Shown piece after piece: positions 1-57,790 of a stretch of DNA of 57,790 bases; the stretch's first letter is position 1, and the number at the start of each line of letters is the position of its first letter. The position numbers and the translations under genes are program-made. The DNA is from Rhodopseudomonas palustris (GTDB lineage: Bacteria > Pseudomonadota > Alphaproteobacteria > Rhizobiales > Xanthobacteraceae), in the NCBI GenBank assembly GCA_016215605.1, contig JACRJB010000038.1, positions 1-57,790 of the forward strand, read 5' to 3'. Under the pieces are notes generated by a model. The model ran no database searches. It worked only from the letters and a program-made list of their open reading frames with translations, and was not told where the DNA came from.

Positions 1-92
1 ATGATAATTCCAAATTATGAAAAGGTCTTAATAGTAGAAAATTGTCCACGTCACAATGCGAAGTTGGTCGGTAAGGCTTGAATTGGCTAGTT
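1..92. other. AT-rich stub at window start
   Basis: This stretch is strikingly AT-rich compared with the rest of the window. It holds an open 25-codon frame that begins at base 1 and ends in TGA at 76-78, but with no visible upstream sequence it could be the tail of something larger or non-coding. It may mark the edge of an acquired region lying to the left. No function can be assigned. Confidence 0.3.
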
Positions 93-1487
93 CTACCTTC
101 CTCTAAGCCTCTCCAGCATCTCCCCCGTCGCAAACCCATCCGCCGGCGCGCCGATCGACGCCTGGTAATTCCGCAGCGCTTCCCGTGTCATGCTGCCGAA
201 TTGGCCGTCGGGGGTGCCGCGGTAGTAGCCGCGTTGGGCCAGCAGTTGCTGCAGTTCGAGGCGTTCGGTGCGGGAGAGGACGCGTTCGTGGCGGGGCCAG
301 GGTTGGACGAAGGGCGCGCCGCCGCGCAGGCGGTCGGCGAAATGGCCGATCGCGAGCGCATAGGCTTCGGCGGGGTTGTACTTCATGATGACGCGGAAAT
401 TCGTCAGCATCAGGAAGCCCGGGCCTTCGGCGCCGGCGGGCGCCAGTAGATAGGCCTTCTCGGCCGAGCGCGGGAACGGCTGGCCGTTCGGGCGCTTCAC
501 GCCCATCTCGTCCCATTGCGCCAGCGTCAGCATCTGCTTGCGGTCGGCCATCATGTAGTTGAAGCCCTTCGGCATCACGACCTCGTAGCCCCAGGTCGCG
601 CCGCTCTGCCAGCCGTCCTTCTTGAGGTTGTTGGCGGTCGAGGCGATCAGATCGTACGGATTGTCGACGACGTCGCGGCGGCCGTCGCCGTCGGCGTCGA
701 CGGCGAAGCGCTTGAACGCGGTCGGCATGAACTGCGTCGGCCCGAACGCGCCGGCCCAGGAGCCGCGCAGCTGCTCGGGGCGCAGGTCACCGCGATGCAG
801 GATTTCCAGCGCGGTGAGGAATTCGTCCTTGAAATAGGCTTGGCGGCGGCCGACGCAGGCGAGCGTCGCGGTGGAGTTGACCACGTAGCGATCGCCCATC
901 TGGGTCGAGTAGTTGCTTTCGATCCCCCAGATGGAAGCAACAATGTAGCGGTCGACGCCGTACGCGCGCTCGACCGCGTCGAATTGCGGCTTGTATTGCG
1001 CCAGGATCTCGCGGCCCCTCGCCATCCGGTTGTCGTTCACCAGGATGTCGAGATACTCCCAGATCGCCTTGGTGAATTCCGGCTGCGAATCCATCAGGTC
1101 CATCAGCCGCAGATCGGGCGAGAGCCCGGCGGTGTAGCGCTCGAAGCTGTCGCGCGAGATGTGGCGGCGCTGCGCGTCCGGCCACATCGACGCAACGCAG
1201 GCGTCGAAATTGGCGGCGGCTTCGCGGATCGCCGCCGCGGTCATCAGCGGATGGCCGGAGGCGCCGTCCTCGCCGCTCCACGGCGGCGCGGCTGTGCCGC
1301 CGGGCGGCGCCGTGGGCGTCTGCGCGCCGATATTGGCGGGCTGCGGCGCGGCCGGCGCCGCATTCTTGCCGCCGAACAGATTGAACACGTCGAACGGGGT
1401 CTGCGCCTGCGCCGCGCCCGCCTGCAAGGTTGCGCCGAGCAGCGCCGCCGCTGCGGCGCGCGCCAGCCTGTTGCCGGTTGCCGTCAT
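93..1487 (-). CDS. Lytic murein transglycosylase (MltB/SLT_2 type) with peptidoglycan-binding domain
   Basis: Exported enzyme expected to cleave the MurNAc-GlcNAc bond of peptidoglycan with formation of 1,6-anhydro-MurNAc. The 464-residue protein has an N-terminal signal peptide (hydrophobic residues 8-29 ending AQA), a Pro/Ala-rich linker, an SLT_2/MltB-like catalytic domain at about 80-390 with the catalytic Glu in WGIESNYS (E190) and the GAFGPTQFMP motif, and a C-terminal PG_binding_1 repeat at about 405-462. Length fits the family of signal peptide plus SLT_2 plus PG-binding proteins common in Rhizobiales. It stands alone, divergent from the LysE gene. Confidence 0.93.
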   Translation of the reverse strand: MTATGNRLARAAAAALLGATLQAGAAQAQTPFDVFNLFGGKNAAPAAPQPANIGAQTPTAPPGGTAAPPWSGEDGASGHPLMTAAAIREAAANFDACVASMWPDAQRRHISRDSFERYTAGLSPDLRLMDLMDSQPEFTKAIWEYLDILVNDNRMARGREILAQYKPQFDAVERAYGVDRYIVASIWGIESNYSTQMGDRYVVNSTATLACVGRRQAYFKDEFLTALEILHRGDLRPEQLRGSWAGAFGPTQFMPTAFKRFAVDADGDGRRDVVDNPYDLIASTANNLKKDGWQSGATWGYEVVMPKGFNYMMADRKQMLTLAQWDEMGVKRPNGQPFPRSAEKAYLLAPAGAEGPGFLMLTNFRVIMKYNPAEAYALAIGHFADRLRGGAPFVQPWPRHERVLSRTERLELQQLLAQRGYYRGTPDGQFGSMTREALRNYQASIGAPADGFATGEMLERLRGR

Positions 1488-1688
1488 CCTGGTCCGATCC
1501 GTCTGCTCGATACGAGCCCCCGTGGTCAGGAGGCCTCGTCATGGTTTCGATCAGCTTAACAAGGCGTTGTTTTGTCAGGGGACGGCACGGTGGCGAACCA
1601 GGTTTGCGGCGCTCGCGGACGGGCTTGACCGGCGCGGCGATCGCGGGTGGAGATGGCGAGAACTCACTTTCGCACAGGCGCTTCCGCG

Positions 1689-2324
1689 ATGCTCGGTATC
1701 CACGATTTCTGGCTGTTCGTCGCCTCCGGGCTGCTGCTCAATGTCACGCCGGGGCCGGACACCGCGTTCATCGTCGGCCGCGGCCTGCAGTTCGGCTGGC
1801 GCGGCGGCGCAGCGGCGGCGCTCGGCGTCAGCGCCGGCTGCCTGGTGCATGTGACCGCGGCGGCGGTCGGGTTGTCGGCGCTGCTGATGGCCTCGACGCT
1901 GGCCTTCACGGCGGTCAAGCTGATCGGCGCGGCCTATCTGATCTGGCTCGGGATCGGCATGCTGCTGTCGCGCGCGACCGGTTTTGCGGCGACGTCCGAC
2001 GATGCGCCGGCGCTGCGGCCGGCGCAGGTGTTCCGCCAGGGGATGCTGACCAATGCGCTCAACCCGAAGGTGGCGCTGTTCTTCCTCGCCTTCCTGCCGC
2101 AATTCGTCGATGCCGACGCGCCGCACAAGGCGCTGGCATTCCTGGTTCTCGGGCTGATCTTCGTCGGCAACGGCACGCTGTATTGCCTGGCGCTGGCGGC
2201 GTTCGCCGCGCGCGCGTCGGATCGGCTGCGGCGCTCCGGCCCGCTGCTGCAATGGATCAATCGCGGCCTCGGCGCGCTGTTCGTGGCGCTCGGCCTGCGC
2301 GTCGCGCTGCTGCAGGCGCGCTGA
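1689..2324 (+). CDS. LysE/RhtB family amino-acid exporter
   Basis: Integral membrane exporter of the LysE superfamily, expected to extrude an amino acid or similar small metabolite. About 211 residues with five to six hydrophobic segments; the N-terminal segment carries the family hallmark NVTPGPDTAFI followed by a glycine-rich GRGLQFGWRGG stretch, and the middle has NALNPKVALFFLAFLPQFV. The frame is open upstream to 1647, but the start at 1689 places the first helix at the usual distance from the N terminus. It converges on the TauE gene with only 7 bp between stops. The substrate cannot be read from sequence. Confidence 0.9.
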   Translation: MLGIHDFWLFVASGLLLNVTPGPDTAFIVGRGLQFGWRGGAAAALGVSAGCLVHVTAAAVGLSALLMASTLAFTAVKLIGAAYLIWLGIGMLLSRATGFAATSDDAPALRPAQVFRQGMLTNALNPKVALFFLAFLPQFVDADAPHKALAFLVLGLIFVGNGTLYCLALAAFAARASDRLRRSGPLLQWINRGLGALFVALGLRVALLQAR

Positions 2325-2331
2325 AGAGCGC

Positions 2332-3084
2332 TCAGCCGATCATCTTCACCAGCGTTTCGGCGAACAGATAGCAGCCGAGCCCGATGATCGAGATCAGGAA
2401 CCATTTCCGGAACACGTCCGGATGCATCCGGTCGCGCACCGCCTGGCCGGCGAACATGCCGGCAAAGGCCGCGACCATCGCGATGCCGCCGGGCAAAGCG
2501 GTGGCTACAGAGAGTAGGCCGGCATCGGTGAGGTTGAACGCCAGCGCCAGCGTCGCGGTGGTGAAGAACACGCCGAGCGCCTGCACCAGCTCGTTCTTCT
2601 CCATGCCGATCGCCTGCATGAACGGCATCGACGGGATCACCTGCACGCCGGTCGCGGCCGACACCACGCCGGTGACCACGCCGACCGGGCCGCCGACCCA
2701 TTTCTCGTAGCTGCGCGAAACATGGAAGCGGGTGCGACTCAGCCCGAGGATGCCGTAGATCACCAGCAGCACGCCGAGCACCAGCGTGCCGTAGCGCGCA
2801 TAGGGACCGGTCATCAGCCCCGACCCCAGCCGGATCCCGATCACGGTGCCGAGCATCAGCGGCCACAGCCGGCGCAGGATGTCGCGCAGATAGGGGCCGG
2901 CGAAGGTCTGCCAGATGTTGGTGACGATCGCCGGCACGATCACGATCGCCACCGCCTGCGCCGGCGGCATCACCACGGCGAGCAGGCCGATCGAGACGGT
3001 CGGCAGGCCAAGGCCGATGACTCCCTTGATGAAGCCGGCGAAGGCGAACACGGCGGCGATGAGGAGGAGAAGCGAGCCCGACAC
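2332..3084 (-). CDS. TauE/SafE family membrane permease (sulfite exporter family)
   Basis: Predicted inner-membrane permease of the TauE/SafE family, whose members are linked to export or uptake of sulfite, sulfoacetate or related anions. About 250 residues with eight or so hydrophobic segments. It shows the family pattern FAGFIKGVIGLGLP near the N terminus and the repeated motif GVVSAATGVQVIPSMPF in the middle. The frame lacks an ATG at the right place; a GTG at 3084 gives the family length, and a GTG at 3117 is a second option. It follows the glyoxalase gene by about 50 bp on the same strand, so the two are probably co-transcribed. Confidence 0.85.
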   Translation of the reverse strand: MSGSLLLLIAAVFAFAGFIKGVIGLGLPTVSIGLLAVVMPPAQAVAIVIVPAIVTNIWQTFAGPYLRDILRRLWPLMLGTVIGIRLGSGLMTGPYARYGTLVLGVLLVIYGILGLSRTRFHVSRSYEKWVGGPVGVVTGVVSAATGVQVIPSMPFMQAIGMEKNELVQALGVFFTTATLALAFNLTDAGLLSVATALPGGIAMVAAFAGMFAGQAVRDRMHPDVFRKWFLISIIGLGCYLFAETLVKMIG

Positions 3085-3131
3085 CGCCGCAAATTGTCCG
3101 ATCGCGCGGCTTCGCACAACAGCTGTCGTGC

Positions 3132-3563
3132 TTATGCCTGGGTTGCGGCGGCGCCCTCGGCATATTGCGCCGCGTAGTCCGCGCTGGGCGGGATCGGCTT
3201 GATGATGTCGATCAGCACGCCGTTCGGGTCGGCGGTGATGAAATGGCGCTGGCCGAAATCCTCGTCGCGCAGCGGCAGCAGAATCGGCAGCCCGGCCGCC
3301 TGCAGCCTTGCATATTCGGCGTCCGGGTCGGCGACCTCGAAATTCAGGATCAGCCCCGACACCCGGCCGCGGCCGGCTTCGGGCACGGTCGGATGCTGGC
3401 CGTCGAGGATGGCGAGGTTGATGCCCGGGTCCTGGGCGGACTGCAGGTGCACGTACCAGTCGGATTCGAACAGCGGCTGAAAGCCGAAATGCGCGGCGTA
3501 GAAGGCCGCGGTCGCGCCGACGTCCGGCGTCATGATGACGGGGTAATAGCTGGTCGCCTGCAT
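3132..3563 (-). CDS. VOC (glyoxalase/bleomycin-resistance fold) protein
   Basis: Small cytoplasmic protein of the vicinal-oxygen-chelate fold, 143 residues, with the typical opening [22 protein letters not shown] and a C-terminal metal-ligand pattern DPNGVLIDI. The precise reaction is unknown; VOC proteins include glyoxalases, dioxygenases and antibiotic-binding proteins. The start at 3563 is preceded by a strong GGGAGG Shine-Dalgarno. It is the first gene of a two-gene unit with the TauE permease and is divergent from a TetR gene, with a perfect inverted repeat between them, so the TetR protein probably represses it. Confidence 0.88.
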
Positions 3564-3596
3564 CGCCTTTCCTCCCGGGCTGAACAAAGATACAAT

Positions 3597-3621
3597 CTGC
3601 ATGTTTTAAAATAACATGCAG
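3597..3621. promoter_or_regulatory. Inverted repeat, candidate TetR operator
   Basis: Perfect 9-bp arms CTGCATGTT and AACATGCAG separated by 7 AT-rich bases (TTAAAAT). It lies in the divergent control region of the VOC/TauE unit and the TetR gene and overlaps the first possible TetR start codon at 3616. Position and symmetry are typical of an autoregulated TetR operator. Confidence 0.65.
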
Positions 3622-4221
3622 GCTGTATGTATGCCAGTGACCAAGCGACGCACCAATCCGGAACGCTCCAGCACCACGCGCGCGGGATTGATCGCGGCCG
3701 GCCGCAACGCCTTCATCGCGCAAGGCTATGCGGGAACCGGGACGCCCGATTTGGTCGAGGCCGCCGGCCTGACGCGCGGCGCGCTGTATCATCATTTCGA
3801 CGACAAGCAGGGGCTGTTCCGGGCGGTGGTCGAGGCCGAATCGGCCGCGGTGGCGGCGGAGATCGAGGCGGCGCCGCTCGACGGCTCGCCGATCGCGGCG
3901 CTGATCGCCGGCGGCGAAGCCTATCTGGCGGCGATGGCGGTGCCCGGCCGCACCCGGCTGTTGCTGATCGAATCGCCAGCCGTGCTCGGCCGCGCCGAGG
4001 CCGACGCGATCGATGCCCGGCACGGCGTCCGGACGCTGTGCGACGGGTTGCAGGCCGCGATCGACGCGGGCGCGATCCCGCCGCTGCCGCTCGCGCCGAC
4101 CGCGCAACTGCTCGGCGCGGCTTACGATCGCGCCGCGCTGGCGATCGAGCAGGGCGCCGACCGCGAGGAATGGCTGGCCGTGCTGCGGGCGGTGATCGAA
4201 GGTCTCGCTGCGCGGCGGTGA
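3616..4221 (+). CDS. TetR family transcriptional regulator
   Basis: One-component repressor with an N-terminal helix-turn-helix (about residues 18-65; AFIAQGYAGTGTPDLVEAAGLTRGALYHHFDDK shortened here to its TRGALYHHF core) and a variable C-terminal ligand domain resembling TetR_C_11-type proteins. 201 residues, or 196 if the second ATG at 3631 is used; the first ATG sits inside the operator palindrome, so the 3631 start may be the true one. Divergent from the VOC and TauE genes, which are its likely targets. The inducing ligand is unknown. Confidence 0.9.
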   Translation: MQAVCMPVTKRRTNPERSSTTRAGLIAAGRNAFIAQGYAGTGTPDLVEAAGLTRGALYHHFDDKQGLFRAVVEAESAAVAAEIEAAPLDGSPIAALIAGGEAYLAAMAVPGRTRLLLIESPAVLGRAEADAIDARHGVRTLCDGLQAAIDAGAIPPLPLAPTAQLLGAAYDRAALAIEQGADREEWLAVLRAVIEGLAARR

Positions 4222-4236
4222 CCGCGCTCGCGCGAC

Positions 4237-5019
4237 TCAGCCGTTGAGGATCTTCATCGCGGCTTCATGCACGCGCTTGTCGCCGGCGGCGATGATGCGG
4301 CCGCCGTTCTGCGCCGGCTGGCCGTCCCAGGTGGTGACGATGCCGCCCGCACCGGTGATGATCGGAATCAGCGCCGCGATGTCGTAGGGCTTAAGCTCGG
4401 TCTCGATCACCAGATCGAGCTGCCCGGCGGCCAGCATGCAATAGGCATAGCAGTCGCCGCCGAACCGGGTCAGCCGGGTCACGGCTTGTACGCGCTCGAA
4501 GGTGGCGCGGTCGGCGTCGTTCATCAGCAGCGGTGAGGTGGTGAACAGCGTCGCGTCCTTCAGCGTCGCGCAGCGCCGCACGTTCAGCCGGCGCTCGCCC
4601 GATGGCCCCTTGTACGATGCCGATCCGTTGTCGCCAGAGAACCGCTCGCCGATGAAGGGCTGATGCATCATGCCGTAGACCGGCGTGCCCTTGTGCAGCA
4701 GCGCGATCAGCGTGCCCCACACCGGGAAGCCGGCGATGAAAGATTTGGTGCCGTCGATCGGGTCCAGCACCCAGACGTAGTCGGCGTCCTCCCGCTCGTT
4801 GCCGAACTCTTCGCCGACGATGCCGTGCTGCGGGAAGCTCGCCTTGATCAGCCGGCGCATCACCGCCTCGCCGGCGCGATCGGCCTCGGTCACCGGATCG
4901 AAGTCGCGGCCGGGCTGCTTGTTGTCGATCGTCAGCGAGGTCCGGAAGAACGGCAGAATGGTGTCGCCGGACGACGTCGCGAGGCGTCCGATAAAGGCGG
5001 CGAAATCGATGACCGTCAC
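4237..5019 (-). CDS. hisN: Histidinol-phosphatase, inositol monophosphatase family
   Basis: Mg-dependent phosphatase expected to convert L-histidinol phosphate to L-histidinol, the penultimate step of histidine synthesis. 260 residues with the IMPase metal-site motifs: GEE at 69-71, DPIDGT at 86-91 and a C-terminal PYDIAAL segment carrying the third Asp. Its sequence style (FDPVTEADRA, SFIAGFPVWGTL, MMHQPFIGERF) is that of the HisN branch, unlike the second IMPase gene at 44253, which is the SuhB branch. A monocistronic gene; an MmgR-like sRNA lies upstream on the opposite strand. Confidence 0.87.
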   Translation of the reverse strand: MTVIDFAAFIGRLATSSGDTILPFFRTSLTIDNKQPGRDFDPVTEADRAGEAVMRRLIKASFPQHGIVGEEFGNEREDADYVWVLDPIDGTKSFIAGFPVWGTLIALLHKGTPVYGMMHQPFIGERFSGDNGSASYKGPSGERRLNVRRCATLKDATLFTTSPLLMNDADRATFERVQAVTRLTRFGGDCYAYCMLAAGQLDLVIETELKPYDIAALIPIITGAGGIVTTWDGQPAQNGGRIIAAGDKRVHEAAMKILNG

Positions 5020-5324
5020 GGGCGATCCTTGTCAGTCTGGGGTTACACTGCACGAGGTCTTAGGCTTGCCTGAAACCCCGCCCGTCCGCCTCACTTATTA
5101 TGTCGTATGATCCGCGGTCCAGAGGCTGAACGGCGGGATGAGCCGCCATTCACATTTTTCGGATGTTTGTTGCGATTGGTTCGGTCCTTGTCGGCGGTGG
5201 CCGGGCCATCACAGCGGGAACCCACGCTTTTTTGTCGCAGGCGCATCGCTCGAATCGATTTCATCTCATTGATTTGGCTCAAATAAATCTCAGAGGCCCC
5301 GGTGCGTATCTGGCACTCTGACAT
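5020..5324. other. Intergenic region upstream of hisN
   Basis: No coding frame with a convincing start or codon bias is visible here. It must contain the hisN promoter, which I cannot place with confidence. A GC-rich imperfect hairpin around 5130-5150 followed by a short T-run is too weak to call. Confidence 0.4.
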
Positions 5325-5347
5325 GCGTTTTTTGCATAGAAAAACGC
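5325..5347. promoter_or_regulatory. Inverted repeat just upstream of the sRNA promoter
   Basis: Perfect 8-bp arms GCGTTTTT and AAAAACGC with a 7-bp spacer, ending about 10 bp before the proposed -35 element of the sRNA at 5393. A transcription factor site is the simplest reading; the factor is unknown. Confidence 0.4.
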
Positions 5348-5357
5348 TCAAAAACAC

Positions 5358-5386
5358 TTGCGCTTTGTGCGGCGCGGTCGCATATT
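5358..5386 (+). promoter_or_regulatory. Proposed sigma-70 promoter of the MmgR-like sRNA
   Basis: TTGCGC (5358-5363) and CATATT (5381-5386) are separated by 17 bp and predict initiation near 5393, which would give an RNA of just under 90 nt ending in the T-run at 5480. Assigned by eye from spacing and similarity to the TTGACA/TATAAT pattern. Confidence 0.45.
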
Positions 5387-5392
5387 GTTGCG

Positions 5393-5480
5393 GTGCGGTA
5401 GCGCCTCGCGCTATCGCTGCCCTCCTTGGGCGTTTCCTCCCTAGACTTGGGCCGCTTGCCATCGCAAGCGGCCCTTTTTT
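5393..5480 (+). ncRNA. mmgR: MmgR/alpha-r8 (suhB family) trans-acting sRNA
   Basis: The sequence contains TTTCCTCCCT (5433-5442), the conserved single-stranded decamer I recall for the alpha-r8/MmgR family of alphaproteobacterial sRNAs, followed directly by a strong rho-independent terminator: a perfect 10-bp stem (5449-5458 with 5465-5474), a 6-nt loop and six Ts. Proximity to an IMPase-family gene also matches the family, named suhB in Rfam for that location. MmgR in Sinorhizobium is an Hfq-bound sRNA that limits polyhydroxybutyrate accumulation. The 5' end is inferred from the promoter; family membership is from memory of the motif. Confidence 0.8.
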
Positions 5481-5565
5481 CTTGCCGCGTGCGTTGTTCG
5501 ACGTTCGGAACGCAGCGTCGGTGCGGTGGCGAACGCAGACCGGCAGCGAGCTTCGATGCGCTCGT

Positions 5566-6453
5566 CTATTCGGCGGCGGCCTGAAACGGGCCGAGATCGG
5601 CCAGCGGGATGCCCGACAGGGCGTCGGCGAGCATCGTGAAGTCCTCCGCCACGCGGGCAAACCGGTCGCTGCGCTGGCGCAGGCGTTCGTCCATGTAGAT
5701 CGCGCGGTTGAGTTCGACCTGCACGGTGTGCAGGCCGCTCGCGGGATTGCCGTAGTGCTCGGTGATGAAGCCGCCCGCATAGGGCTTGTTGCGGCCGACC
5801 GAATAGCCGCGCGCCGCCATGGTTTCCTCGACGACGCTCGGGATCAGCGGCGAGCAGCTGGTGCCGTAGCGATCGCCGATCACGATGTCGGGCCGCCGCG
5901 GCTCGTCGCGGGTGACGCCGACCGACGGCATCGAATGGCAGTCGACCAGAATCACAGTGCCCCAGGTCTGATGCGTCTGATTGATCAGGCGGCGCAGCGC
6001 GCGGTGATACGGCTTGTACAGCGTCTCGATCCGGCCGAGCGCGTCGTCGACAGCAATCCGCTCGCGATAGATCTCCTGGCCGTCGCCGACCACGCGCGGA
6101 ATCGTGCCGAGGCCGCCGGCGACCCGCATCGACCGGGTGTTGGCGAAACTCGGCAAGCGGCCGTTGAACATCCTCGGATCGAGTTCGTAGGGCTCGCGGT
6201 TGACGTCGATGTAGGAGCGGGGGAAATGCACCCGCACCACCGGGAAACCTTGGTCGTAGAGGTGGTCGATCAGCTCGTCGACGAACGAATCTTCGGAGCG
6301 GCGCAGCGCCTCGAGATCGATCCGGGAGGCGTTGAGGAAGGCGTTCGGATACACCGACCCGGAATGCGGCGAATTGAAAATGATCGGGGCACGCCAGACC
6401 GTCGGCTCGGCGATCTCGAACGCGGGCGAGAACTCGTCGTCGAACTCGGTCAT
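5566..6453 (-). CDS. N-formylglutamate amidohydrolase family protein
   Basis: Hydrolase of the FGase family, expected to split N-formyl-L-glutamate into formate and glutamate, the last step of one histidine degradation route; some relatives act on other N-acyl amino acids. 295 residues with NSPHSGSVYP near the N terminus (probable metal-binding His), PRSYIDVNREPYELD, and DCHSMPS in the centre, all family landmarks. An upstream extension is open, but ATG 6453 gives the normal length. It converges with the sRNA and is divergent from cpdR, an arrangement I have the impression recurs in Rhizobiales. Confidence 0.87.
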   Translation of the reverse strand: MTEFDDEFSPAFEIAEPTVWRAPIIFNSPHSGSVYPNAFLNASRIDLEALRRSEDSFVDELIDHLYDQGFPVVRVHFPRSYIDVNREPYELDPRMFNGRLPSFANTRSMRVAGGLGTIPRVVGDGQEIYRERIAVDDALGRIETLYKPYHRALRRLINQTHQTWGTVILVDCHSMPSVGVTRDEPRRPDIVIGDRYGTSCSPLIPSVVEETMAARGYSVGRNKPYAGGFITEHYGNPASGLHTVQVELNRAIYMDERLRQRSDRFARVAEDFTMLADALSGIPLADLGPFQAAAE

Positions 6454-6742
6454 CGTCGTCTGTGGCCCGTCAATCCGCTGACCTCCGTCTTGCCGCAACC
6501 ACCTGATGACATTCGTAGGCAACATTGTCGGCGTTCGATGCAGTCGTGCCAAGCAAAATCATTCCAAGGTGGGCCCAACGGGCGCGGCTCGGGAAAGTGC
6601 CGCGGATGATTGATCGCCGACTTGATTCAGCGCAGGATCATTTCGACCTGCGAACGTCCCGCGGCAGAAATTTCACCCGAAATTTACCAACACGCCGTCT
6701 AACTGAATCGCAGTTTTCCCGTCCGGATTGAAGCCAGCAACC

Positions 6743-7102
6743 ATGCACAAGATTCTCCTCGCCGAAGACGACAACGACATGCGCCGGTTCCTGGTGAAGG
6801 CGCTGGAAAACGCCGGATTTCAGGTGTCCTCGTTCGACAACGGCATGTCGGCCTATCAGCGGCTGCGCGAGGAGCCGTTCGAGATGCTGCTCACCGACAT
6901 CGTGATGCCGGAGATGGACGGCATCGAACTGGCGCGCCGCGCCTCGGAACTCGACCCCGACATCAAGATCATGTTCATCACCGGTTTCGCCGCTGTTGCG
7001 CTGAATTCGGATTCGGAAGCGCCGAAAAACGCCAAGGTGCTGTCCAAGCCGGTGCATCTGCGTGAATTGGTCAGCGAAGTGAACAAGATGTTGGCCGCCT
7101 AA
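6743..7102 (+). CDS. cpdR: Single-domain response regulator CpdR
   Basis: 119-residue stand-alone receiver domain. Acidic pocket E8-D9-D10, phospho-acceptor D52 in TDIVMPEMDG, conserved Thr in FITGF and Lys in SKPVHLREL. Length, start (MHKILLAEDD) and the VHLRELVSEV end match CpdR. Unphosphorylated CpdR primes the ClpXP protease and helps bring it to the cell pole so that CtrA and other regulators are degraded; phosphorylation through the CckA-ChpT relay switches this off. The ATG at 6743 is preferred over an upstream TTG at 6728. RcdA, a partner in the same pathway, is encoded at 28754. Confidence 0.88.
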   Translation: MHKILLAEDDNDMRRFLVKALENAGFQVSSFDNGMSAYQRLREEPFEMLLTDIVMPEMDGIELARRASELDPDIKIMFITGFAAVALNSDSEAPKNAKVLSKPVHLRELVSEVNKMLAA

Positions 7103-7173
7103 ATCCTGCTTTGGTGCGCTTGCCTGTCCGGCCCGGAGCCGATATAGGGACGCCACCCGTCACGACGACTTGA

Positions 7174-7248
7174 GGGCGCGTAGCTCAGCGGGAGAGCACC
7201 TCGTTGACATCGAGGGGGTCACAGGTTCGATCCCTGTCGCGCCCACCA
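7174..7248 (+). tRNA. tRNA-Val (anticodon GAC)
   Basis: Complete cloverleaf. Acceptor arm GGGCGCG (7174-7180) pairs with CGCGCCC (7238-7244); anticodon stem CCTCG/CGAGG encloses loop TTGACAT with anticodon GAC at 7206-7208; T-arm ACAGG-TTCGATC-CCTGT. The 3' CCA (7246-7248) is encoded. It reads GUC and, by wobble, GUU codons. Confidence 0.97.
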
Positions 7249-7415
7249 TCCCTCAGCCCCGCATCGATCCAGTGCCTCGGCTTCTCGCCGGCCTGACGGC
7301 GAACCCGGTTCCACCTTCCGAAAAGTCGACGTCCGCGGTCGCTGACGACCTGCGGAACGAAGCGGCCTGCGACGAATTGGCCCAGCATCGCAATTCGACG
7401 CATGGGAGCGACCCG

Positions 7416-7688
7416 ATGATCAAGCAGTTCGCCATCACCGCCGCCGCGCTGGCGGTTCTGTCCACCGCCGCCGTTGCGCCGGCCAGCGCCGACGAGGTCG
7501 GCATCGGTGTCGGCCCGGTCGGCGTCACCGTCGGCACCGGCCACGGACCCTATTACGACCGCGAGGACCGCTATGTCCGCGAACGGCGGGTGTATCGCGA
7601 GCGTGAGCCCGACGAGACCGTCGTCGTCCGGCGGCAGTACCGCGAAGAGCCGCGCCGGCGGGTGATCATCGAACGCGACGACGACTAA
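7416..7688 (+). CDS. Small secreted protein, Arg/Glu-rich tail
   Basis: 90-residue protein of unknown function. Signal peptide at 1-24 (IKQFAITAAALAVLSTAA, cleavage after ASA), a short Gly/Val segment (GVGPVGVTVGTG) and a strongly charged tail rich in RERR, REEP and RDDD. The ATG at 7416 is preceded by GGGAG and is preferred over the longer open frame, which would run through the tRNA. Similar short signal-peptide proteins with charged tails are widespread in Bradyrhizobium relatives, without known role. A terminator follows directly. Confidence 0.72.
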   Translation: MIKQFAITAAALAVLSTAAVAPASADEVGIGVGPVGVTVGTGHGPYYDREDRYVRERRVYREREPDETVVVRRQYREEPRRRVIIERDDD

Positions 7689-7708
7689 GATCCCGACTCC
7701 CAAGTCCA

Positions 7709-7736
7709 ACGGCCCCCCATTGTCGGGGGCCGTTTT
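7709..7736 (+). terminator. Rho-independent terminator
   Basis: Nine-bp perfect stem ACGGCCCCC/GGGGGCCGT with a 7-nt loop, followed by TTTT. It ends the transcript of the small secreted protein at 7416-7688. Confidence 0.75.
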
Positions 7737-7770
7737 GATGTGGACGCCTCGGGATGGGAGTTTCGGAGGT

Positions 7771-8388
7771 CTATTGTTCGCCAGCTGCACCGTAGCGCAG
7801 GCCGTCGATCAGCAGCGCGACCATGCGCCTCGTATGCGCCGGGTCGCCGTCATGCGCCGAGCTCGAGAGCTGCGCCACCGCCTTCAGCAGATCATAAGGC
7901 TCGACATCGCGCCGGATTTCGCCCGCCGCGCAGGCGGCGTCCAGCAGGCCTTGCAGCGCAGGCAGAAGCCGGCCTTCGAAATAGGCCGGCAGGCTTTCGT
8001 AGGCGGGATTGCCGGAATAAAGTGCCGCGGCGAGGCCGCGCTTGGTGAGGACGAGGTCGACATAGCGCTGCATCCAGCATTTCAGCGCCTCGAACGGCGC
8101 GTGCGCGGCGGCCAGCTCCGCCGCCGTCTCGGCGCATGCGTCGACTTCCTTGCGCACGACCGCGACGATCAGGTCCGAGCGCTGCGGAAAGTGACGATAC
8201 AGCGTGCCGATGCCGACGCCGGCTTTCTCGGCGATCTCCCGCACCGGCGCTTCCACCCCCGAGGTCGAAAACACCGCCAGCGCCGTTTCCAGCAGCGTCT
8301 TCAGATTGCGCTGCGAGTCCGCACGGACCCGCCGCGGCGCGCGAACGGCCGCAGCTGAAGCGCCATCGCAAGGCGGCTTCTCGGACAC
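7771..8388 (-). CDS. TetR family regulator of the aldehyde oxidoreductase operon
   Basis: 205-residue repressor: N-terminal arginine-rich tail, helix-turn-helix at about 30-80 (core VGIGTLYRHFPQRSDL) and a C-terminal domain with TetR_C/SbtR-like features (VVRKEVDACAETAAEL). Starts with GTG at 8388 behind an AGAGGT Shine-Dalgarno. Divergent from the PaoABC-type operon with a perfect 17-bp inverted repeat between them, so autoregulation and control of the operon are likely. The effector is probably an aldehyde or aromatic compound, which is inference only. Confidence 0.9.
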   Translation of the reverse strand: MSEKPPCDGASAAAVRAPRRVRADSQRNLKTLLETALAVFSTSGVEAPVREIAEKAGVGIGTLYRHFPQRSDLIVAVVRKEVDACAETAAELAAAHAPFEALKCWMQRYVDLVLTKRGLAAALYSGNPAYESLPAYFEGRLLPALQGLLDAACAAGEIRRDVEPYDLLKAVAQLSSSAHDGDPAHTRRMVALLIDGLRYGAAGEQ

Positions 8389-8406
8389 AAGAATACCTCT
8401 TGATAA

Positions 8407-8423
8407 ACGGAACGATGTTCCGT
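8407..8423. promoter_or_regulatory. Inverted repeat, candidate TetR operator
   Basis: ACGGAAC-GAT-GTTCCGT, a perfect 17-bp dyad 18 bp upstream of the TetR GTG, immediately followed by TATAAAG. It occupies the shared control region of the TetR gene and the molybdoenzyme operon. Confidence 0.65.
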
Positions 8424-8604
8424 ATAAAGAATTGCTGCTCCGTTATCTCACATCGATGCTTGCCGGGCTACGCGGCAACGGCGCGAGCAACCAGCGTCCG
8501 AACCAACAAGCCGCTTCGCGGTTAGCGCACTTTCCGTCCTCCGCCGTCCTACGGCGGGACGCGGCTGCCTGCGCTTGGCTTCAAACATCCTCGAAGGAGA
8601 TCAC

Positions 8605-9141
8605 ATGACCGCTGATCGAAGTGCCGCAGCGATTGCGGCGATCCGTATCAACGGGGTCGACTGTCCGGTGCCCGCCGATCCGAGGATGTCGCTACTCGAT
8701 CTGCTGCGCGAGACCCTGCATCTCCACGGCACCAAGAAGGGTTGCAACCAGGGCGCCTGCGGCGCCTGCACCGTGCTGGTCGACGGCGAACGCATCGTGT
8801 CGTGCCTGTCGCTCGCCGTGCAGCACGCCGGACGCAGCGTCACCACGATCGAGGGCCTCGCCGACCAGCATGGGCTGCATCCGCTGCAGCAGGCCTTCAT
8901 CGAACATGACGGCTTTCAGTGCGGCTACTGCACGCCGGGGCAGATCTGCTCCGCCGTCGGCATGGCCGCGGAGCTCAAGCGCGGTGTGCCGAGCCACGTC
9001 ACGCAGGACCTCGCCAGCGACCATGTCGCGTTCAGTCCCGACGAAGTCCGCGAGCGGATGAGCGGCAATCTGTGCCGCTGCGGCGCGCACAACGGCATCA
9101 TCGATGCGATCAGCGAAACCTATGCGGAGGCGGCGGAATGA
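8605..9141 (+). CDS. Aldehyde oxidoreductase, 2Fe-2S subunit (PaoA/YagT-like)
   Basis: Electron-transfer subunit of a xanthine-oxidase family molybdoenzyme. 178 residues with a plant-ferredoxin-type cluster (C47, C52, C55, C67) and the second, all-helical cluster (C106, C109, C157, C159). Start ATG 8605 is preceded by AAGGAG. Unlike E. coli PaoA I see no twin-arginine leader: the protein begins directly before the ferredoxin fold, so a cytoplasmic enzyme is likely. Its stop overlaps the next start (ATGA). Confidence 0.92.
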
Positions 9142-10124
9142 CTCCTTTCGACTATTCACGCGCAAGCGACGTCGCTGACGCCCTGCGGATGGGCGCCGGC
9201 GTGCAGGCCAAATTTCTCGGTGGCGGCACCAATCTCGTCGACCTGATGCGCGAGACGATCGAGCGCCCCGCCGCGCTGGTCGACATCACCGGTCTGCCGG
9301 CGGAGATCACCGAGCGCGACGACGGCGGCCTCGTGATCGGCGCTGCCGTCCGCAACACCGCGCTGGCCGAACATCGCACGGTACGCACGCGCTATCCGGT
9401 GCTGTCGCGCGCGATCCTGGCCGGCGCCTCGGCGCAGATCCGCAACATGGCGACGGTCGGAGGCAATCTGCTGCAGCGGACTCGCTGCAGCTACTTCTAC
9501 GACGACGCCGGCTCGCGCTGTAACAAGCGGCAGCCGGGTCAGGGCTGCGACGCGATCGACGGCTTCAACCGCAATCACGCCATCCTCGGCGCCTCGGAGG
9601 CCTGCGTCGCGACGCATCCGTCCGACATGTGCGTCGCGCTCGCCGCGCTCGATGCGGTGGTGCATCTCGAGGGCCGCGGCGGCGCACGCACACTACCGCT
9701 GGTCGAGCTGCATCGCCTGCCGGGCGATCGTCCCGACCTCGAGACGGCGTTGCAGCCGGGCGAACTGATCACCGCGATCGAACTGCCGGCGCAGCCGATC
9801 GCGGCGCGCTCGACCTATCGCAAGGTGCGCGATCGTTCGAGCTACGCGTTCGCGCTGGTCTCGGTCGCGGCGGCGCTGGAGCTCGACGGCGACACCGTCA
9901 AGGACGTGCGTGTCGCGCTCGGCGGCGTCGCGCACAAGCCGTGGCGTGCGCTCGAGGCCGAGCAGGCGCTGCGCGGCGGCAAGGTTTCGGAAGCTGCGTT
10001 CCGCGCCGCCGCCGAAGCCGAGCTCGCGCACGCCGTGCCGCTGTCCTGCAACACCTTCAAGATCGAGTTGGCGAAACGCACCATCACCGCCGTTCTCGGC
10101 GAACTGGCAGGAGCAGCCCGATGA
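9138..10124 (+). CDS. Aldehyde oxidoreductase, FAD subunit (PaoB/YagS-like)
   Basis: 328-residue FAD-binding subunit of the CO dehydrogenase/xanthine oxidase medium-chain family ([10 protein letters not shown] and [13 protein letters not shown] are flavin contacts). It contains the insertion seen in PaoB that binds an additional [4Fe-4S] cluster: C117, C128, C137 and C156, in the pattern RTRCSYF...RCNKR...GCDAI...[10 protein letters not shown]. Translationally coupled on both sides by ATGA overlaps. Confidence 0.92.
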
Positions 10125-12451
10125 GCATTGCCGAAGAAGCCAAGCTGGCCGTTCGCGGCGCCATTCAGGGCGTCATGGAAAAGGCGATCGAACTCGCGCC
10201 GGACAGCTGGATGCCGGGCGGCAAGCCGGATTCGCTGATCGCCACCAAGCACGGTTCGATCGGCGCATCGGTGCCGCGGATCGACAGTCCGTTGAAGGTG
10301 CAGGGCAAGGCGCCGTTCGCCGCCGAGTTCGAGCTCCCCGGTATGGTCTACGCCGCGCTGATGTTCAGCACCGTGGCGAAAGGCCGGATCGCGACGCTCG
10401 ACACCGCGCAGGCCGAGGCCGCGCCCGGCGTCGTGCTGGTGATGACTCACCGCAACGCGCCGCGGATGGAGTCGATGCCGGTGTTCCTGAGCGCCGAAAA
10501 GGCCGGCGGCGGCGACAATCTGCCGATCATGCAGGACGACCGCATCCACTGGAACGGTCAGCCGATCGCTGTCGTGCTGGCCGAGACGCAGGAGCAGGCG
10601 GACTACGCCGTCGCGCTGATCCGCGCCAGCTACGAGCAGGATGCGGCGACCACCAGCTTCGCGACCGCAAAGCGCAAGGGCACCGAGCCCGGCCTGTTCA
10701 TGGGCCAGCCGCTGAAGACCGAGAAGGGCTCGGCCGACGCCGCGTTCAAGGCCTCGGCCGCGAAAGTCGAGGCGACCTACACCACGCCGCGGCACAATCA
10801 CAATGCGATCGAGCCGCATGCCGCGACCGTCGCCTGGGACGGTGACCGCCTGATCGTCCACGACGCCTCGCAGGCGGTCGCGCACACGGCGTGGTCGCTC
10901 GGCAAGATCTTCGGCATCTCGGAACAACAGGTCCACGTCACGTCGCCGTTCGTCGGTGGCGGCTTCGGCGGCAAGTGTTTGTGGCAGCACCAGGTGCTGG
11001 GCGCCGCGGCCGCGAAGCTCGCCGGCCGCCCGGTCCGCATCGCGCTGTCGCGCGAGGGCGTGTACCGCCTGATCGGCGGCCGCACCCTGACCGAACAGCG
11101 GCTGGCGATCGGGGCCGATCAGGATGGTCGTTTCAACGCGATCATCCACAGCGGCACGGTGGCGACGACGCGGCAGAACGGCATGCCCGAGCCGTTCATC
11201 CTGCCGACGATGTCGAGCTACGGTTCGCCCAACATCAAGCTCGATGTCGAGGTGGTGTATCTCGACATGCTCGCCAACACCTTCATGCGGGCGCCGGGCG
11301 AGTCGGTCGGCACCTTCGCGCTGGAATCCGCGATCGACGAACTGGCGGTCAGCCTCGGAATCGACCCGGTCGAATTGCGGATCCTCAATCAGCCGAGCGA
11401 AGACCCGCTCAAGGGCACGCCGTTTTCGTCGCGTCACATCACCGAGGCTTGGCGTGCTGGCGCGGAGAAGTTCGGCTGGTCGAAGCGCAGCGCCCCCGGC
11501 ACGGTGCGCGACGGCGAATGGCAGATCGGGATCGGCTGCGCCACCGCGACCTATCCGTATCACCGCATGCCCGGCGGCGCCGCGCGGATCACGCTGACCC
11601 GCGACGGCTACGCCAGGGTCGAGATCGCCGCCCACGAGATGGGCATGGGCACCGCGACCGCTCACACCCAGGTGGTCGCCGACCGTCTCGGGCTGTCGCG
11701 CGATCAGGTGACGTTCGCCTATGGCGACTCGCTGATGCCCGGCGTTGTGTTGGCCGGTGGCTCGCAGCAGACCGCCTCGATCGGCGCCTCGGTGATCGCC
11801 GCGCATCACGTGCTGATCAAGGAACTGCTCAAGCTCGCCGGCAACGACTCGCCGCTCGCGGGCCTCGGCACCGACGAGGTCGGCACGCTGAACGGCGGCC
11901 TCGCCAAGCTCGACGATCCGTCGCGGCACGAGAGCTACGTCTCGATCCTCACCCGGTCGGGCCGCGACCACGTCGCGGTCGAAGGCAGCGCCTCGGCGCC
12001 GCTCGAGACGATGCACTGGTCGATGCATTCGTTCGGCGCGCTGTTCTGCGAGATCGGCGTCAACAGCGTCACCGGCGAAACCCGGGTCCGGCGTTTCCTC
12101 GGATCGTATGATTGCGGCCGCATCCTCAATCCGAAGACCGCGGCGAGCCAGTTTCGCGGCGGCATCATCATGGGGCTCGGCCTTGCGCTGATGGAGGAGA
12201 CGCAGTTCGACGACCGCAACGGCCGGGTGATGAATCCGAGCCTGGCCGAGTATCACGTCCCGGTGCATCTCGACGTGCCGCCGATCGACGTGATCTGGAC
12301 CGACATCCCGGATCCACGCGCGCCGATGGGTGCCCGCGGCATCGGCGAGATCGGCATCACCGGCGTCGGCGCCGCGGTCGCCAATGCGGTCTTCAACGCC
12401 ACCGGAAAGCGGGTCCGCGACCTGCCGTTGACGCTCGACAAACTGATGTGA
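10121..12451 (+). CDS. Aldehyde oxidoreductase, molybdenum cofactor subunit (PaoC/YagR-like)
   Basis: 776-residue large subunit carrying the molybdopterin cytosine dinucleotide cofactor and the substrate pocket. Family landmarks are [38 protein letters not shown] and the C-terminal GIGEIGITG, whose Glu is the presumed catalytic base. With the two preceding genes it forms an alpha-beta-gamma aldehyde dehydrogenase oxidising aromatic or aliphatic aldehydes to acids. No XdhC/PaoD-type maturation chaperone gene follows; the next genes encode an ABC transporter, so the chaperone must be elsewhere. Confidence 0.92.
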
Positions 12452-12501
12452 CGTCGCCGGGGCTCCGCGGCCGTGCCGCCGAGGTGACAAAACCCGTTTG
12501 C

Positions 12502-12524
12502 AGCGGCCCCCGGTCGGGGCCGCT
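12502..12524 (+). terminator. Hairpin after the molybdoenzyme operon
   Basis: Nine-bp perfect stem AGCGGCCCC/GGGGCCGCT with a 5-nt loop, followed by GTCGTTT. The T-run is short, so termination may be partial. Confidence 0.55.
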
Positions 12525-12602
12525 GTCGTTTCAAGCGCTCGAATTCATCCCGGTGAAACTTCTCGGCTCCATGCTGGACCGGTTGTCTGGACGGGGATCG
12601 AC

Positions 12603-13354
<752 letters not shown>

Positions 13355-13358
<4 letters not shown>

Positions 13359-14881
13359 GCGCGGCCACGCTCGCGGGTTTCGCGCGGCACGACCTTCGGC
13401 TGGCCTGGCGCGATTTTCTGGCGATGATGACCGCGGGCCGTCGCGGCCGCGCCCGCACGATCGTGTTGGCGCTGATCGTGTTCGCGTTGTTTCTGCATCT
13501 GCCGGCCTGGGCGATGGTCGGCAGCTATGCGGGGCTGACGCAGGAGGCGGATCGCGGCAGCCTGATCGTGATCGCTGCGACGGTGGCGCTGAGCTGGCTG
13601 CTGATGCTGTCGCAGGCGATCGAATCGGTGACGCGGGTGTTCTACGCCCGCGCCGATCTCGATCTGATCATGTCGTCGCCGGTGCCGCTCGAACGGGTGT
13701 TCTCGGTGCGGATGGCGGCGATCGCGCTCGCCGTCACCGCGATGGCGCTGCTGTTCGCGGCTCCGGTGATCGACGTGCTGGCGTTCGCCGGCGGCGCGCA
13801 TTGGCTGAGCGCGTTCGGCGTGGTGGCGGCGGTCGGTATCTCGGCGTCGGCGGTGGCGATCGCGGTCGCCGTGCTGCTGTTCCGGCTGATCGGGCCGCGG
13901 CGGACGCGGCTGGTGGCGCAGATTCTGTCGGTGGTGATCGGCGCCGGTTTCGTGATCGCCCTGCAGGTCGCGGCGATCATGTCCACCGGCACGCTGTCGC
14001 GGTTCACGGTGCTGACGTCAGATGCCGTCGCGGCGTTTGCGCCGGCGATGAGCAGCGCCCTGTGGTGGCCGGCGCGGGCCGTGCTCGGCGACGGCGTCGC
14101 GCTCGCCGCGGTGCTCGGCGTCAGCCTGGCGCTGCTCGGACTGGTGATGATGACGGTCGCGCCGATCCTCGGCGATTTGGTCGTCAACGCCGCCAGCGTC
14201 AGCCTGACGCCGACGCGCCAGACCGGAGGCGGCCAATTCCGCCGCGGCTCGCGGCAGCAGGCGCTGCGGATCAAGGAGTTCATCCTGCTGCGCCGCGACC
14301 CGTGGCTGGTGTCGCAGTCGCTGATGCAATTGTTGTATCTGGTGCCGCCGGCGCTGCTGCTGTGGCGCAGCTTTTCCGATCGCTCGACCGCGATCGTGCT
14401 GATCACCCCGGTGATTGTGATGGCGGCGGGCCAGCTTGCCGGCGGGCTGGCGTGGCTGACGATTTCCGGCGAGGACGCGCCCGATCTGGTCGCGACCGCG
14501 CCGTTGCCGCCGTCCGCGGTGATGCGGGCGCGGATCGAGGTGGTGCTGATGGGCATCGCGATCGTGGTGACGCCGCTGCTGCTGCCGCTGGCATGGCTGT
14601 CGCCGCTGCAGGCGCTGGTCACCGCGGCGGGCTGCGCGATCGCGGCGGCCGCAGCGACCGCCATTCAGCTGTGGTTTCGAGTGCAGGCGCGGCGCAGTCA
14701 GTTTCGTCGCCGCCAGACCTCGTCACGCTTTGCGACCTTCGCCGAAGCCTTCTCGTCGATCGGCTGGGCGGCCACTGCCGCGCTGGCGCTGACCATTCCG
14801 CTGCTCGGGCTGATCTCCGCCGCGTTCACGCTCGGCGTGCTCGCATTGACCTGGACCTTCAGTCCACGTCAGGCGGCGTGA
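13355..14881 (+). CDS. ABC transporter permease
   Basis: 508-residue integral membrane protein with about 12 hydrophobic segments, partner of the ATPase encoded just upstream. The early soluble stretch (residues about 85-110, ESVTRVFYARADLDLIMSSP, shown in part) and a long cytoplasmic loop with a basic patch (QFRRGSRQQALRIKEFILLRRDPW, abbreviated) are typical of large ABC-2-like permeases with paired halves. Substrate unknown. Its 3' end overlaps tail-to-tail with a small minus-strand gene by 23 bp. Confidence 0.87.
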
Positions 14882-15008
14882 CGCCGGTGCAGCTGCGGCA
14901 CTGCCGCTTGCCCTGCGTGGCGATGCGAAGGCTCTTGCACATCAGCCGCTTGGCCATGACCTGCAGCGGGCTGCGGGCGAGTTGAAGCATGAAATACATT
15001 TCGATCAT
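14859..15008 (-). CDS. Small basic Cys-containing protein, 49 aa
   Basis: Short frame with ATG 15008 and a well-placed GGAG Shine-Dalgarno 10 bases upstream. The product has a short hydrophobic/Met-rich start, a basic centre (MAKRLMCKSLRI) and a C37-x2-C40 pair (RQCRSCTG), with C24 as a third cysteine. It overlaps the end of the ABC permease gene by 23 bp. I do not recognise a family. Codon choice (third-position GC) looks coding, but the call rests on the ribosome-binding site and reading frame alone. Confidence 0.5.
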   Translation of the reverse strand: MIEMYFMLQLARSPLQVMAKRLMCKSLRIATQGKRQCRSCTGVTPPDVD

Positions 15009-15152
15009 GGGCCGATCTCCGGAAGGCAGTGCGGAGATAGAGCGCGGTGCCCGCCGCGAGTAGGTCCGCGGCCGGAACAGCAGCCATGCAGGATAGATGC
15101 ATCTGCATCAATCAACTTTCGGCGACCCCGCCGACGCTCCGCGGGATCGCGG

Positions 15153-16103
15153 TCAGAGCACGGGCCCGGCCGCGGCCAGCGGCGGTCGCGGCGGTTCGCT
15201 GCGCACCGCGTCCTCGTTGAACAGGCCCGACTGCGCCACCAGCAAATCGAGAAAGCAGCGCGCCCGCAGCGACATCCATTGGGTGTCGGGATAGACCGCA
15301 TGCAGCGGCAGCGCCGGCACGGTGAATTCCGGCAGCACGACCTCCATCTCGCCGTGGCGGATCGCATCCGCCGCGCACCAGGCCGGCAGAATGGCGACGC
15401 CGAGATGCTGCAGCACGGCCTGCTTCATCGCGTCGGCATCGTCGACGACCAGCGAGCCGGTGATCTCCACCACGTGCCGCCCGAGATCGGATTCGAACGC
15501 CCATTGATGCGACGGCGACAGCCGGGCGTAGGTGATGCAATTCAGATGTCGGAGGTCGCCGGGCAATTGCGGCAGCGGATGCCGGCGCAAATAGGCCGGC
15601 GTCGCCACCAGGAAGCGGCGCACCATGCCGATCCGCCGCGCCTTCAGCGAACTGGATTCCAGCGTCCCGATCCGCAGCGCCAGCTCGATGCCGTCCTCGA
15701 CCAGATTGACGGTCCGTTCGCTGAACCGGATGTCGACCTTCACCTCCGGAAACGCGCGCAGATAGTGCTCGACGACAGGCATGATGTAGTGCCGCCCGAA
15801 CGAGGTCGGCACGCCGAGCCGCAGCGTGCCGGTCGGGCCGGCCGGCGCTTCGGTGAGACTCGCCCGCGCCATCTCGATGCAGCTCAGCGCCTGCCGCGCC
15901 AGATCGTAGATGCGGTGCGCTTCCCGGGTCGGCGTCAGCTTCCGCGTATTGCGCATGAACAGCTGCGAGCCGAATTCACGCTCCAGCAGCGCGATGCGTT
16001 TGCTGACCGCCGGCTGGCCGAGTCCCAGATCCTTGGCGGCGCTGGAGAAGCTGCCGCCTTCCATGACCTTGACGAAGGCTCTGAGGCAATCGAGACGATC
16101 CAT
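15153..16103 (-). CDS. LysR family transcriptional regulator
   Basis: 316-residue LTTR: winged helix at 1-60 (FVKVMEGGSFSSAAKDLGL, QPAVSKRIALLE) and the periplasmic-binding-protein-like effector domain from about 90. Divergent from the StyA-like monooxygenase gene with about 106 bp between starts, the classic arrangement for an LTTR controlling a catabolic operon. The control region carries a GAACA-N10-TGTTC dyad (16120-16139). Confidence 0.92.
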   Translation of the reverse strand: MDRLDCLRAFVKVMEGGSFSSAAKDLGLGQPAVSKRIALLEREFGSQLFMRNTRKLTPTREAHRIYDLARQALSCIEMARASLTEAPAGPTGTLRLGVPTSFGRHYIMPVVEHYLRAFPEVKVDIRFSERTVNLVEDGIELALRIGTLESSSLKARRIGMVRRFLVATPAYLRRHPLPQLPGDLRHLNCITYARLSPSHQWAFESDLGRHVVEITGSLVVDDADAMKQAVLQHLGVAILPAWCAADAIRHGEMEVVLPEFTVPALPLHAVYPDTQWMSLRARCFLDLLVAQSGLFNEDAVRSEPPRPPLAAAGPVL

Positions 16104-16119
16104 CGTCTATTCCCGTCCG

Positions 16120-16139
16120 GAACAAATCATATCCTGTTC
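16120..16139. promoter_or_regulatory. Short dyad in LysR/monooxygenase control region
   Basis: GAACA (16120-16124) and TGTTC (16135-16139) with a 10-bp AT-rich spacer, located 16 bp upstream of the lysR start. Compatible with an LTTR recognition site, but the arms are only 5 bp. Confidence 0.35.
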
Positions 16140-16209
16140 ATTCCGTAGACGAGCGTCAAGCGGGCTTCTACGCTTCGGCCAACAAACAAGACGGTCGAGG
16201 GAGGAAGAC

Positions 16210-17460
16210 ATGAAGCGCAAGATCGGAATCATCGGCGCCGGCGTCGGCGGCCTGCACCTGGCTTTGTATCTGAACAAACACGGCGTCGACGCGACGGTGA
16301 TCACCGATCGCGAGCCGCACGCTTATCGTGACTCTCAGCTCATCAACACCGTGGCGCATCACCACGTCACGCTGGCGCGCGAGGCGTATCTCGGCATCGA
16401 TCACTGGTCGAAGCCGGAGCTGTCCTACACGCACCACAATCACTTCTTCAATTTCCCCGAGCCGCTGCAATTCCGCGGCGATTTCTCGCGGCCGAGCCGG
16501 GCGGTCGACTACCGCATCTATCTGCCGGTGCTGATGGAAGAGTTCATGCGGCGCGGCGGCGAGATCGAATTCCGCCGGGTCGAGGAAGACGACATCGGTC
16601 CGCTGGTCGATCGCTTCGACTTGCTGGTGGTGTCGACCGGCAAGGGCGGCTTCAGCCAGTTGTTTCCGTACCGGCCGGACCTGACGCCCTACACCCAGCC
16701 GCAGCGGCGGCTGTGCGTCGGCCTGTACAAGGGCGTGCGGCACGGCGAGCCGATGAACGTCACGCTGTCGGTGTCGCCCGGCCACGGCGAGATGATCGTG
16801 ATCCCGACCGTCACCTTCGACGGCATCGCCACCGCGCTGCTGATGGAGAATGTGCCGGGCGGCGACCTCGAAGAACTGGCGACGCTGAGCTACGCGCAGG
16901 ATCGGCCGCGATTCCTCGCGACGCTGCTGGCGAAGCTGGAGAAGCATCATACGACCACTTACGACCGGATCGATCCGGCGCGGTTCGATCTCGCCCAGGA
17001 GCAGGACCTGCTGCAGGGCGGCGTCGTCCCCACGGTGCGCAGCACCACGGTCGAATTCCCGGGCGGCAAATGCGCCATCGCGCTCGGCGACGTCCATTCG
17101 GTGGTCGATCCGATGATGGGGCAGGGCGCCAACATGGCGTCCTATGCGGCCTTCGTGCTCGGCGAAGAGATCGTCAATAGCGACGTGCTCGACGTCCGGT
17201 TCTGTGAGAAGGTCGACCTGAAGCGTCAGGACCGGGTGCTGGCCGCATCGCGCTGGACCAACATGATGCTGGCGCCGCCGTCGCCCGAGCTCGGCGAGCT
17301 GCTCGGCACGATGGGCCACAACAAGGCGCTGGCCGACGAATTCACCGAGAACTTCAACTACCCGGAAGTGCAGTGGGATCGCATTTCGACGCCGCAGCGT
17401 ATCCGGGCCTGGATCGATCGCACCGCCGCCGATCGCGCGCCGCAGACGCAAGCGGCGTGA
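16210..17460 (+). CDS. StyA-like FAD-dependent monooxygenase
   Basis: 416 residues, the length of styrene monooxygenase StyA. N-terminal Rossmann dinucleotide motif GAGVGG (9-14), a basic/aromatic SQLINTVAHHHVT segment, and the FAD ribityl-binding GDVHSVVDPMMGQGAN near residue 296. StyA-type enzymes are two-component epoxidases using FADH2 from a separate reductase; the matching reductase is encoded two genes downstream (17958). Substrate could be styrene, indole or another vinyl-arene. Start ATG follows GGGAGGA. Confidence 0.83.
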   Translation: MKRKIGIIGAGVGGLHLALYLNKHGVDATVITDREPHAYRDSQLINTVAHHHVTLAREAYLGIDHWSKPELSYTHHNHFFNFPEPLQFRGDFSRPSRAVDYRIYLPVLMEEFMRRGGEIEFRRVEEDDIGPLVDRFDLLVVSTGKGGFSQLFPYRPDLTPYTQPQRRLCVGLYKGVRHGEPMNVTLSVSPGHGEMIVIPTVTFDGIATALLMENVPGGDLEELATLSYAQDRPRFLATLLAKLEKHHTTTYDRIDPARFDLAQEQDLLQGGVVPTVRSTTVEFPGGKCAIALGDVHSVVDPMMGQGANMASYAAFVLGEEIVNSDVLDVRFCEKVDLKRQDRVLAASRWTNMMLAPPSPELGELLGTMGHNKALADEFTENFNYPEVQWDRISTPQRIRAWIDRTAADRAPQTQAA

Positions 17461-17504
17461 ACGGCTCGGAACCGCGACTCTCTGTCGGGTAGTTTCGCCG
17501 ACAC

Positions 17505-17596
17505 TCGTCATGGCCGGCCTCGTGCCGGCCATCCACGCCTTGCTGCGATGGCTGCTCGGTAGACGTGGATGGCCGGGACAAGCCCGGCCATGACGA
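17505..17596. repeat. Palindromic intergenic repeat, GGCCGG type
   Basis: Two arms built on CGTCATGGCCGG and CCGGCCATGACG enclose a second pair ATCCACG/CGTGGAT, so the whole can fold into a long hairpin. It lies between the monooxygenase and the EthD gene. Related copies are at 20146 and 23739. Confidence 0.75.
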
Positions 17597-17654
17597 AAAC
17601 AGCAAACGAAGGTGCTTGGCCGAGCCTTCGGCTACATCTGGAGGAAAGCAAACG

Positions 17655-17954
17655 ATGCATTGCCTCACCGTTCTCTACCCGACGCCGGACGATCCGGCGG
17701 CGTTCAAGGACTACTACGTCAAGACCCACGTGCCGCTGGCCAAGCAGTTGCCGGGGTTGAAATCGTGCACCTACGGCTTTCCGGCGCCGCTCGGTCCCGG
17801 CGACGCCCCGTTCTGTATGTTCACCGCGGTGTTCGACAGCGCCGAGGCGATGGGGCAGGCGTTGCAGTCGGAGATCGGCGCCAAGGTCGCCGCCGACGTG
17901 CCGAACTACTCGCCGAAGGGCGCGCAATTGATGCACTACGCAGTGGAGAGCTGA
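17655..17954 (+). CDS. EthD family protein
   Basis: 99-residue dimeric alpha/beta-barrel protein of the EthD family: opening LTVLYPTPDDPAAFKDYY, central HVPLAKQLPGL and C-terminal MHYAVES. EthD proteins accompany oxidative degradation systems (for example ETBE monooxygenase) with poorly defined roles; some relatives catalyse small cyclisation or isomerisation steps. Here it sits between a StyA-like oxygenase and a flavin reductase, and its stop lies 3 bp before the reductase start. GGAGGAAA precedes the ATG. Confidence 0.85.
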   Translation: MHCLTVLYPTPDDPAAFKDYYVKTHVPLAKQLPGLKSCTYGFPAPLGPGDAPFCMFTAVFDSAEAMGQALQSEIGAKVAADVPNYSPKGAQLMHYAVES

Positions 17955-17957
17955 GCG

Positions 17958-18446
17958 ATGACGAGCGTCGATGCGGAGCGGTTTCGCGCGGCGGCGTCGC
18001 GTTTCGCCACCGGCGTCACGGTGATCACGGCGCTCGACCGCGGCGGCGAGGTCTGCGGCATGACGGTGAACAGCTTCGTCTCCGTCAGCCTGTCGCCGCC
18101 GACCGTGCTGTTCCTGGCCAAGCCCGGCCGGACCCGGACGGCGATCGCGGCGAGCGGGCGCTACGGCGTCAACGTGCTGCCCGACTCCGCCGCGGCGTTG
18201 TCCAGCCACTTCGCCGGCCGCGGACAGGCGCGGCTCGATCTGCGCTACGAATCGACCGACGGCCTGCCGCGGCTGCCGGATTGCGTGGCGTTCTTCGCCT
18301 GCAGCGTGGTGCGGCAGATCGACGTCGGCGATCATGCCATGCTGGTCGCCGAGGTCACCGCCTGCGACCATCGTGACAGCACGCCGCTGGTGTTCTTCGG
18401 CAGCCGCTATCATCACGGCGCCGGCGAGCCGGCGCTCGAGACCTGA
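17958..18446 (+). CDS. Flavin reductase (StyB/HpaC-like)
   Basis: 162-residue flavin reductase domain protein: RFATGVTVITA near the N terminus, MTVNSFVSVSLSPP flavin-binding segment and a terminal SRYHH. Expected to make FADH2 or FMNH2 with NAD(P)H for the StyA-like oxygenase encoded upstream, forming a two-component monooxygenase. Convergent with the DUF5996 gene. Confidence 0.88.
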   Translation: MTSVDAERFRAAASRFATGVTVITALDRGGEVCGMTVNSFVSVSLSPPTVLFLAKPGRTRTAIAASGRYGVNVLPDSAAALSSHFAGRGQARLDLRYESTDGLPRLPDCVAFFACSVVRQIDVGDHAMLVAEVTACDHRDSTPLVFFGSRYHHGAGEPALET

Positions 18447-18462
18447 CCGGCCTGCCGGGTGA

Positions 18463-19416
18463 TCAACCCAATCGGCGCGGGACGCCGACTTGCCCGAATT
18501 GGCAATCGAGCGTCGCGCGGTCCCATTTGCCGAGATCGGCGGCGGCTTCGTAGGTGCTCTGCAGGAAGTCGAGCAGCGCCTGATCCGGGTCGGCAGCGGT
18601 GCGGACGGCGTCGTAAGGCAGCACGAATTCGCCGAGCGCTTCGCTGAAGAACGCTTCCGTCGGCAGCACTTTGGCGTCGCGAAAACCTTCCGGAGCCGGA
18701 TAGGCGTAGGAATAGAACGCCGGGTAGTCGAGCCCGGAGCCGGGCCAGAATCCCGCGCTGCTGACCTCGTGAGAATACGCTTCCTGCGCGACCTCGTTGG
18801 CCAGATAAGGCACGCCGCCGGGATGCAGCGGCGCATCCCGCCCGGAGAACCTCGTGACGGCAAGATCGAAGCTGCCCCAGAAGAAGTGCACCGGGCTGGT
18901 CTTGCCGAGAAAGCCGGTGCGGAAATGCTTGAACACGCGGTCGATCTGCGACAGCGCCTGGAAGAACCGCCGCACCGCGTCGGAATCGTAGCTGGCGTGG
19001 ACGCGGTCTTCGGAAAACCGCAGCGGAGACGGCAATTCGTTAGGCCATTGGTCGATGGTGACGTCGATGCCGAGCTCGCCGAGCGCCGCCATCACGGCCG
19101 CGTAGAAGTCGGCGACCGTCTGCGGGGCCAGTACCAGGCGGCGGACGTCGCCGTCGCTGGTGGTGATGATCAGTTCGTGATCGATGAAGTCGAAATCGAT
19201 CTGGAACGACCGCGTCCCGGCGAACATCGGCGAGGTCGTCAGCCCGCGCGTCGTCAGATACAACCCGATGTGCCAGGAATGGTTTTGCCACGGCGTGGTG
19301 GCGAGCCGGATCTTGCCGACGATCTGGGTCCAAAGATGCAGCGTCTCGCTGGTCGCGCGCCACTCCTTGTAGGGCAGAGCCGGCCACGTCTCGATCCTGG
19401 GGGGTGAAACTGGCAT
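18463..19416 (-). CDS. DUF5996 family protein
   Basis: 317-residue soluble protein matching the DUF5996 pattern: WPALPYKEWRATSETLHLW at the start, then KIRLATTPWQNHSWH, TSPM...FQIDFDFIDH and VHFFWGSFDLAVTRFSGR. No function is known for this family. No signal peptide or membrane segment. It stands about 80 bp downstream of wrbA on the same strand and may be co-transcribed with it. Confidence 0.82.
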   Translation of the reverse strand: MPVSPPRIETWPALPYKEWRATSETLHLWTQIVGKIRLATTPWQNHSWHIGLYLTTRGLTTSPMFAGTRSFQIDFDFIDHELIITTSDGDVRRLVLAPQTVADFYAAVMAALGELGIDVTIDQWPNELPSPLRFSEDRVHASYDSDAVRRFFQALSQIDRVFKHFRTGFLGKTSPVHFFWGSFDLAVTRFSGRDAPLHPGGVPYLANEVAQEAYSHEVSSAGFWPGSGLDYPAFYSYAYPAPEGFRDAKVLPTEAFFSEALGEFVLPYDAVRTAADPDQALLDFLQSTYEAAADLGKWDRATLDCQFGQVGVPRRLG

Positions 19417-19494
19417 TTCGGCTCCTTCGGCTGGTGAAACCTCCGCGAGGCGCCCGAATGGCGCCTCGCGATCGGTCTCGGACGGGTGCCTGAC

Positions 19495-20094
19495 TTAACC
19501 GTGCAACTTGATGGCGGTTTCCGCGACCGATTTGCCCTGGTAGCGCGCGCCGGCGAGTTCGGTGGCGCTCGGCTGACGCGAGCCGTCGCCGCCGGTGATG
19601 GTGGTGGCGCCGTAGGGCGCGCCGCCGGTCATTTCGTCGATGCGGCCCTGTTCGCCGAAGCCGTAATTGAGGCCGACCACCACCATGCCGAAATGCAGCA
19701 GGTTGGTGATGATCGAGAACAGCGTGGTCTCCTGGCCGCCGTGCTGGGTCGCGGTCGAGGTGAAGGCTGCGCCGACCTTGCCGTTCAGCGCGCCCTTGGC
19801 CCACAGGCCGCCGGCCTGGTCGAGGAAGTTAGCCATCTGCGACGACATCCGGCCGAACCGCGTGCCGGTGCCGACGATGATCGCGTCGTAATTGGCGAGG
19901 TCGTCGATGGTCGCGACCGGCGCGGCCTGATCGAGCTTGTAGTGCGACGCCTTGGCGACGTCCGGCGGCACCAGCTCGGGCACGCGCTTGATGTCGACCT
20001 GAGCGCCGGCCTCGCGCGCGCCCTCTGCGACCGCATTCGCCATCGTCTCGATGTGGCCGTACGCCGAGTAGTAAAGAACCAGAACCTTCGCCAT
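19495..20094 (-). CDS. wrbA: NAD(P)H:quinone oxidoreductase WrbA
   Basis: 199-residue flavodoxin-fold enzyme: FMN-binding loop [12 protein letters not shown] near residue 9, [13 protein letters not shown] in the middle, and HGGQETT for quinone binding. Two-electron reduction of quinones avoids semiquinone radicals. Length and motifs match WrbA. Confidence 0.93.
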
Positions 20095-20145
20095 GGGAGT
20101 CTCCGTTTGGTGGGTGATGGGGGAGTCGTTGAGTTGTTAGTCAGC

Positions 20146-20274
20146 CGTCATGGCCGGGCTCGACCCGCCTGCGGGGCCGAAGCCCCTTCGGCGCGGCGAA
20201 GGCCCGGCCATCTATCCTCTTCGCGACGAATCTTCCGAAGAGAGATGGATGCGCGGGTCAAGCCCGCGCATGAC
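20146..20274. repeat. Palindromic intergenic repeat, GGCCGG type
   Basis: Outer arms CGTCATGGCCGGGCTCGACCC and a mirrored GGGTCAAGCCCGCGCATGACC (partly matching) flank internal shorter dyads such as GGGGCCGAAGCCCC. Same family as 17505 and 23739. Confidence 0.7.
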
Positions 20275-20336
20275 CGCTGTGACAGAGGCGGCGCCGTGCC
20301 AACGCTCGGCGCCGCATCGAGTTTGCCGCTGCAGCG

Positions 20337-21035
20337 TTACGCCGCGTCGACCAGCACGACCTCGGCGTCTTCGAGCGCCGTGATGGTGACCTTGGCCTCG
20401 TCGCGGATCGCGGCGCCGTCGCGGGCATTGACCTTGACGCCGTTGACCTCGACGCTGCCGGCCGCCGGCACCAGATAGAGATGCCGGGACTTGTCGACGG
20501 CGTATTCGGCGGTCTCGCCCGCCTTCAGCGTGGTGGCGAGCACCCGCGCATCGGCGCGGATCGGCAGCGCGTCCGTGTCGCCCTTGACGCCCGACGCGAT
20601 GGTCACGAGCTTGCCGGTGCGATCCGACTTCGGGAACGGCTTCGAGCCCCAGGTCGGCTGGCCGCCGGCCTGCGTCGGCTCGATCCAGATCTGGAAGATC
20701 CGGGTGGTCTCGGGCTCCAGATTGTATTCCGAATGCCGGACGCCCGAGCCCGCGCTCATCACCTGCACGTCGCCGGCCTCGGTGCGGCCGCGGTTGCCGA
20801 GCGAGTCCTCGTGGGTGATGGCACCGTCGCGCACATAGGTGATGATCTCCATGTCGCGATGCGGATGCGGCGGGAAGCCGGTGTTCGGCGCGATCTCGTC
20901 GTCGTTCCAGACCCGCAGGGCGCCGTGGCCCATATTGGCGGGGTCGTAATAGCTCGCGAACGAGAAGTGATGCCGGGCCTTGAGCCAGCCGTGGTCGGCG
21001 CCGCCGAGCTTGTTGAAGGGACGAAGTTCGATCAT
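20337..21035 (-). CDS. Pirin family protein (YhaK-like)
   Basis: 232-residue bicupin protein: DHGWLKARHHFSFA, HPHRDMEIITYVRDGAITHEDSLGN, AGSGVRHSEYN are the conserved cupin metal-ligand segments of pirins. Some pirins are quercetin 2,3-dioxygenases, others redox sensors such as YhaK; activity cannot be told here. Divergent from a LysR gene with an extended dyad between them, so likely its target. Confidence 0.88.
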   Translation of the reverse strand: MIELRPFNKLGGADHGWLKARHHFSFASYYDPANMGHGALRVWNDDEIAPNTGFPPHPHRDMEIITYVRDGAITHEDSLGNRGRTEAGDVQVMSAGSGVRHSEYNLEPETTRIFQIWIEPTQAGGQPTWGSKPFPKSDRTGKLVTIASGVKGDTDALPIRADARVLATTLKAGETAEYAVDKSRHLYLVPAAGSVEVNGVKVNARDGAAIRDEAKVTITALEDAEVVLVDAA

Positions 21036-21107
21036 GGGAATTCTCCCTGGTTTGGCGCCGATGGGCGCCGGGTGGATCGTTGGGTATTGGAATAGTGGCT
21101 CGCTTGC

Positions 21108-21149
21108 ATTTCAGAGATAGAAATGATTGAAACTCATTGTTTCTGAAAT
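21108..21149. promoter_or_regulatory. Extended dyad between pirin and LysR genes
   Basis: Outer arms ATTTCAGA (21108-21115) and TCTGAAAT (21142-21149), inner arms AATGA (21122-21126) and TCATT (21134-21138). The two nested pairs share nearly the same centre, as expected of an LTTR-bound divergent promoter. Confidence 0.6.
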
Positions 21150-21168
21150 TGAGCCATTGGGCCCCGCG

Positions 21169-22083
21169 ATGACCAAGCTGCCGGACTTCGAAGCGCTGGC
21201 GATCTTCGCCAAGGTGGTGGAGCTGCGCTCATTTGCGGCCGCGGCCAGCGACCTGACGCTGTCGAAAGCCACGGTGTCGAAGGCGGTGACGCGGCTCGAG
21301 GCCCGGCTCGGCGCGCGGCTGTTCAACCGCACCTCGCGGCGGCTGGCGCTGACCGACGCCGGCCACCGCCTCGCCGAGCGCGCCGCGCAACTGCTTGCCG
21401 ACGGCGAGGCCGCCGAGAACGAGGCACTGGCGCAATCGGCGGCGCCGCGCGGCCTGGTGCGGCTGGCGGTGCCGATGACGTTCGGCGTCAAGGTGATCGC
21501 GCCGCTGCTGCCGGATTTCCTCGCCGCCTATCCGGAAGTCTCGATCGACCTGCATCTGTCGGACGCGATGGTCGATCTGATCGGCGAAGGCTTCGACGCC
21601 GGCGTGCGGATCGCGTCGCTGCCGGATTCGTCGCTGGTGGCGCGGCGGCTGTGCGCGATGCCGCGCTATACCGTCGCCGCGGCGTCCTATCTGGCGCGCT
21701 ACGGCCGGCCGACGCATCCGATGCATCTCGCCGAGCATCGCTGCTTCGGCTACGCCTATCTGTCGACGCCGAATGTCTGGTCCTACACCAACGCGCAGGG
21801 CGAGCAGGCGGCGGTGCGGCCGTCCGGTCCGCTGCGCGTCAACAATGGCGAGGCGGTGCTGCCCGCGGTGATCGCCGGGCTCGGCATCGCCGACCTGCCG
21901 GAGTTCATCGTCGGCGATGCGATCGCCGCCGGCGAGGTCGAGGTGATCCTGCAGGGCTGGCACCAGCGCGAAGGCGCGGTGCATCTGGTGATGCCGCCGG
22001 GCGGCCCGCGGCCGGCCCGGGTCGAGGTGCTGGCGGCGTTCCTCGCCGACCGGCTGGCGCGCAAGCGTCCGCCCGGGCGCTGA
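21169..22083 (+). CDS. LysR family transcriptional regulator
   Basis: 304 residues from ATG 21169 (a start at 21127 would lie inside the dyad). Helix-turn-helix AAAASDLTLSKATVSKAV and effector domain with LVRLAVPMTFG opening, resembling the CrgA/AaeR-type branch that responds to electrophiles, quinones or aromatic acids. Divergent from the pirin gene. The nearby wrbA suggests a quinone/electrophile response, which is inference. Confidence 0.9.
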   Translation: MTKLPDFEALAIFAKVVELRSFAAAASDLTLSKATVSKAVTRLEARLGARLFNRTSRRLALTDAGHRLAERAAQLLADGEAAENEALAQSAAPRGLVRLAVPMTFGVKVIAPLLPDFLAAYPEVSIDLHLSDAMVDLIGEGFDAGVRIASLPDSSLVARRLCAMPRYTVAAASYLARYGRPTHPMHLAEHRCFGYAYLSTPNVWSYTNAQGEQAAVRPSGPLRVNNGEAVLPAVIAGLGIADLPEFIVGDAIAAGEVEVILQGWHQREGAVHLVMPPGGPRPARVEVLAAFLADRLARKRPPGR

Positions 22084-22089
22084 GCGGGC

Positions 22090-22923
22090 TCAGTTCAGGT
22101 TGACGTTGAACTCGTAGGATTTCTCCGGGCCGACCAGCGTGAATTTCAGCGCCGCGCCTTCGGCATGCGCGCCGGACGGCAGGCCTTCGAGCGGGAAGCT
22201 GAAGCGCTGCACGCCTTCCGGCGCATTGGGGATTCGCTTCGGAATCGGCAAAGCCCAGTCCGCCGTCGGACCTTCGACGAACAGGCTCACTTTGCTGGCC
22301 GGCGGCGCCACGACGTCGACCCAGACTTCGGTGTCGCCGCGCATCACGACGTCGCGGATCGCAACCGGATTGGGATCGCCGACATTGGCCGGCACCGGGA
22401 CGGTGTCGAGCGCCGCGGCGAGCGCGCTGTCCTGGGTGCTGGCGACGTTGTTGAACGCGAGTTCGGGATTGGCCTCGACCGGCACGCACAGCTTCTCGCA
22501 GACCGCGTAGCTGATCGCGGCGCGCAGCGTCACCGGCTTGTCGGCATTCTTCGCCACAATGCGCAGCGGCAGGACGACCTGCGACTTGTAGCCGAGCGAG
22601 GTGCCGCCCGCGCCGTCGGCAAACGCCGTCGGCGCCGGCCACAGGATCGTCACCGCCTCGACATTGTCGGACTTGGAGAAGTCGAACCGCGGCGGCACGC
22701 CGGAATCGCCCGGCGTCCGCCAATAGGTCTTCCACCCCGGCTGCAACTGGAAGGCAATCCCACCCAGCAGCACCGCGCCGCTCCGTGATCCTGCGAGCAG
22801 CCGCACCGCGGAATGGCTTTCACTCACCCAAGGCGAGATGTCGTCGGCGTGAACGCTGCCGGCGGTCGCGACGACCACGAGAGCGGCGAGCAGCGCCGGA
22901 CGGAACGGAACGATTGCGATCAT
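22090..22923 (-). CDS. Periplasmic DsbD-like domain protein
   Basis: 277 residues with signal peptide (1-26) and a single DsbD N-terminal-like domain (LLAGSRSGAVLLGGIAFQLQPGWKTYWRTPGDSGVPP, abbreviated, is the family start). A CEKLC pair about residue 142 would be the redox-active cysteines. The membrane and thioredoxin parts of full DsbD/ScsB are absent, so it is probably a stand-alone periplasmic thiol-disulfide protein. Confidence 0.8.
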   Translation of the reverse strand: MIAIVPFRPALLAALVVVATAGSVHADDISPWVSESHSAVRLLAGSRSGAVLLGGIAFQLQPGWKTYWRTPGDSGVPPRFDFSKSDNVEAVTILWPAPTAFADGAGGTSLGYKSQVVLPLRIVAKNADKPVTLRAAISYAVCEKLCVPVEANPELAFNNVASTQDSALAAALDTVPVPANVGDPNPVAIRDVVMRGDTEVWVDVVAPPASKVSLFVEGPTADWALPIPKRIPNAPEGVQRFSFPLEGLPSGAHAEGAALKFTLVGPEKSYEFNVNLN

Positions 22924-23057
22924 GTGACGTATTTACGCACTCGGACCCCGAAGAACCACTGAATAGGCTGTGATTTGGTGGGCGCCGTGCGGCGAGTGGT
23001 TGATTGACAGGATTGGCACCCAATATCAGGATATTGGTGCAACGCGAGGATGCCCTG

Positions 23058-23711
23058 ATGGCGACTGAGTCCAAAAGGCCCAAATCCGGCGAAGCCAGAG
23101 TCAAGTCCGGCGACGTCAGGCTGAGCGACGAGGGGAATTATCTCGACGGCCAGTTGCTGATTGCGATGCCGGTGATGGAAGACGAGCGCTTCGCGCGGTC
23201 GGTGATCTACATCTGCGCGCATTCGTCCGAAGGTGCGATGGGCATCATCGTCAATCGCCCTGCCGGCAGCATCGATTTTCCCGAACTCCTGGTGCAGCTC
23301 GACATCGTCGAGAAGGCCGAGCAGATCAAGCTTCCGGATCACGCCGAGTCGATGAAAGTGTTGCGGGGTGGCCCGGTCGAAACCGGCCGCGGATTCGTGC
23401 TGCATTCGAGCGACTTCTTCATCAAGGATGCGACCCTGCCGATCGATGACGGCATTTCTCTGACCGCGACCGTCGACATCCTGAAAGCGATCGCCAGCGG
23501 CGCCGGTCCGAAGCACGCCATCCTGGCGCTCGGCTACGCCGGCTGGGCGCCGGGCCAGCTCGAGACCGAGATCCAGGACAATGGCTGGCTGCATTGCGAC
23601 GCCGACGCCGATCTGGTGTTCGGCGACGACATCGAAGAGAAATACGACCGCGCGCTGCACAAGCTCGGCATCGAGCCGGGGATGCTGTCGGCCGAAGCGG
23701 GGCACGCGTAG
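23058..23711 (+). CDS. YqgE/AlgH family protein
   Basis: 217 residues, DUF179/AlgH fold: [21 protein letters not shown], then [26 protein letters not shown] and [14 protein letters not shown] highly conserved bacterial protein with no settled role (alginate regulation in Pseudomonas has been proposed). Start at 23058 behind GAGGAT; an upstream in-frame region is open but lacks a ribosome-binding site. Confidence 0.92.
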
Positions 23712-24035
23712 TTAGCGGCTTTCGCGCTCAATCACTTCCGTCATCGCCCGCGCAGGCGGGCGACCCAGTATTCCAGAGCGTTCGCTATTCAGCGCAAGCG
23801 CACCGCCGTCCTGGATACTCCGAATGCGCGGAGGACGACGATCGTGATTTGGGCGCGCGCGGTGCGTCGGGACGATCGTCACACCTCCGCCGTCATGCGC
23901 GGGCTTGACCCGCGCATCCATCGCGCGCGAAAGCGCGCTATGTGATGACTTCTTGCGAAGAGGATGGATTGCCGGGTCAAGCCCGGCAATGACGACCTGG
24001 GATGAACGCGCGCTGGCAATCAGGCTGCCCTGCTA
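23712..24035. repeat. Palindromic repeats, GGCCGG-related types
   Basis: This gap carries no gene. It holds several hairpin-forming dyads: CGCCCGCGCAGGCGGGCG near 23745, arms ATGCGCGGG/CCCGCGCAT around 23895-23920, ATTGCCGGG/CCCGGCAAT at 23968-23990, and a CGTCAT...ATGACG frame typical of the family seen at 17505 and 20146. Two elements appear to be joined end to end. Confidence 0.65.
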
Positions 24036-26912
24036 TCAGCTAGCCGCTTCCAGTCGTTCTTCCGTCAGCAGCCGCATCGCGGCGTCGGCGTCCATCGGTT
24101 CGCCGAAGGCGAAGCCTTGGGCGTATTCGCAGCCGAGCTGATACAGCTCGACCGCGTCCGAATCCGTCTCGGCGCCTTCGGCCACCACGTCCATGCCGAG
24201 GTCGTGCGCCAGCGCGATGATCGATTTCAGGATCACCGGCCGGGTGCCGCGGCTGGTGGTGCGGACGAACGACTGGTCGATCTTGATGGTGTCGAACGGG
24301 AAGCGATGCAGATAACTCAGCGACGAGTGGCCGGTGCCGAAATCGTCGAGCGACAGCCCGGTGCCGAGTTCGCGGATCCGCGTCAGCATCTGCGCCGCGT
24401 GTTCGGGATTTTCCATCACCAGCGATTCGGTGAGCTCCAGCTTCAGCGTGCCGCGGGCGATCGAGGAGCGCGACAGCACGGTGCGGACGTCGTGGATCAG
24501 ATCGTGGCGCAGCAATTGCCGCGACGAGATGTTCACGCTGGCGAAGATCGGCTCGCGCGAGCGCATCGCACGCTGCCAGATCGCCAGCTGCTTGGCGGTC
24601 TGGTCCATCACAAACATGCCGAGCTCGACGATCAGCCCGATCTCCTCGGCGATCGAGATGAACTCGGAGGGCGACATCCGGCCGAGCTTGGGATGGTCCC
24701 AGCGCGCCAGCGCTTCGAAGCCCGCCACCGACCGATCCTCGAGCCGGACGATCGGCTGATACAGGATGGTGATTTCCTGGCGCTCGATGGCGCGGCGCAG
24801 TTCGGATTCCAGCGTCAGGCGGTCCGACTTCCGCGCCCGCATCGCCGGCTTGTAGACGTCGATGCGGTCGCCGCCGATCCGCTTACTGTGATACATCGCC
24901 AGCTCGGCGTCCTTGATGATCTCGTCGGAGAGCTGGGTCTGCGGATCGGACAGCGCGAGTCCGATCGACGCGGTGAGGAAGATCTCGCGATCGTTGAAGG
25001 CGATCGGCGCCTTGATGGTCTTGCGGATGGTCTCGGCGAAGGCGGTGATCTTGGCCGGGTCCTGCTCGGACAAAAGGATCAGCCCGAACTGGTCGCCGGC
25101 GATCCGCGCCAGCGTGTCTTGCGGCTTGAGGATGCGGGTGAGCCTTCGCGCCAGCGTCAGCAGGATGGAATCGCCGACCGCGATGCCGACGGAATCGTTG
25201 ACCTGCTTGAAGCGATCGAGATCGATCACCATCAGCGTCGGCCGCAGCGTCGGCATCGTCTTGGCGAAATTCGCCACCGCGCCGAGCCGGTCCATGAACA
25301 GCTTGCGGTTGGGCAGGCCGGTGAGATTGTCGTGCACCGAGTCGTGCAGCATCCGCTCTTCGGCGTTCTTCTGCTCGGTGACGTCGGTCAGGGTGCCGAC
25401 CACGCGGGTGACTTCGCCGTCATTGCCGACCACCGGCCGCGCCTTGAGGGCGAACCACATGAAGTGCCCGTCCGGGGTGCGCAGCCGGAAATGCTGGGTC
25501 AGCCGGCCGCGGCGCTGATCGAGCACCGAGTCGAGCGCGGCGCGAAACCGGTCCTGATCGAGCGGGTGCAGCACTTCGAGCCAGGTCGCCGCCGAGCCTT
25601 CGAGCGCGCCGCGCTTCAGCCCGAGCAGTGCCTCGGTCTCCGGGCTGGTGAACACCTTGTCGGCCGAGACGTCCCAGTCCCAGATCAGGTCGCCGGAGCC
25701 GATCAGCGCCAGCGCGCGGCGCTCGACGTCCGAGACCACGCCGCCGGTTGCGCCCGAGCCTGCGAAAGCGTGCTGCATCACGGTGAAGCCGATCAGCATC
25801 ACGATCAGCACCAGGCCGCCGAGCAGCGCCGGGCCGACGATGTCGTTGGTCACCGAGCCGGCCACCGCCATGCCCGAGGCGACGACCCAGATCACCAGCA
25901 GGAACCAGGTCGGGATCAGCAGCACCGCGCGATCGAAGCCGTGGGTCGACAGATACACGATCAAGCCGAAGCCGGCGAAGGCGATCAGCACCAGCGACAT
26001 CCGCGCGATGCCGGAGGCGACCGCCGGGTCGAACAGCGCCAGCGCCACCAGCGAGCCGAGGAAGGCGAGCCAGCCGAGCGTGATGTGCGAGTAGCGGACG
26101 TGCCAGCGACTGAGATTGAGATAGGCGAACAGGAACACCAGCAGCGTCGCGGCGAGGATGGCTTCGCCGGAGGCGCGCCACACCCGCTCGGCGCCGGCCG
26201 ACATGTCGAACACCTTGCTCCAGAAGCCGAAGTCGATGCCGATATAGACCAGCACCGCCCAGGCCAGCGCCGCCGCGGCGGGGAACATGATGCTGCCCTT
26301 GACCACGAACAGGATCGTCAGCACCAGCGCCAGCAGGCCGGAGATGCCGATCACGATGCCCTGGTACAAGGTGAAGGAGTTGACCTTGTCCTTGTAGGCC
26401 TCGGGCTCCCACAGATAGAGCTGCGGCAGCTTGTCGGTGCGCAGTTCGGCCACGAAGGTGATTACCGAGCCGGGGTCGAGCGTGACGCGGAAGATGTCCG
26501 CGGTCCCGGAATCCTGCCGCTCCGGCCGGTCGCCGGTCGAGGGCGTGATGGTGGCGATGCGCGACAGGCCGAGGTCGGGCCAGAACAGCCCGGACGACAC
26601 CATGCGATAATGCGGCGCGACGATCAGGCGGTCGAGCTGATCGTCGGTGTTGTTGGCGAGCGCGAACACCACCCAGTTCTGGCCACCCTCGCGGGCGCGG
26701 ACTTCGACGCGGCGGACGATGCCGTCATTGCCGGGCGCGGTGGAAATCTGGATGCGGTCGGTGTCGCTGCGCTGATGTTCGAGCACGCCGGTGAGGTCGA
26801 TCGCCGGCGCGTCGCTGCGGACGCTGACGGCGTCGAGCGCATGTGCCTGCGGGGCGGCCGCAATCGTCATCAAGCCCAGCGCCAGAAGCGCGAGGCATCT
26901 GATCAGACGCAA
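24036..26912 (-). CDS. Membrane PAS-GGDEF-EAL protein, probable c-di-GMP phosphodiesterase
   Basis: 958 residues: signal peptide (1-25), periplasmic domain (about 26-180, 7TMR-DISM-like), seven or so transmembrane helices (185-385), a PAS domain (395-515, with DWDVSADKVFTSP), GGDEF (525-690) and EAL (705-945). The GGDEF motif is degenerate (AGDQF at 605-609), so cyclase activity is doubtful. The EAL domain keeps its key residues: EALAR at 733, ELTES, LDDFGTGHSSL, IKIDQSFV and VAEGAE. It should hydrolyse c-di-GMP, perhaps with GTP-binding regulation by the GGDEF domain. Confidence 0.9.
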   Translation of the reverse strand: MRLIRCLALLALGLMTIAAAPQAHALDAVSVRSDAPAIDLTGVLEHQRSDTDRIQISTAPGNDGIVRRVEVRAREGGQNWVVFALANNTDDQLDRLIVAPHYRMVSSGLFWPDLGLSRIATITPSTGDRPERQDSGTADIFRVTLDPGSVITFVAELRTDKLPQLYLWEPEAYKDKVNSFTLYQGIVIGISGLLALVLTILFVVKGSIMFPAAAALAWAVLVYIGIDFGFWSKVFDMSAGAERVWRASGEAILAATLLVFLFAYLNLSRWHVRYSHITLGWLAFLGSLVALALFDPAVASGIARMSLVLIAFAGFGLIVYLSTHGFDRAVLLIPTWFLLVIWVVASGMAVAGSVTNDIVGPALLGGLVLIVMLIGFTVMQHAFAGSGATGGVVSDVERRALALIGSGDLIWDWDVSADKVFTSPETEALLGLKRGALEGSAATWLEVLHPLDQDRFRAALDSVLDQRRGRLTQHFRLRTPDGHFMWFALKARPVVGNDGEVTRVVGTLTDVTEQKNAEERMLHDSVHDNLTGLPNRKLFMDRLGAVANFAKTMPTLRPTLMVIDLDRFKQVNDSVGIAVGDSILLTLARRLTRILKPQDTLARIAGDQFGLILLSEQDPAKITAFAETIRKTIKAPIAFNDREIFLTASIGLALSDPQTQLSDEIIKDAELAMYHSKRIGGDRIDVYKPAMRARKSDRLTLESELRRAIERQEITILYQPIVRLEDRSVAGFEALARWDHPKLGRMSPSEFISIAEEIGLIVELGMFVMDQTAKQLAIWQRAMRSREPIFASVNISSRQLLRHDLIHDVRTVLSRSSIARGTLKLELTESLVMENPEHAAQMLTRIRELGTGLSLDDFGTGHSSLSYLHRFPFDTIKIDQSFVRTTSRGTRPVILKSIIALAHDLGMDVVAEGAETDSDAVELYQLGCEYAQGFAFGEPMDADAAMRLLTEERLEAAS

Positions 26913-27024
26913 GTCAGTTCTCCGCGTTCACACCGGTCTGGAAGCGCGGCCCCCGCGCGTGTCCGACGACGGATAAATGACATGAAACCCGGAGAAAACA
27001 TAGACGCAACAACCCGTGGCCGAT

Positions 27025-28023
27025 TCAGACCGTCAACACAATTTTGCCAATATGTTGGCTGGTCTCCATCCGCCGGTGGGCATCGGCGGCCTGCTGCAGC
27101 GGGAAGGTGCCGTCGATCAGCGGCTTGATCCGGCCTTCGCTGAGCAGCGGCATCACCTTGGCTTCGATCGCCGCGACCATCGCGGCCTTGTCGGCATTGC
27201 TGCGCGGCCGCAGCGTCGAGCCGGTGTGGTGCAGCCGCTTGATCATCAGCTTGGTGAAGTTGACGGTGGCCTTGGCGCCGCCGAGGAAGGCGATCTGCAC
27301 GATCCGGCCGTCCATCGCGGCGGCGTCGTAGTTGCGCTCGATGTAGTCGCCGCCGACCATGTCGAGGATCACCTCGACGCCCTTGCCGCCGGTGGCGTCC
27401 TTCACCGCGGCGACGAAATCCTCGGTCTTGTAGTTGATCGCCCGCATCGCGCCGAGCTTGAGGCAGGCGTCGGCCTTGTCCTGCGAGCCGACGGTGGCGA
27501 TCACTTTCGAGCCGAGCGCGACCGCCAGCTGGATCGCCATCGTACCGATGCCGGACGAGCCGCCGTGCACCAGCAGGGTCTCGCCGGGCTGCAGTCCGCC
27601 GCGTTCGAACACGTTGTGCCACACCGTCATCAGGGTTTCGGCGGTGGCGCCGGCTTCGATCATCGAAAACGCCGCCGGCACGGTCATCGCCTGGGCGTCC
27701 TGCGCGATGCAATATTCGGCATAGCCGCCGCCGGCGACCAGCGACATCACCTTGTCGCCGAGCTTGTGCCGGGTCGCGCCGTCGCCGAGCGCCACCACGA
27801 CGCCCGAGATCTCCAGACCAGGCAGGTCGCTGGCGCCGGGCGGCGGCGGATAGCTGCCGGAGCGCTGTGCCACATCGGGACGGTTGACGCCCGCGGCCGC
27901 GACCTTGACCAGGATTTCACCGGGGCCCGGCGTCGGGACGGCGCGCGTCTCCGGCAGCAGAACCTCGGGGCCGCCGGGCTTGCTGATCCCGATCACGGTC
28001 ATTTGCGAAGGGACCGGTTCCAT
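27025..28023 (-). CDS. NAD(P)H quinone oxidoreductase, zinc-type alcohol dehydrogenase-like
   Basis: 332-residue MDR-superfamily protein of the PIG3/QorA-like subgroup: N-terminal GroES-like domain (VNRPDVAQRSGSYPPPPGASD) and Rossmann motif HGGSSGIGTMAIQLA. No catalytic zinc ligands are apparent, which fits the zinc-independent quinone reductase branch. The ATG at 28023 has an AAGGAC ribosome-binding site; the frame is open further upstream but without support. Confidence 0.88.
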   Translation of the reverse strand: MEPVPSQMTVIGISKPGGPEVLLPETRAVPTPGPGEILVKVAAAGVNRPDVAQRSGSYPPPPGASDLPGLEISGVVVALGDGATRHKLGDKVMSLVAGGGYAEYCIAQDAQAMTVPAAFSMIEAGATAETLMTVWHNVFERGGLQPGETLLVHGGSSGIGTMAIQLAVALGSKVIATVGSQDKADACLKLGAMRAINYKTEDFVAAVKDATGGKGVEVILDMVGGDYIERNYDAAAMDGRIVQIAFLGGAKATVNFTKLMIKRLHHTGSTLRPRSNADKAAMVAAIEAKVMPLLSEGRIKPLIDGTFPLQQAADAHRRMETSQHIGKIVLTV

Positions 28024-28133
28024 GATTTGTCCTTGGCTGGCGGGGTGGCGAGTGCCATCTGAATGAGACAGCCTGATTAGACAGCCCCGGCCCGGCTGGC
28101 AACCGGACCGGATCACGAACGGCGGAGGGTGCG

Positions 28134-28325
28134 ATGGCGATCGAGGACGACGACAAGCCGAAAACCAAAGTCACCCACGACATCGGGCAGGACCTGTCGC
28201 TGCTGTCGGTCGAAGAACTCGCAGGGCGGGTCGCGCTGCTGCAGGAGGAGATCGCCCGGCTGCAGGCGGCGATGACGATGAAGCGCGCCACCCGCGAAGC
28301 CGCCGACCGTTTCTTCAAGGCCTGA
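28134..28325 (+). CDS. DUF1192 family small protein
   Basis: 63-residue protein with the DUF1192 signature SVEELAGRVALLQEEIARLQAAM, a short coiled coil. Family members are restricted to alphaproteobacteria and have no known function. Divergent from the quinone oxidoreductase gene. Confidence 0.82.
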   Translation: MAIEDDDKPKTKVTHDIGQDLSLLSVEELAGRVALLQEEIARLQAAMTMKRATREAADRFFKA

Positions 28326-28478
28326 CGGTCCACCGAGCCGGACATCCGCCGAGCCGGACCGCGCCAACTAACAGCCGTCGCCGGCGCCCGGCGGGGCGGT
28401 TTCGCCGGCTGGCGCATGGCAAACCGTTTGTCAACGAAATCGCTCATTTACGAGCGATTAAGCTTTCCCGTGTATTAC
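28326..28478. other. Intergenic region upstream of candidate sRNA
   Basis: No coding frame is evident. CGCTCATTTACGAGCG (28441-28456) is a perfect 6-bp dyad upstream of the candidate sRNA, and TATTAC at 28473-28478 could serve as a -10 element, but no matching -35 is clear. Confidence 0.3.
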
Positions 28479-28577
28479 TCGGCTTGTCCATCTTTGGACC
28501 GAGTGGCTCCTGTCCACTCTGTTTTGACGCCTCCCTGTTATCAACTTCAAAGCCGCCGGAAACGGCGGCTCTTTTTT
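28479..28577 (+). ncRNA. Candidate trans-acting sRNA
   Basis: About 100 nt with a 5' hairpin (GTCCA 28486-28490 with TGGAC 28495-28499, loop TCTT), an unpaired CCTCCC segment (28530-28535) able to pair with Shine-Dalgarno sequences, and a strong terminator (perfect 8-bp stem AGCCGCCG/CGGCGGCT, GAAA tetraloop, CTTTTTT). No gene upstream could use this terminator except DUF1192, more than 200 bp away. Layout resembles Hfq-dependent alphaproteobacterial sRNAs such as AbcR, but I cannot assign a family. Confidence 0.55.
28551..28577 (+). terminator. Rho-independent terminator with GAAA tetraloop
   Basis: Stem 28551-28558 with 28563-28570, loop GAAA 28559-28562, then CTTTTTT. Probable 3' end of the candidate sRNA. 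Confidence 0.85.
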
Positions 28578-28753
28578 GCGCATTGTTAATCTCGTCACGG
28601 TTTCGTCACTGCCGGCGTTGATCCTTCCGCAGCAGTCGGCGTTAACCGTTGCAGACGCGCGCGCTGGACTCCCGGCGTCGCCCGCGCAATGATTTGTTCA
28701 TCATAAGCCGGCGCCTGAGCCGGCAGCGTAATCGATAGCGTGAGGCGTTAACC

Positions 28754-29269
28754 ATGTCGGAAGTTTCGCAGAGCGAAGCCCCGCTCGTCGTGCTGAGCGA
28801 ACGGCTCACAAATTCGGCGGCTTTCACCGCGCTGTTTCGCGAGGGGATGGACTTGGTCGAGGAGACCGCGGCCTATCTCGACGGCGACGGCCGCGCCGAG
28901 GCGAAAGTGCTCGAGCGATCCGTCAGCCTGACCTACGCCACCGAGAGCATGCGGCTCACCACGCGGCTGATGCAGCTGGCGTCCTGGTTGCTGCTGCATC
29001 GGGCGGTGAAGGAAGGCGAGATGACGCTGATCCAGGCCAACCGGGAAAAGTCCAAGGTCAAGCTGTCGGCCGCCGATCCCGGCGCGCCGGACACGCTGGA
29101 GCGGCTGCCGGAGCAGCTGCAGTCGCTGATCGCCCGTTCGATGAGCCTGCAGGCCCGGATCCGCCGGCTGGACGCCTCGATGCACATGCCGCCGCCCTCG
29201 GAGCGCGCCCCGATCGGGAACCCGCTGGTGCCGCAGCTCAACATGCTGAAGGCGGCGTTCGAGCGCTGA
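28754..29269 (+). CDS. rcdA: Regulator of CtrA degradation RcdA (DUF1465)
   Basis: 171-residue protein of the DUF1465/RcdA family: RLTNSAAFTALFREGMDLVEETAAYLDG, RLTTRLMQLASWLLLHRAVKEGEM and QLQSLIARSMSLQARI are its helical segments (three-helix bundle). RcdA, with CpdR and PopA, delivers CtrA to ClpXP. The C-terminal tail after residue 150 is low-complexity and probably disordered, as in Caulobacter RcdA. Confidence 0.88.
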   Translation: MSEVSQSEAPLVVLSERLTNSAAFTALFREGMDLVEETAAYLDGDGRAEAKVLERSVSLTYATESMRLTTRLMQLASWLLLHRAVKEGEMTLIQANREKSKVKLSAADPGAPDTLERLPEQLQSLIARSMSLQARIRRLDASMHMPPPSERAPIGNPLVPQLNMLKAAFER

Positions 29270-29310
29270 GCCCGATCGGCTCGCCCGCCGGCCAATCATG
29301 ACGCAACAAA

Positions 29311-29338
29311 AAACGCCCCGCGCAGCCGCGGGGCGTTT
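29311..29338. terminator. Bidirectional terminator between rcdA and rpmE
   Basis: Perfect 12-bp stem (29311-29322 with 29327-29338) with CAGC loop; T-run on the plus side and A-run (29308-29313) on the minus side. Serves the convergent rcdA and rpmE transcripts. Confidence 0.9.
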
Positions 29339-29369
29339 TGAATCCGGGGCCCGGAGGCCGGCCGGACAA

Positions 29370-29597
29370 TCAATCTTTCTTGAGGAAGCCCGAGAACTTC
29401 TTCTGGAAGCGCGAGACACGGCCGCCGCGATCCAGCACCTGCTGGGTGCCGCCGGTCCAGGCCGGATGCGAGCGGGGGTCGATGTCGAGGTTCAGCTTGT
29501 CGCCTTCCTTGCCCCAGGTCGACCGCGTCTGATATTCGGTGCCGTCGGTCATGACGACGGTAATGTTATGATAATCCGGGTGAATTTCGGTCTTCAT
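29370..29597 (-). CDS. rpmE: 50S ribosomal protein L31
   Basis: 75-residue L31: [22 protein letters not shown] opening (abbreviated), [12 protein letters not shown] and RVSRFQKKF. It has no CxxC zinc pair, so it is the C-minus (zinc-independent) form. ATG at 29597 is preceded by AAGGG. Confidence 0.96.
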
Positions 29598-29812
29598 GGG
29601 ATATCCCTTGCGCGCGGCGGCGCCTCGGTCGCGATGATTTGGGGCGAATTTGCGCGCTCTATATCGCAGCGACGCCCCTAAGACAAGGTATCGCCGTTGC
29701 CGTGATCCCAATACCGCAATGTCCCGGATTTGCCAGCCGCCGCGGTTGAGGCCTATGTGGGGTCGGCTGGAAGGCCTCTAATTGTGAAGATGCAGTTCGA
29801 TTGGCAGTTCCG

Positions 29813-31717
<1,905 letters not shown>

Positions 31718-31725
31718 TTGCTTCC

Positions 31726-31865
31726 AACCCTCTCCCCTTGTGGGAGAGGGTGGCTTCGCGCAGCGAAGCCGGGTGAGGGGAAGCCGCAAACACTACGTTC
31801 GCGCCTTCCCCCTCATCCGACGCAGGCTTCGCCTGCGCCACCTTCTCCCACAAGGGGAGAAGGGA
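31726..31865. repeat. Palindromic intergenic repeat, CTCTCCC type
   Basis: Outer arms CCTCTCCCCTTGTGGGAGA and TTCTCCCACAAGGGGAGAAGG, with internal hairpins GGCTTCGCGCAGCGAAGCC and GCAGGCTTCGCCTGC. Nearly identical in its left half to the copy at 44097. Confidence 0.8.
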
Positions 31866-31870
31866 AGTGC

Positions 31871-32314
31871 TCACGGCGCCCACCGCAGGTTCAGCACCGG
31901 CCGGCCCGAGCTGTTCACTTCCTCGCCGGTGGTGACGAAACCGGCGCGCTGGTAGAACTTGATCGCGCGGTAATTGTCGGCGTTGACCTTGAGGGTGACT
32001 TCGCGCGGCGATAGCCGCTTGGCCTCGTCGACCAGCGCGCCGGCGAGGCCGGTGCCCCATTGCTCCGGGCCGACCACGAGCTGATCGAGATAACCGGATG
32101 CATCGATGGTGACGAAGCCGGTCAGCGCGCCGTCCTGTTCGGCGACGACGATCGCGGCTTGCGGCACCAGCTCGCTGCGCCAGCGTTCACGCCACCAGTC
32201 GAGCCGCTTGTTGAAGTCGATCGCCGGATAAGCGAGCTGCCAGGTGCGGTGCCAGAGGTCGATCGCCGCGTCCTCGTCGGCGTCGCGATAGCGGCGGAGG
32301 GTGAAGGGGGGCAT
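31871..32314 (-). CDS. GNAT family acetyltransferase
   Basis: 147-residue N-acyltransferase with the acetyl-CoA loop EQWGTGLAGALVDEAK and the C-terminal NYRAIKFYQRAGFV. Substrate unknown. The ATG at 32314 gives a standard GNAT N terminus (FTLRRYRDADEDAAIDLW). Confidence 0.88.
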   Translation of the reverse strand: MPPFTLRRYRDADEDAAIDLWHRTWQLAYPAIDFNKRLDWWRERWRSELVPQAAIVVAEQDGALTGFVTIDASGYLDQLVVGPEQWGTGLAGALVDEAKRLSPREVTLKVNADNYRAIKFYQRAGFVTTGEEVNSSGRPVLNLRWAP

Positions 32315-32334
32315 CGCGGCGGCCTCACTCACGG

Positions 32335-32486
32335 CCGTCATTCCGGGGCGCCGCGCAGCGGCGAACCCGGAATCCATATTCCCCGCATTCGAGGCTGTTG
32401 CGCACCGCCGGAGCTGGAGGGCTTGAACGTGAGCAGAGGGGTTATGGATTCCGGGTTCGCGCTCCGCGCGCCCCGGAATGACGAAC
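32335..32486. repeat. Palindromic intergenic repeat, GTCATTCCGG type
   Basis: Left arm GTCATTCCGGGGCGC...GGATTCC, right arm GGATTCC...GCGCCCCGGAATGAC, forming one long hairpin. Related to the copies at 54288-54506. Confidence 0.78.
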
Positions 32487-32516
32487 GATGGGGTGGAGAC
32501 GCGCGCAAAGCCATCC

Positions 32517-33542
32517 TCATCGCTCCGTCAGCTTCAGTTCGATGCGGCGGTTACGTTTGTAGGCTTCCTCGGTGTTGGCGGTGTCGAGCGGCTGGAATTC
32601 GGCGAAGCCGGCGGCGACCAGGCGCTGCGCCGGGACGCCGAGCGACACCAGATACTGCACCACCGAGATGGCGCGGGCGCTCGACAGCTCCCAGTTCGAC
32701 TTGAACGCGCCGAAGATCGGCCGCCGGTCGGTGTGGCCGTCGACGCGCAGCACCCAGCCGATTTCCGGGGGGATCTTCTTGTCGAGTTCGGTCAGCGCGG
32801 TGGCGAGCTTGTCGAGCTCGGCGCGGCCCTCGGGCAGCAGCAGCGCCTGTCCGGTGTCGAAGAACACTTCGGACTGGAACACGAAGCGGTCGCCGACGAT
32901 GCGGATGTCCGGGCGGTCGCCGAGGATGGCGCGCAGCCGGCCGAAGAATTCCGAGCGATAGCGCGACAATTCCTGCACCCGCTGCGCCAGCGCCAGATTC
33001 AGCCGCTGGCCAAGATCGGCGATCCGGCCCTGCGATTCCTTGTCGCGCTTCTCCGAGGCGTCGAGCGCTTCTTCCAGCGCGGCGAGCTGGCGGCGCAGCG
33101 CCGAGATCTGCTGGTTCAGCACCTCGACCTGGGCGAGCGCCCGGGCCGACAGCTGCTTCTCCGACTCCAGCGCCTTGCCGAGCTCGCCGGCGCGGCCGGC
33201 GGCGTCGCTGCCGGCGCCGGCGAGGCCGTCATACAGCCCCTTGACGCGGTCGCGCTCGCTCTGCGCCGCGGACAGCCCGGCGCGGACCTGCGACAGCTGG
33301 TCTTCGAGATTGAGTTTGCCGAGCTTCTCCAGCGACAGCAGATCGTTGAGCTGCGCGATCCTGGCGTTCAGCTCCTGCAGTGCCTTGTCCTTGCCGGTGA
33401 CCTCCTGCGACAGGAAGAATTGCACCACCAGAAACACCGACAGCAGAAACACGATGCCGAGGATCAGCGTCGACAGCGCGTCGACGAATCCCGGCCAGTA
33501 GTTGAACCCGGCCTCCTGCCGCCGTCCACGCGCGAGGGCCAT
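32517..33542 (-). CDS. OmpA/MotB-like peptidoglycan-anchored stator subunit with coiled coil
   Basis: 341 residues: one transmembrane helix (about 17-42) that carries an Asp (D21 in FVDALSTL) at the place of the proton-binding Asp of MotB; a long coiled coil (about 50-190); an OmpA-type peptidoglycan-binding domain (about 210-335; VDGHTDRRP and NWELSSARA). Pairs with the MotA/TolQ-like gene at 33808. No flagellar, Tol or ExbD motifs identify its motor. Confidence 0.85.
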   Translation of the reverse strand: MALARGRRQEAGFNYWPGFVDALSTLILGIVFLLSVFLVVQFFLSQEVTGKDKALQELNARIAQLNDLLSLEKLGKLNLEDQLSQVRAGLSAAQSERDRVKGLYDGLAGAGSDAAGRAGELGKALESEKQLSARALAQVEVLNQQISALRRQLAALEEALDASEKRDKESQGRIADLGQRLNLALAQRVQELSRYRSEFFGRLRAILGDRPDIRIVGDRFVFQSEVFFDTGQALLLPEGRAELDKLATALTELDKKIPPEIGWVLRVDGHTDRRPIFGAFKSNWELSSARAISVVQYLVSLGVPAQRLVAAGFAEFQPLDTANTEEAYKRNRRIELKLTER

Positions 33543-33610
33543 CAGTGCGCTCCTGTCGCGAGCGTCGCGACTTGCACGGAGTGCTCCCTCGCATCGATCA
33601 GGGGCCGCTT

Positions 33611-33770
33611 CCTCTCCCCGCATGCGGCGAGCTCCCTCGCCCCGCTCTTGCGGGGAGAGGGGTGGGGTGAGGGGCGACGCGGGCACTGACTCTCGGCCTC
33701 GCGGAGGCGCCCCCTCACCCGACGCGCATCTGGCGATGCGCGTCGACCTCTCCCCGCACGCGGGGAGAGG
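33611..33770. repeat. Palindromic intergenic repeat, CTCTCCCCGC type
   Basis: Several copies of CCTCTCCCCGC and GCGGGGAGAGG flank GATGCGC dyads. A variant of the family at 31726 and 44097. It separates the two stator-like genes. Confidence 0.72.
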
Positions 33771-33807
33771 TTACTCAGTGCGTGGGGCCGATGCCGTGCC
33801 CGCGCCA

Positions 33808-34806
33808 TCAGCTCTTCTCCGGCTGGCGCACCAGCGCGGTCAGCAGGTCCTTGATCTCGCGGTTCTGCTCGCCCTGGGCGTCGGCCCATTCGCGGATCAT
33901 CTGCTGTTCGTTGCGCATGTGTGCGACCAGGCTCTGGATGGCGTCGGCGAGGTTGGCCATCGCCGCGGTGGTGGCGCGGTTGGCGCCGCCGTCTTCCAGC
34001 GTCAGCCGCAGCCGCTCGATTGCGCTCTGCAATTCGCTGCTGCCGCCGATGCCGCCTTCCGCGGGGGCGCCGCGCACCGTCGAGGCCAGCCAGTCTTCGA
34101 GGTCGGTGTAGAACCGGTTCTGCGCCTGGCTCGACTGCAGATCGAGGAAGCCGAGCACCAGCGAGCCGGCGAGGCCGAACAGCGACGACGAGAACGAGAT
34201 GCCCATGCCGCCGAGCGGCGCCGCGAGGCCTTCTTTCAGCGTATCGAACAGCGAGCCGGCGTCGCCCGTCACCTTGAGCCCGCCGATCACCCCGCCGATC
34301 GAACCGACGGTCTCGATCAGGCCCCAGAAGGTGCCGAGCAGGCCGAGAAACACCAGCAGGCCGGTCATGTAGCGTGAGATGTCGCGCGCCTCGTCGAGCC
34401 TTGTGGCGATCGAGTCGAGCAGATGCCGCATGATCTGCGGCGAGATCGAGATTCGGCCGTTGCGCTCGCCGCCGAGCATCGCCGCCATCGGCGCCAGCAG
34501 CGTCGGCCGGCGGTCCAGCGCCAGGCCCGGATCGGCGAGGCGGAAATTATTGACCCAGGCGACCTCGGGATACAGCCGGATCACCTGCCGGAACGCCAGC
34601 ACGATGCCGATCGCCAGCACCGCCAGGATCAGCGCGTTGAGCCCCGGATTGGCGAGAAACGCCGCCACCACCTGCTTGTACAGCACGACCGCGATCAGTC
34701 CGCACAGCACCAGGAAGACCAGCATCCGTACCAGGAAGATCCGCGGCGACGACAGCTTGGTGAGTTCGATCTCCATCGCCGAGCGGGAAGAGGAGCCAGA
34801 TGCCAT
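33808..34806 (-). CDS. MotA/TolQ/ExbB-like proton channel subunit
   Basis: 332 residues with hydrophobic segments at about 24-43, 55-73, 150-170 and 195-220 and a conserved stretch LGTFWGLIETVGSI followed by GMGISFSSSLFGLAGSLV, typical of the proton-channel superfamily. Likely to form an ion-driven stator with the OmpA-like protein encoded just downstream. Start at 34806 has a GGAG site; a GTG at 34851 is less likely. Confidence 0.85.
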   Translation of the reverse strand: MASGSSSRSAMEIELTKLSSPRIFLVRMLVFLVLCGLIAVVLYKQVVAAFLANPGLNALILAVLAIGIVLAFRQVIRLYPEVAWVNNFRLADPGLALDRRPTLLAPMAAMLGGERNGRISISPQIMRHLLDSIATRLDEARDISRYMTGLLVFLGLLGTFWGLIETVGSIGGVIGGLKVTGDAGSLFDTLKEGLAAPLGGMGISFSSSLFGLAGSLVLGFLDLQSSQAQNRFYTDLEDWLASTVRGAPAEGGIGGSSELQSAIERLRLTLEDGGANRATTAAMANLADAIQSLVAHMRNEQQMIREWADAQGEQNREIKDLLTALVRQPEKS

Positions 34807-35014
34807 CGCGCGTTCGATCTCCGGTTTGCCGGGAGCGGCTGTTTGCACCACTATCGCACAGTGCGGCGGGGAAGGAAGGCTCGGCAGTGGTTATCCGCTA
34901 CTCCGTGACTCCACTCCCCGGTGTCACATCCCCATCCCGGAACCGGGCCTTGAAACTGGACTTGAACCGGCACGTAATTGCAGGGCACGTGTCGCGACCA
35001 CAGATGGTGATTGG

Positions 35015-35854
35015 ATGACGGTTTTGTATCTCGAGGCTCTGGTGGCGATCGGGTTGTCGCTGGCGGTGCTGATGGCGGGCGCCTGGGTGGTGCAGCAGAA
35101 GACCGGCAATTCCGGCTGGGTCGACACTATCTGGACGTTTTCGCTCGGCCTGGTCGGCGCCGGCGCGGCGTTGTGGCCGGTCGAGGGCGTGGCGCCGAAT
35201 GCGCGGCAATGGCTGGTCGCGGCGCTGGTGGTCGCGTGGTCGGTGCGGCTCGGCTCGCACATCGCCGCCCGCACCCGGCACGTCACCGACGATCCGCGCT
35301 ACGCGGCCTATGCCAAGGACTGGGGCGCGGACGCGCCGAAGAAGATGTTCATCTTCCTGCAGCAGCAGGCCTACGCCTCGATCGCGCTGGTGTTCGCGAT
35401 CTTCGTCGCGGCGCGCGCGCCGGCGGGCGATCTGCGCGTGCAGGACTATGTCGGCATCCTGATCCTCGCGATCGGCATCGCCGGCGAAGGGCTCGCCGAC
35501 TCGCAGCTCAAGGCGTTCCGCGAAAACCCCGCCAACAAGGGCAAGGTCTGCGATGCCGGGTTGTGGGGCTGGTCGCGGCACCCGAACTACTTCTTCGAAT
35601 GGTTCGGCTGGCTGGCTTATCCGGTGATCGCGATTCCGTTCGCCGACCCGCTGTCCTACCCGTGGGGCTATGCGGCGCTGCTGGCGCCGCTGTTCATGTA
35701 CTGGATCCTGGTGCACCTCACCGGCATTCCGCCGCTGGAGGAGCAGATGCTCAAATCGCGCGGCGAGCGCTACAAGGCGTACCAGGCGCGCACCAGCAAG
35801 TTCTTCCCGTTGCCGCCCGGCAATCCGTCGCCGAGGAGCACCGCCACGCCATGA
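35015..35854 (+). CDS. DUF1295 family membrane protein (steroid 5-alpha-reductase-like)
   Basis: 279 residues, about seven transmembrane helices, with GLWGWSRHPNYFFEWFGWLAY and the C-terminal GERYKAYQARTSKFFP that define DUF1295. The fold is shared with sterol reductases and isoprenylcysteine methyltransferases. Coupled by ATGA to a cyclopropane synthase-like gene; such pairs may modify fatty acyl chains of membrane lipids, which is inference. Confidence 0.87.
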   Translation: MTVLYLEALVAIGLSLAVLMAGAWVVQQKTGNSGWVDTIWTFSLGLVGAGAALWPVEGVAPNARQWLVAALVVAWSVRLGSHIAARTRHVTDDPRYAAYAKDWGADAPKKMFIFLQQQAYASIALVFAIFVAARAPAGDLRVQDYVGILILAIGIAGEGLADSQLKAFRENPANKGKVCDAGLWGWSRHPNYFFEWFGWLAYPVIAIPFADPLSYPWGYAALLAPLFMYWILVHLTGIPPLEEQMLKSRGERYKAYQARTSKFFPLPPGNPSPRSTATP

Positions 35855-36876
35855 GTCTGATTTCCTCGATCATCGGCGCCGCCGAACGGGTGCCGCTGCC
35901 CGATCCCGTGATCCGCGCCGCGATCAACCGGCTGTGCGCCCGCACGGCGGCCAAGATGGCGGAGGGTAACGAGATCGCCGACGCCGCCTTCGCCCGCGAG
36001 ATGGCGGCGCGCGACGTCGCCGAACACACCGACGTCGCCAACGCCCAGCACTACGAAGTGCCGACGGCGTTCTTCGGCAAGGTACTCGGCCCGAACCGCA
36101 AATACTCGTCGTGCTTCTATCGCGAGGCCGACAGCACGCTGGCGCAGGCCGAAGACGAAGCGCTGCGGCTGACCATGGAGCACGCCGATCTGCGCGACGG
36201 CCAGAGCATTCTCGAGCTCGGCTGCGGCTGGGGCTCGCTGTCGCTGGCGATGGCGCGGCAGTTTCCGTATTCGGAGATCGTCGCGGTGTCGAATTCGGCG
36301 TCGCAGCGCAAATACATCGAAGGCGAGGCGATCGCGCGGGATCTGCCGAATCTGCGCGTGGTCACCAGCGACATGAACGTGTTCGAGCCGCACGCGCAGT
36401 TCGACCGGATCGTCTCGGTCGAGATGTTCGAGCACATGATGAACTGGCGCAAGCTGCTGACCTGGATCCACGGCTGGCTGAAGCCGGGCGGCCTGTTCTT
36501 CATGCACATCTTCACCCATCGCTGCGGCGCCTATCTGTTCGATCGCGCCGACACCGAGGACTGGATCGCGCAGCATTTCTTCACCGGCGGGGTGATGCCG
36601 AGCCACAAGCTGATCAGGCAGTACTCGGATCTGTTCACCATCGACGAGCAATGGCGCTGGAGCGGTCGGCACTATCAGCGGACCGCCGAAGACTGGCTGG
36701 TCAATTTCGACGCGCATCGCGACGAGATCGAAGCCGTTCTGCGCCCGGTCTATGGCGACGACACCGCGCTGTGGATGCGGCGCTGGCGCTGGTTCTTCCT
36801 CGCCACGTCGGGCCTGTTCGGCTACGCCGACGGCGACGAATGGGGCGTCAGTCACTATCGGCTGAAGCCGGTGTGA
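35851..36876 (+). CDS. Cyclopropane-fatty-acyl-phospholipid synthase family methyltransferase
   Basis: 341 residues with SAM motif ILELGCGWGSLSLAMA, SNSASQRKYIEG and the CFA-type VSVEMFEHM. QHYEVPTAFF and GPNRKYSSCFY are also typical. Expected to methylate acyl chains of phospholipids with SAM. Shorter N-terminal part than classic Cfa, closer to the methyltransferases paired with DUF1295 genes. Confidence 0.87.
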   Translation: MSLISSIIGAAERVPLPDPVIRAAINRLCARTAAKMAEGNEIADAAFAREMAARDVAEHTDVANAQHYEVPTAFFGKVLGPNRKYSSCFYREADSTLAQAEDEALRLTMEHADLRDGQSILELGCGWGSLSLAMARQFPYSEIVAVSNSASQRKYIEGEAIARDLPNLRVVTSDMNVFEPHAQFDRIVSVEMFEHMMNWRKLLTWIHGWLKPGGLFFMHIFTHRCGAYLFDRADTEDWIAQHFFTGGVMPSHKLIRQYSDLFTIDEQWRWSGRHYQRTAEDWLVNFDAHRDEIEAVLRPVYGDDTALWMRRWRWFFLATSGLFGYADGDEWGVSHYRLKPV

Positions 36877-37074
36877 GTTGTGCGCGCGGGATGTCGCGCG
36901 ATTTTGTCGCGGCGCCGTTCACGACATGGTGAAATGTCGCGCAGGGCGCTGGTTCGCGGCGAAAACCGATTAACGATCAACTAACTACGCGACACTAATC
37001 GCGCGATCCGGCGGCCCCGCGCGGGTGCGGATTTGATCCGGCGCAATGCCGGCCAACGGTACTGGCGTCTACCT

Positions 37075-37096
37075 TCCTGTCCCAGAAAAGACAGGA
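37075..37096 (+). promoter_or_regulatory. Hairpin that covers the ribosome-binding site
   Basis: TCCTGTC (37075-37081) pairs perfectly with GACAGGA (37090-37096), loop CCAGAAAA. The right arm contains most of the AGGAG Shine-Dalgarno of the gene at 37105, so folding should limit translation. Confidence 0.5.
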
Positions 37097-37104
37097 GATG
37101 TCGC

Positions 37105-37305
37105 GTGTATCTCGATTCGCTCGGTTCGCTTGTGTTGTTCCTGACCTGCGCTGTCGCCCCCGCCTTGATCGCGTTTCTGGTGGTCGACGACGTCCGGCAG
37201 AGACTGTTCCGGCAAACGCAGCCGCGGCAGCCGGAACCGGTCGTGACCGCGCCCGCGCCGGTGCGCGCGCGTCGGATCGGCCTGTTCGCCTGGGCGAATT
37301 CCTGA
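37105..37305 (+). CDS. Small membrane protein, 66 aa
   Basis: GTG start with AGGAG 9 bases upstream. One hydrophobic helix (about 8-30, LGSLVLFLTCAVAPALIAFLVV in part) followed by a Pro/Arg-rich tail. No family recognised. Followed after about 85 bp by another small membrane protein gene on the same strand. Confidence 0.6.
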   Translation: MYLDSLGSLVLFLTCAVAPALIAFLVVDDVRQRLFRQTQPRQPEPVVTAPAPVRARRIGLFAWANS

Positions 37306-37389
37306 TCGCGTATCGCGTAATGACAGGCGGCGCACCCGCCGCCGGCGTTTCCGGGTGCAAACATCAGAAACCACAGTGAGGATGAAGCC

Positions 37390-37587
37390 TTGACCATTGT
37401 TGCATTGATCGCTGCGATCTACGTGCTGGTCGGCCTGATCGGTCTCGTCGCGCTGGTCGTCGGCGGGCGCGAGATGATGTCCGAGACGGCGCACTGGAAG
37501 CGTTTCGACGACGCGCATTACTGGGACGACGCCGCCGAAGACTGGCGCCCCCACGAGCACCTCGCCGTCGCCTCGCAGGCGCGCTGA
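37390..37587 (+). CDS. Small membrane protein, 65 aa
   Basis: Starts with TTG behind GAGGA. N-terminal helix (IVALIAAIYVLVGLIGLVALVV, residues 3-24) and an acidic/aromatic soluble tail (HWKRFDDAHYWDDAAEDW). Function unknown. A strong hairpin terminator follows at 37631. Confidence 0.6.
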   Translation: MTIVALIAAIYVLVGLIGLVALVVGGREMMSETAHWKRFDDAHYWDDAAEDWRPHEHLAVASQAR

Positions 37588-37630
37588 GGCGCGGCGCACG
37601 CGCATCCAACACCGATGACTTGAAGGTTAT

Positions 37631-37662
37631 ACCGGCATCCGCCTCGTCAGGCGGGTGCCGGT
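37631..37662 (+). terminator. Terminator between small membrane protein and HTH genes
   Basis: 14-bp stem with one G-U type mismatch (37631-37644 with 37649-37662), loop CGTC, then TTCGTTTC. It overlaps the last codons of the convergent HTH gene. Confidence 0.65.
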
Positions 37663-37895
37663 TTCGTTTCGGAGGTGCTCGTTTCGGAAGGATCGGGCAC
37701 GAACTCGAGAATATCGCCGGGCTGGCAATCGAGCGCCGTACAGATCCGCTCCAGCGTGTCGAAGCGGATGCCCTTCACCTTGCCTGATTTCAGCAGCGAG
37801 ACGTTCTGCTCGGTGATGCCGATGCGCTCGGCGAGTTCTTTGGAGCGCATCTTGCGCCGCGCCAGCATGACGTCGAGATTGACCACGATCGCCAT
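37647..37895 (-). CDS. Cro/CI-type helix-turn-helix regulator (HTH_26, YozG-like)
   Basis: 82 residues, almost only a helix-turn-helix: MLARRKMRSKELAERIGITEQNVSLLKSGKVKGIRFDTLERIC (abbreviated). Ends with ILEFVPDPS, typical of the YozG type. Lies 3 bp downstream of the DUF2975 gene, a well known pairing in which the HTH protein represses the unit. The perfect 23-bp dyad at 38504 is its probable operator. Confidence 0.88.
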   Translation of the reverse strand: MAIVVNLDVMLARRKMRSKELAERIGITEQNVSLLKSGKVKGIRFDTLERICTALDCQPGDILEFVPDPSETSTSETKPAPA

Positions 37896-37898
37896 CGG

Positions 37899-38474
37899 CT
37901 ACACGAAGCTCGCATTCTCGTCGGCGAGCCGCGTCGCCTCGCGCATCACCGCCGCGACCGCGATCAGCACGCCGCCGACGATCACCGAAATGTAGTCGTT
38001 GCTGGAGAAGCTCAGCACCAGCAGCCTCTGCCCCGGCGGGTTGCCGAGCGACAGCACCAGCGCCAACACGGTCGCCGTCAGCGGGCCGAGCGCCCCCTGC
38101 GCCGCCACCGCGATGCCGAAGCGCTGCAGATGCGTCGCCGTCGCCGCGGTGAAGACGCGCCCGCGCGCGAAATCGCCGAACAACGCGCGCACGTTCAACA
38201 ATCCCCACACCAGCACGGCGACCGGCACCGCGATGATGATCGCGGCCAGCGCCTGATTGCCGGCGTCGAGCGGCAGCCGCGTGCCGATCTCGCCGAGTTT
38301 CGTCAGCAGCAGATTGCGGGTCCAGCTCTGGAACACGAAGGCGGCGCCGAGCAGGCCGACGATCAGCACGATGCCGCCCGTCGTCACCCATTGCATCGCG
38401 CGCGACAGCCGCACCAGCCGGGCCGCGGCCGGGACGTCCGGCTCCGTCGAGGCCATCGAGGAAGGCGCTTGCAT
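37899..38474 (-). CDS. DUF2975 membrane protein
   Basis: 191 residues with four hydrophobic helices and the DUF2975 motif FARGRVFTAATATHLQRFGIAV. Function unknown; members are encoded next to a YozG-like HTH protein, as here, and the pair may sense membrane state. First gene of the unit. Confidence 0.85.
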   Translation of the reverse strand: MQAPSSMASTEPDVPAAARLVRLSRAMQWVTTGGIVLIVGLLGAAFVFQSWTRNLLLTKLGEIGTRLPLDAGNQALAAIIIAVPVAVLVWGLLNVRALFGDFARGRVFTAATATHLQRFGIAVAAQGALGPLTATVLALVLSLGNPPGQRLLVLSFSSNDYISVIVGGVLIAVAAVMREATRLADENASFV

Positions 38475-38503
38475 TGCGGAACTCCATCATCTATTTCGAG
38501 ATG

Positions 38504-38526
38504 AAATTATCGTATTACGATAATTT
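38504..38526. promoter_or_regulatory. Perfect 23-bp operator-like palindrome
   Basis: AAATTATCGT-ATT-ACGATAATTT, 10-bp perfect arms with 3-bp spacer, 30 bp upstream of the DUF2975 start and 26 bp before the divergent lipoprotein start. Best explained as the binding site of the HTH protein at 37647, which would control both directions. Confidence 0.75.
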
Positions 38527-38551
38527 ATCATCGTCAATAGAGGATGCCGCC

Positions 38552-39139
38552 ATGTATTTCCCCGCTTTCGCCAGACCGCTCGCCACCGCGGTCGCCGTCC
38601 TGGCCGTCGCCGCGCTGACGGCCTGCAGCTCCATTCCGGTGACCTCGATGGTCAAGCTGGCCCGCACCGATCTGTCCGCCACCGATCCGGCCGCGCTGCG
38701 CATCGCCGTGCGGCTGCCGCACGGCCTGCGGCCGCGCCGCGTCACGCTGCGGATCACCGTGACCGTGGGCGCCGAGAAGCGGGAGCAGGCCTTCGTGCTG
38801 GGGGATCTCGACGATCCGGCCGAACTGCTGTCGCTGGCGGGCGAGGTGACGAAGGACGCCACGATCTACGCCTTCCGGATCGAGCCGGCGGACGTGCCGC
38901 GTCTGCTGGCCGTCCGCGAGGAGATGGCTGCGCACAAGGCGAAGGGCGAGCGCGGCTCGCTGACGATCGGTGTCGGCGCCGAAGCCTGCCGCACCGGTGC
39001 GCTGCAGGCGAAGACGCTGATCACCACCTATCTCAAGACCGAACGCGGCGGCGATTTCTTCCCGCTGACGCGCGACGTCGATCTGCGCAACGACGTCCCG
39101 AAAGAAGCCGCCCCCGAGCGGATCCCATTGTGCGGATGA
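38552..39139 (+). CDS. Predicted lipoprotein
   Basis: 195 residues; signal peptide with lipobox LTAC, lipidated Cys at 25. The mature part (about 170 residues) has no recognised domain; IAVRLPHGLRPRRVTLRITVTV suggests beta strands. Divergent from the DUF2975/HTH unit and probably sharing its operator. Start ATG 38552 behind GAGGAT. Confidence 0.72.
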   Translation: MYFPAFARPLATAVAVLAVAALTACSSIPVTSMVKLARTDLSATDPAALRIAVRLPHGLRPRRVTLRITVTVGAEKREQAFVLGDLDDPAELLSLAGEVTKDATIYAFRIEPADVPRLLAVREEMAAHKAKGERGSLTIGVGAEACRTGALQAKTLITTYLKTERGGDFFPLTRDVDLRNDVPKEAAPERIPLCG

Positions 39140-39164
39140 GATTCTTGGAACGTGGCGCTTCCTC

Positions 39165-39248
39165 CGTCATTGCGAGCGAAGCGAAGCAATCCAGCTCAGT
39201 GCACTGCGCCACTGGATTGCTTCGTCGCTTCGCTCCTCGCAATGACGG
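39165..39248. repeat. Palindromic repeat, CGTCATTGCGAGCG type
   Basis: Nearly perfect long hairpin: CGTCATTGCGAGCGAAGCG and its mirror with CAATCCAG/CTGGATTG inner arms. A distinct family from the other repeats of the window. Confidence 0.8.
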
Positions 39249-39288
39249 CTGATAGTCCGTACTCGGCGTCATGACCCGCAGGAGATAC

Positions 39289-39891
39289 TCAGCTCTTCGG
39301 ACAGGTCGGCGGCGTGTCGTCCGACCATTCCGGGGCCGCGAGGTCGAGGTCGTCGAGGCCGAGCAGGCCGATCGCGCGTAGCGCGATGTGGTCGATCATT
39401 TCCGCCAGCGAGCGCGGCCGCTGGTAGAACGCCGGCGAGATCGGCGCGACGATGCCGCCGATCTCCGTCACCTGCGCCATGGCGCGGATATGGCCGAGAT
39501 GCAGCGGCGTCTCGCGCAGCATCAGCACCAGCCGGCGCCGCTCCTTGAGTTGCACGTCGGCGGCGCGGACCAGCAGATTGTCGAGATTGCCGGTGGCGAT
39601 CGCCGACAGCGTGCGGATCGAGCACGGCGCCACGATCATGCCGCTGGTGCGGAACGAGCCCGAGGCGATGCTGGCGCCGACGTCGTGGAAGTCGTGATGG
39701 CGATCGACGATCTCGACGGTGTGCGCCAGCGCCTGGGCGCCGACCTCGTAGGCGATGGTGCGCTCGGCGGCCGCCGAGACCACGAGGTGCAGTTCGCAAT
39801 CCGCGGTGGCGAGCAGTTCGACGATGCGCAGGCCGACGGCGGCGCCCGAGGCGCCGCTGATGCCGACCACGATGCGGTGCGGCGTGCTCAT
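39289..39891 (-). CDS. ubiX: Flavin prenyltransferase UbiX
   Basis: 200 residues, GISGASGAAVGLRIVELL at the N terminus and SGSFRTSGMIVAPCSIRTLSAIATG in the centre. It attaches a dimethylallyl unit to FMN to make prenyl-FMN, the cofactor of the UbiD decarboxylase encoded immediately upstream (ATGA overlap). Confidence 0.93.
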   Translation of the reverse strand: MSTPHRIVVGISGASGAAVGLRIVELLATADCELHLVVSAAAERTIAYEVGAQALAHTVEIVDRHHDFHDVGASIASGSFRTSGMIVAPCSIRTLSAIATGNLDNLLVRAADVQLKERRRLVLMLRETPLHLGHIRAMAQVTEIGGIVAPISPAFYQRPRSLAEMIDHIALRAIGLLGLDDLDLAAPEWSDDTPPTCPKS

Positions 39892-41426
39892 CGCAGCAGC
39901 CTGCGCTGCGCCAAAGCCGGCGTCGGCGCGGGCGCCAGCCCGAGGCTGGTCCACATCGCATCGACCCGTGCGATCACGTCCTGGTCCATCTCCAGCACCT
40001 TGCCCCATTCGCGCTCGGTCTCGGTGCCGATCGTGTTGGTGGCGTCGATGCCGAGCTTGCCGCCGAGGCCGGATTTCGGCGAGGCGAAATCGAGATAGTC
40101 GATCGGCGTATCGCTGATCGACATCATGTCGCGGGAGGTGTCGGCGCGGGTCGACACCGCCCACATCACGTCGGCCCAGTCGCGCACGTTGACGTCGTCG
40201 TCGACGATGATCAGCAGCTTGGTGTAGCTGAACTGCGGCAGCATCGACCACAGCCCCATCATCAGCCGGCGCGCCTGGCCGGGGTAGCGCTTCTTGATCG
40301 AGGCGACCGCGATTCGGTAGGAGCAGGCTTCCGGCGGCAGCCACAGATCGACGATCTCGGGGAATTGCCGCCGCGCCACCGGCATGAACACGTCGTTGAA
40401 CGCCTCGCCGAGCCGCGACGGCTCGTCCGGCGGCCGGCCGGTGTAGGTCGACAGATAGATCGGATTGCGCCGCATCGTGATCGCGGTGATGCGCATCACC
40501 GGAAATTCCTCGACCGCATTGTAATAGCCGGTGTGGTCGCCATAGGGGCCTTCCGGCGCGGTCTCGGTCGGCGACACGAAGCCTTCCAGCACGATCTCGG
40601 CGTCGGCCGGCACGCTCAGGGGAATGCCGACGCAGGGCGTCATGTTGGGACGGTCACCGCGCAGCAGCCCGGAGAATTTGATCTCGGAGATGTTCTCCGG
40701 CAGCGGCAGCACCGCCGACAGGATCATCGCCGGATCGGCGCCGATCACGATCGCGACCGGCATCTCGCGCTTCTGCGCCTTCCATTGATGATGATGTTTG
40801 GCGCCGCCGCGGTGCGCCAGCCAGCGCATGATGATGCGGTCCTTGCCGAGCACCTGAATGCGATAGACGCCGACATTGTCGGTGCCGGGCGCGCCCGGCG
40901 GCGGCTTGGTGAACACCAGCGGCCAGGTGATCAGCGGCGCCGGCTCGCCGGGCCACGGGATCTGGATCGGCAGCCTTCCGAGATCGACCGCGTCGCCGGT
41001 CAGCACCACGTCCTGCGCCGGCGCGGTCTTGGCGGTCTTCGGCCGCATCGACAGCGCCGCCTTGGCCATCGGCAATTTGCTCAATGCGTCGGTCAGGCTC
41101 TGCGGCGGCGCCGGCTCGCGCATTTCGGCGAGCGCTTCGCCGAGCGCCGACAGATTCTGCGGTTCGATGCCGAGCCCCCAGGCGACGCGCTCGACCGTGC
41201 CGAACAAATTGACCAGGATCGGCATCTCGGACGGCGTGCCGTCGGCCTTGACCGGATGTTCGATCAACAGCGCCGGGCCGCCGGCGTGCAGCACCCGGCG
41301 ATGAATTTCGGTCAGCTCGTGGACCACCGAGACCGGCTTGCGGATCCGGTGCAACTGGCCGCGGGATTCGAGATAGGCGGCGAAGGCGCGGAGGTCCGGG
41401 AAGGGCGGTTTGACGCGGCTCAGCAT
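39888..41426 (-). CDS. ubiD: 3-octaprenyl-4-hydroxybenzoate decarboxylase UbiD
   Basis: 512 residues; family motifs include ENISEIKFSGLLRGD, APEGPYGDHTGYYN with the catalytic Glu, and RFPEIVDLWLPPEACSYR. Prenyl-FMN-dependent decarboxylation of the ubiquinone precursor. Coupled to ubiX, divergent from ubiT. Confidence 0.92.
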   Translation of the reverse strand: MLSRVKPPFPDLRAFAAYLESRGQLHRIRKPVSVVHELTEIHRRVLHAGGPALLIEHPVKADGTPSEMPILVNLFGTVERVAWGLGIEPQNLSALGEALAEMREPAPPQSLTDALSKLPMAKAALSMRPKTAKTAPAQDVVLTGDAVDLGRLPIQIPWPGEPAPLITWPLVFTKPPPGAPGTDNVGVYRIQVLGKDRIIMRWLAHRGGAKHHHQWKAQKREMPVAIVIGADPAMILSAVLPLPENISEIKFSGLLRGDRPNMTPCVGIPLSVPADAEIVLEGFVSPTETAPEGPYGDHTGYYNAVEEFPVMRITAITMRRNPIYLSTYTGRPPDEPSRLGEAFNDVFMPVARRQFPEIVDLWLPPEACSYRIAVASIKKRYPGQARRLMMGLWSMLPQFSYTKLLIIVDDDVNVRDWADVMWAVSTRADTSRDMMSISDTPIDYLDFASPKSGLGGKLGIDATNTIGTETEREWGKVLEMDQDVIARVDAMWTSLGLAPAPTPALAQRRLLR

Positions 41427-41477
41427 GGTCTCTCCGTGCGGACCTCATCTGGTCAGCACTTGCGACGGGGTCTGTCT

Positions 41478-41491
41478 TTGATCAGGCGCAA
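41478..41491. promoter_or_regulatory. FixK/FNR-type box upstream of ubiT
   Basis: TTGATCAGGCGCAA fits TTG(A/C)-N6-(T/G)CAA, the FixK2 consensus of Bradyrhizobium. With TTAAAC (41512-41517) as -10, the box centre would lie near -40, a class II position. It also lies about 58 bp from the divergent ubiD start. Confidence 0.6.
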
Positions 41492-41541
41492 AGAAGTACC
41501 GGTGGGACCGGTTAAACGAATGGTTCCTCATAAGGTGGCTC

Positions 41542-42099
41542 ATGTCGGTATCCAATTCGTCCGTCTCCAGGATGCCCGCGCCGCTTGCCCTCGCGACGCG
41601 GGTTCTGCCGCTGTTGCCCCTGCAGGTGTTGCTCGGCATTTGCCTGCGGGAGATCCGCAGTCGTCATCCCCGGATCTTCGACCGTCTCGGGTCGCACACC
41701 GGCAAGCGCTACGGCCTCGCGCCGAGCGATCTGCCGATCGCCTTCGTGCTCGAACCGCGCCGGATGAATCCGCGGGTCACGGTGGTGCGCACGCTGCCGG
41801 CGAACATCGACGCGCGGATCGCAGGTCCGCTGTCGGCGCTGATCGGCATGACCGACGGCTCCTATGACGGCGACGCGCTGTTCTTCTCGCGTGACATCGA
41901 GATCGACGGCGACATGGAAGCGGTGGTGGCGCTGCGCAACGCGATCGACGATTCGCGGGTCGATTTCCTGAAGGAATCGGTGGCGTGGTTCGGCCCGCTG
42001 GCGGCGCCGATCGAGCGGATCCTGCGCAGCCTGGTCGGCGCGCCGGCGACGCAGCGCGAGGAATTCGGCGTCGAAGGCGGAGGACGGTCATGGAATTGA
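41542..42099 (+). CDS. ubiT: Ubiquinone accessory factor UbiT (SCP2 domain)
   Basis: 185 residues with an SCP2 lipid-binding domain. UbiT, UbiU and UbiV together support O2-independent ubiquinone synthesis. The gene is followed by ubiU with a 10-bp overlap. Ribosome-binding site AAGGTGG. Confidence 0.87.
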   Translation: MSVSNSSVSRMPAPLALATRVLPLLPLQVLLGICLREIRSRHPRIFDRLGSHTGKRYGLAPSDLPIAFVLEPRRMNPRVTVVRTLPANIDARIAGPLSALIGMTDGSYDGDALFFSRDIEIDGDMEAVVALRNAIDDSRVDFLKESVAWFGPLAAPIERILRSLVGAPATQREEFGVEGGGRSWN

Positions 42100-43067
42100 T
42101 TTGCCCGGCGGGCACCCCCGCGGCGCTGCACGACGCGGTGGCGGCCGGCGCCGACGCGATCTATTGCGGCTTCAACGACGAAACCAATGCGCGCAATTTT
42201 CCGGGGCTGAATTTCAGCCGCGAGGAAATGCGGGAATCGATCGCGCACGCGCATCGCTACGGCTGCAGCGTGCTGGTCGCGATCAACACCTTCGCCCGCG
42301 CCGGCAATGTCGAACTCTGGCAGCGCGCGGTCGACGATGCGGTCGACGCCGAGGCCGATGCGGTGATCCTCGCCGATGTCGGCGTGATGGATTATTGCGC
42401 CAGGACGCATCCGCAGCAGCGCCTGCACGTCTCGGTGCAGGCCGCGGCGGCGAACGCGGATTCGATCCGGTTCTACGTCGACAGCTTCAACGCCAAACGC
42501 GTGGTGCTGCCGCGCGTGCTCAGCGTGCAGGAAATCGCCGCGATCACCAAAGAGGTGAAATGCGAGACCGAAGTGTTCATCTTCGGCGGGCTGTGCGTGA
42601 TGGAGGAGGGGCGCTGCTCGCTGTCGTCCTACGCCACCGGAAAGTCGCCGAACATGGACGGCGTGTGCTCGCCGGCCGGCGCGATCCAGTATCGCGAGGA
42701 GAAGGGCGCGCTGGTGTCGCGGCTCGGCGAGTTCACCATCAACAAATTCGCCAAGGGCGAGGCGGCGGCCTATCCGACCCTGTGCAAGGGCCGCTACCAG
42801 ACCGACGAGGGCTGCGGCTATCTGTTCGAAGATCCGGCCTCGCTCGACGCCACCACGATGCTGCCGGAGCTGCGCGCCGCCGGCGTCGCGGCGCTGAAGA
42901 TCGAAGGCCGCCAGCGCGGCCGCGCCTACATCGAACGCGTGGTCAAGACCTTCAAGGACGTGCTGAGCGCGCTCGACGACGGCCGGCCGCTGCCGGTCGA
43001 CGCGCTGCGCGGTCTCAGCGAAGGCCAGTCCAACACCACCGGCGCCTACAAGAAGACCTGGCGCTGA
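42090..43067 (+). CDS. ubiU: O2-independent hydroxylase subunit UbiU (U32 family)
   Basis: 325-residue U32-peptidase family protein with Cys residues for the [4Fe-4S] cluster (GGLCVMEEGRCSLSSY, CSPAG, CGYLFED). UbiU and UbiV form a heterodimer that hydroxylates the ubiquinone precursor ring without oxygen, probably with prephenate as oxygen donor. Confidence 0.9.
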   Translation: MELICPAGTPAALHDAVAAGADAIYCGFNDETNARNFPGLNFSREEMRESIAHAHRYGCSVLVAINTFARAGNVELWQRAVDDAVDAEADAVILADVGVMDYCARTHPQQRLHVSVQAAAANADSIRFYVDSFNAKRVVLPRVLSVQEIAAITKEVKCETEVFIFGGLCVMEEGRCSLSSYATGKSPNMDGVCSPAGAIQYREEKGALVSRLGEFTINKFAKGEAAAYPTLCKGRYQTDEGCGYLFEDPASLDATTMLPELRAAGVAALKIEGRQRGRAYIERVVKTFKDVLSALDDGRPLPVDALRGLSEGQSNTTGAYKKTWR

Positions 43068-43151
43068 ACGCCTGGCGCCGGTCGGCCGGCGACAACGACG
43101 ATCGGCCCGCGCGCAAGCGCGGCGTCGCCAACTCACAACGAGGCTACTGCC

Positions 43152-44072
43152 ATGCAACTCACGCTCGGACCGGTGCTCTACAACTGGAAGCCGGAGTTGT
43201 GGCGCGATTTCTATTTCCGCATCGCCGATGAAGCCCCCGTCGACGTCGTCGTGGTCGGCGAGGTGGTTTGCTCGAAGCGCTCGCCGTTCCTCGAGCCGCA
43301 CATTCCGGAAGTGGTCGAGCGCCTCGCCGGCGCCGGCAAGACCGTGCTGATGGGCTCGCTGACGCTGATGTCGCTGCCGCGAGAGCGCAAGGCGATGCTC
43401 GAACTCGCCGGCGACGATCAGTTCACCATGGAGGTGAACGATCTCACCTGTCTGGGCATGCTCGGCGGCAAGCCGCACGCGATCGGCCCGTTCGTCAACA
43501 TCTACAACGAAGCCACCGCGAAGTATTTCGCCACGCGCGGCGCGACCCGGATCTGCCTGCCGCCGGAGCTGCCGCTGTCGGCGATCCGCGCGATCGCGCA
43601 GTCGCAGCCGGACGTCACTTTCGAAGTGTTCTCGTTCGGCCGGGTGCCGCTGGCGATCTCGGCGCGCTGCTATCACGCCCGGCTCAACAAGCTGTCGAAG
43701 GACAATTGCAAATTCGTCTGCGAGCAGGACCCCGACGGCCTCGCGGTGACCACGCTCGACGACGAGCCGTTCTTGGCGATGAACGGCGTGCAGACGCTGT
43801 CCTACACCTGCGCCAGCCTGCTCGGCGACGTCGACAAGCTGCGCGACGCCGGCGCTGGCGCGATGCGGCTGTCGCCGCAGCAATGCGACATGGTCGCGGT
43901 GGCGCAATTGTTCCGCGACGCGATCGACGGCAAGGTCGCGCCGAGCGAAGGCGCGGCGAAGCTGTCGGCGATCTACCCGCTGAAGCAGTCCAACGGCTTC
44001 CTGTTCTCCAAGCCCGGCGCGGCGTTCGTCACCGACTCCGGCGACGTCCGCCGGATCGTGCCGGCGGCGTAA
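43152..44072 (+). CDS. ubiV: O2-independent hydroxylase subunit UbiV (U32 family)
   Basis: 306 residues; opening LGPVLYNWKPELWRDFYFRIADEAPVDVV (abbreviated), then VCSKR, YHARL, CKFVCEQD and the C-terminal Cys region supply the Fe-S ligands of UbiV. Third gene of the ubiTUV operon. Confidence 0.9.
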   Translation: MQLTLGPVLYNWKPELWRDFYFRIADEAPVDVVVVGEVVCSKRSPFLEPHIPEVVERLAGAGKTVLMGSLTLMSLPRERKAMLELAGDDQFTMEVNDLTCLGMLGGKPHAIGPFVNIYNEATAKYFATRGATRICLPPELPLSAIRAIAQSQPDVTFEVFSFGRVPLAISARCYHARLNKLSKDNCKFVCEQDPDGLAVTTLDDEPFLAMNGVQTLSYTCASLLGDVDKLRDAGAGAMRLSPQQCDMVAVAQLFRDAIDGKVAPSEGAAKLSAIYPLKQSNGFLFSKPGAAFVTDSGDVRRIVPAA

Positions 44073-44096
44073 TAAACTTCTCACCGGGTGCTGACC

Positions 44097-44233
44097 AACC
44101 CTCTCCCCTCGTGGGAGAGGGTGGCTTCGCGCAGCGAAGCCGGGTGAGGGGGGCCGCGGTCACGGCGCCCGCGTCGACCCCTCATCCGACGCGGACTTTC
44201 GTCCGCGCCACCTTCTCCCACAAGGGGAGAAGG
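44097..44233. repeat. Palindromic intergenic repeat, CTCTCCC type
   Basis: Left half GGGAGAGGGTGGCTTCGCGC and the GCGAAGCCGGGTGAGGG that follows are virtually identical to the copy at 31726; right arm TTCTCCCACAAGGGGAGAAGG identical. Lies between the convergent ubiV and suhB genes. Confidence 0.8.
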
Positions 44234-44252
44234 AAGAGGGTGGCGCGCCGCC

Positions 44253-45041
44253 TCAGCTCAGCGGCTTCAGAATCTTCACCAGTTCGGCGTGGATCGTCTC
44301 GTTGCCGCAGACGATGTCGCCGGTCTTCAGCACGTCGCCGCCGTTGATGTCGCCGACGGTGCCGCCGGCTTCGCGGATCATGACGATGCCCGCGGCGATG
44401 TCCCACGGCGACAGCTTGCGCTCCCAATAGCCGTCGAACCGGCCGGCGGCGACCGCGGCGAGGTCGAGCGAGGCGGTGCCGAACCGGCGCAGCCCCGCGA
44501 CCTTCGGCTGCAGCGCCGCCATCTCGCGCTGGTTCTGGGCGAAATCGCCGCGGCCGAGATGCGGCAGGCCGCAGGCGATCACGCAGTCGTGGAGCTGGCG
44601 CCGGCCGGCGACGCGCAGCCGGTGGTCGTTGACGAAGGCGCCCTTGCCGCGCTCGGCGATGTAGAGGTCCTCGGTCGCCGGATTGTAGATCAGGCCGGCG
44701 ATCATCGTGTCCTCGCGCAGCAGGCCGATCGAGATCGCGAAATGCGGGATGCCGTGCAGGAAGTTGGTGGTGCCGTCGAGCGGGTCGACGATCCAGGTAT
44801 GGCTCTTGTCGGCGCCTTCGCGCAGGCCGCCCTCTTCGCCCAGGAAGCCGTAGCCCGGCCGCGCCTTGGAAAGGTCCTCGTACAGCATCTCCTCGGCGCG
44901 CTTGTCGGCGAGCGAGACGAAATTCGCCGGCCCCTTCAGCGACACCTGCAGGTTCTCGACTTCACCGAAGTCGCGCTTGAGGCTGCGGCCGGCGCGGCGC
45001 GCCGCCTTGAGCATGACGTTGATGAGGGCGGAATGGATCAT
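44253..45041 (-). CDS. suhB: Inositol monophosphatase SuhB
   Basis: 262 residues with IMPase motifs FLGEEGG (68-70 GEE), DPLDGTTN (86-93) and the later SPWDIAAG. Opening SALINVMLKAARRAGR and GIPHFAISIGL are typical of SuhB, which also has rRNA-transcription roles in gammaproteobacteria. Paralogue of hisN at 4237. Confidence 0.9.
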   Translation of the reverse strand: MIHSALINVMLKAARRAGRSLKRDFGEVENLQVSLKGPANFVSLADKRAEEMLYEDLSKARPGYGFLGEEGGLREGADKSHTWIVDPLDGTTNFLHGIPHFAISIGLLREDTMIAGLIYNPATEDLYIAERGKGAFVNDHRLRVAGRRQLHDCVIACGLPHLGRGDFAQNQREMAALQPKVAGLRRFGTASLDLAAVAAGRFDGYWERKLSPWDIAAGIVMIREAGGTVGDINGGDVLKTGDIVCGNETIHAELVKILKPLS

Positions 45042-45141
45042 GGACTGAGGTCTCGCAGCGACCTGCGACAGGTCTGAATGAGGTTTTTGGGGGGATTATG
45101 CCGAAGGGGTGCCCTGCGCAGGGGGGCGCGTCAACCCCGGA

Positions 45142-46239
45142 TCATTTCCCGCCGACCCATTTCTTAGCGGCGTCCTGGGCCTTGGCGCGATCCTCGGGGC
45201 TGAGCTGGGCCTGCGCCTCGTCGAGCATCAGGTCGCCCTTGCCGGCGGTCTTGGCCACCAGGTGCCATTTGATCGCCTCGACCGGATCGCGCGGCGCACC
45301 CTGACCGCTGAGCAGGACGTGCGCCAGCCGGTTCTGCGCGATCGGATTGTTGGCCCGCGCCGCCTTGCGCAGCAGCGCCACCGCGGCCGGCTCGTTCTTC
45401 ACCGTGCCGGTGCCGGTGTAGAGCGCGATCGCGTATTCGACCTCGGCGGGGACGTTGCCGGCGACCGCCGCGGCCTGCAGCAGCCGCACCGCCTGTTCGA
45501 CGTTCTTCTCGACTCCGGTGCCCTCCTTGTAGAAGGTCGCCAGCGCGTATTGCGCCTCGGGGTTGCCGGCGTCGGCCGCCACCCGCAGCAATTCGGCGGC
45601 GCGCTTCAGATCCTGCGGGAAGGTCTGGCCGTCGAGATACAGCAGCGCCAAATTGTAGGCCGCCTTCGGCTCGCCGAGCTTGGCCGACGACGCCAGCCAT
45701 TTGGCGGCTTCCTCGCGGTTCGCGGGGCCGCCGCCGCGGCCGGCCATCCGGGCCATCGCCAGCGCGAACATCGCCTCGCGGTCGCCGAGATCGGCCGCGC
45801 GCCGATACCATTCGGCCGCCTTGTCGTAATCGCGCTTGATCCCGAGGGCGTTGGCATAGAGCTCGCCCAGCATGGTCATCGCCTTCGGATCGTTCAGCTC
45901 CTGCGCGCGCTTCAGCGCGATCTCGAACGCGGTCTTGTAGAAGCCGCGCTGATACGCGCCGTAGACCAGATCGACATTGGGATCGTCCGGATCGACGGCG
46001 TCGGCGCTGTCCGCGGCAGCTCCGGGCTTGGCGGCGCCGGCCTTGTCGGCGGCCGGCTTCTTGGCCTTGTCCTTGTCGGCCGGGGCGGCGGCGGGCTTCG
46101 GCCGCGGCTTCGGCTTTTCCGGCTCCAGCGGCTTGGGAAACGGATTGGGCGGCGCCGGGGTCAGCGACAATTGGGCCGACGCGGCGGTGCCGAACAGCAG
46201 CAGCGCCGCAGCCAGCAGGATCGGTCGGAACGGCTTCAT
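45142..46239 (-). CDS. Secreted Sel1-repeat (TPR-like) protein
   Basis: 365 residues: signal peptide (1-22), a Pro/Lys/Ala-rich linker (28-80) and about six Sel1 repeats, with the pattern A-x-W-Y-R-R-A-A-D-L-G. Such repeats mediate protein contacts in the periplasm. The thiE-like start overlaps its start by 4 bp: it follows that gene on the same strand. Confidence 0.87.
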   Translation of the reverse strand: MKPFRPILLAAALLLFGTAASAQLSLTPAPPNPFPKPLEPEKPKPRPKPAAAPADKDKAKKPAADKAGAAKPGAAADSADAVDPDDPNVDLVYGAYQRGFYKTAFEIALKRAQELNDPKAMTMLGELYANALGIKRDYDKAAEWYRRAADLGDREAMFALAMARMAGRGGGPANREEAAKWLASSAKLGEPKAAYNLALLYLDGQTFPQDLKRAAELLRVAADAGNPEAQYALATFYKEGTGVEKNVEQAVRLLQAAAVAGNVPAEVEYAIALYTGTGTVKNEPAAVALLRKAARANNPIAQNRLAHVLLSGQGAPRDPVEAIKWHLVAKTAGKGDLMLDEAQAQLSPEDRAKAQDAAKKWVGGK

Positions 46240-46907
46240 GGCTGTCCCTGCGCCGGCGCGGTCGCGCCAAAGCCCTGCTTCAGCGCCGCCTCGGCGTCCG
46301 CGAGCGCCGCCGCGGCGCCGGCCGGATCGGCCCAGATGTGCTCGCCGACCAGCACGAAATCCGCGCCGGCGGCGGCGAATTCCTCGACCTCGTCACGCGA
46401 GATCGCGTAGCCGACGCAGGGCGGCTCGAACAATTCGGCCCACCAGTTCAGCCGGTCGGCGATCGCCTCGACCGACGGCCTGGTGCCGTCCGCGGCCGGC
46501 TCGCCGAACAGCACGTAGTCGGCGCCGGCTTCACCGGCGACCATCGAATCGTGCCGCGTCTCCATCCCGCCGACGCCGGCGATCCGCGACGGCTGCAATT
46601 GCGGCAGCCATTCCTGCATCGCCGCCAGCCCCGTCAGATGCGCGCCGTCGGCGCCGCCGCGCGCCACCAGCTCGGCGTTGCCGTCGAGCAGCAGCGCCGC
46701 GCCGCCAGCCTGCGCCGCCGCCGTCACCGCCTTGATGCGGCTGATCAGCGTGCGCGGGTCGGACGGCTTCAGCCGCAGCAGCACAGCCGCCACCTCGGCG
46801 GCGGCGAGCAGCTGCGGCAGCGCCGCCAGCAATTCGGCGGGGTCGTCCACGACCGGCGTCGCGAGATAGAGGCGCGGCGCCGGGCGCGGCGGGGCAGGCT
46901 TGGCCAT
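46236..46907 (-). CDS. Thiamine phosphate synthase-like protein
   Basis: 223-residue TIM barrel of the ThiE/TenI family: GADGAHLTG, GADYVLFGEP and AAGADFVLVGEHIW. The DGxHL motif is present, but the ThiE substrate motif (ASRSGR-like) is weak and the ATG overlaps the Sel1 gene; it could be a TenI-like isomerase or a diverged ThiE. Confidence 0.82.
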   Translation of the reverse strand: MAKPAPPRPAPRLYLATPVVDDPAELLAALPQLLAAAEVAAVLLRLKPSDPRTLISRIKAVTAAAQAGGAALLLDGNAELVARGGADGAHLTGLAAMQEWLPQLQPSRIAGVGGMETRHDSMVAGEAGADYVLFGEPAADGTRPSVEAIADRLNWWAELFEPPCVGYAISRDEVEEFAAAGADFVLVGEHIWADPAGAAAALADAEAALKQGFGATAPAQGQP

Positions 46908-46912
46908 CGGTG

Positions 46913-47959
46913 TTATGCGGCTTTCTTGCTTTCGAGCGCGGTGGTCCACTCGCCCTTGCTGGCGAGCGAGTTCATCTTCGCCCGGTGGGTGAACGCGGCC
47001 TGGCCGGCCGCGATGTTGTCGGCCTTGCCGGACCACGCCTTCTGCGGCGCGGCCTGCAGCGCGCGGCCGTAGGAGAAGGTGAGGCCCCAAGGAAGGCCCG
47101 AAGTCAGGCCGCCGATCTTGTTCATGGCGTCGAGATGCGCGGTGGCTTCCTCGTCGGACTGGCCGCCCGACAGGAACGCGATGCCCGGCACCGCCGACGG
47201 CACGCAGGACTTCAGCAGCTTGACGGTCTTCTCCGCGACTTCCTCGACGCCGGCCTTCTTGGCCGACTTCTTGCCGGCGATCGCCATGTTGGGCTTCAGG
47301 ATCATGCCCTCCAGCGCGACGCGCTGGAAGTAGAGCTGCTGGAAGGTTTCCTTCAGCACCCATTCGGTCACGTTGTAGCAGGTGTCGATGTCGTGGGCGC
47401 CGTCCATCAGCACCTCGGGCTCGACGATCGGCACGATCTGCGCCTGCTGGCACAGCGCCGCATAGCGCGCCAGGGCGTGGGCGTTGGTCATGATCGCCGT
47501 ATGGGTCGGAACGCCGCTCGCGGAATCGATATCGATCACCGCGCGCCATTTCGCGAAGCGGGCGCCCTGCTTGTAGTACTTCGCCAGTCGCTCGGCGAGC
47601 TTGTCGAGGCCGACGGTGATCAGTTCGCCCGGGCAGTTCGGCAGGGGCTGGGTGCCTTCGTCGACCTTGATGCCGGGGATCGAGCCGGCCTGCTCGATCA
47701 GCTTGACCAGCGGCGTGCCGTCGGCGGCGTTCTGCCAGATCGTCTCGTCGTACAGGATCACGCCCGAGATGTACTGGCTCATCGCCTCTTTGGAGCGGAA
47801 CATCATCTCGCGATAGTCGCGGCGGCTGGTCTCGGTCGACTCGACGCCGATCACGTCGAAGCGCTTCTTGATGGTTCCGGAGGACTCGTCGGCGGCGAGA
47901 ATGCCCTTGCCGGGCGCGACCATGGCGCGGGCAATGGTGTTCAGGTCAGCGAGGTTCAT
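46913..47959 (-). CDS. Fructose-bisphosphate aldolase class I
   Basis: 348 residues with GKGILAADESSGTI at the start and the Schiff-base lysine in ILKPNMA; SGGQSDEEAT and NLNAMN-like segments (HLDAMNKIGG) complete the family set. Reversible cleavage of fructose 1,6-bisphosphate. The ATG at 47959 has GGAG at correct spacing; 47971 is possible. Confidence 0.93.
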   Translation of the reverse strand: MNLADLNTIARAMVAPGKGILAADESSGTIKKRFDVIGVESTETSRRDYREMMFRSKEAMSQYISGVILYDETIWQNAADGTPLVKLIEQAGSIPGIKVDEGTQPLPNCPGELITVGLDKLAERLAKYYKQGARFAKWRAVIDIDSASGVPTHTAIMTNAHALARYAALCQQAQIVPIVEPEVLMDGAHDIDTCYNVTEWVLKETFQQLYFQRVALEGMILKPNMAIAGKKSAKKAGVEEVAEKTVKLLKSCVPSAVPGIAFLSGGQSDEEATAHLDAMNKIGGLTSGLPWGLTFSYGRALQAAPQKAWSGKADNIAAGQAAFTHRAKMNSLASKGEWTTALESKKAA

Positions 47960-48032
47960 CGGCTTCTCCATTGGGCTGTTTTCTTGGTTGGTTTTTCGGG
48001 TTCGGCAGGGGTCTTAGACTTCGGACTGGGTC

Positions 48033-48356
48033 TTAGACAATGCCCAGGAAAATGGCGAGGGCGCGATTGACCGCGGTCATTTCGTCGGGGGAGAGGCGGC
48101 CGATGACCGGGCCGACCTTGTTCCGGTACAGCGAGCCAATCTTATCAAGCATGATGCTGGACGGACTTCGAAGTCCGTTTTCTGCGGTCGGCACAAGGAC
48201 AATGCGCGTGCGCCTTACATTCATCAGGTTGGACGTCAGTGGCAGGACCGTCACTGTCGACAGGTCGCCAAAATCATCCGACTGAACGACCAAAGCCGGC
48301 CGAGGCTTTCCAAAGTCTCCCGAAAACGCGACGGTGATCAGATCGCCGCGCTTCAT
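48033..48356 (-). CDS. MazF/PemK-like toxin
   Basis: 107-residue endoribonuclease of the PemK/MazF family: MKRGDLITVAFSGDFGKPRPALVVQ (abbreviated), TVLPLTSN, SIMLDKIGSLYRNKVGPVIGRL. These proteins cut mRNA at specific short sequences. Coupled to the antitoxin by an ATGA overlap. Lower GC than neighbours. Confidence 0.9.
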   Translation of the reverse strand: MKRGDLITVAFSGDFGKPRPALVVQSDDFGDLSTVTVLPLTSNLMNVRRTRIVLVPTAENGLRSPSSIMLDKIGSLYRNKVGPVIGRLSPDEMTAVNRALAIFLGIV

Positions 48357-48628
48357 GCTTTCCAATCACTGAAATCCGACAGTTCCAGCATGCCTTCGAG
48401 CACGATTTGGCTGTCGGGATCGGCGTTGATGAGTTCGCACTCGCGCTTGATCTCAGCCTTGTATTCCGGCGAGTTGTAATCTCCCGGAACCCAGATCGTA
48501 ACCGGCTTCAGCCCCATCGCCTTCATCTTTTCCCGATGGCGGCGGACTCGTTCTGCGCCGGTGCTTCGCAATTTGGCGGCTGGCTTTCGGCTCTGACGCT
48601 TGGTCGTCTTGTCGACGCGCTTGTCCAT
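48353..48628 (-). CDS. MazE-like antitoxin (DUF3018)
   Basis: 91 residues of the DUF3018 family: RVRRHREKMKAMGLKPVTIWVPG and KRECELINADPDSQ. Basic N terminus likely binds DNA; the C terminus neutralises the toxin. Expressed before the toxin from a promoter bearing a perfect 16-bp palindrome. Ribosome-binding site GGGAGG. Confidence 0.88.
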   Translation of the reverse strand: MDKRVDKTTKRQSRKPAAKLRSTGAERVRRHREKMKAMGLKPVTIWVPGDYNSPEYKAEIKRECELINADPDSQIVLEGMLELSDFSDWKA

Positions 48629-48646
48629 CGGCGGCCTCCCTCGGGA

Positions 48647-48662
48647 GCGTTACATGTAACGC
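48647..48662. promoter_or_regulatory. Operator palindrome of the toxin-antitoxin pair
   Basis: GCGTTACATGTAACGC, a perfect 16-bp palindrome 19 bp upstream of the antitoxin ATG. The expected site for autorepression by the antitoxin or complex. Confidence 0.75.
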
Positions 48663-48717
48663 AACATAGGCTCCGGACGGCGAGGTCGCAAGCCGGCGCT
48701 GACGCGCCGGCTCAGGG

Positions 48718-49914
48718 TCACTTCACCCGCAGCACCTCGACGCCGGGCAGCGGCTTGCCTTCCATCCACTCCAGGAAGGCGCCGCCGGCGGTCGAGATGT
48801 AGGTGAAATCGTCGGCCACGCCGGCGTGGTTGAGGGCCGCGACGGTGTCGCCGCCGCCGGCGACCGAGATCAGCTTGCCGGCCTTGGTGCGGCGGGCGGC
48901 GTGTTTCGCGGCCTCGACCGTGCCCTTGTCGAACGGCGTCAGCTCGAACGCGCCGACCGGGCCGTTCCAGACCAGCGTGGCGGCGTCGTCGATCGCGGCG
49001 TGGATGCGCTCGATCGAGCGCGGACCGACGTCGAGGATCATGGCGTCGTCCGGGATGGCGTCGAGCCCGTAGGCGAAGGACGGCGCGTTGGCCTCGAAAT
49101 GATAGGCCACGGTGGCGTCGACCGGCAGGATGATGGCGCAGTTGGCGGCCTCGGCCTTGTTCATGATCCGCAGCGCGGTCTCGGCGAGGTCCTTCTCGCA
49201 CAGCGACTTGCCGACCTTGACGCCCTGGGCGTGCAGGAAAGTGTTGGCCATGCCGCCGCCGATCACCAGCGCCTGCACCTTGGTGACGAGATTCTCCAGG
49301 AGGTCGATCTTGCTGGACACCTTGGCGCCGCCGACGATCGCGATCACCGGCTTGGTCGGCGCTTCCAGCGCCTTGTTCAGCGCGACCAGTTCGGCCTGCA
49401 TGGTGCGGCCCGCATAGGCCGGCAGCTTGTGGCCGAGGCCTTCGGTGGTGGCGTGCGCGCGATGCGCGGCCGAAAACGCGTCGTTGACCCAGATGTCGCC
49501 GAGCTCGGCGAGCTTGGCGACGAATGCCGGATCGTTCTTCTCTTCCTCGGGATGGAAGCGGGTGTTCTCCAGGCAGAGAATGTCACCGTCGGCCATCGCC
49601 GCGATCGCCTTGGCGGCGGGTTCGCCGACACAATCCTCGGCGAACGCGACCGGCTTCTTGATCACCTCGGCGAGCGCGGCCGCGACCGGCTTCAGCGAGT
49701 TCTTGTCGTCGCGCCCCTTCGGCCGGCCGAAATGCGCCAGCAGGATCACCTTGCCGCCCTTGCCGGCGATCTCGGTGATGGTGGGGGCGACACGGTCGAG
49801 CCGGGTGGTGTCGGTGACCTTGCCGGAATCCATCGGCACGTTGAGATCGACGCGCAGCAGCACGCGTTTGCCTTTGACGTCGACGTCGTCGATGGTGCGA
49901 AATGATTTGGTCAT
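48718..49914 (-). CDS. pgk: Phosphoglycerate kinase
   Basis: 398 residues: [22 protein letters not shown]-type [31 protein letters not shown] and GGGDTVAA. Interconverts 3-phosphoglycerate and 1,3-bisphosphoglycerate. Third in the tkt-gap-pgk series, separated from gap by a palindromic repeat. Confidence 0.96.
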
Positions 49915-49936
49915 GATGAACCCTGTGCGTGGGGCC

Positions 49937-50074
49937 CATCCTTCGAGACGCCTCGCTGCGCTCGGCTCCTCAGGATGAGGCTTACGAAAGCGGCGCGGAG
50001 AGCAACCCCCCCCGCGCCCTGTCTGGATCCTCATGGTGAGGAGCGGGCGAGAGCCCGCGTCTCGAACCATGAGG
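49937..50074. repeat. Palindromic repeat, ATCCTTCGAGACG type
   Basis: Left half ATCCTTCGAGACGCC...GGCTCCTCAGGATGAGG, right half CCTCATGGTGAGGAGC...CGTCTCGAACCATGAGG. Two hairpins joined by a spacer. Same family as the copy beside the IS110-like element at 57352. Confidence 0.75.
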
Positions 50075-50095
50075 CAACGCGTAGTTATTAGCTCG

Positions 50096-51103
<1,008 letters not shown>

Positions 51104-51228
51104 CCAATTTCTCCTCGTGCTAATGATACTCAATTGTTGCGACGGGGTGGCTCCCCGTACTTGTGCGGTGTCATGCCCTGAATGAACCGCAGTTGCAATC
51201 CGCTCGTTTGGCGAATCCGGCCAAAGCC

Positions 51229-53217
51229 TTACTTGCCGCCGGGACGGCTTGCCGCGGCCTCCGCGACGGCCTCGGCGGTGATGCCGAAGTGCTTGTACAG
51301 ATCCTTCGCCGGGGCGCTGGCGCCGAAGCCCGACATGCCGATGAAGGCGCCGTCCGGGCCGATCACCGCATCCCAGCCGAACCGCACCGCGGCTTCGACC
51401 GCGACCTTGACCGGCGCGTCGCCGATGATCGCCTTCCGGGTGGCATCGTCCTGCTGCAGCAGCAGGTCGAGCGACGGCACCGACACCACGCGGGCGGCGA
51501 TGCCCTTGCCGGCCAGCAGCTTGTGCGCCGCCACCGCGATCTCGACCTCGGAGCCGGTGGCGAAGATCGTGACGCTGGCCTTGCCGTCGGCCGCGACCAG
51601 CTCATAGGCGCCCTTGGCGCAGCGGTTGTCGTCGGACGGCGTGGTCCGCACCGGCGTCAGGTTCTGGCGCGACAGCGCCAGCACCGTCGGACCCTTGGTG
51701 TTCTCCAGCGCGAGCTGCCAGCATTCGGCGGTCTCCACCGGGTCGGCCGGGCGGAATACCCGCATGTTCGGCATCGCCCGCAGCGAGGCGAGGTGCTCGA
51801 CCGGCTGATGGGTCGGGCCGTCTTCGCCGAGCCCGATCGAGTCGTGGGTCATGATGTAGACCACCGGCACGTGCGACAGCGCCGCGATCCGCATCGAGGG
51901 GCGGGCGTAGTCGGCGAAGCACAGGAAGGTGCCGCCGGCCGGCGCGAAGCCGCCATGCATCGCGAGGCCGTTCATCGCCGCCGCCATGCCCATTTCGCGG
52001 ATGCCGTAGTGGATGTACCGCCCGCTGAAATCATCCGGCGTGACGTCCTGGGCATGCTTGGTGCGGGTGTTGTTGGACGGGGTCAGATCGGCGGAGCCGA
52101 GCAGCAGCTCCGGCACCACCTCGACCAGCGCCTCCAGCGCCAGCTCGCTGGCCTTGCGGGTGGCGATGGTCTGCGGCTCGGCGACCAGTCTGTCCTTGAG
52201 CTTGCGGATCGCGCCGTCCAGCCCCGCCGGGCGCTTGCGGTCGATCACCCGGCGCTGGAATTCGGCGCGCAGCTTCTTGTCCAGCTTCTCGAATTTCGCC
52301 TGCCAGGCGGCATGGGCCTTGGCGCCCTTCCTGCCGACCGCACGCCACGCCGACAGCACGTCGTCGGGGATTTCGAACGGGCCATAGTCCCAGCCCAGCG
52401 CCTTCTTGGCGCCAGCGAGTTCTTCGGCGCCGAGCGGCTCGCCATGCGCCTTGGACGTGCCGGCCTTGTTCGGCGCGCCGAACCCGATCGTGGTCTTGCA
52501 GGCGATTAGGGTCGGCCGGTCGGAGGCCTGCGCCTGCTTGATCGCCGCGGCGATCGCGCCGTGATCGTGGCCGTCGATCCGCATCGCGTTCCAGCCATGG
52601 GCCTGGAAGCGCGCGACCTGGTCGACATTGTCGGACAGCGTCAGCGGGCCGTCGATGGTGATGCCGTTGTCGTCGTACAGGAAGATCAGCTTGGACAGCT
52701 TGAGGTGGCCGGCGAGCGCGATCGCCTCGTGGCTGACGCCTTCCATCAGGTCGCCGTCCGAGCACAGCACGTAAGTATAGTGATCGACGATGTCGCCGAA
52801 CTCGGCGGCGAGCAGCCGCTCCGCCAGCGCGGTGCCGACCGACGACGCGACGCCCTGGCCGAGCGGGCCGGTGGTGGTCTCGACCGAGTCGGTGATGGAG
52901 TTTTCCGGATGGCCGGGGGTCCGGGAGTCCAGCTGACGGAAGTGCTTCAGCTGCTCCAGCGTCATCTCCGAATTACCGGTCAGGTACAGCAGCGCGTAGA
53001 GCAGCATCGAGCCATGGCCGGCGGACAGGATGAAGCGGTCGCGATCCGGCCAATGCGCATCGGCGGCGTCGAATTTCAGGAAGTTGGTGAACAGCACGGT
53101 GGCGACATCGGCGGCGCCCATCGGCAGACCGGGGTGACCGGATTTGGCCTTCTCGACCGCGTCCATCGCCAGCGCCCGGACTGCGTTCGCCATACGGGAA
53201 TGATCGAGTTTCGCCAT
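51229..53217 (-). CDS. tkt: Transketolase
   Basis: 662 residues: [38 protein letters not shown] thiamine diphosphate motif, [20 protein letters not shown]. Connects pentose phosphate and Calvin pathways. First gene of the tkt-gap-pgk set; ATG at 53217. Confidence 0.96.
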
Positions 53218-53518
53218 GCTGTAACCACCTGAAATCGTATGTTTGCCGGCATTCCGCGAGTCGGAACGCACTTCACTCCGGCACAGCCAGACAATCGAGG
53301 AGGCCGAAACTACCGGGGTATGGTGGTGGCATAGCACCCTGATCAGGCGAGTCCAAGGCGACCACCTGCGACAAACCCGAGGCCTACGCTTTATGGTGCA
53401 TAGTCGAGCAGCGGCGTTGCGCTTCGCTCCCTTGCCACGTAAATTTCACGCTCTAAACGCTTGTCTGATCGTGGCTTTTATTTGGACGCGTGAAGCTGCG
53501 AGGGTCGCGCAACAAACC
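53218..53518. other. Divergent control region of tkt and DUF4164/zapA
   Basis: About 300 bp without a gene. It must hold the divergent promoters of tkt and the zapA pair. TTGTCT (53461) and an AT-rich stretch about 15 bases later are possible promoter parts. No dyad or sRNA was evident. Confidence 0.4.
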
Positions 53519-53854
53519 ATGACCGATCGTCCCGTCCCCGGTTCCATCAGCGCCGATCAGGCTCCGACCGAGATCGTCGCGGCGACGCGCCGTCTCGCCG
53601 CCGCGCTCGAGGCGCTGGAGAGCGCGGTGGAGCGCCGGGCCGAGGCCGACCGCGACGAGGACGAGCTGGCGTCGCGGATTCAGGCGCTCGGCGCCGACCG
53701 CTCCCGGCTCGCCGACGAGCTCGACGGTTCGCTGGTCAAGACCCGCAAGCTGGAGCGCGTCAATCGCGAGATTGCGCAGCGGCTGGACGCCGCGATCGGC
53801 ACCATCCGCGCCGTGCTCGAGACCGAGCCGGCCGACGAGGAGGAGCCGTCATGA
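53519..53854 (+). CDS. DUF4164 coiled-coil protein
   Basis: 111 residues, nearly all predicted coiled coil (ALEALESAVERRAEADRDEDE, abbreviated). DUF4164 genes accompany zapA in Rhizobiales, with a possible ZapB-like role in the divisome. ATGA overlap with zapA. Confidence 0.8.
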   Translation: MTDRPVPGSISADQAPTEIVAATRRLAAALEALESAVERRAEADRDEDELASRIQALGADRSRLADELDGSLVKTRKLERVNREIAQRLDAAIGTIRAVLETEPADEEEPS

Positions 53855-54261
53855 ACGCGAAGGACGCCGCCGCCTCCGCCAACCACGTCAACGTCACCAT
53901 CAACGGCCGGCAGTACCGGATGGCCTGCGAGCCCGGCCAGGAGCCGCAGCTGCTCGGCCTCGCCGACAGTCTCGAAAGCCGGATCCAGAGCCTGCGCGGC
54001 CGGTTCGGCGAAATCGGCGACGCGCGGCTGACGGTGATGGCGGCGCTGATGATGGCCGACGAACTGCTCGACGCCCACGGCCGCCTCGCCACGCTGCAGC
54101 AGGAAGTCGAGGCGCTGCGCGAGGACCGCAGCCAGTCGATCGACCGCACGGTGACGACCAACCGCGCCGTCGCCGCCGCGCTCAACTCGGCCGCCGAACG
54201 CATCGAACGCACCACCCAAGTCCTGAACCGCACCATCGGCGGTGGGATTGCGATCGGGTAG
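53851..54261 (+). CDS. zapA: Cell division protein ZapA
   Basis: 136 residues with the ZapA pattern VNVTINGRQYRMACEPGQE, LADSLESRIQSLR, LTVMAALMMADELLD, and a coiled-coil tail. ZapA crosslinks FtsZ filaments. The tail after residue 100 is longer than in E. coli ZapA. Confidence 0.88.
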   Translation: MNAKDAAASANHVNVTINGRQYRMACEPGQEPQLLGLADSLESRIQSLRGRFGEIGDARLTVMAALMMADELLDAHGRLATLQQEVEALREDRSQSIDRTVTTNRAVAAALNSAAERIERTTQVLNRTIGGGIAIG

Positions 54262-54287
54262 TTCCCGTTTCAGGTACAACAAAGCGC

Positions 54288-54506
54288 CGTCATTCCGGGG
54301 CGCTCGCGAAGCGAGCGCCCCCGGAATCTCAGCCACACGCTCATCCTCCAAGTTCGTCATTCCGGGATGCGCCCGAAGGGCGCAGACCCGGAATCCATAC
54401 TCCCTGGACTCGCGGTGAAGCGTAGTCGCCGCAACGCAATGCCCAAGTGGAAGCGTCAGGGGCTCTGGATTCCGGGTTCGCGCTGCGCGCGCCCCGGAAT
54501 GACGAA
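54288..54506. repeat. Palindromic repeats, GTCATTCCGG type
   Basis: A short copy (GTCATTCCGGGGCGC with GCGCCCCCGGAAT) and a longer one (GTCATTCCGGGATGCG ... GCGCCCCGGAATGACG) in tandem. Related to the copy at 32335. Between the convergent zapA and RNA methyltransferase genes. Confidence 0.75.
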
Positions 54507-54542
54507 CGAGAGGGTGTTGTTGTTGCGGCACGACGTGCGTCG

Positions 54543-55781
54543 TTACTTCCGGAATACCGCCACCAATTCCACATGCGGCGTGTACTTGAACTGATCGACC
54601 GGCGTCACCTTCTCCAGCCGGTAGCCGCCGTCGATCAGCAGCCTTGCGTCGCGCGCGAAGGTCGTCGCGTTGCACGACACCGCGATGATCAGCGGCACTT
54701 TGCTGGCGGCGAGTTGCGCGGCTTGGGCCTGGGCGCCCTGGCGCGGCGGGTCGAACAGCACGGCGTCGAAATCCAGCAGTTCCGGCGGTGCCAGTGGCCG
54801 GCGGAACAGGTCGCGCGCTTCGGCCTTGATCGGCTTCAGCCCGGGGGTCGCCTGCGCGGCCTTCTGCAGTGCGCTCACCGCCGGCGCGTCGTTGTCATAG
54901 GCGACCACGCGCGCCTTGGCGGCGAGCCGCAGCGCAAACGGACCGACGCCACAGAACAAATCTGCGATCAGCTTGGCGCGCTTGATCTCGCCGAGCGCCA
55001 GCTCCGCCAGCGTCTGCTCGCCGAGCGCGGTCGCCTGCAGGAACGCGCCGGGCGGCAGCGTCACCCGCGCGCTGCCGATCCGCACCGTCGGCGGCGTGCG
55101 CATCAGCACCAGTTCGCCGTGCCGCGTCAGCCGCGCCAGTTTGTGCTGCTCGGCGAGCTGCGACAGCGCGCCGATCATCTTCGGCGGCAGCGGGCCGGAG
55201 CCGCGGACATCGACGTCGAGGCCGTTCTCGCAGGCGGTGACCTGGATATCGAGCGGCTTGCCGATCAAAGTCAGCGTCTCGGCCAGCGCCCACGCGGCCT
55301 CGATCGCGCCGCTCAGCGCCGGGTCGAGGATCGGGCAATGATCGATCGCGATCACGTCGTGGCTGGCCGCGGCGCTGAAGCCGACCTTCAGCACGTCGTG
55401 GGTGCCCTTGCGGGCGTGCAGCGTGATGCGGCGGCGCCCGGCGCCGTGCGCGTCGATCAACGGATCGACGGCGCAGTCGATGCCCGCCTGGGCCAGCGTC
55501 TCGACCACCAGATTGCGCTTCCAGGCCTGGTACGCGTCGCTCTGCCAGTGCTGGATCGCGCAGCCGCCGCAGATGCCGAAATGCGGGCAGAACGGCTCGA
55601 TCCGCTGCGGGCTCGCGACCTCGACGCGCAGCAGCCGGCGGCGGTCGGGATGGCCGGGGACCGGTTCGGCCGTGACGCGCTCGCCGCCGAGCGCATAGGG
55701 CACGTACACCGCGCCGCCGGCGGCGAGGCTGACGCCGTCGCCGCGGTGGCCGACGTGATCGATCGCGAGGGTTTCGGTCAT
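54543..55781 (-). CDS. 23S rRNA/tRNA uracil-5 methyltransferase family (RlmD/TrmA-like)
   Basis: 412 residues: a TRAM-like start, Fe-S Cys set [14 protein letters not shown] and a further Cys in DHCPIL, SAM motif [14 protein letters not shown], and [10 protein letters not shown] with catalytic Cys. Expected to methylate uracil C5 in RNA; which RNA cannot be told. Confidence 0.88.
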
Positions 55782-55827
55782 CGCGACTCGATAGGCTTCG
55801 CGCGGCGGGCCGTAAAGCCGGAAGTGC

Positions 55828-57240
55828 TCAGCCGCGCGCCGGGGCGGCGCGCCCGTCGCGCGTCAGCAGATGGAAGCGGGCGACCAGCAGCGCGGCGTAG
55901 ACCGCCAGCCCGATCGCCAGCCCGATCCAGACGCCGAACGGGCCGAGCCCGGCCGGGAAGCCGAGCAGATAGCACGCCGGGAAGGCGATCACCCAGAATC
56001 CCAGCACCGCGAACAGCAGCGGGATCCTGGTGTCGTTCTTGCCGCGCAGCGCGCCGTTGGCGACCACCTGCAGGCCGTCGACGATGAAGAAGCTGGCGCC
56101 GACCACCAGTAGCGACGCGGTGAGCTGCGCGGTCTCCGCGGCCGTCGTCGAATCGCCGAGAAACAGATGCGGGATCTGGTGCCGCGTCAGCGCCACCAGC
56201 AGCGTCATCGCCGACATGAAGGCGAGGCCGAGCGCGATCGCGGCGAAGCCGGCGCGGCGGGCGCCCGCGGGATCGTCGCGGCCGACCGCATGGCCGACCC
56301 GCACCGTGGCGGCCAGCGAGATCCCGAGCGGCACCATGAACATGATCGCCGCGACCTGCACGGCGATCTGGTGTGCGGCGAGCGCGGTGGTGCCGATCTT
56401 GCCCATCAGCAGCGCGGCGGCGCCGAACACGCCGTATTCCAGCACGGACGCGCCCGAAATCGGCAGGCCGAGCGCCAGCAGCCGCCGCATCAGCGGGCCG
56501 TCGAACCGCGCCAGCTCGCCGAACACCTGATACTTGCGGAAGGGCTGCAGCGTGACGCACACCACCGCCGCCGCGACGCACATCGCGACCGAGACGATCG
56601 TGGTGGCGAGGCCGGCGCCGAAGATCTCCAGCCGCGGCAGGCCGAAGGCGCCGTTGATCAGCGCATAGGCGAGCAGGCCGTTGAGCGGCACCGCGGCGAA
56701 CATGATCCACAGCGCCGGCTCCGGCCGGTTGACCGCGCCCATGAAGCTGCGCAGCGCGATGAAGATCCAGCCCGGCACCAGCGACCACGCCAGCCCGTGC
56801 AGATAGCGGCCGGCGAGCTGTGCGGTGTGCGGCTCCTGGCCGGCGGCGAGCAGCATCGCCTCGCCGAAGAACTGGCTCAGCGTCAGCGGCACGCCGGCGA
56901 TCACCGCCGCCCACAGCCCGACCCGCAGCGCGGCGCGGACCTGGCGCGGCGTGCGCGCGCCATAGGCCTGCGCCGCCAGCGGCGCCACCGCCGAGACCAG
57001 GCCGATGCCGAGCATGAAGGCGACCAGCAGCACCGTGTGGGCGAGCGCCGCCGCGGCCACGGCGGCGTCGCCGAGCCGGCCGATCAGCGCGAGGTCGGTG
57101 GTCATCATCGCGATCTGGCCGAGCTGCGTCAGCGCCATCGGCACCGCGAGCCACAGCGTCTCGACGATTTCGGTCCGCCACGCAGACGATTGCGCCGGCG
57201 CGGGGGCGCCGGCGGCCAGATGCAGATTCGAGGTGGTCAT
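55828..57240 (-). CDS. MATE family efflux transporter
   Basis: 470 residues with twelve hydrophobic segments and MATE-type repeats ([26 protein letters not shown] and related). Sodium- or proton-driven export of cations or metabolites. ATG at 57240. Confidence 0.9.
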
Positions 57241-57351
57241 GGCGCGCACCATAGCCGAAGTTGCGGCCGCAGTAAGACTGGTGTGGTCGCGAGCCTAGGG
57301 CGGTTCCGGCGCTGATGGAATCCGCTGTCTTGACCCGTCGCCACGTGCACG

Positions 57352-57447
57352 GCCTCATGGTGAGGAGGCGCGTAGCGCCGTCTCGAACCATGGCCGCTTG
57401 CACGACGTGCGGCTATCCTTCGAGACGCCCGGCTTCGCCGGGCTCCT
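57352..57447. repeat. Palindromic repeat, ATCCTTCGAGACG type, adjoining IS110-like element
   Basis: Same family as 49937. The left hairpin CTCATGGTGAGGAGGCGCG...CGTCTCGAACCATG is complete; the right hairpin starts ATCCTTCGAGACGCC and reads to GGCTCCT at 57447, after which the expected CAGGATGAGG is replaced by TGTATGAGCG. Confidence 0.7.
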
Positions 57448-57492
57448 TGTATGAGCGCGACCTGCTATCCTTCATCGTTCCTTTCAGGGAAT

Positions 57493-57590
57493 GCCCCATC
57501 CCGGACGGCCATCCGGGATGGGGCGCCGGTCGTCGGATCGTTGGGCTTCCAGCCTTGTGGGCTGTTCCTGAGCAAGATCGCGATCGGCTC
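57493..57590 (+). ncRNA. Bridge-RNA-like fold upstream of the IS110 transposase
   Basis: A perfect 13-bp hairpin (57493-57505 with 57512-57524, loop CGGCCA) is followed by a stem GATCG/CGATC (57536-57540 with 57581-57585) enclosing an internal loop and an apical hairpin CAGCC-TTGTG-GGCTG (57550-57564). The loop strands are GGGCTTC (57543-57549) and TCCTGAG (57566-57572). This is the layout of a target-binding loop of IS110 bridge RNA; both strands match the neighbouring repeat. Ends of the RNA are unknown. Confidence 0.45.
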
Positions 57591-57652
57591 TTCATCAGGC
57601 CCGGATGGTTGAAGGAACTGAGGGTTCGCATCACAAGGAGGGGATGACGAAG

Positions 57653-57790
57653 ATGGCCAAGCTTAGCATGGTCTGCGCCGGCATCGACATCGGCAAATTC
57701 AAGCTCGACGCGGCGATCGAAGGCCGCAACGAGAACCTGGAAGTCGGCAACTCGCCTGACGGCTACATCGCCTTGGCCGCCTGGCTGCGC
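57653..57790 (+). CDS. IS110-family transposase, truncated by the window end
   Basis: 46 codons visible, with GIDIGKFKLDAAI, the first Asp of the DEDD RuvC-like catalytic domain. ATG 57653 follows AAGGAGG at good spacing; an ATG at 57644 would be too close. The gene continues beyond base 57790. Confidence 0.8.
   Translation, partial: MAKLSMVCAGIDIGKFKLDAAIEGRNENLEVGNSPDGYIALAAWLR

Follow-up and report, generated by a model that had tools for sequence, protein, structure and literature searches.

What interrupts a palindromic repeat at the very end of a Rhodopseudomonas palustris contig, and what could have directed the interruption to that point? The stretch of DNA analyzed here, which we call the window, has 57,790 nucleotides and is the whole of contig C14 in a 78-contig genome; all features given below lie on its forward strand. 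Close to its right end, a repeat copy (57352-57447) stops after GGGCTCCT, where the sister copy at 49964-49980 goes on with GGCTCCTCAGGATGAGG, both just as the original prediction, made from the letters alone, had described them. The contig end falls 343 bases into an element of the IS110 group. We consider it very probable that the window closes with the left part of an IS110-group insertion sequence, one that a bridge RNA guides into a single family of palindromic extragenic repeats, at their 3' foot. At the level of sequence, comparison across genomes establishes the boundaries of the element, the CT at both of its ends, a relative's uninterrupted repeat at this place, a structured RNA that is conserved, and the joint change of guides with targets and of guides with donor ends.

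Complete copies and their flanks

The window holds the left 343 of about 1165 bp of the element (57448-57790), the contig ending inside it: a noncoding left end of 205 bp (57448-57652) and, from the ATG at 57653, the first 46 codons of a DEDD recombinase gene that runs off the contig (57653-57790). Seven of the 16 genomes of the genus match these 343 bases. One of them, G005, is a single contig and carries one copy, 1165 bp long and 98% identical over the window's part. Its left junction reads CGGGCTC-CT/TGTATTAG and its right junction CTAATGGTTG/CT-CAGGATGAGG (the slash marks the element boundary), with the repeat carrying on beyond the element. A relative in G013, also of 1165 bp, lies between CTCGCAC-CT and CT-CAGGATGACGG. 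In the window's own genome (G000), two left ends (the end of C14 and the start of C31) and two right ends (the starts of C13 and C74) occupy the identical repeat position; both copies are cut by contig ends and no contig joins a left end to a right end. One right flank there is CT-CAGGATGAGG; the other, at C74, differs by one change and reads CT-CAGAATGAGG. In a further genome, G011, the first 83 bases of the element stand at five contig ends, in all five cases after ...GCCGGGCTCCT and at the same base.

Thus the left boundary at 57448 recurs in independent copies, and the right flank that was expected to continue the repeat is found in four places, namely G005, the G013 relative and the two contig starts of the own genome. 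The left part of the repeat is closed by the left target CGGGCTC (57439-57445), just before the core dinucleotide CT (57446-57447), which recurs once at the right junction. This core, put forward in the original prediction as probable, stands at both ends in G005 and G013 and at each of the four ends in the own genome.

The element also has an empty counterpart. The last gene of the window encodes a MatE transporter, and the right end on C74 runs into a gene for a TlyA-family methyltransferase. Beyond the MatE gene, sequence resembling the C74 gene's end was seen in all 13 genomes inspected (by eye; 16 matched), and this gene order is why we pair C14 with C74, given that the element is not spanned by any contig. 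In G014, an uninterrupted, orthologous copy of the repeat (locus L058) lies between these two genes. When 15 loci were searched by word, the full repeat turned up between the genes in this one of the 15 relatives only; G009 has a repeat fragment (CAGGATGAGG) at this locus, and the other 13 loci have nothing. The own genome contains 66 uninterrupted GCTCCTCAGGATGAG sites, against none for a control in which the pattern was reversed, and the copies of the repeat vary in sequence. Together, the insertions at one position of the repeat, the uninterrupted copy in G014 and the flanks in relatives bear out the earlier claim that the element targets this repeat family.

The recombinase

The window's 46-codon fragment gave no match in a Pfam search. 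The full G005 protein matches PF01548 (N-terminal DEDD RuvC domain, 72.1 bits) and PF02371 (C-terminal serine domain, 52.7 bits), both above the cut-off, and so the IS110-like identity first assigned to the fragment is supported by the complete copy. At a limit of E 0.001, a profile of three sequences picked out only the transposases of IS621 and ISCro4 among solved structures, IS621 with an E-value of 2.3e-33. The three aligned proteins all share D12, E56, D98, D101 and S236; by a reading of the motifs rather than by alignment, these residues correspond to D11, E60, D102, D105 and S241 of IS621 as these are given in PMC11208158. A PF01548 search of the own genome returned only two other IS110-type genes (C47:77860-78303 and C1:8594-9001; loci L009 and L010). 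The element further shows the long noncoding left end, the short right end (6 nt from the stop codon TAA to the element end in G005) and the match to a bridge-RNA model in the left end that are traits of the IS110 group.

A conserved RNA structure in the left end

The noncoding left end had been proposed to fold into a stem, an internal loop and an apical hairpin. The structure calculated from an alignment of 25 left ends retains these parts and sets them between two others: a 5' stem-loop (57493-57524 in the window), the target-binding stem with its internal loop and apical hairpin (57526-57587, the hairpin formed by 57551-57555 with 57559-57563), and a second, donor-binding stem-loop (57590-57652). 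Of 1090 alignment cells, 96.0% are paired, and 26 of 44 pairs show changes on both sides, a level reached in none of 500 shuffles; when the partners were slid by 1 to 3 columns as a control, pairing fell to 26-48%. The window's strand folded alone has a z-score of -2.72.

A model of the bridge RNA made with 17 elements, none of them labeled Rhodopseudomonas, matches the window at 57484-57652 with 155.5 bits (E 1.7e-34). We take this match as the predicted bridge RNA; its true 5' end is probably near 57478, because of the position of the -10 box described below. A model that includes the window gives it 169.9 bits and finds six left ends kept out of its construction (L120, L112, L118, L137, L127 and L138), at E-values from 6.5e-12 to 0.0027. 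Weak matches of the model at window positions 25021-25140, 27298-27425 and 8579-8696 and in L049 were taken as chance. At gathering thresholds, Rfam returned three RNAs in the window, with no bridge RNA among them: a BjrC1505 sRNA (28440-28578), a suhB/mmgR sRNA (5412-5489) and a tRNA (7174-7245).

Target guides change with the insertion sites

The strands proposed as guides, GGGCTTC (57543-57549) and TCCTGAG (57566-57572), and the candidate donor motif ACAAG (57633-57637), are all present at these coordinates. A scan of the collection returned 80 loci. Left flanks were taken from 45 of them, group A receiving 29 and group B 16; the other 35 were cut or unclear at the left end or were set aside. 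Group A consists of the 29 loci together with the window, G005 and G004 (32 elements). Six duplicates and one element with a short flank were dropped from group A and one duplicate from group B, leaving 25 and 15. Each RNA position was scored against the left flank of its own element and against those of the other elements, with three adjacent starts allowed and a coverage filter applied. The scans of left and right flanks were made without use of the coordinates proposed earlier.

For group A, the best of 195 columns was 57541, where the own flank scored 6.36 of 7 and the flanks of others 4.67, a difference of 1.69 with a column standard deviation of 0.22 (n = 25). For group B, the best of 166 columns fell in the corresponding loop strand, with 6.13 for own against 4.42 for other flanks. 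A scan of group A that allowed no shift was weaker and placed its best column at 57542 (0.90, standard deviation 0.19). Permutation of left guides equaled the observed fit in 0 of 100,000 trials for group A (13 guide types) and in 273 of 100,000 for group B (6 types), counts for which, as for the right guides below, guide types are treated as independent, which related elements are not. The own left target ranked first in 10 of 13 types in group A and 5 of 6 in group B, the exceptions being L077, L111 and L074 (the last ranking fourth) in A and L113 in B. We assign the left target guide to TGGGCTT (57542-57548), followed by C57549, which pairs with the first core base. Pairing of the core by all four guides is absent, as the left target guide of the window pairs with the first core base only; among the guide types of group A, the core-facing bases are CT, GA, GC, CC, CG or CA. 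A second subfamily of IS110, in which most tips are TGTGT (left ends L112-L126 and L132, from Bradyrhizobium and others), displays the same covariation of left guide and left flank.

On the right side, a shift-free scan of 196 columns in 13 elements peaked at 57566 (1.35, standard deviation 0.23), the first base of the right target guide TCCTGAG (57566-57572), the complement of CTCAGGA. With L075 and L079 misaligned, 301 of 100,000 permutations over 8 types reached the observed value. With a fixed anchor, none of 200,000 did over 13 types, the best target being taken in two types, and none of 50,000 over 12 types, either with the worst or with random representatives; L101 failed the fixed anchor and its guide was taken by eye. 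Among 22 elements scored, the right guide matched at least 6 of 7 positions in 11 and at least 5 in 19, with L075, L086 and L098 at 4.5. Both target guides of the original prediction are thus located by scans in which insertion sites and guide strands covary. For an unstudied element, target and donor guides could be deduced from the letters alone, and independent insertions then confirmed them. Relatives that have shifted to other repeats offer natural pairs of guide and target with longer right guides, useful for testing which positions of a guide matter.

Donor guides and the predicted circle junction

The two ends of the element have their own matches in the donor-binding stem-loop. The left donor guide ATGGTTG (57605-57611), which the original prediction had not named and which we identify here, matches the element's right tip in the own genome letter for letter (TAATGGTTG/CT). 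The right donor guide ATCACAAG (57630-57637), which includes the ACAAG suspected earlier, would pair discontiguously with CTTGTAT; the right donor sequence itself is the left tip of the element (57448-57454). This guide changes with the left tip across relatives. Its ACAAG or GCAAG is preceded by AT in each of the 12 elements tipped ATT and by TT in five of the seven tipped AAT, GACAAG occurs with TGTCG (L093), and AACAAG occurs with TGTTA (L097 and L101). Misfits between donor guide and tip are L081 and L111 (AAT-tipped) and L108.

A predicted -10 box, TATCCT (57466-57471), would stand 17 nt from a TTGCTT in a promoter formed only where the right and left ends are joined. Across 24 elements, similarity to TATAAT peaks at left-end offset 18 with a mean of 4.17 of 6, compared with a median of 1.08 for the means of 55 offsets. 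The bases at the handshake positions described for IS621 (PMC11208158) also fit: all 25 elements have C following the right target guide and G following the right donor guide, and the left target ends in C in 24 of them and in T in one.

Proposed mechanism and alternative explanations

On the model of the published IS621 mechanism, the element would excise as a circle, its right and left ends joining at CT and bringing the -35 box (TTGCTT) beside the -10 box of the left end. The circle would then transcribe a bridge RNA of roughly 170 nt, whose donor guides would hold the circle junction ATGGTTG-CT-TGTAT; the DEDD recombinase would exchange strands at CT, and the repeat would be split.

The second left end of the own genome raises the question of whether an element can move with a bridge RNA other than its own. 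This copy (C31:1-300, minus strand, L041) has the same repeat position as the window copy and differs from it by 2 substitutions in 300 shared bases and by a 43-nt gap that is exactly the target-binding stem-loop, the 5' stem-loop and the donor loop being kept. It could be a nonautonomous IS110 element moved in trans by the bridge RNA of a full copy, in which case target choice would be supplied in trans within the genome. The shared insertion point, the near identity and the extent of the gap speak for such a movement, but deletion after insertion explains the gap equally well and is the simplest account, an assembly fault is a possible source, and a single copy of this kind was seen. We therefore consider mobilization in trans, which would add to the explanation preferred here rather than replace it, improbable.

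A second alternative dispenses with guiding altogether: the IS110 protein, or the hairpin structure of the repeat, would provide recognition, while the RNA of the left end would regulate the transposase and its matches to the targets would be a by-product. Structure could help, since the insertion point is the 3' foot of a hairpin (score of at least 7) in 17 of 24 testable elements of group A, a score that 4.7% of 1500 control positions reach. The 17 cases are not independent, because several of the targets are related and are counted more than once. L082 fell outside this test, and the seven elements below the score are G004, L101, L108, L087, L111, L136 and L074. Regulation by RNA also has a precedent in ISPpu9, whose transposase is regulated by two small RNAs according to PMC8450116. 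Against this, both guide strands change with the targets within an otherwise conserved RNA frame, and IS621 is reported to require its bridge RNA in vitro (PMC11208160), so that we judge recognition by protein or hairpin without guiding to be very unlikely.

Finally, a decayed or recombined repeat copy without any insertion, with coincidental guide matches, an alternative that drew on the ATGAG shared by the sequence after the break and the intact repeat and to which the variation among repeat copies also lends itself, is refuted because the complete 1165-bp copy in a single-contig genome has the repeat on both flanks; G014 moreover retains the orthologous repeat uninterrupted, and TGTATGAG is seen in the window only, being absent from all 24 other dereplicated left ends, with the second copy of the own genome reading TGTATTAG.

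Relation to known elements

Insertion guided by a bridge RNA is our preferred reading, and its closest parallel is IS621 of Escherichia coli. As that element is described in PMC11208160 and PMC11208158, the two share a DEDD recombinase with PF01548 and PF02371, a CT core, a REP target, a left-end bridge RNA with 5' stem-loop, target loop and donor loop, a discontiguous right donor guide, and promoter boxes, predicted ones in the present element, so positioned that the circle junction would join them. They differ in host, in repeat and in recombinase sequence, which is distant. The right target guide pairs over 7 nt here and over 4 in IS621, and IS621 is described as pairing the core with all four guides, whereas here the left guide reaches the first core base only. 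The order of target matches, bottom-strand match first, is the IS110-type order set out for the seekRNA-guided IS1111/IS110 elements (PMC11187229), which are different elements. Highly selective insertion of IS110 elements into extragenic palindromes was described for ISPa11, ISPpu9, ISPpu10 and ISRm19 (PMC1525189) in 2006, before guide RNAs were described.

Bridge RNAs and insertion of IS110 elements into REP palindromes are published for IS621 and other IS110 elements. Neither Rhodopseudomonas nor Bradyrhizobium is named in the main text of PMC11187229 or PMC1525189. We found no report of a bridge RNA in Rhodopseudomonas in the open-access papers searched, which exclude most subscription journals and all preprints; for bridge RNA and Bradyrhizobium, the same papers gave only a review that is, by its title, on MerR regulators. 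The present case illustrates how abundant palindromic repeats become occupied by IS110 elements. We suggest that the repeat in the window may be a CGTC-type REP, and that the right targets CTAC used by several relatives belong to GTAG-tagged REPs, both types being reported from R. palustris in PMC3733652.

A few further sequences were noted in the collection and the window. The left end of L111 has its tip TTGTAATAGGCATCTGT in tandem, in two copies. In L110, a contig of a metagenome-assembled genome, the bridge-RNA region appears by eye to be duplicated in inverted form, which may be an assembly fold-back. In the window itself, a second palindromic unit (50029-50075; CTCATGGTGAGGAGC...CGTCTCGAACCATGAGG) adjoins the intact sister repeat and resembles the unit that precedes the insertion site.
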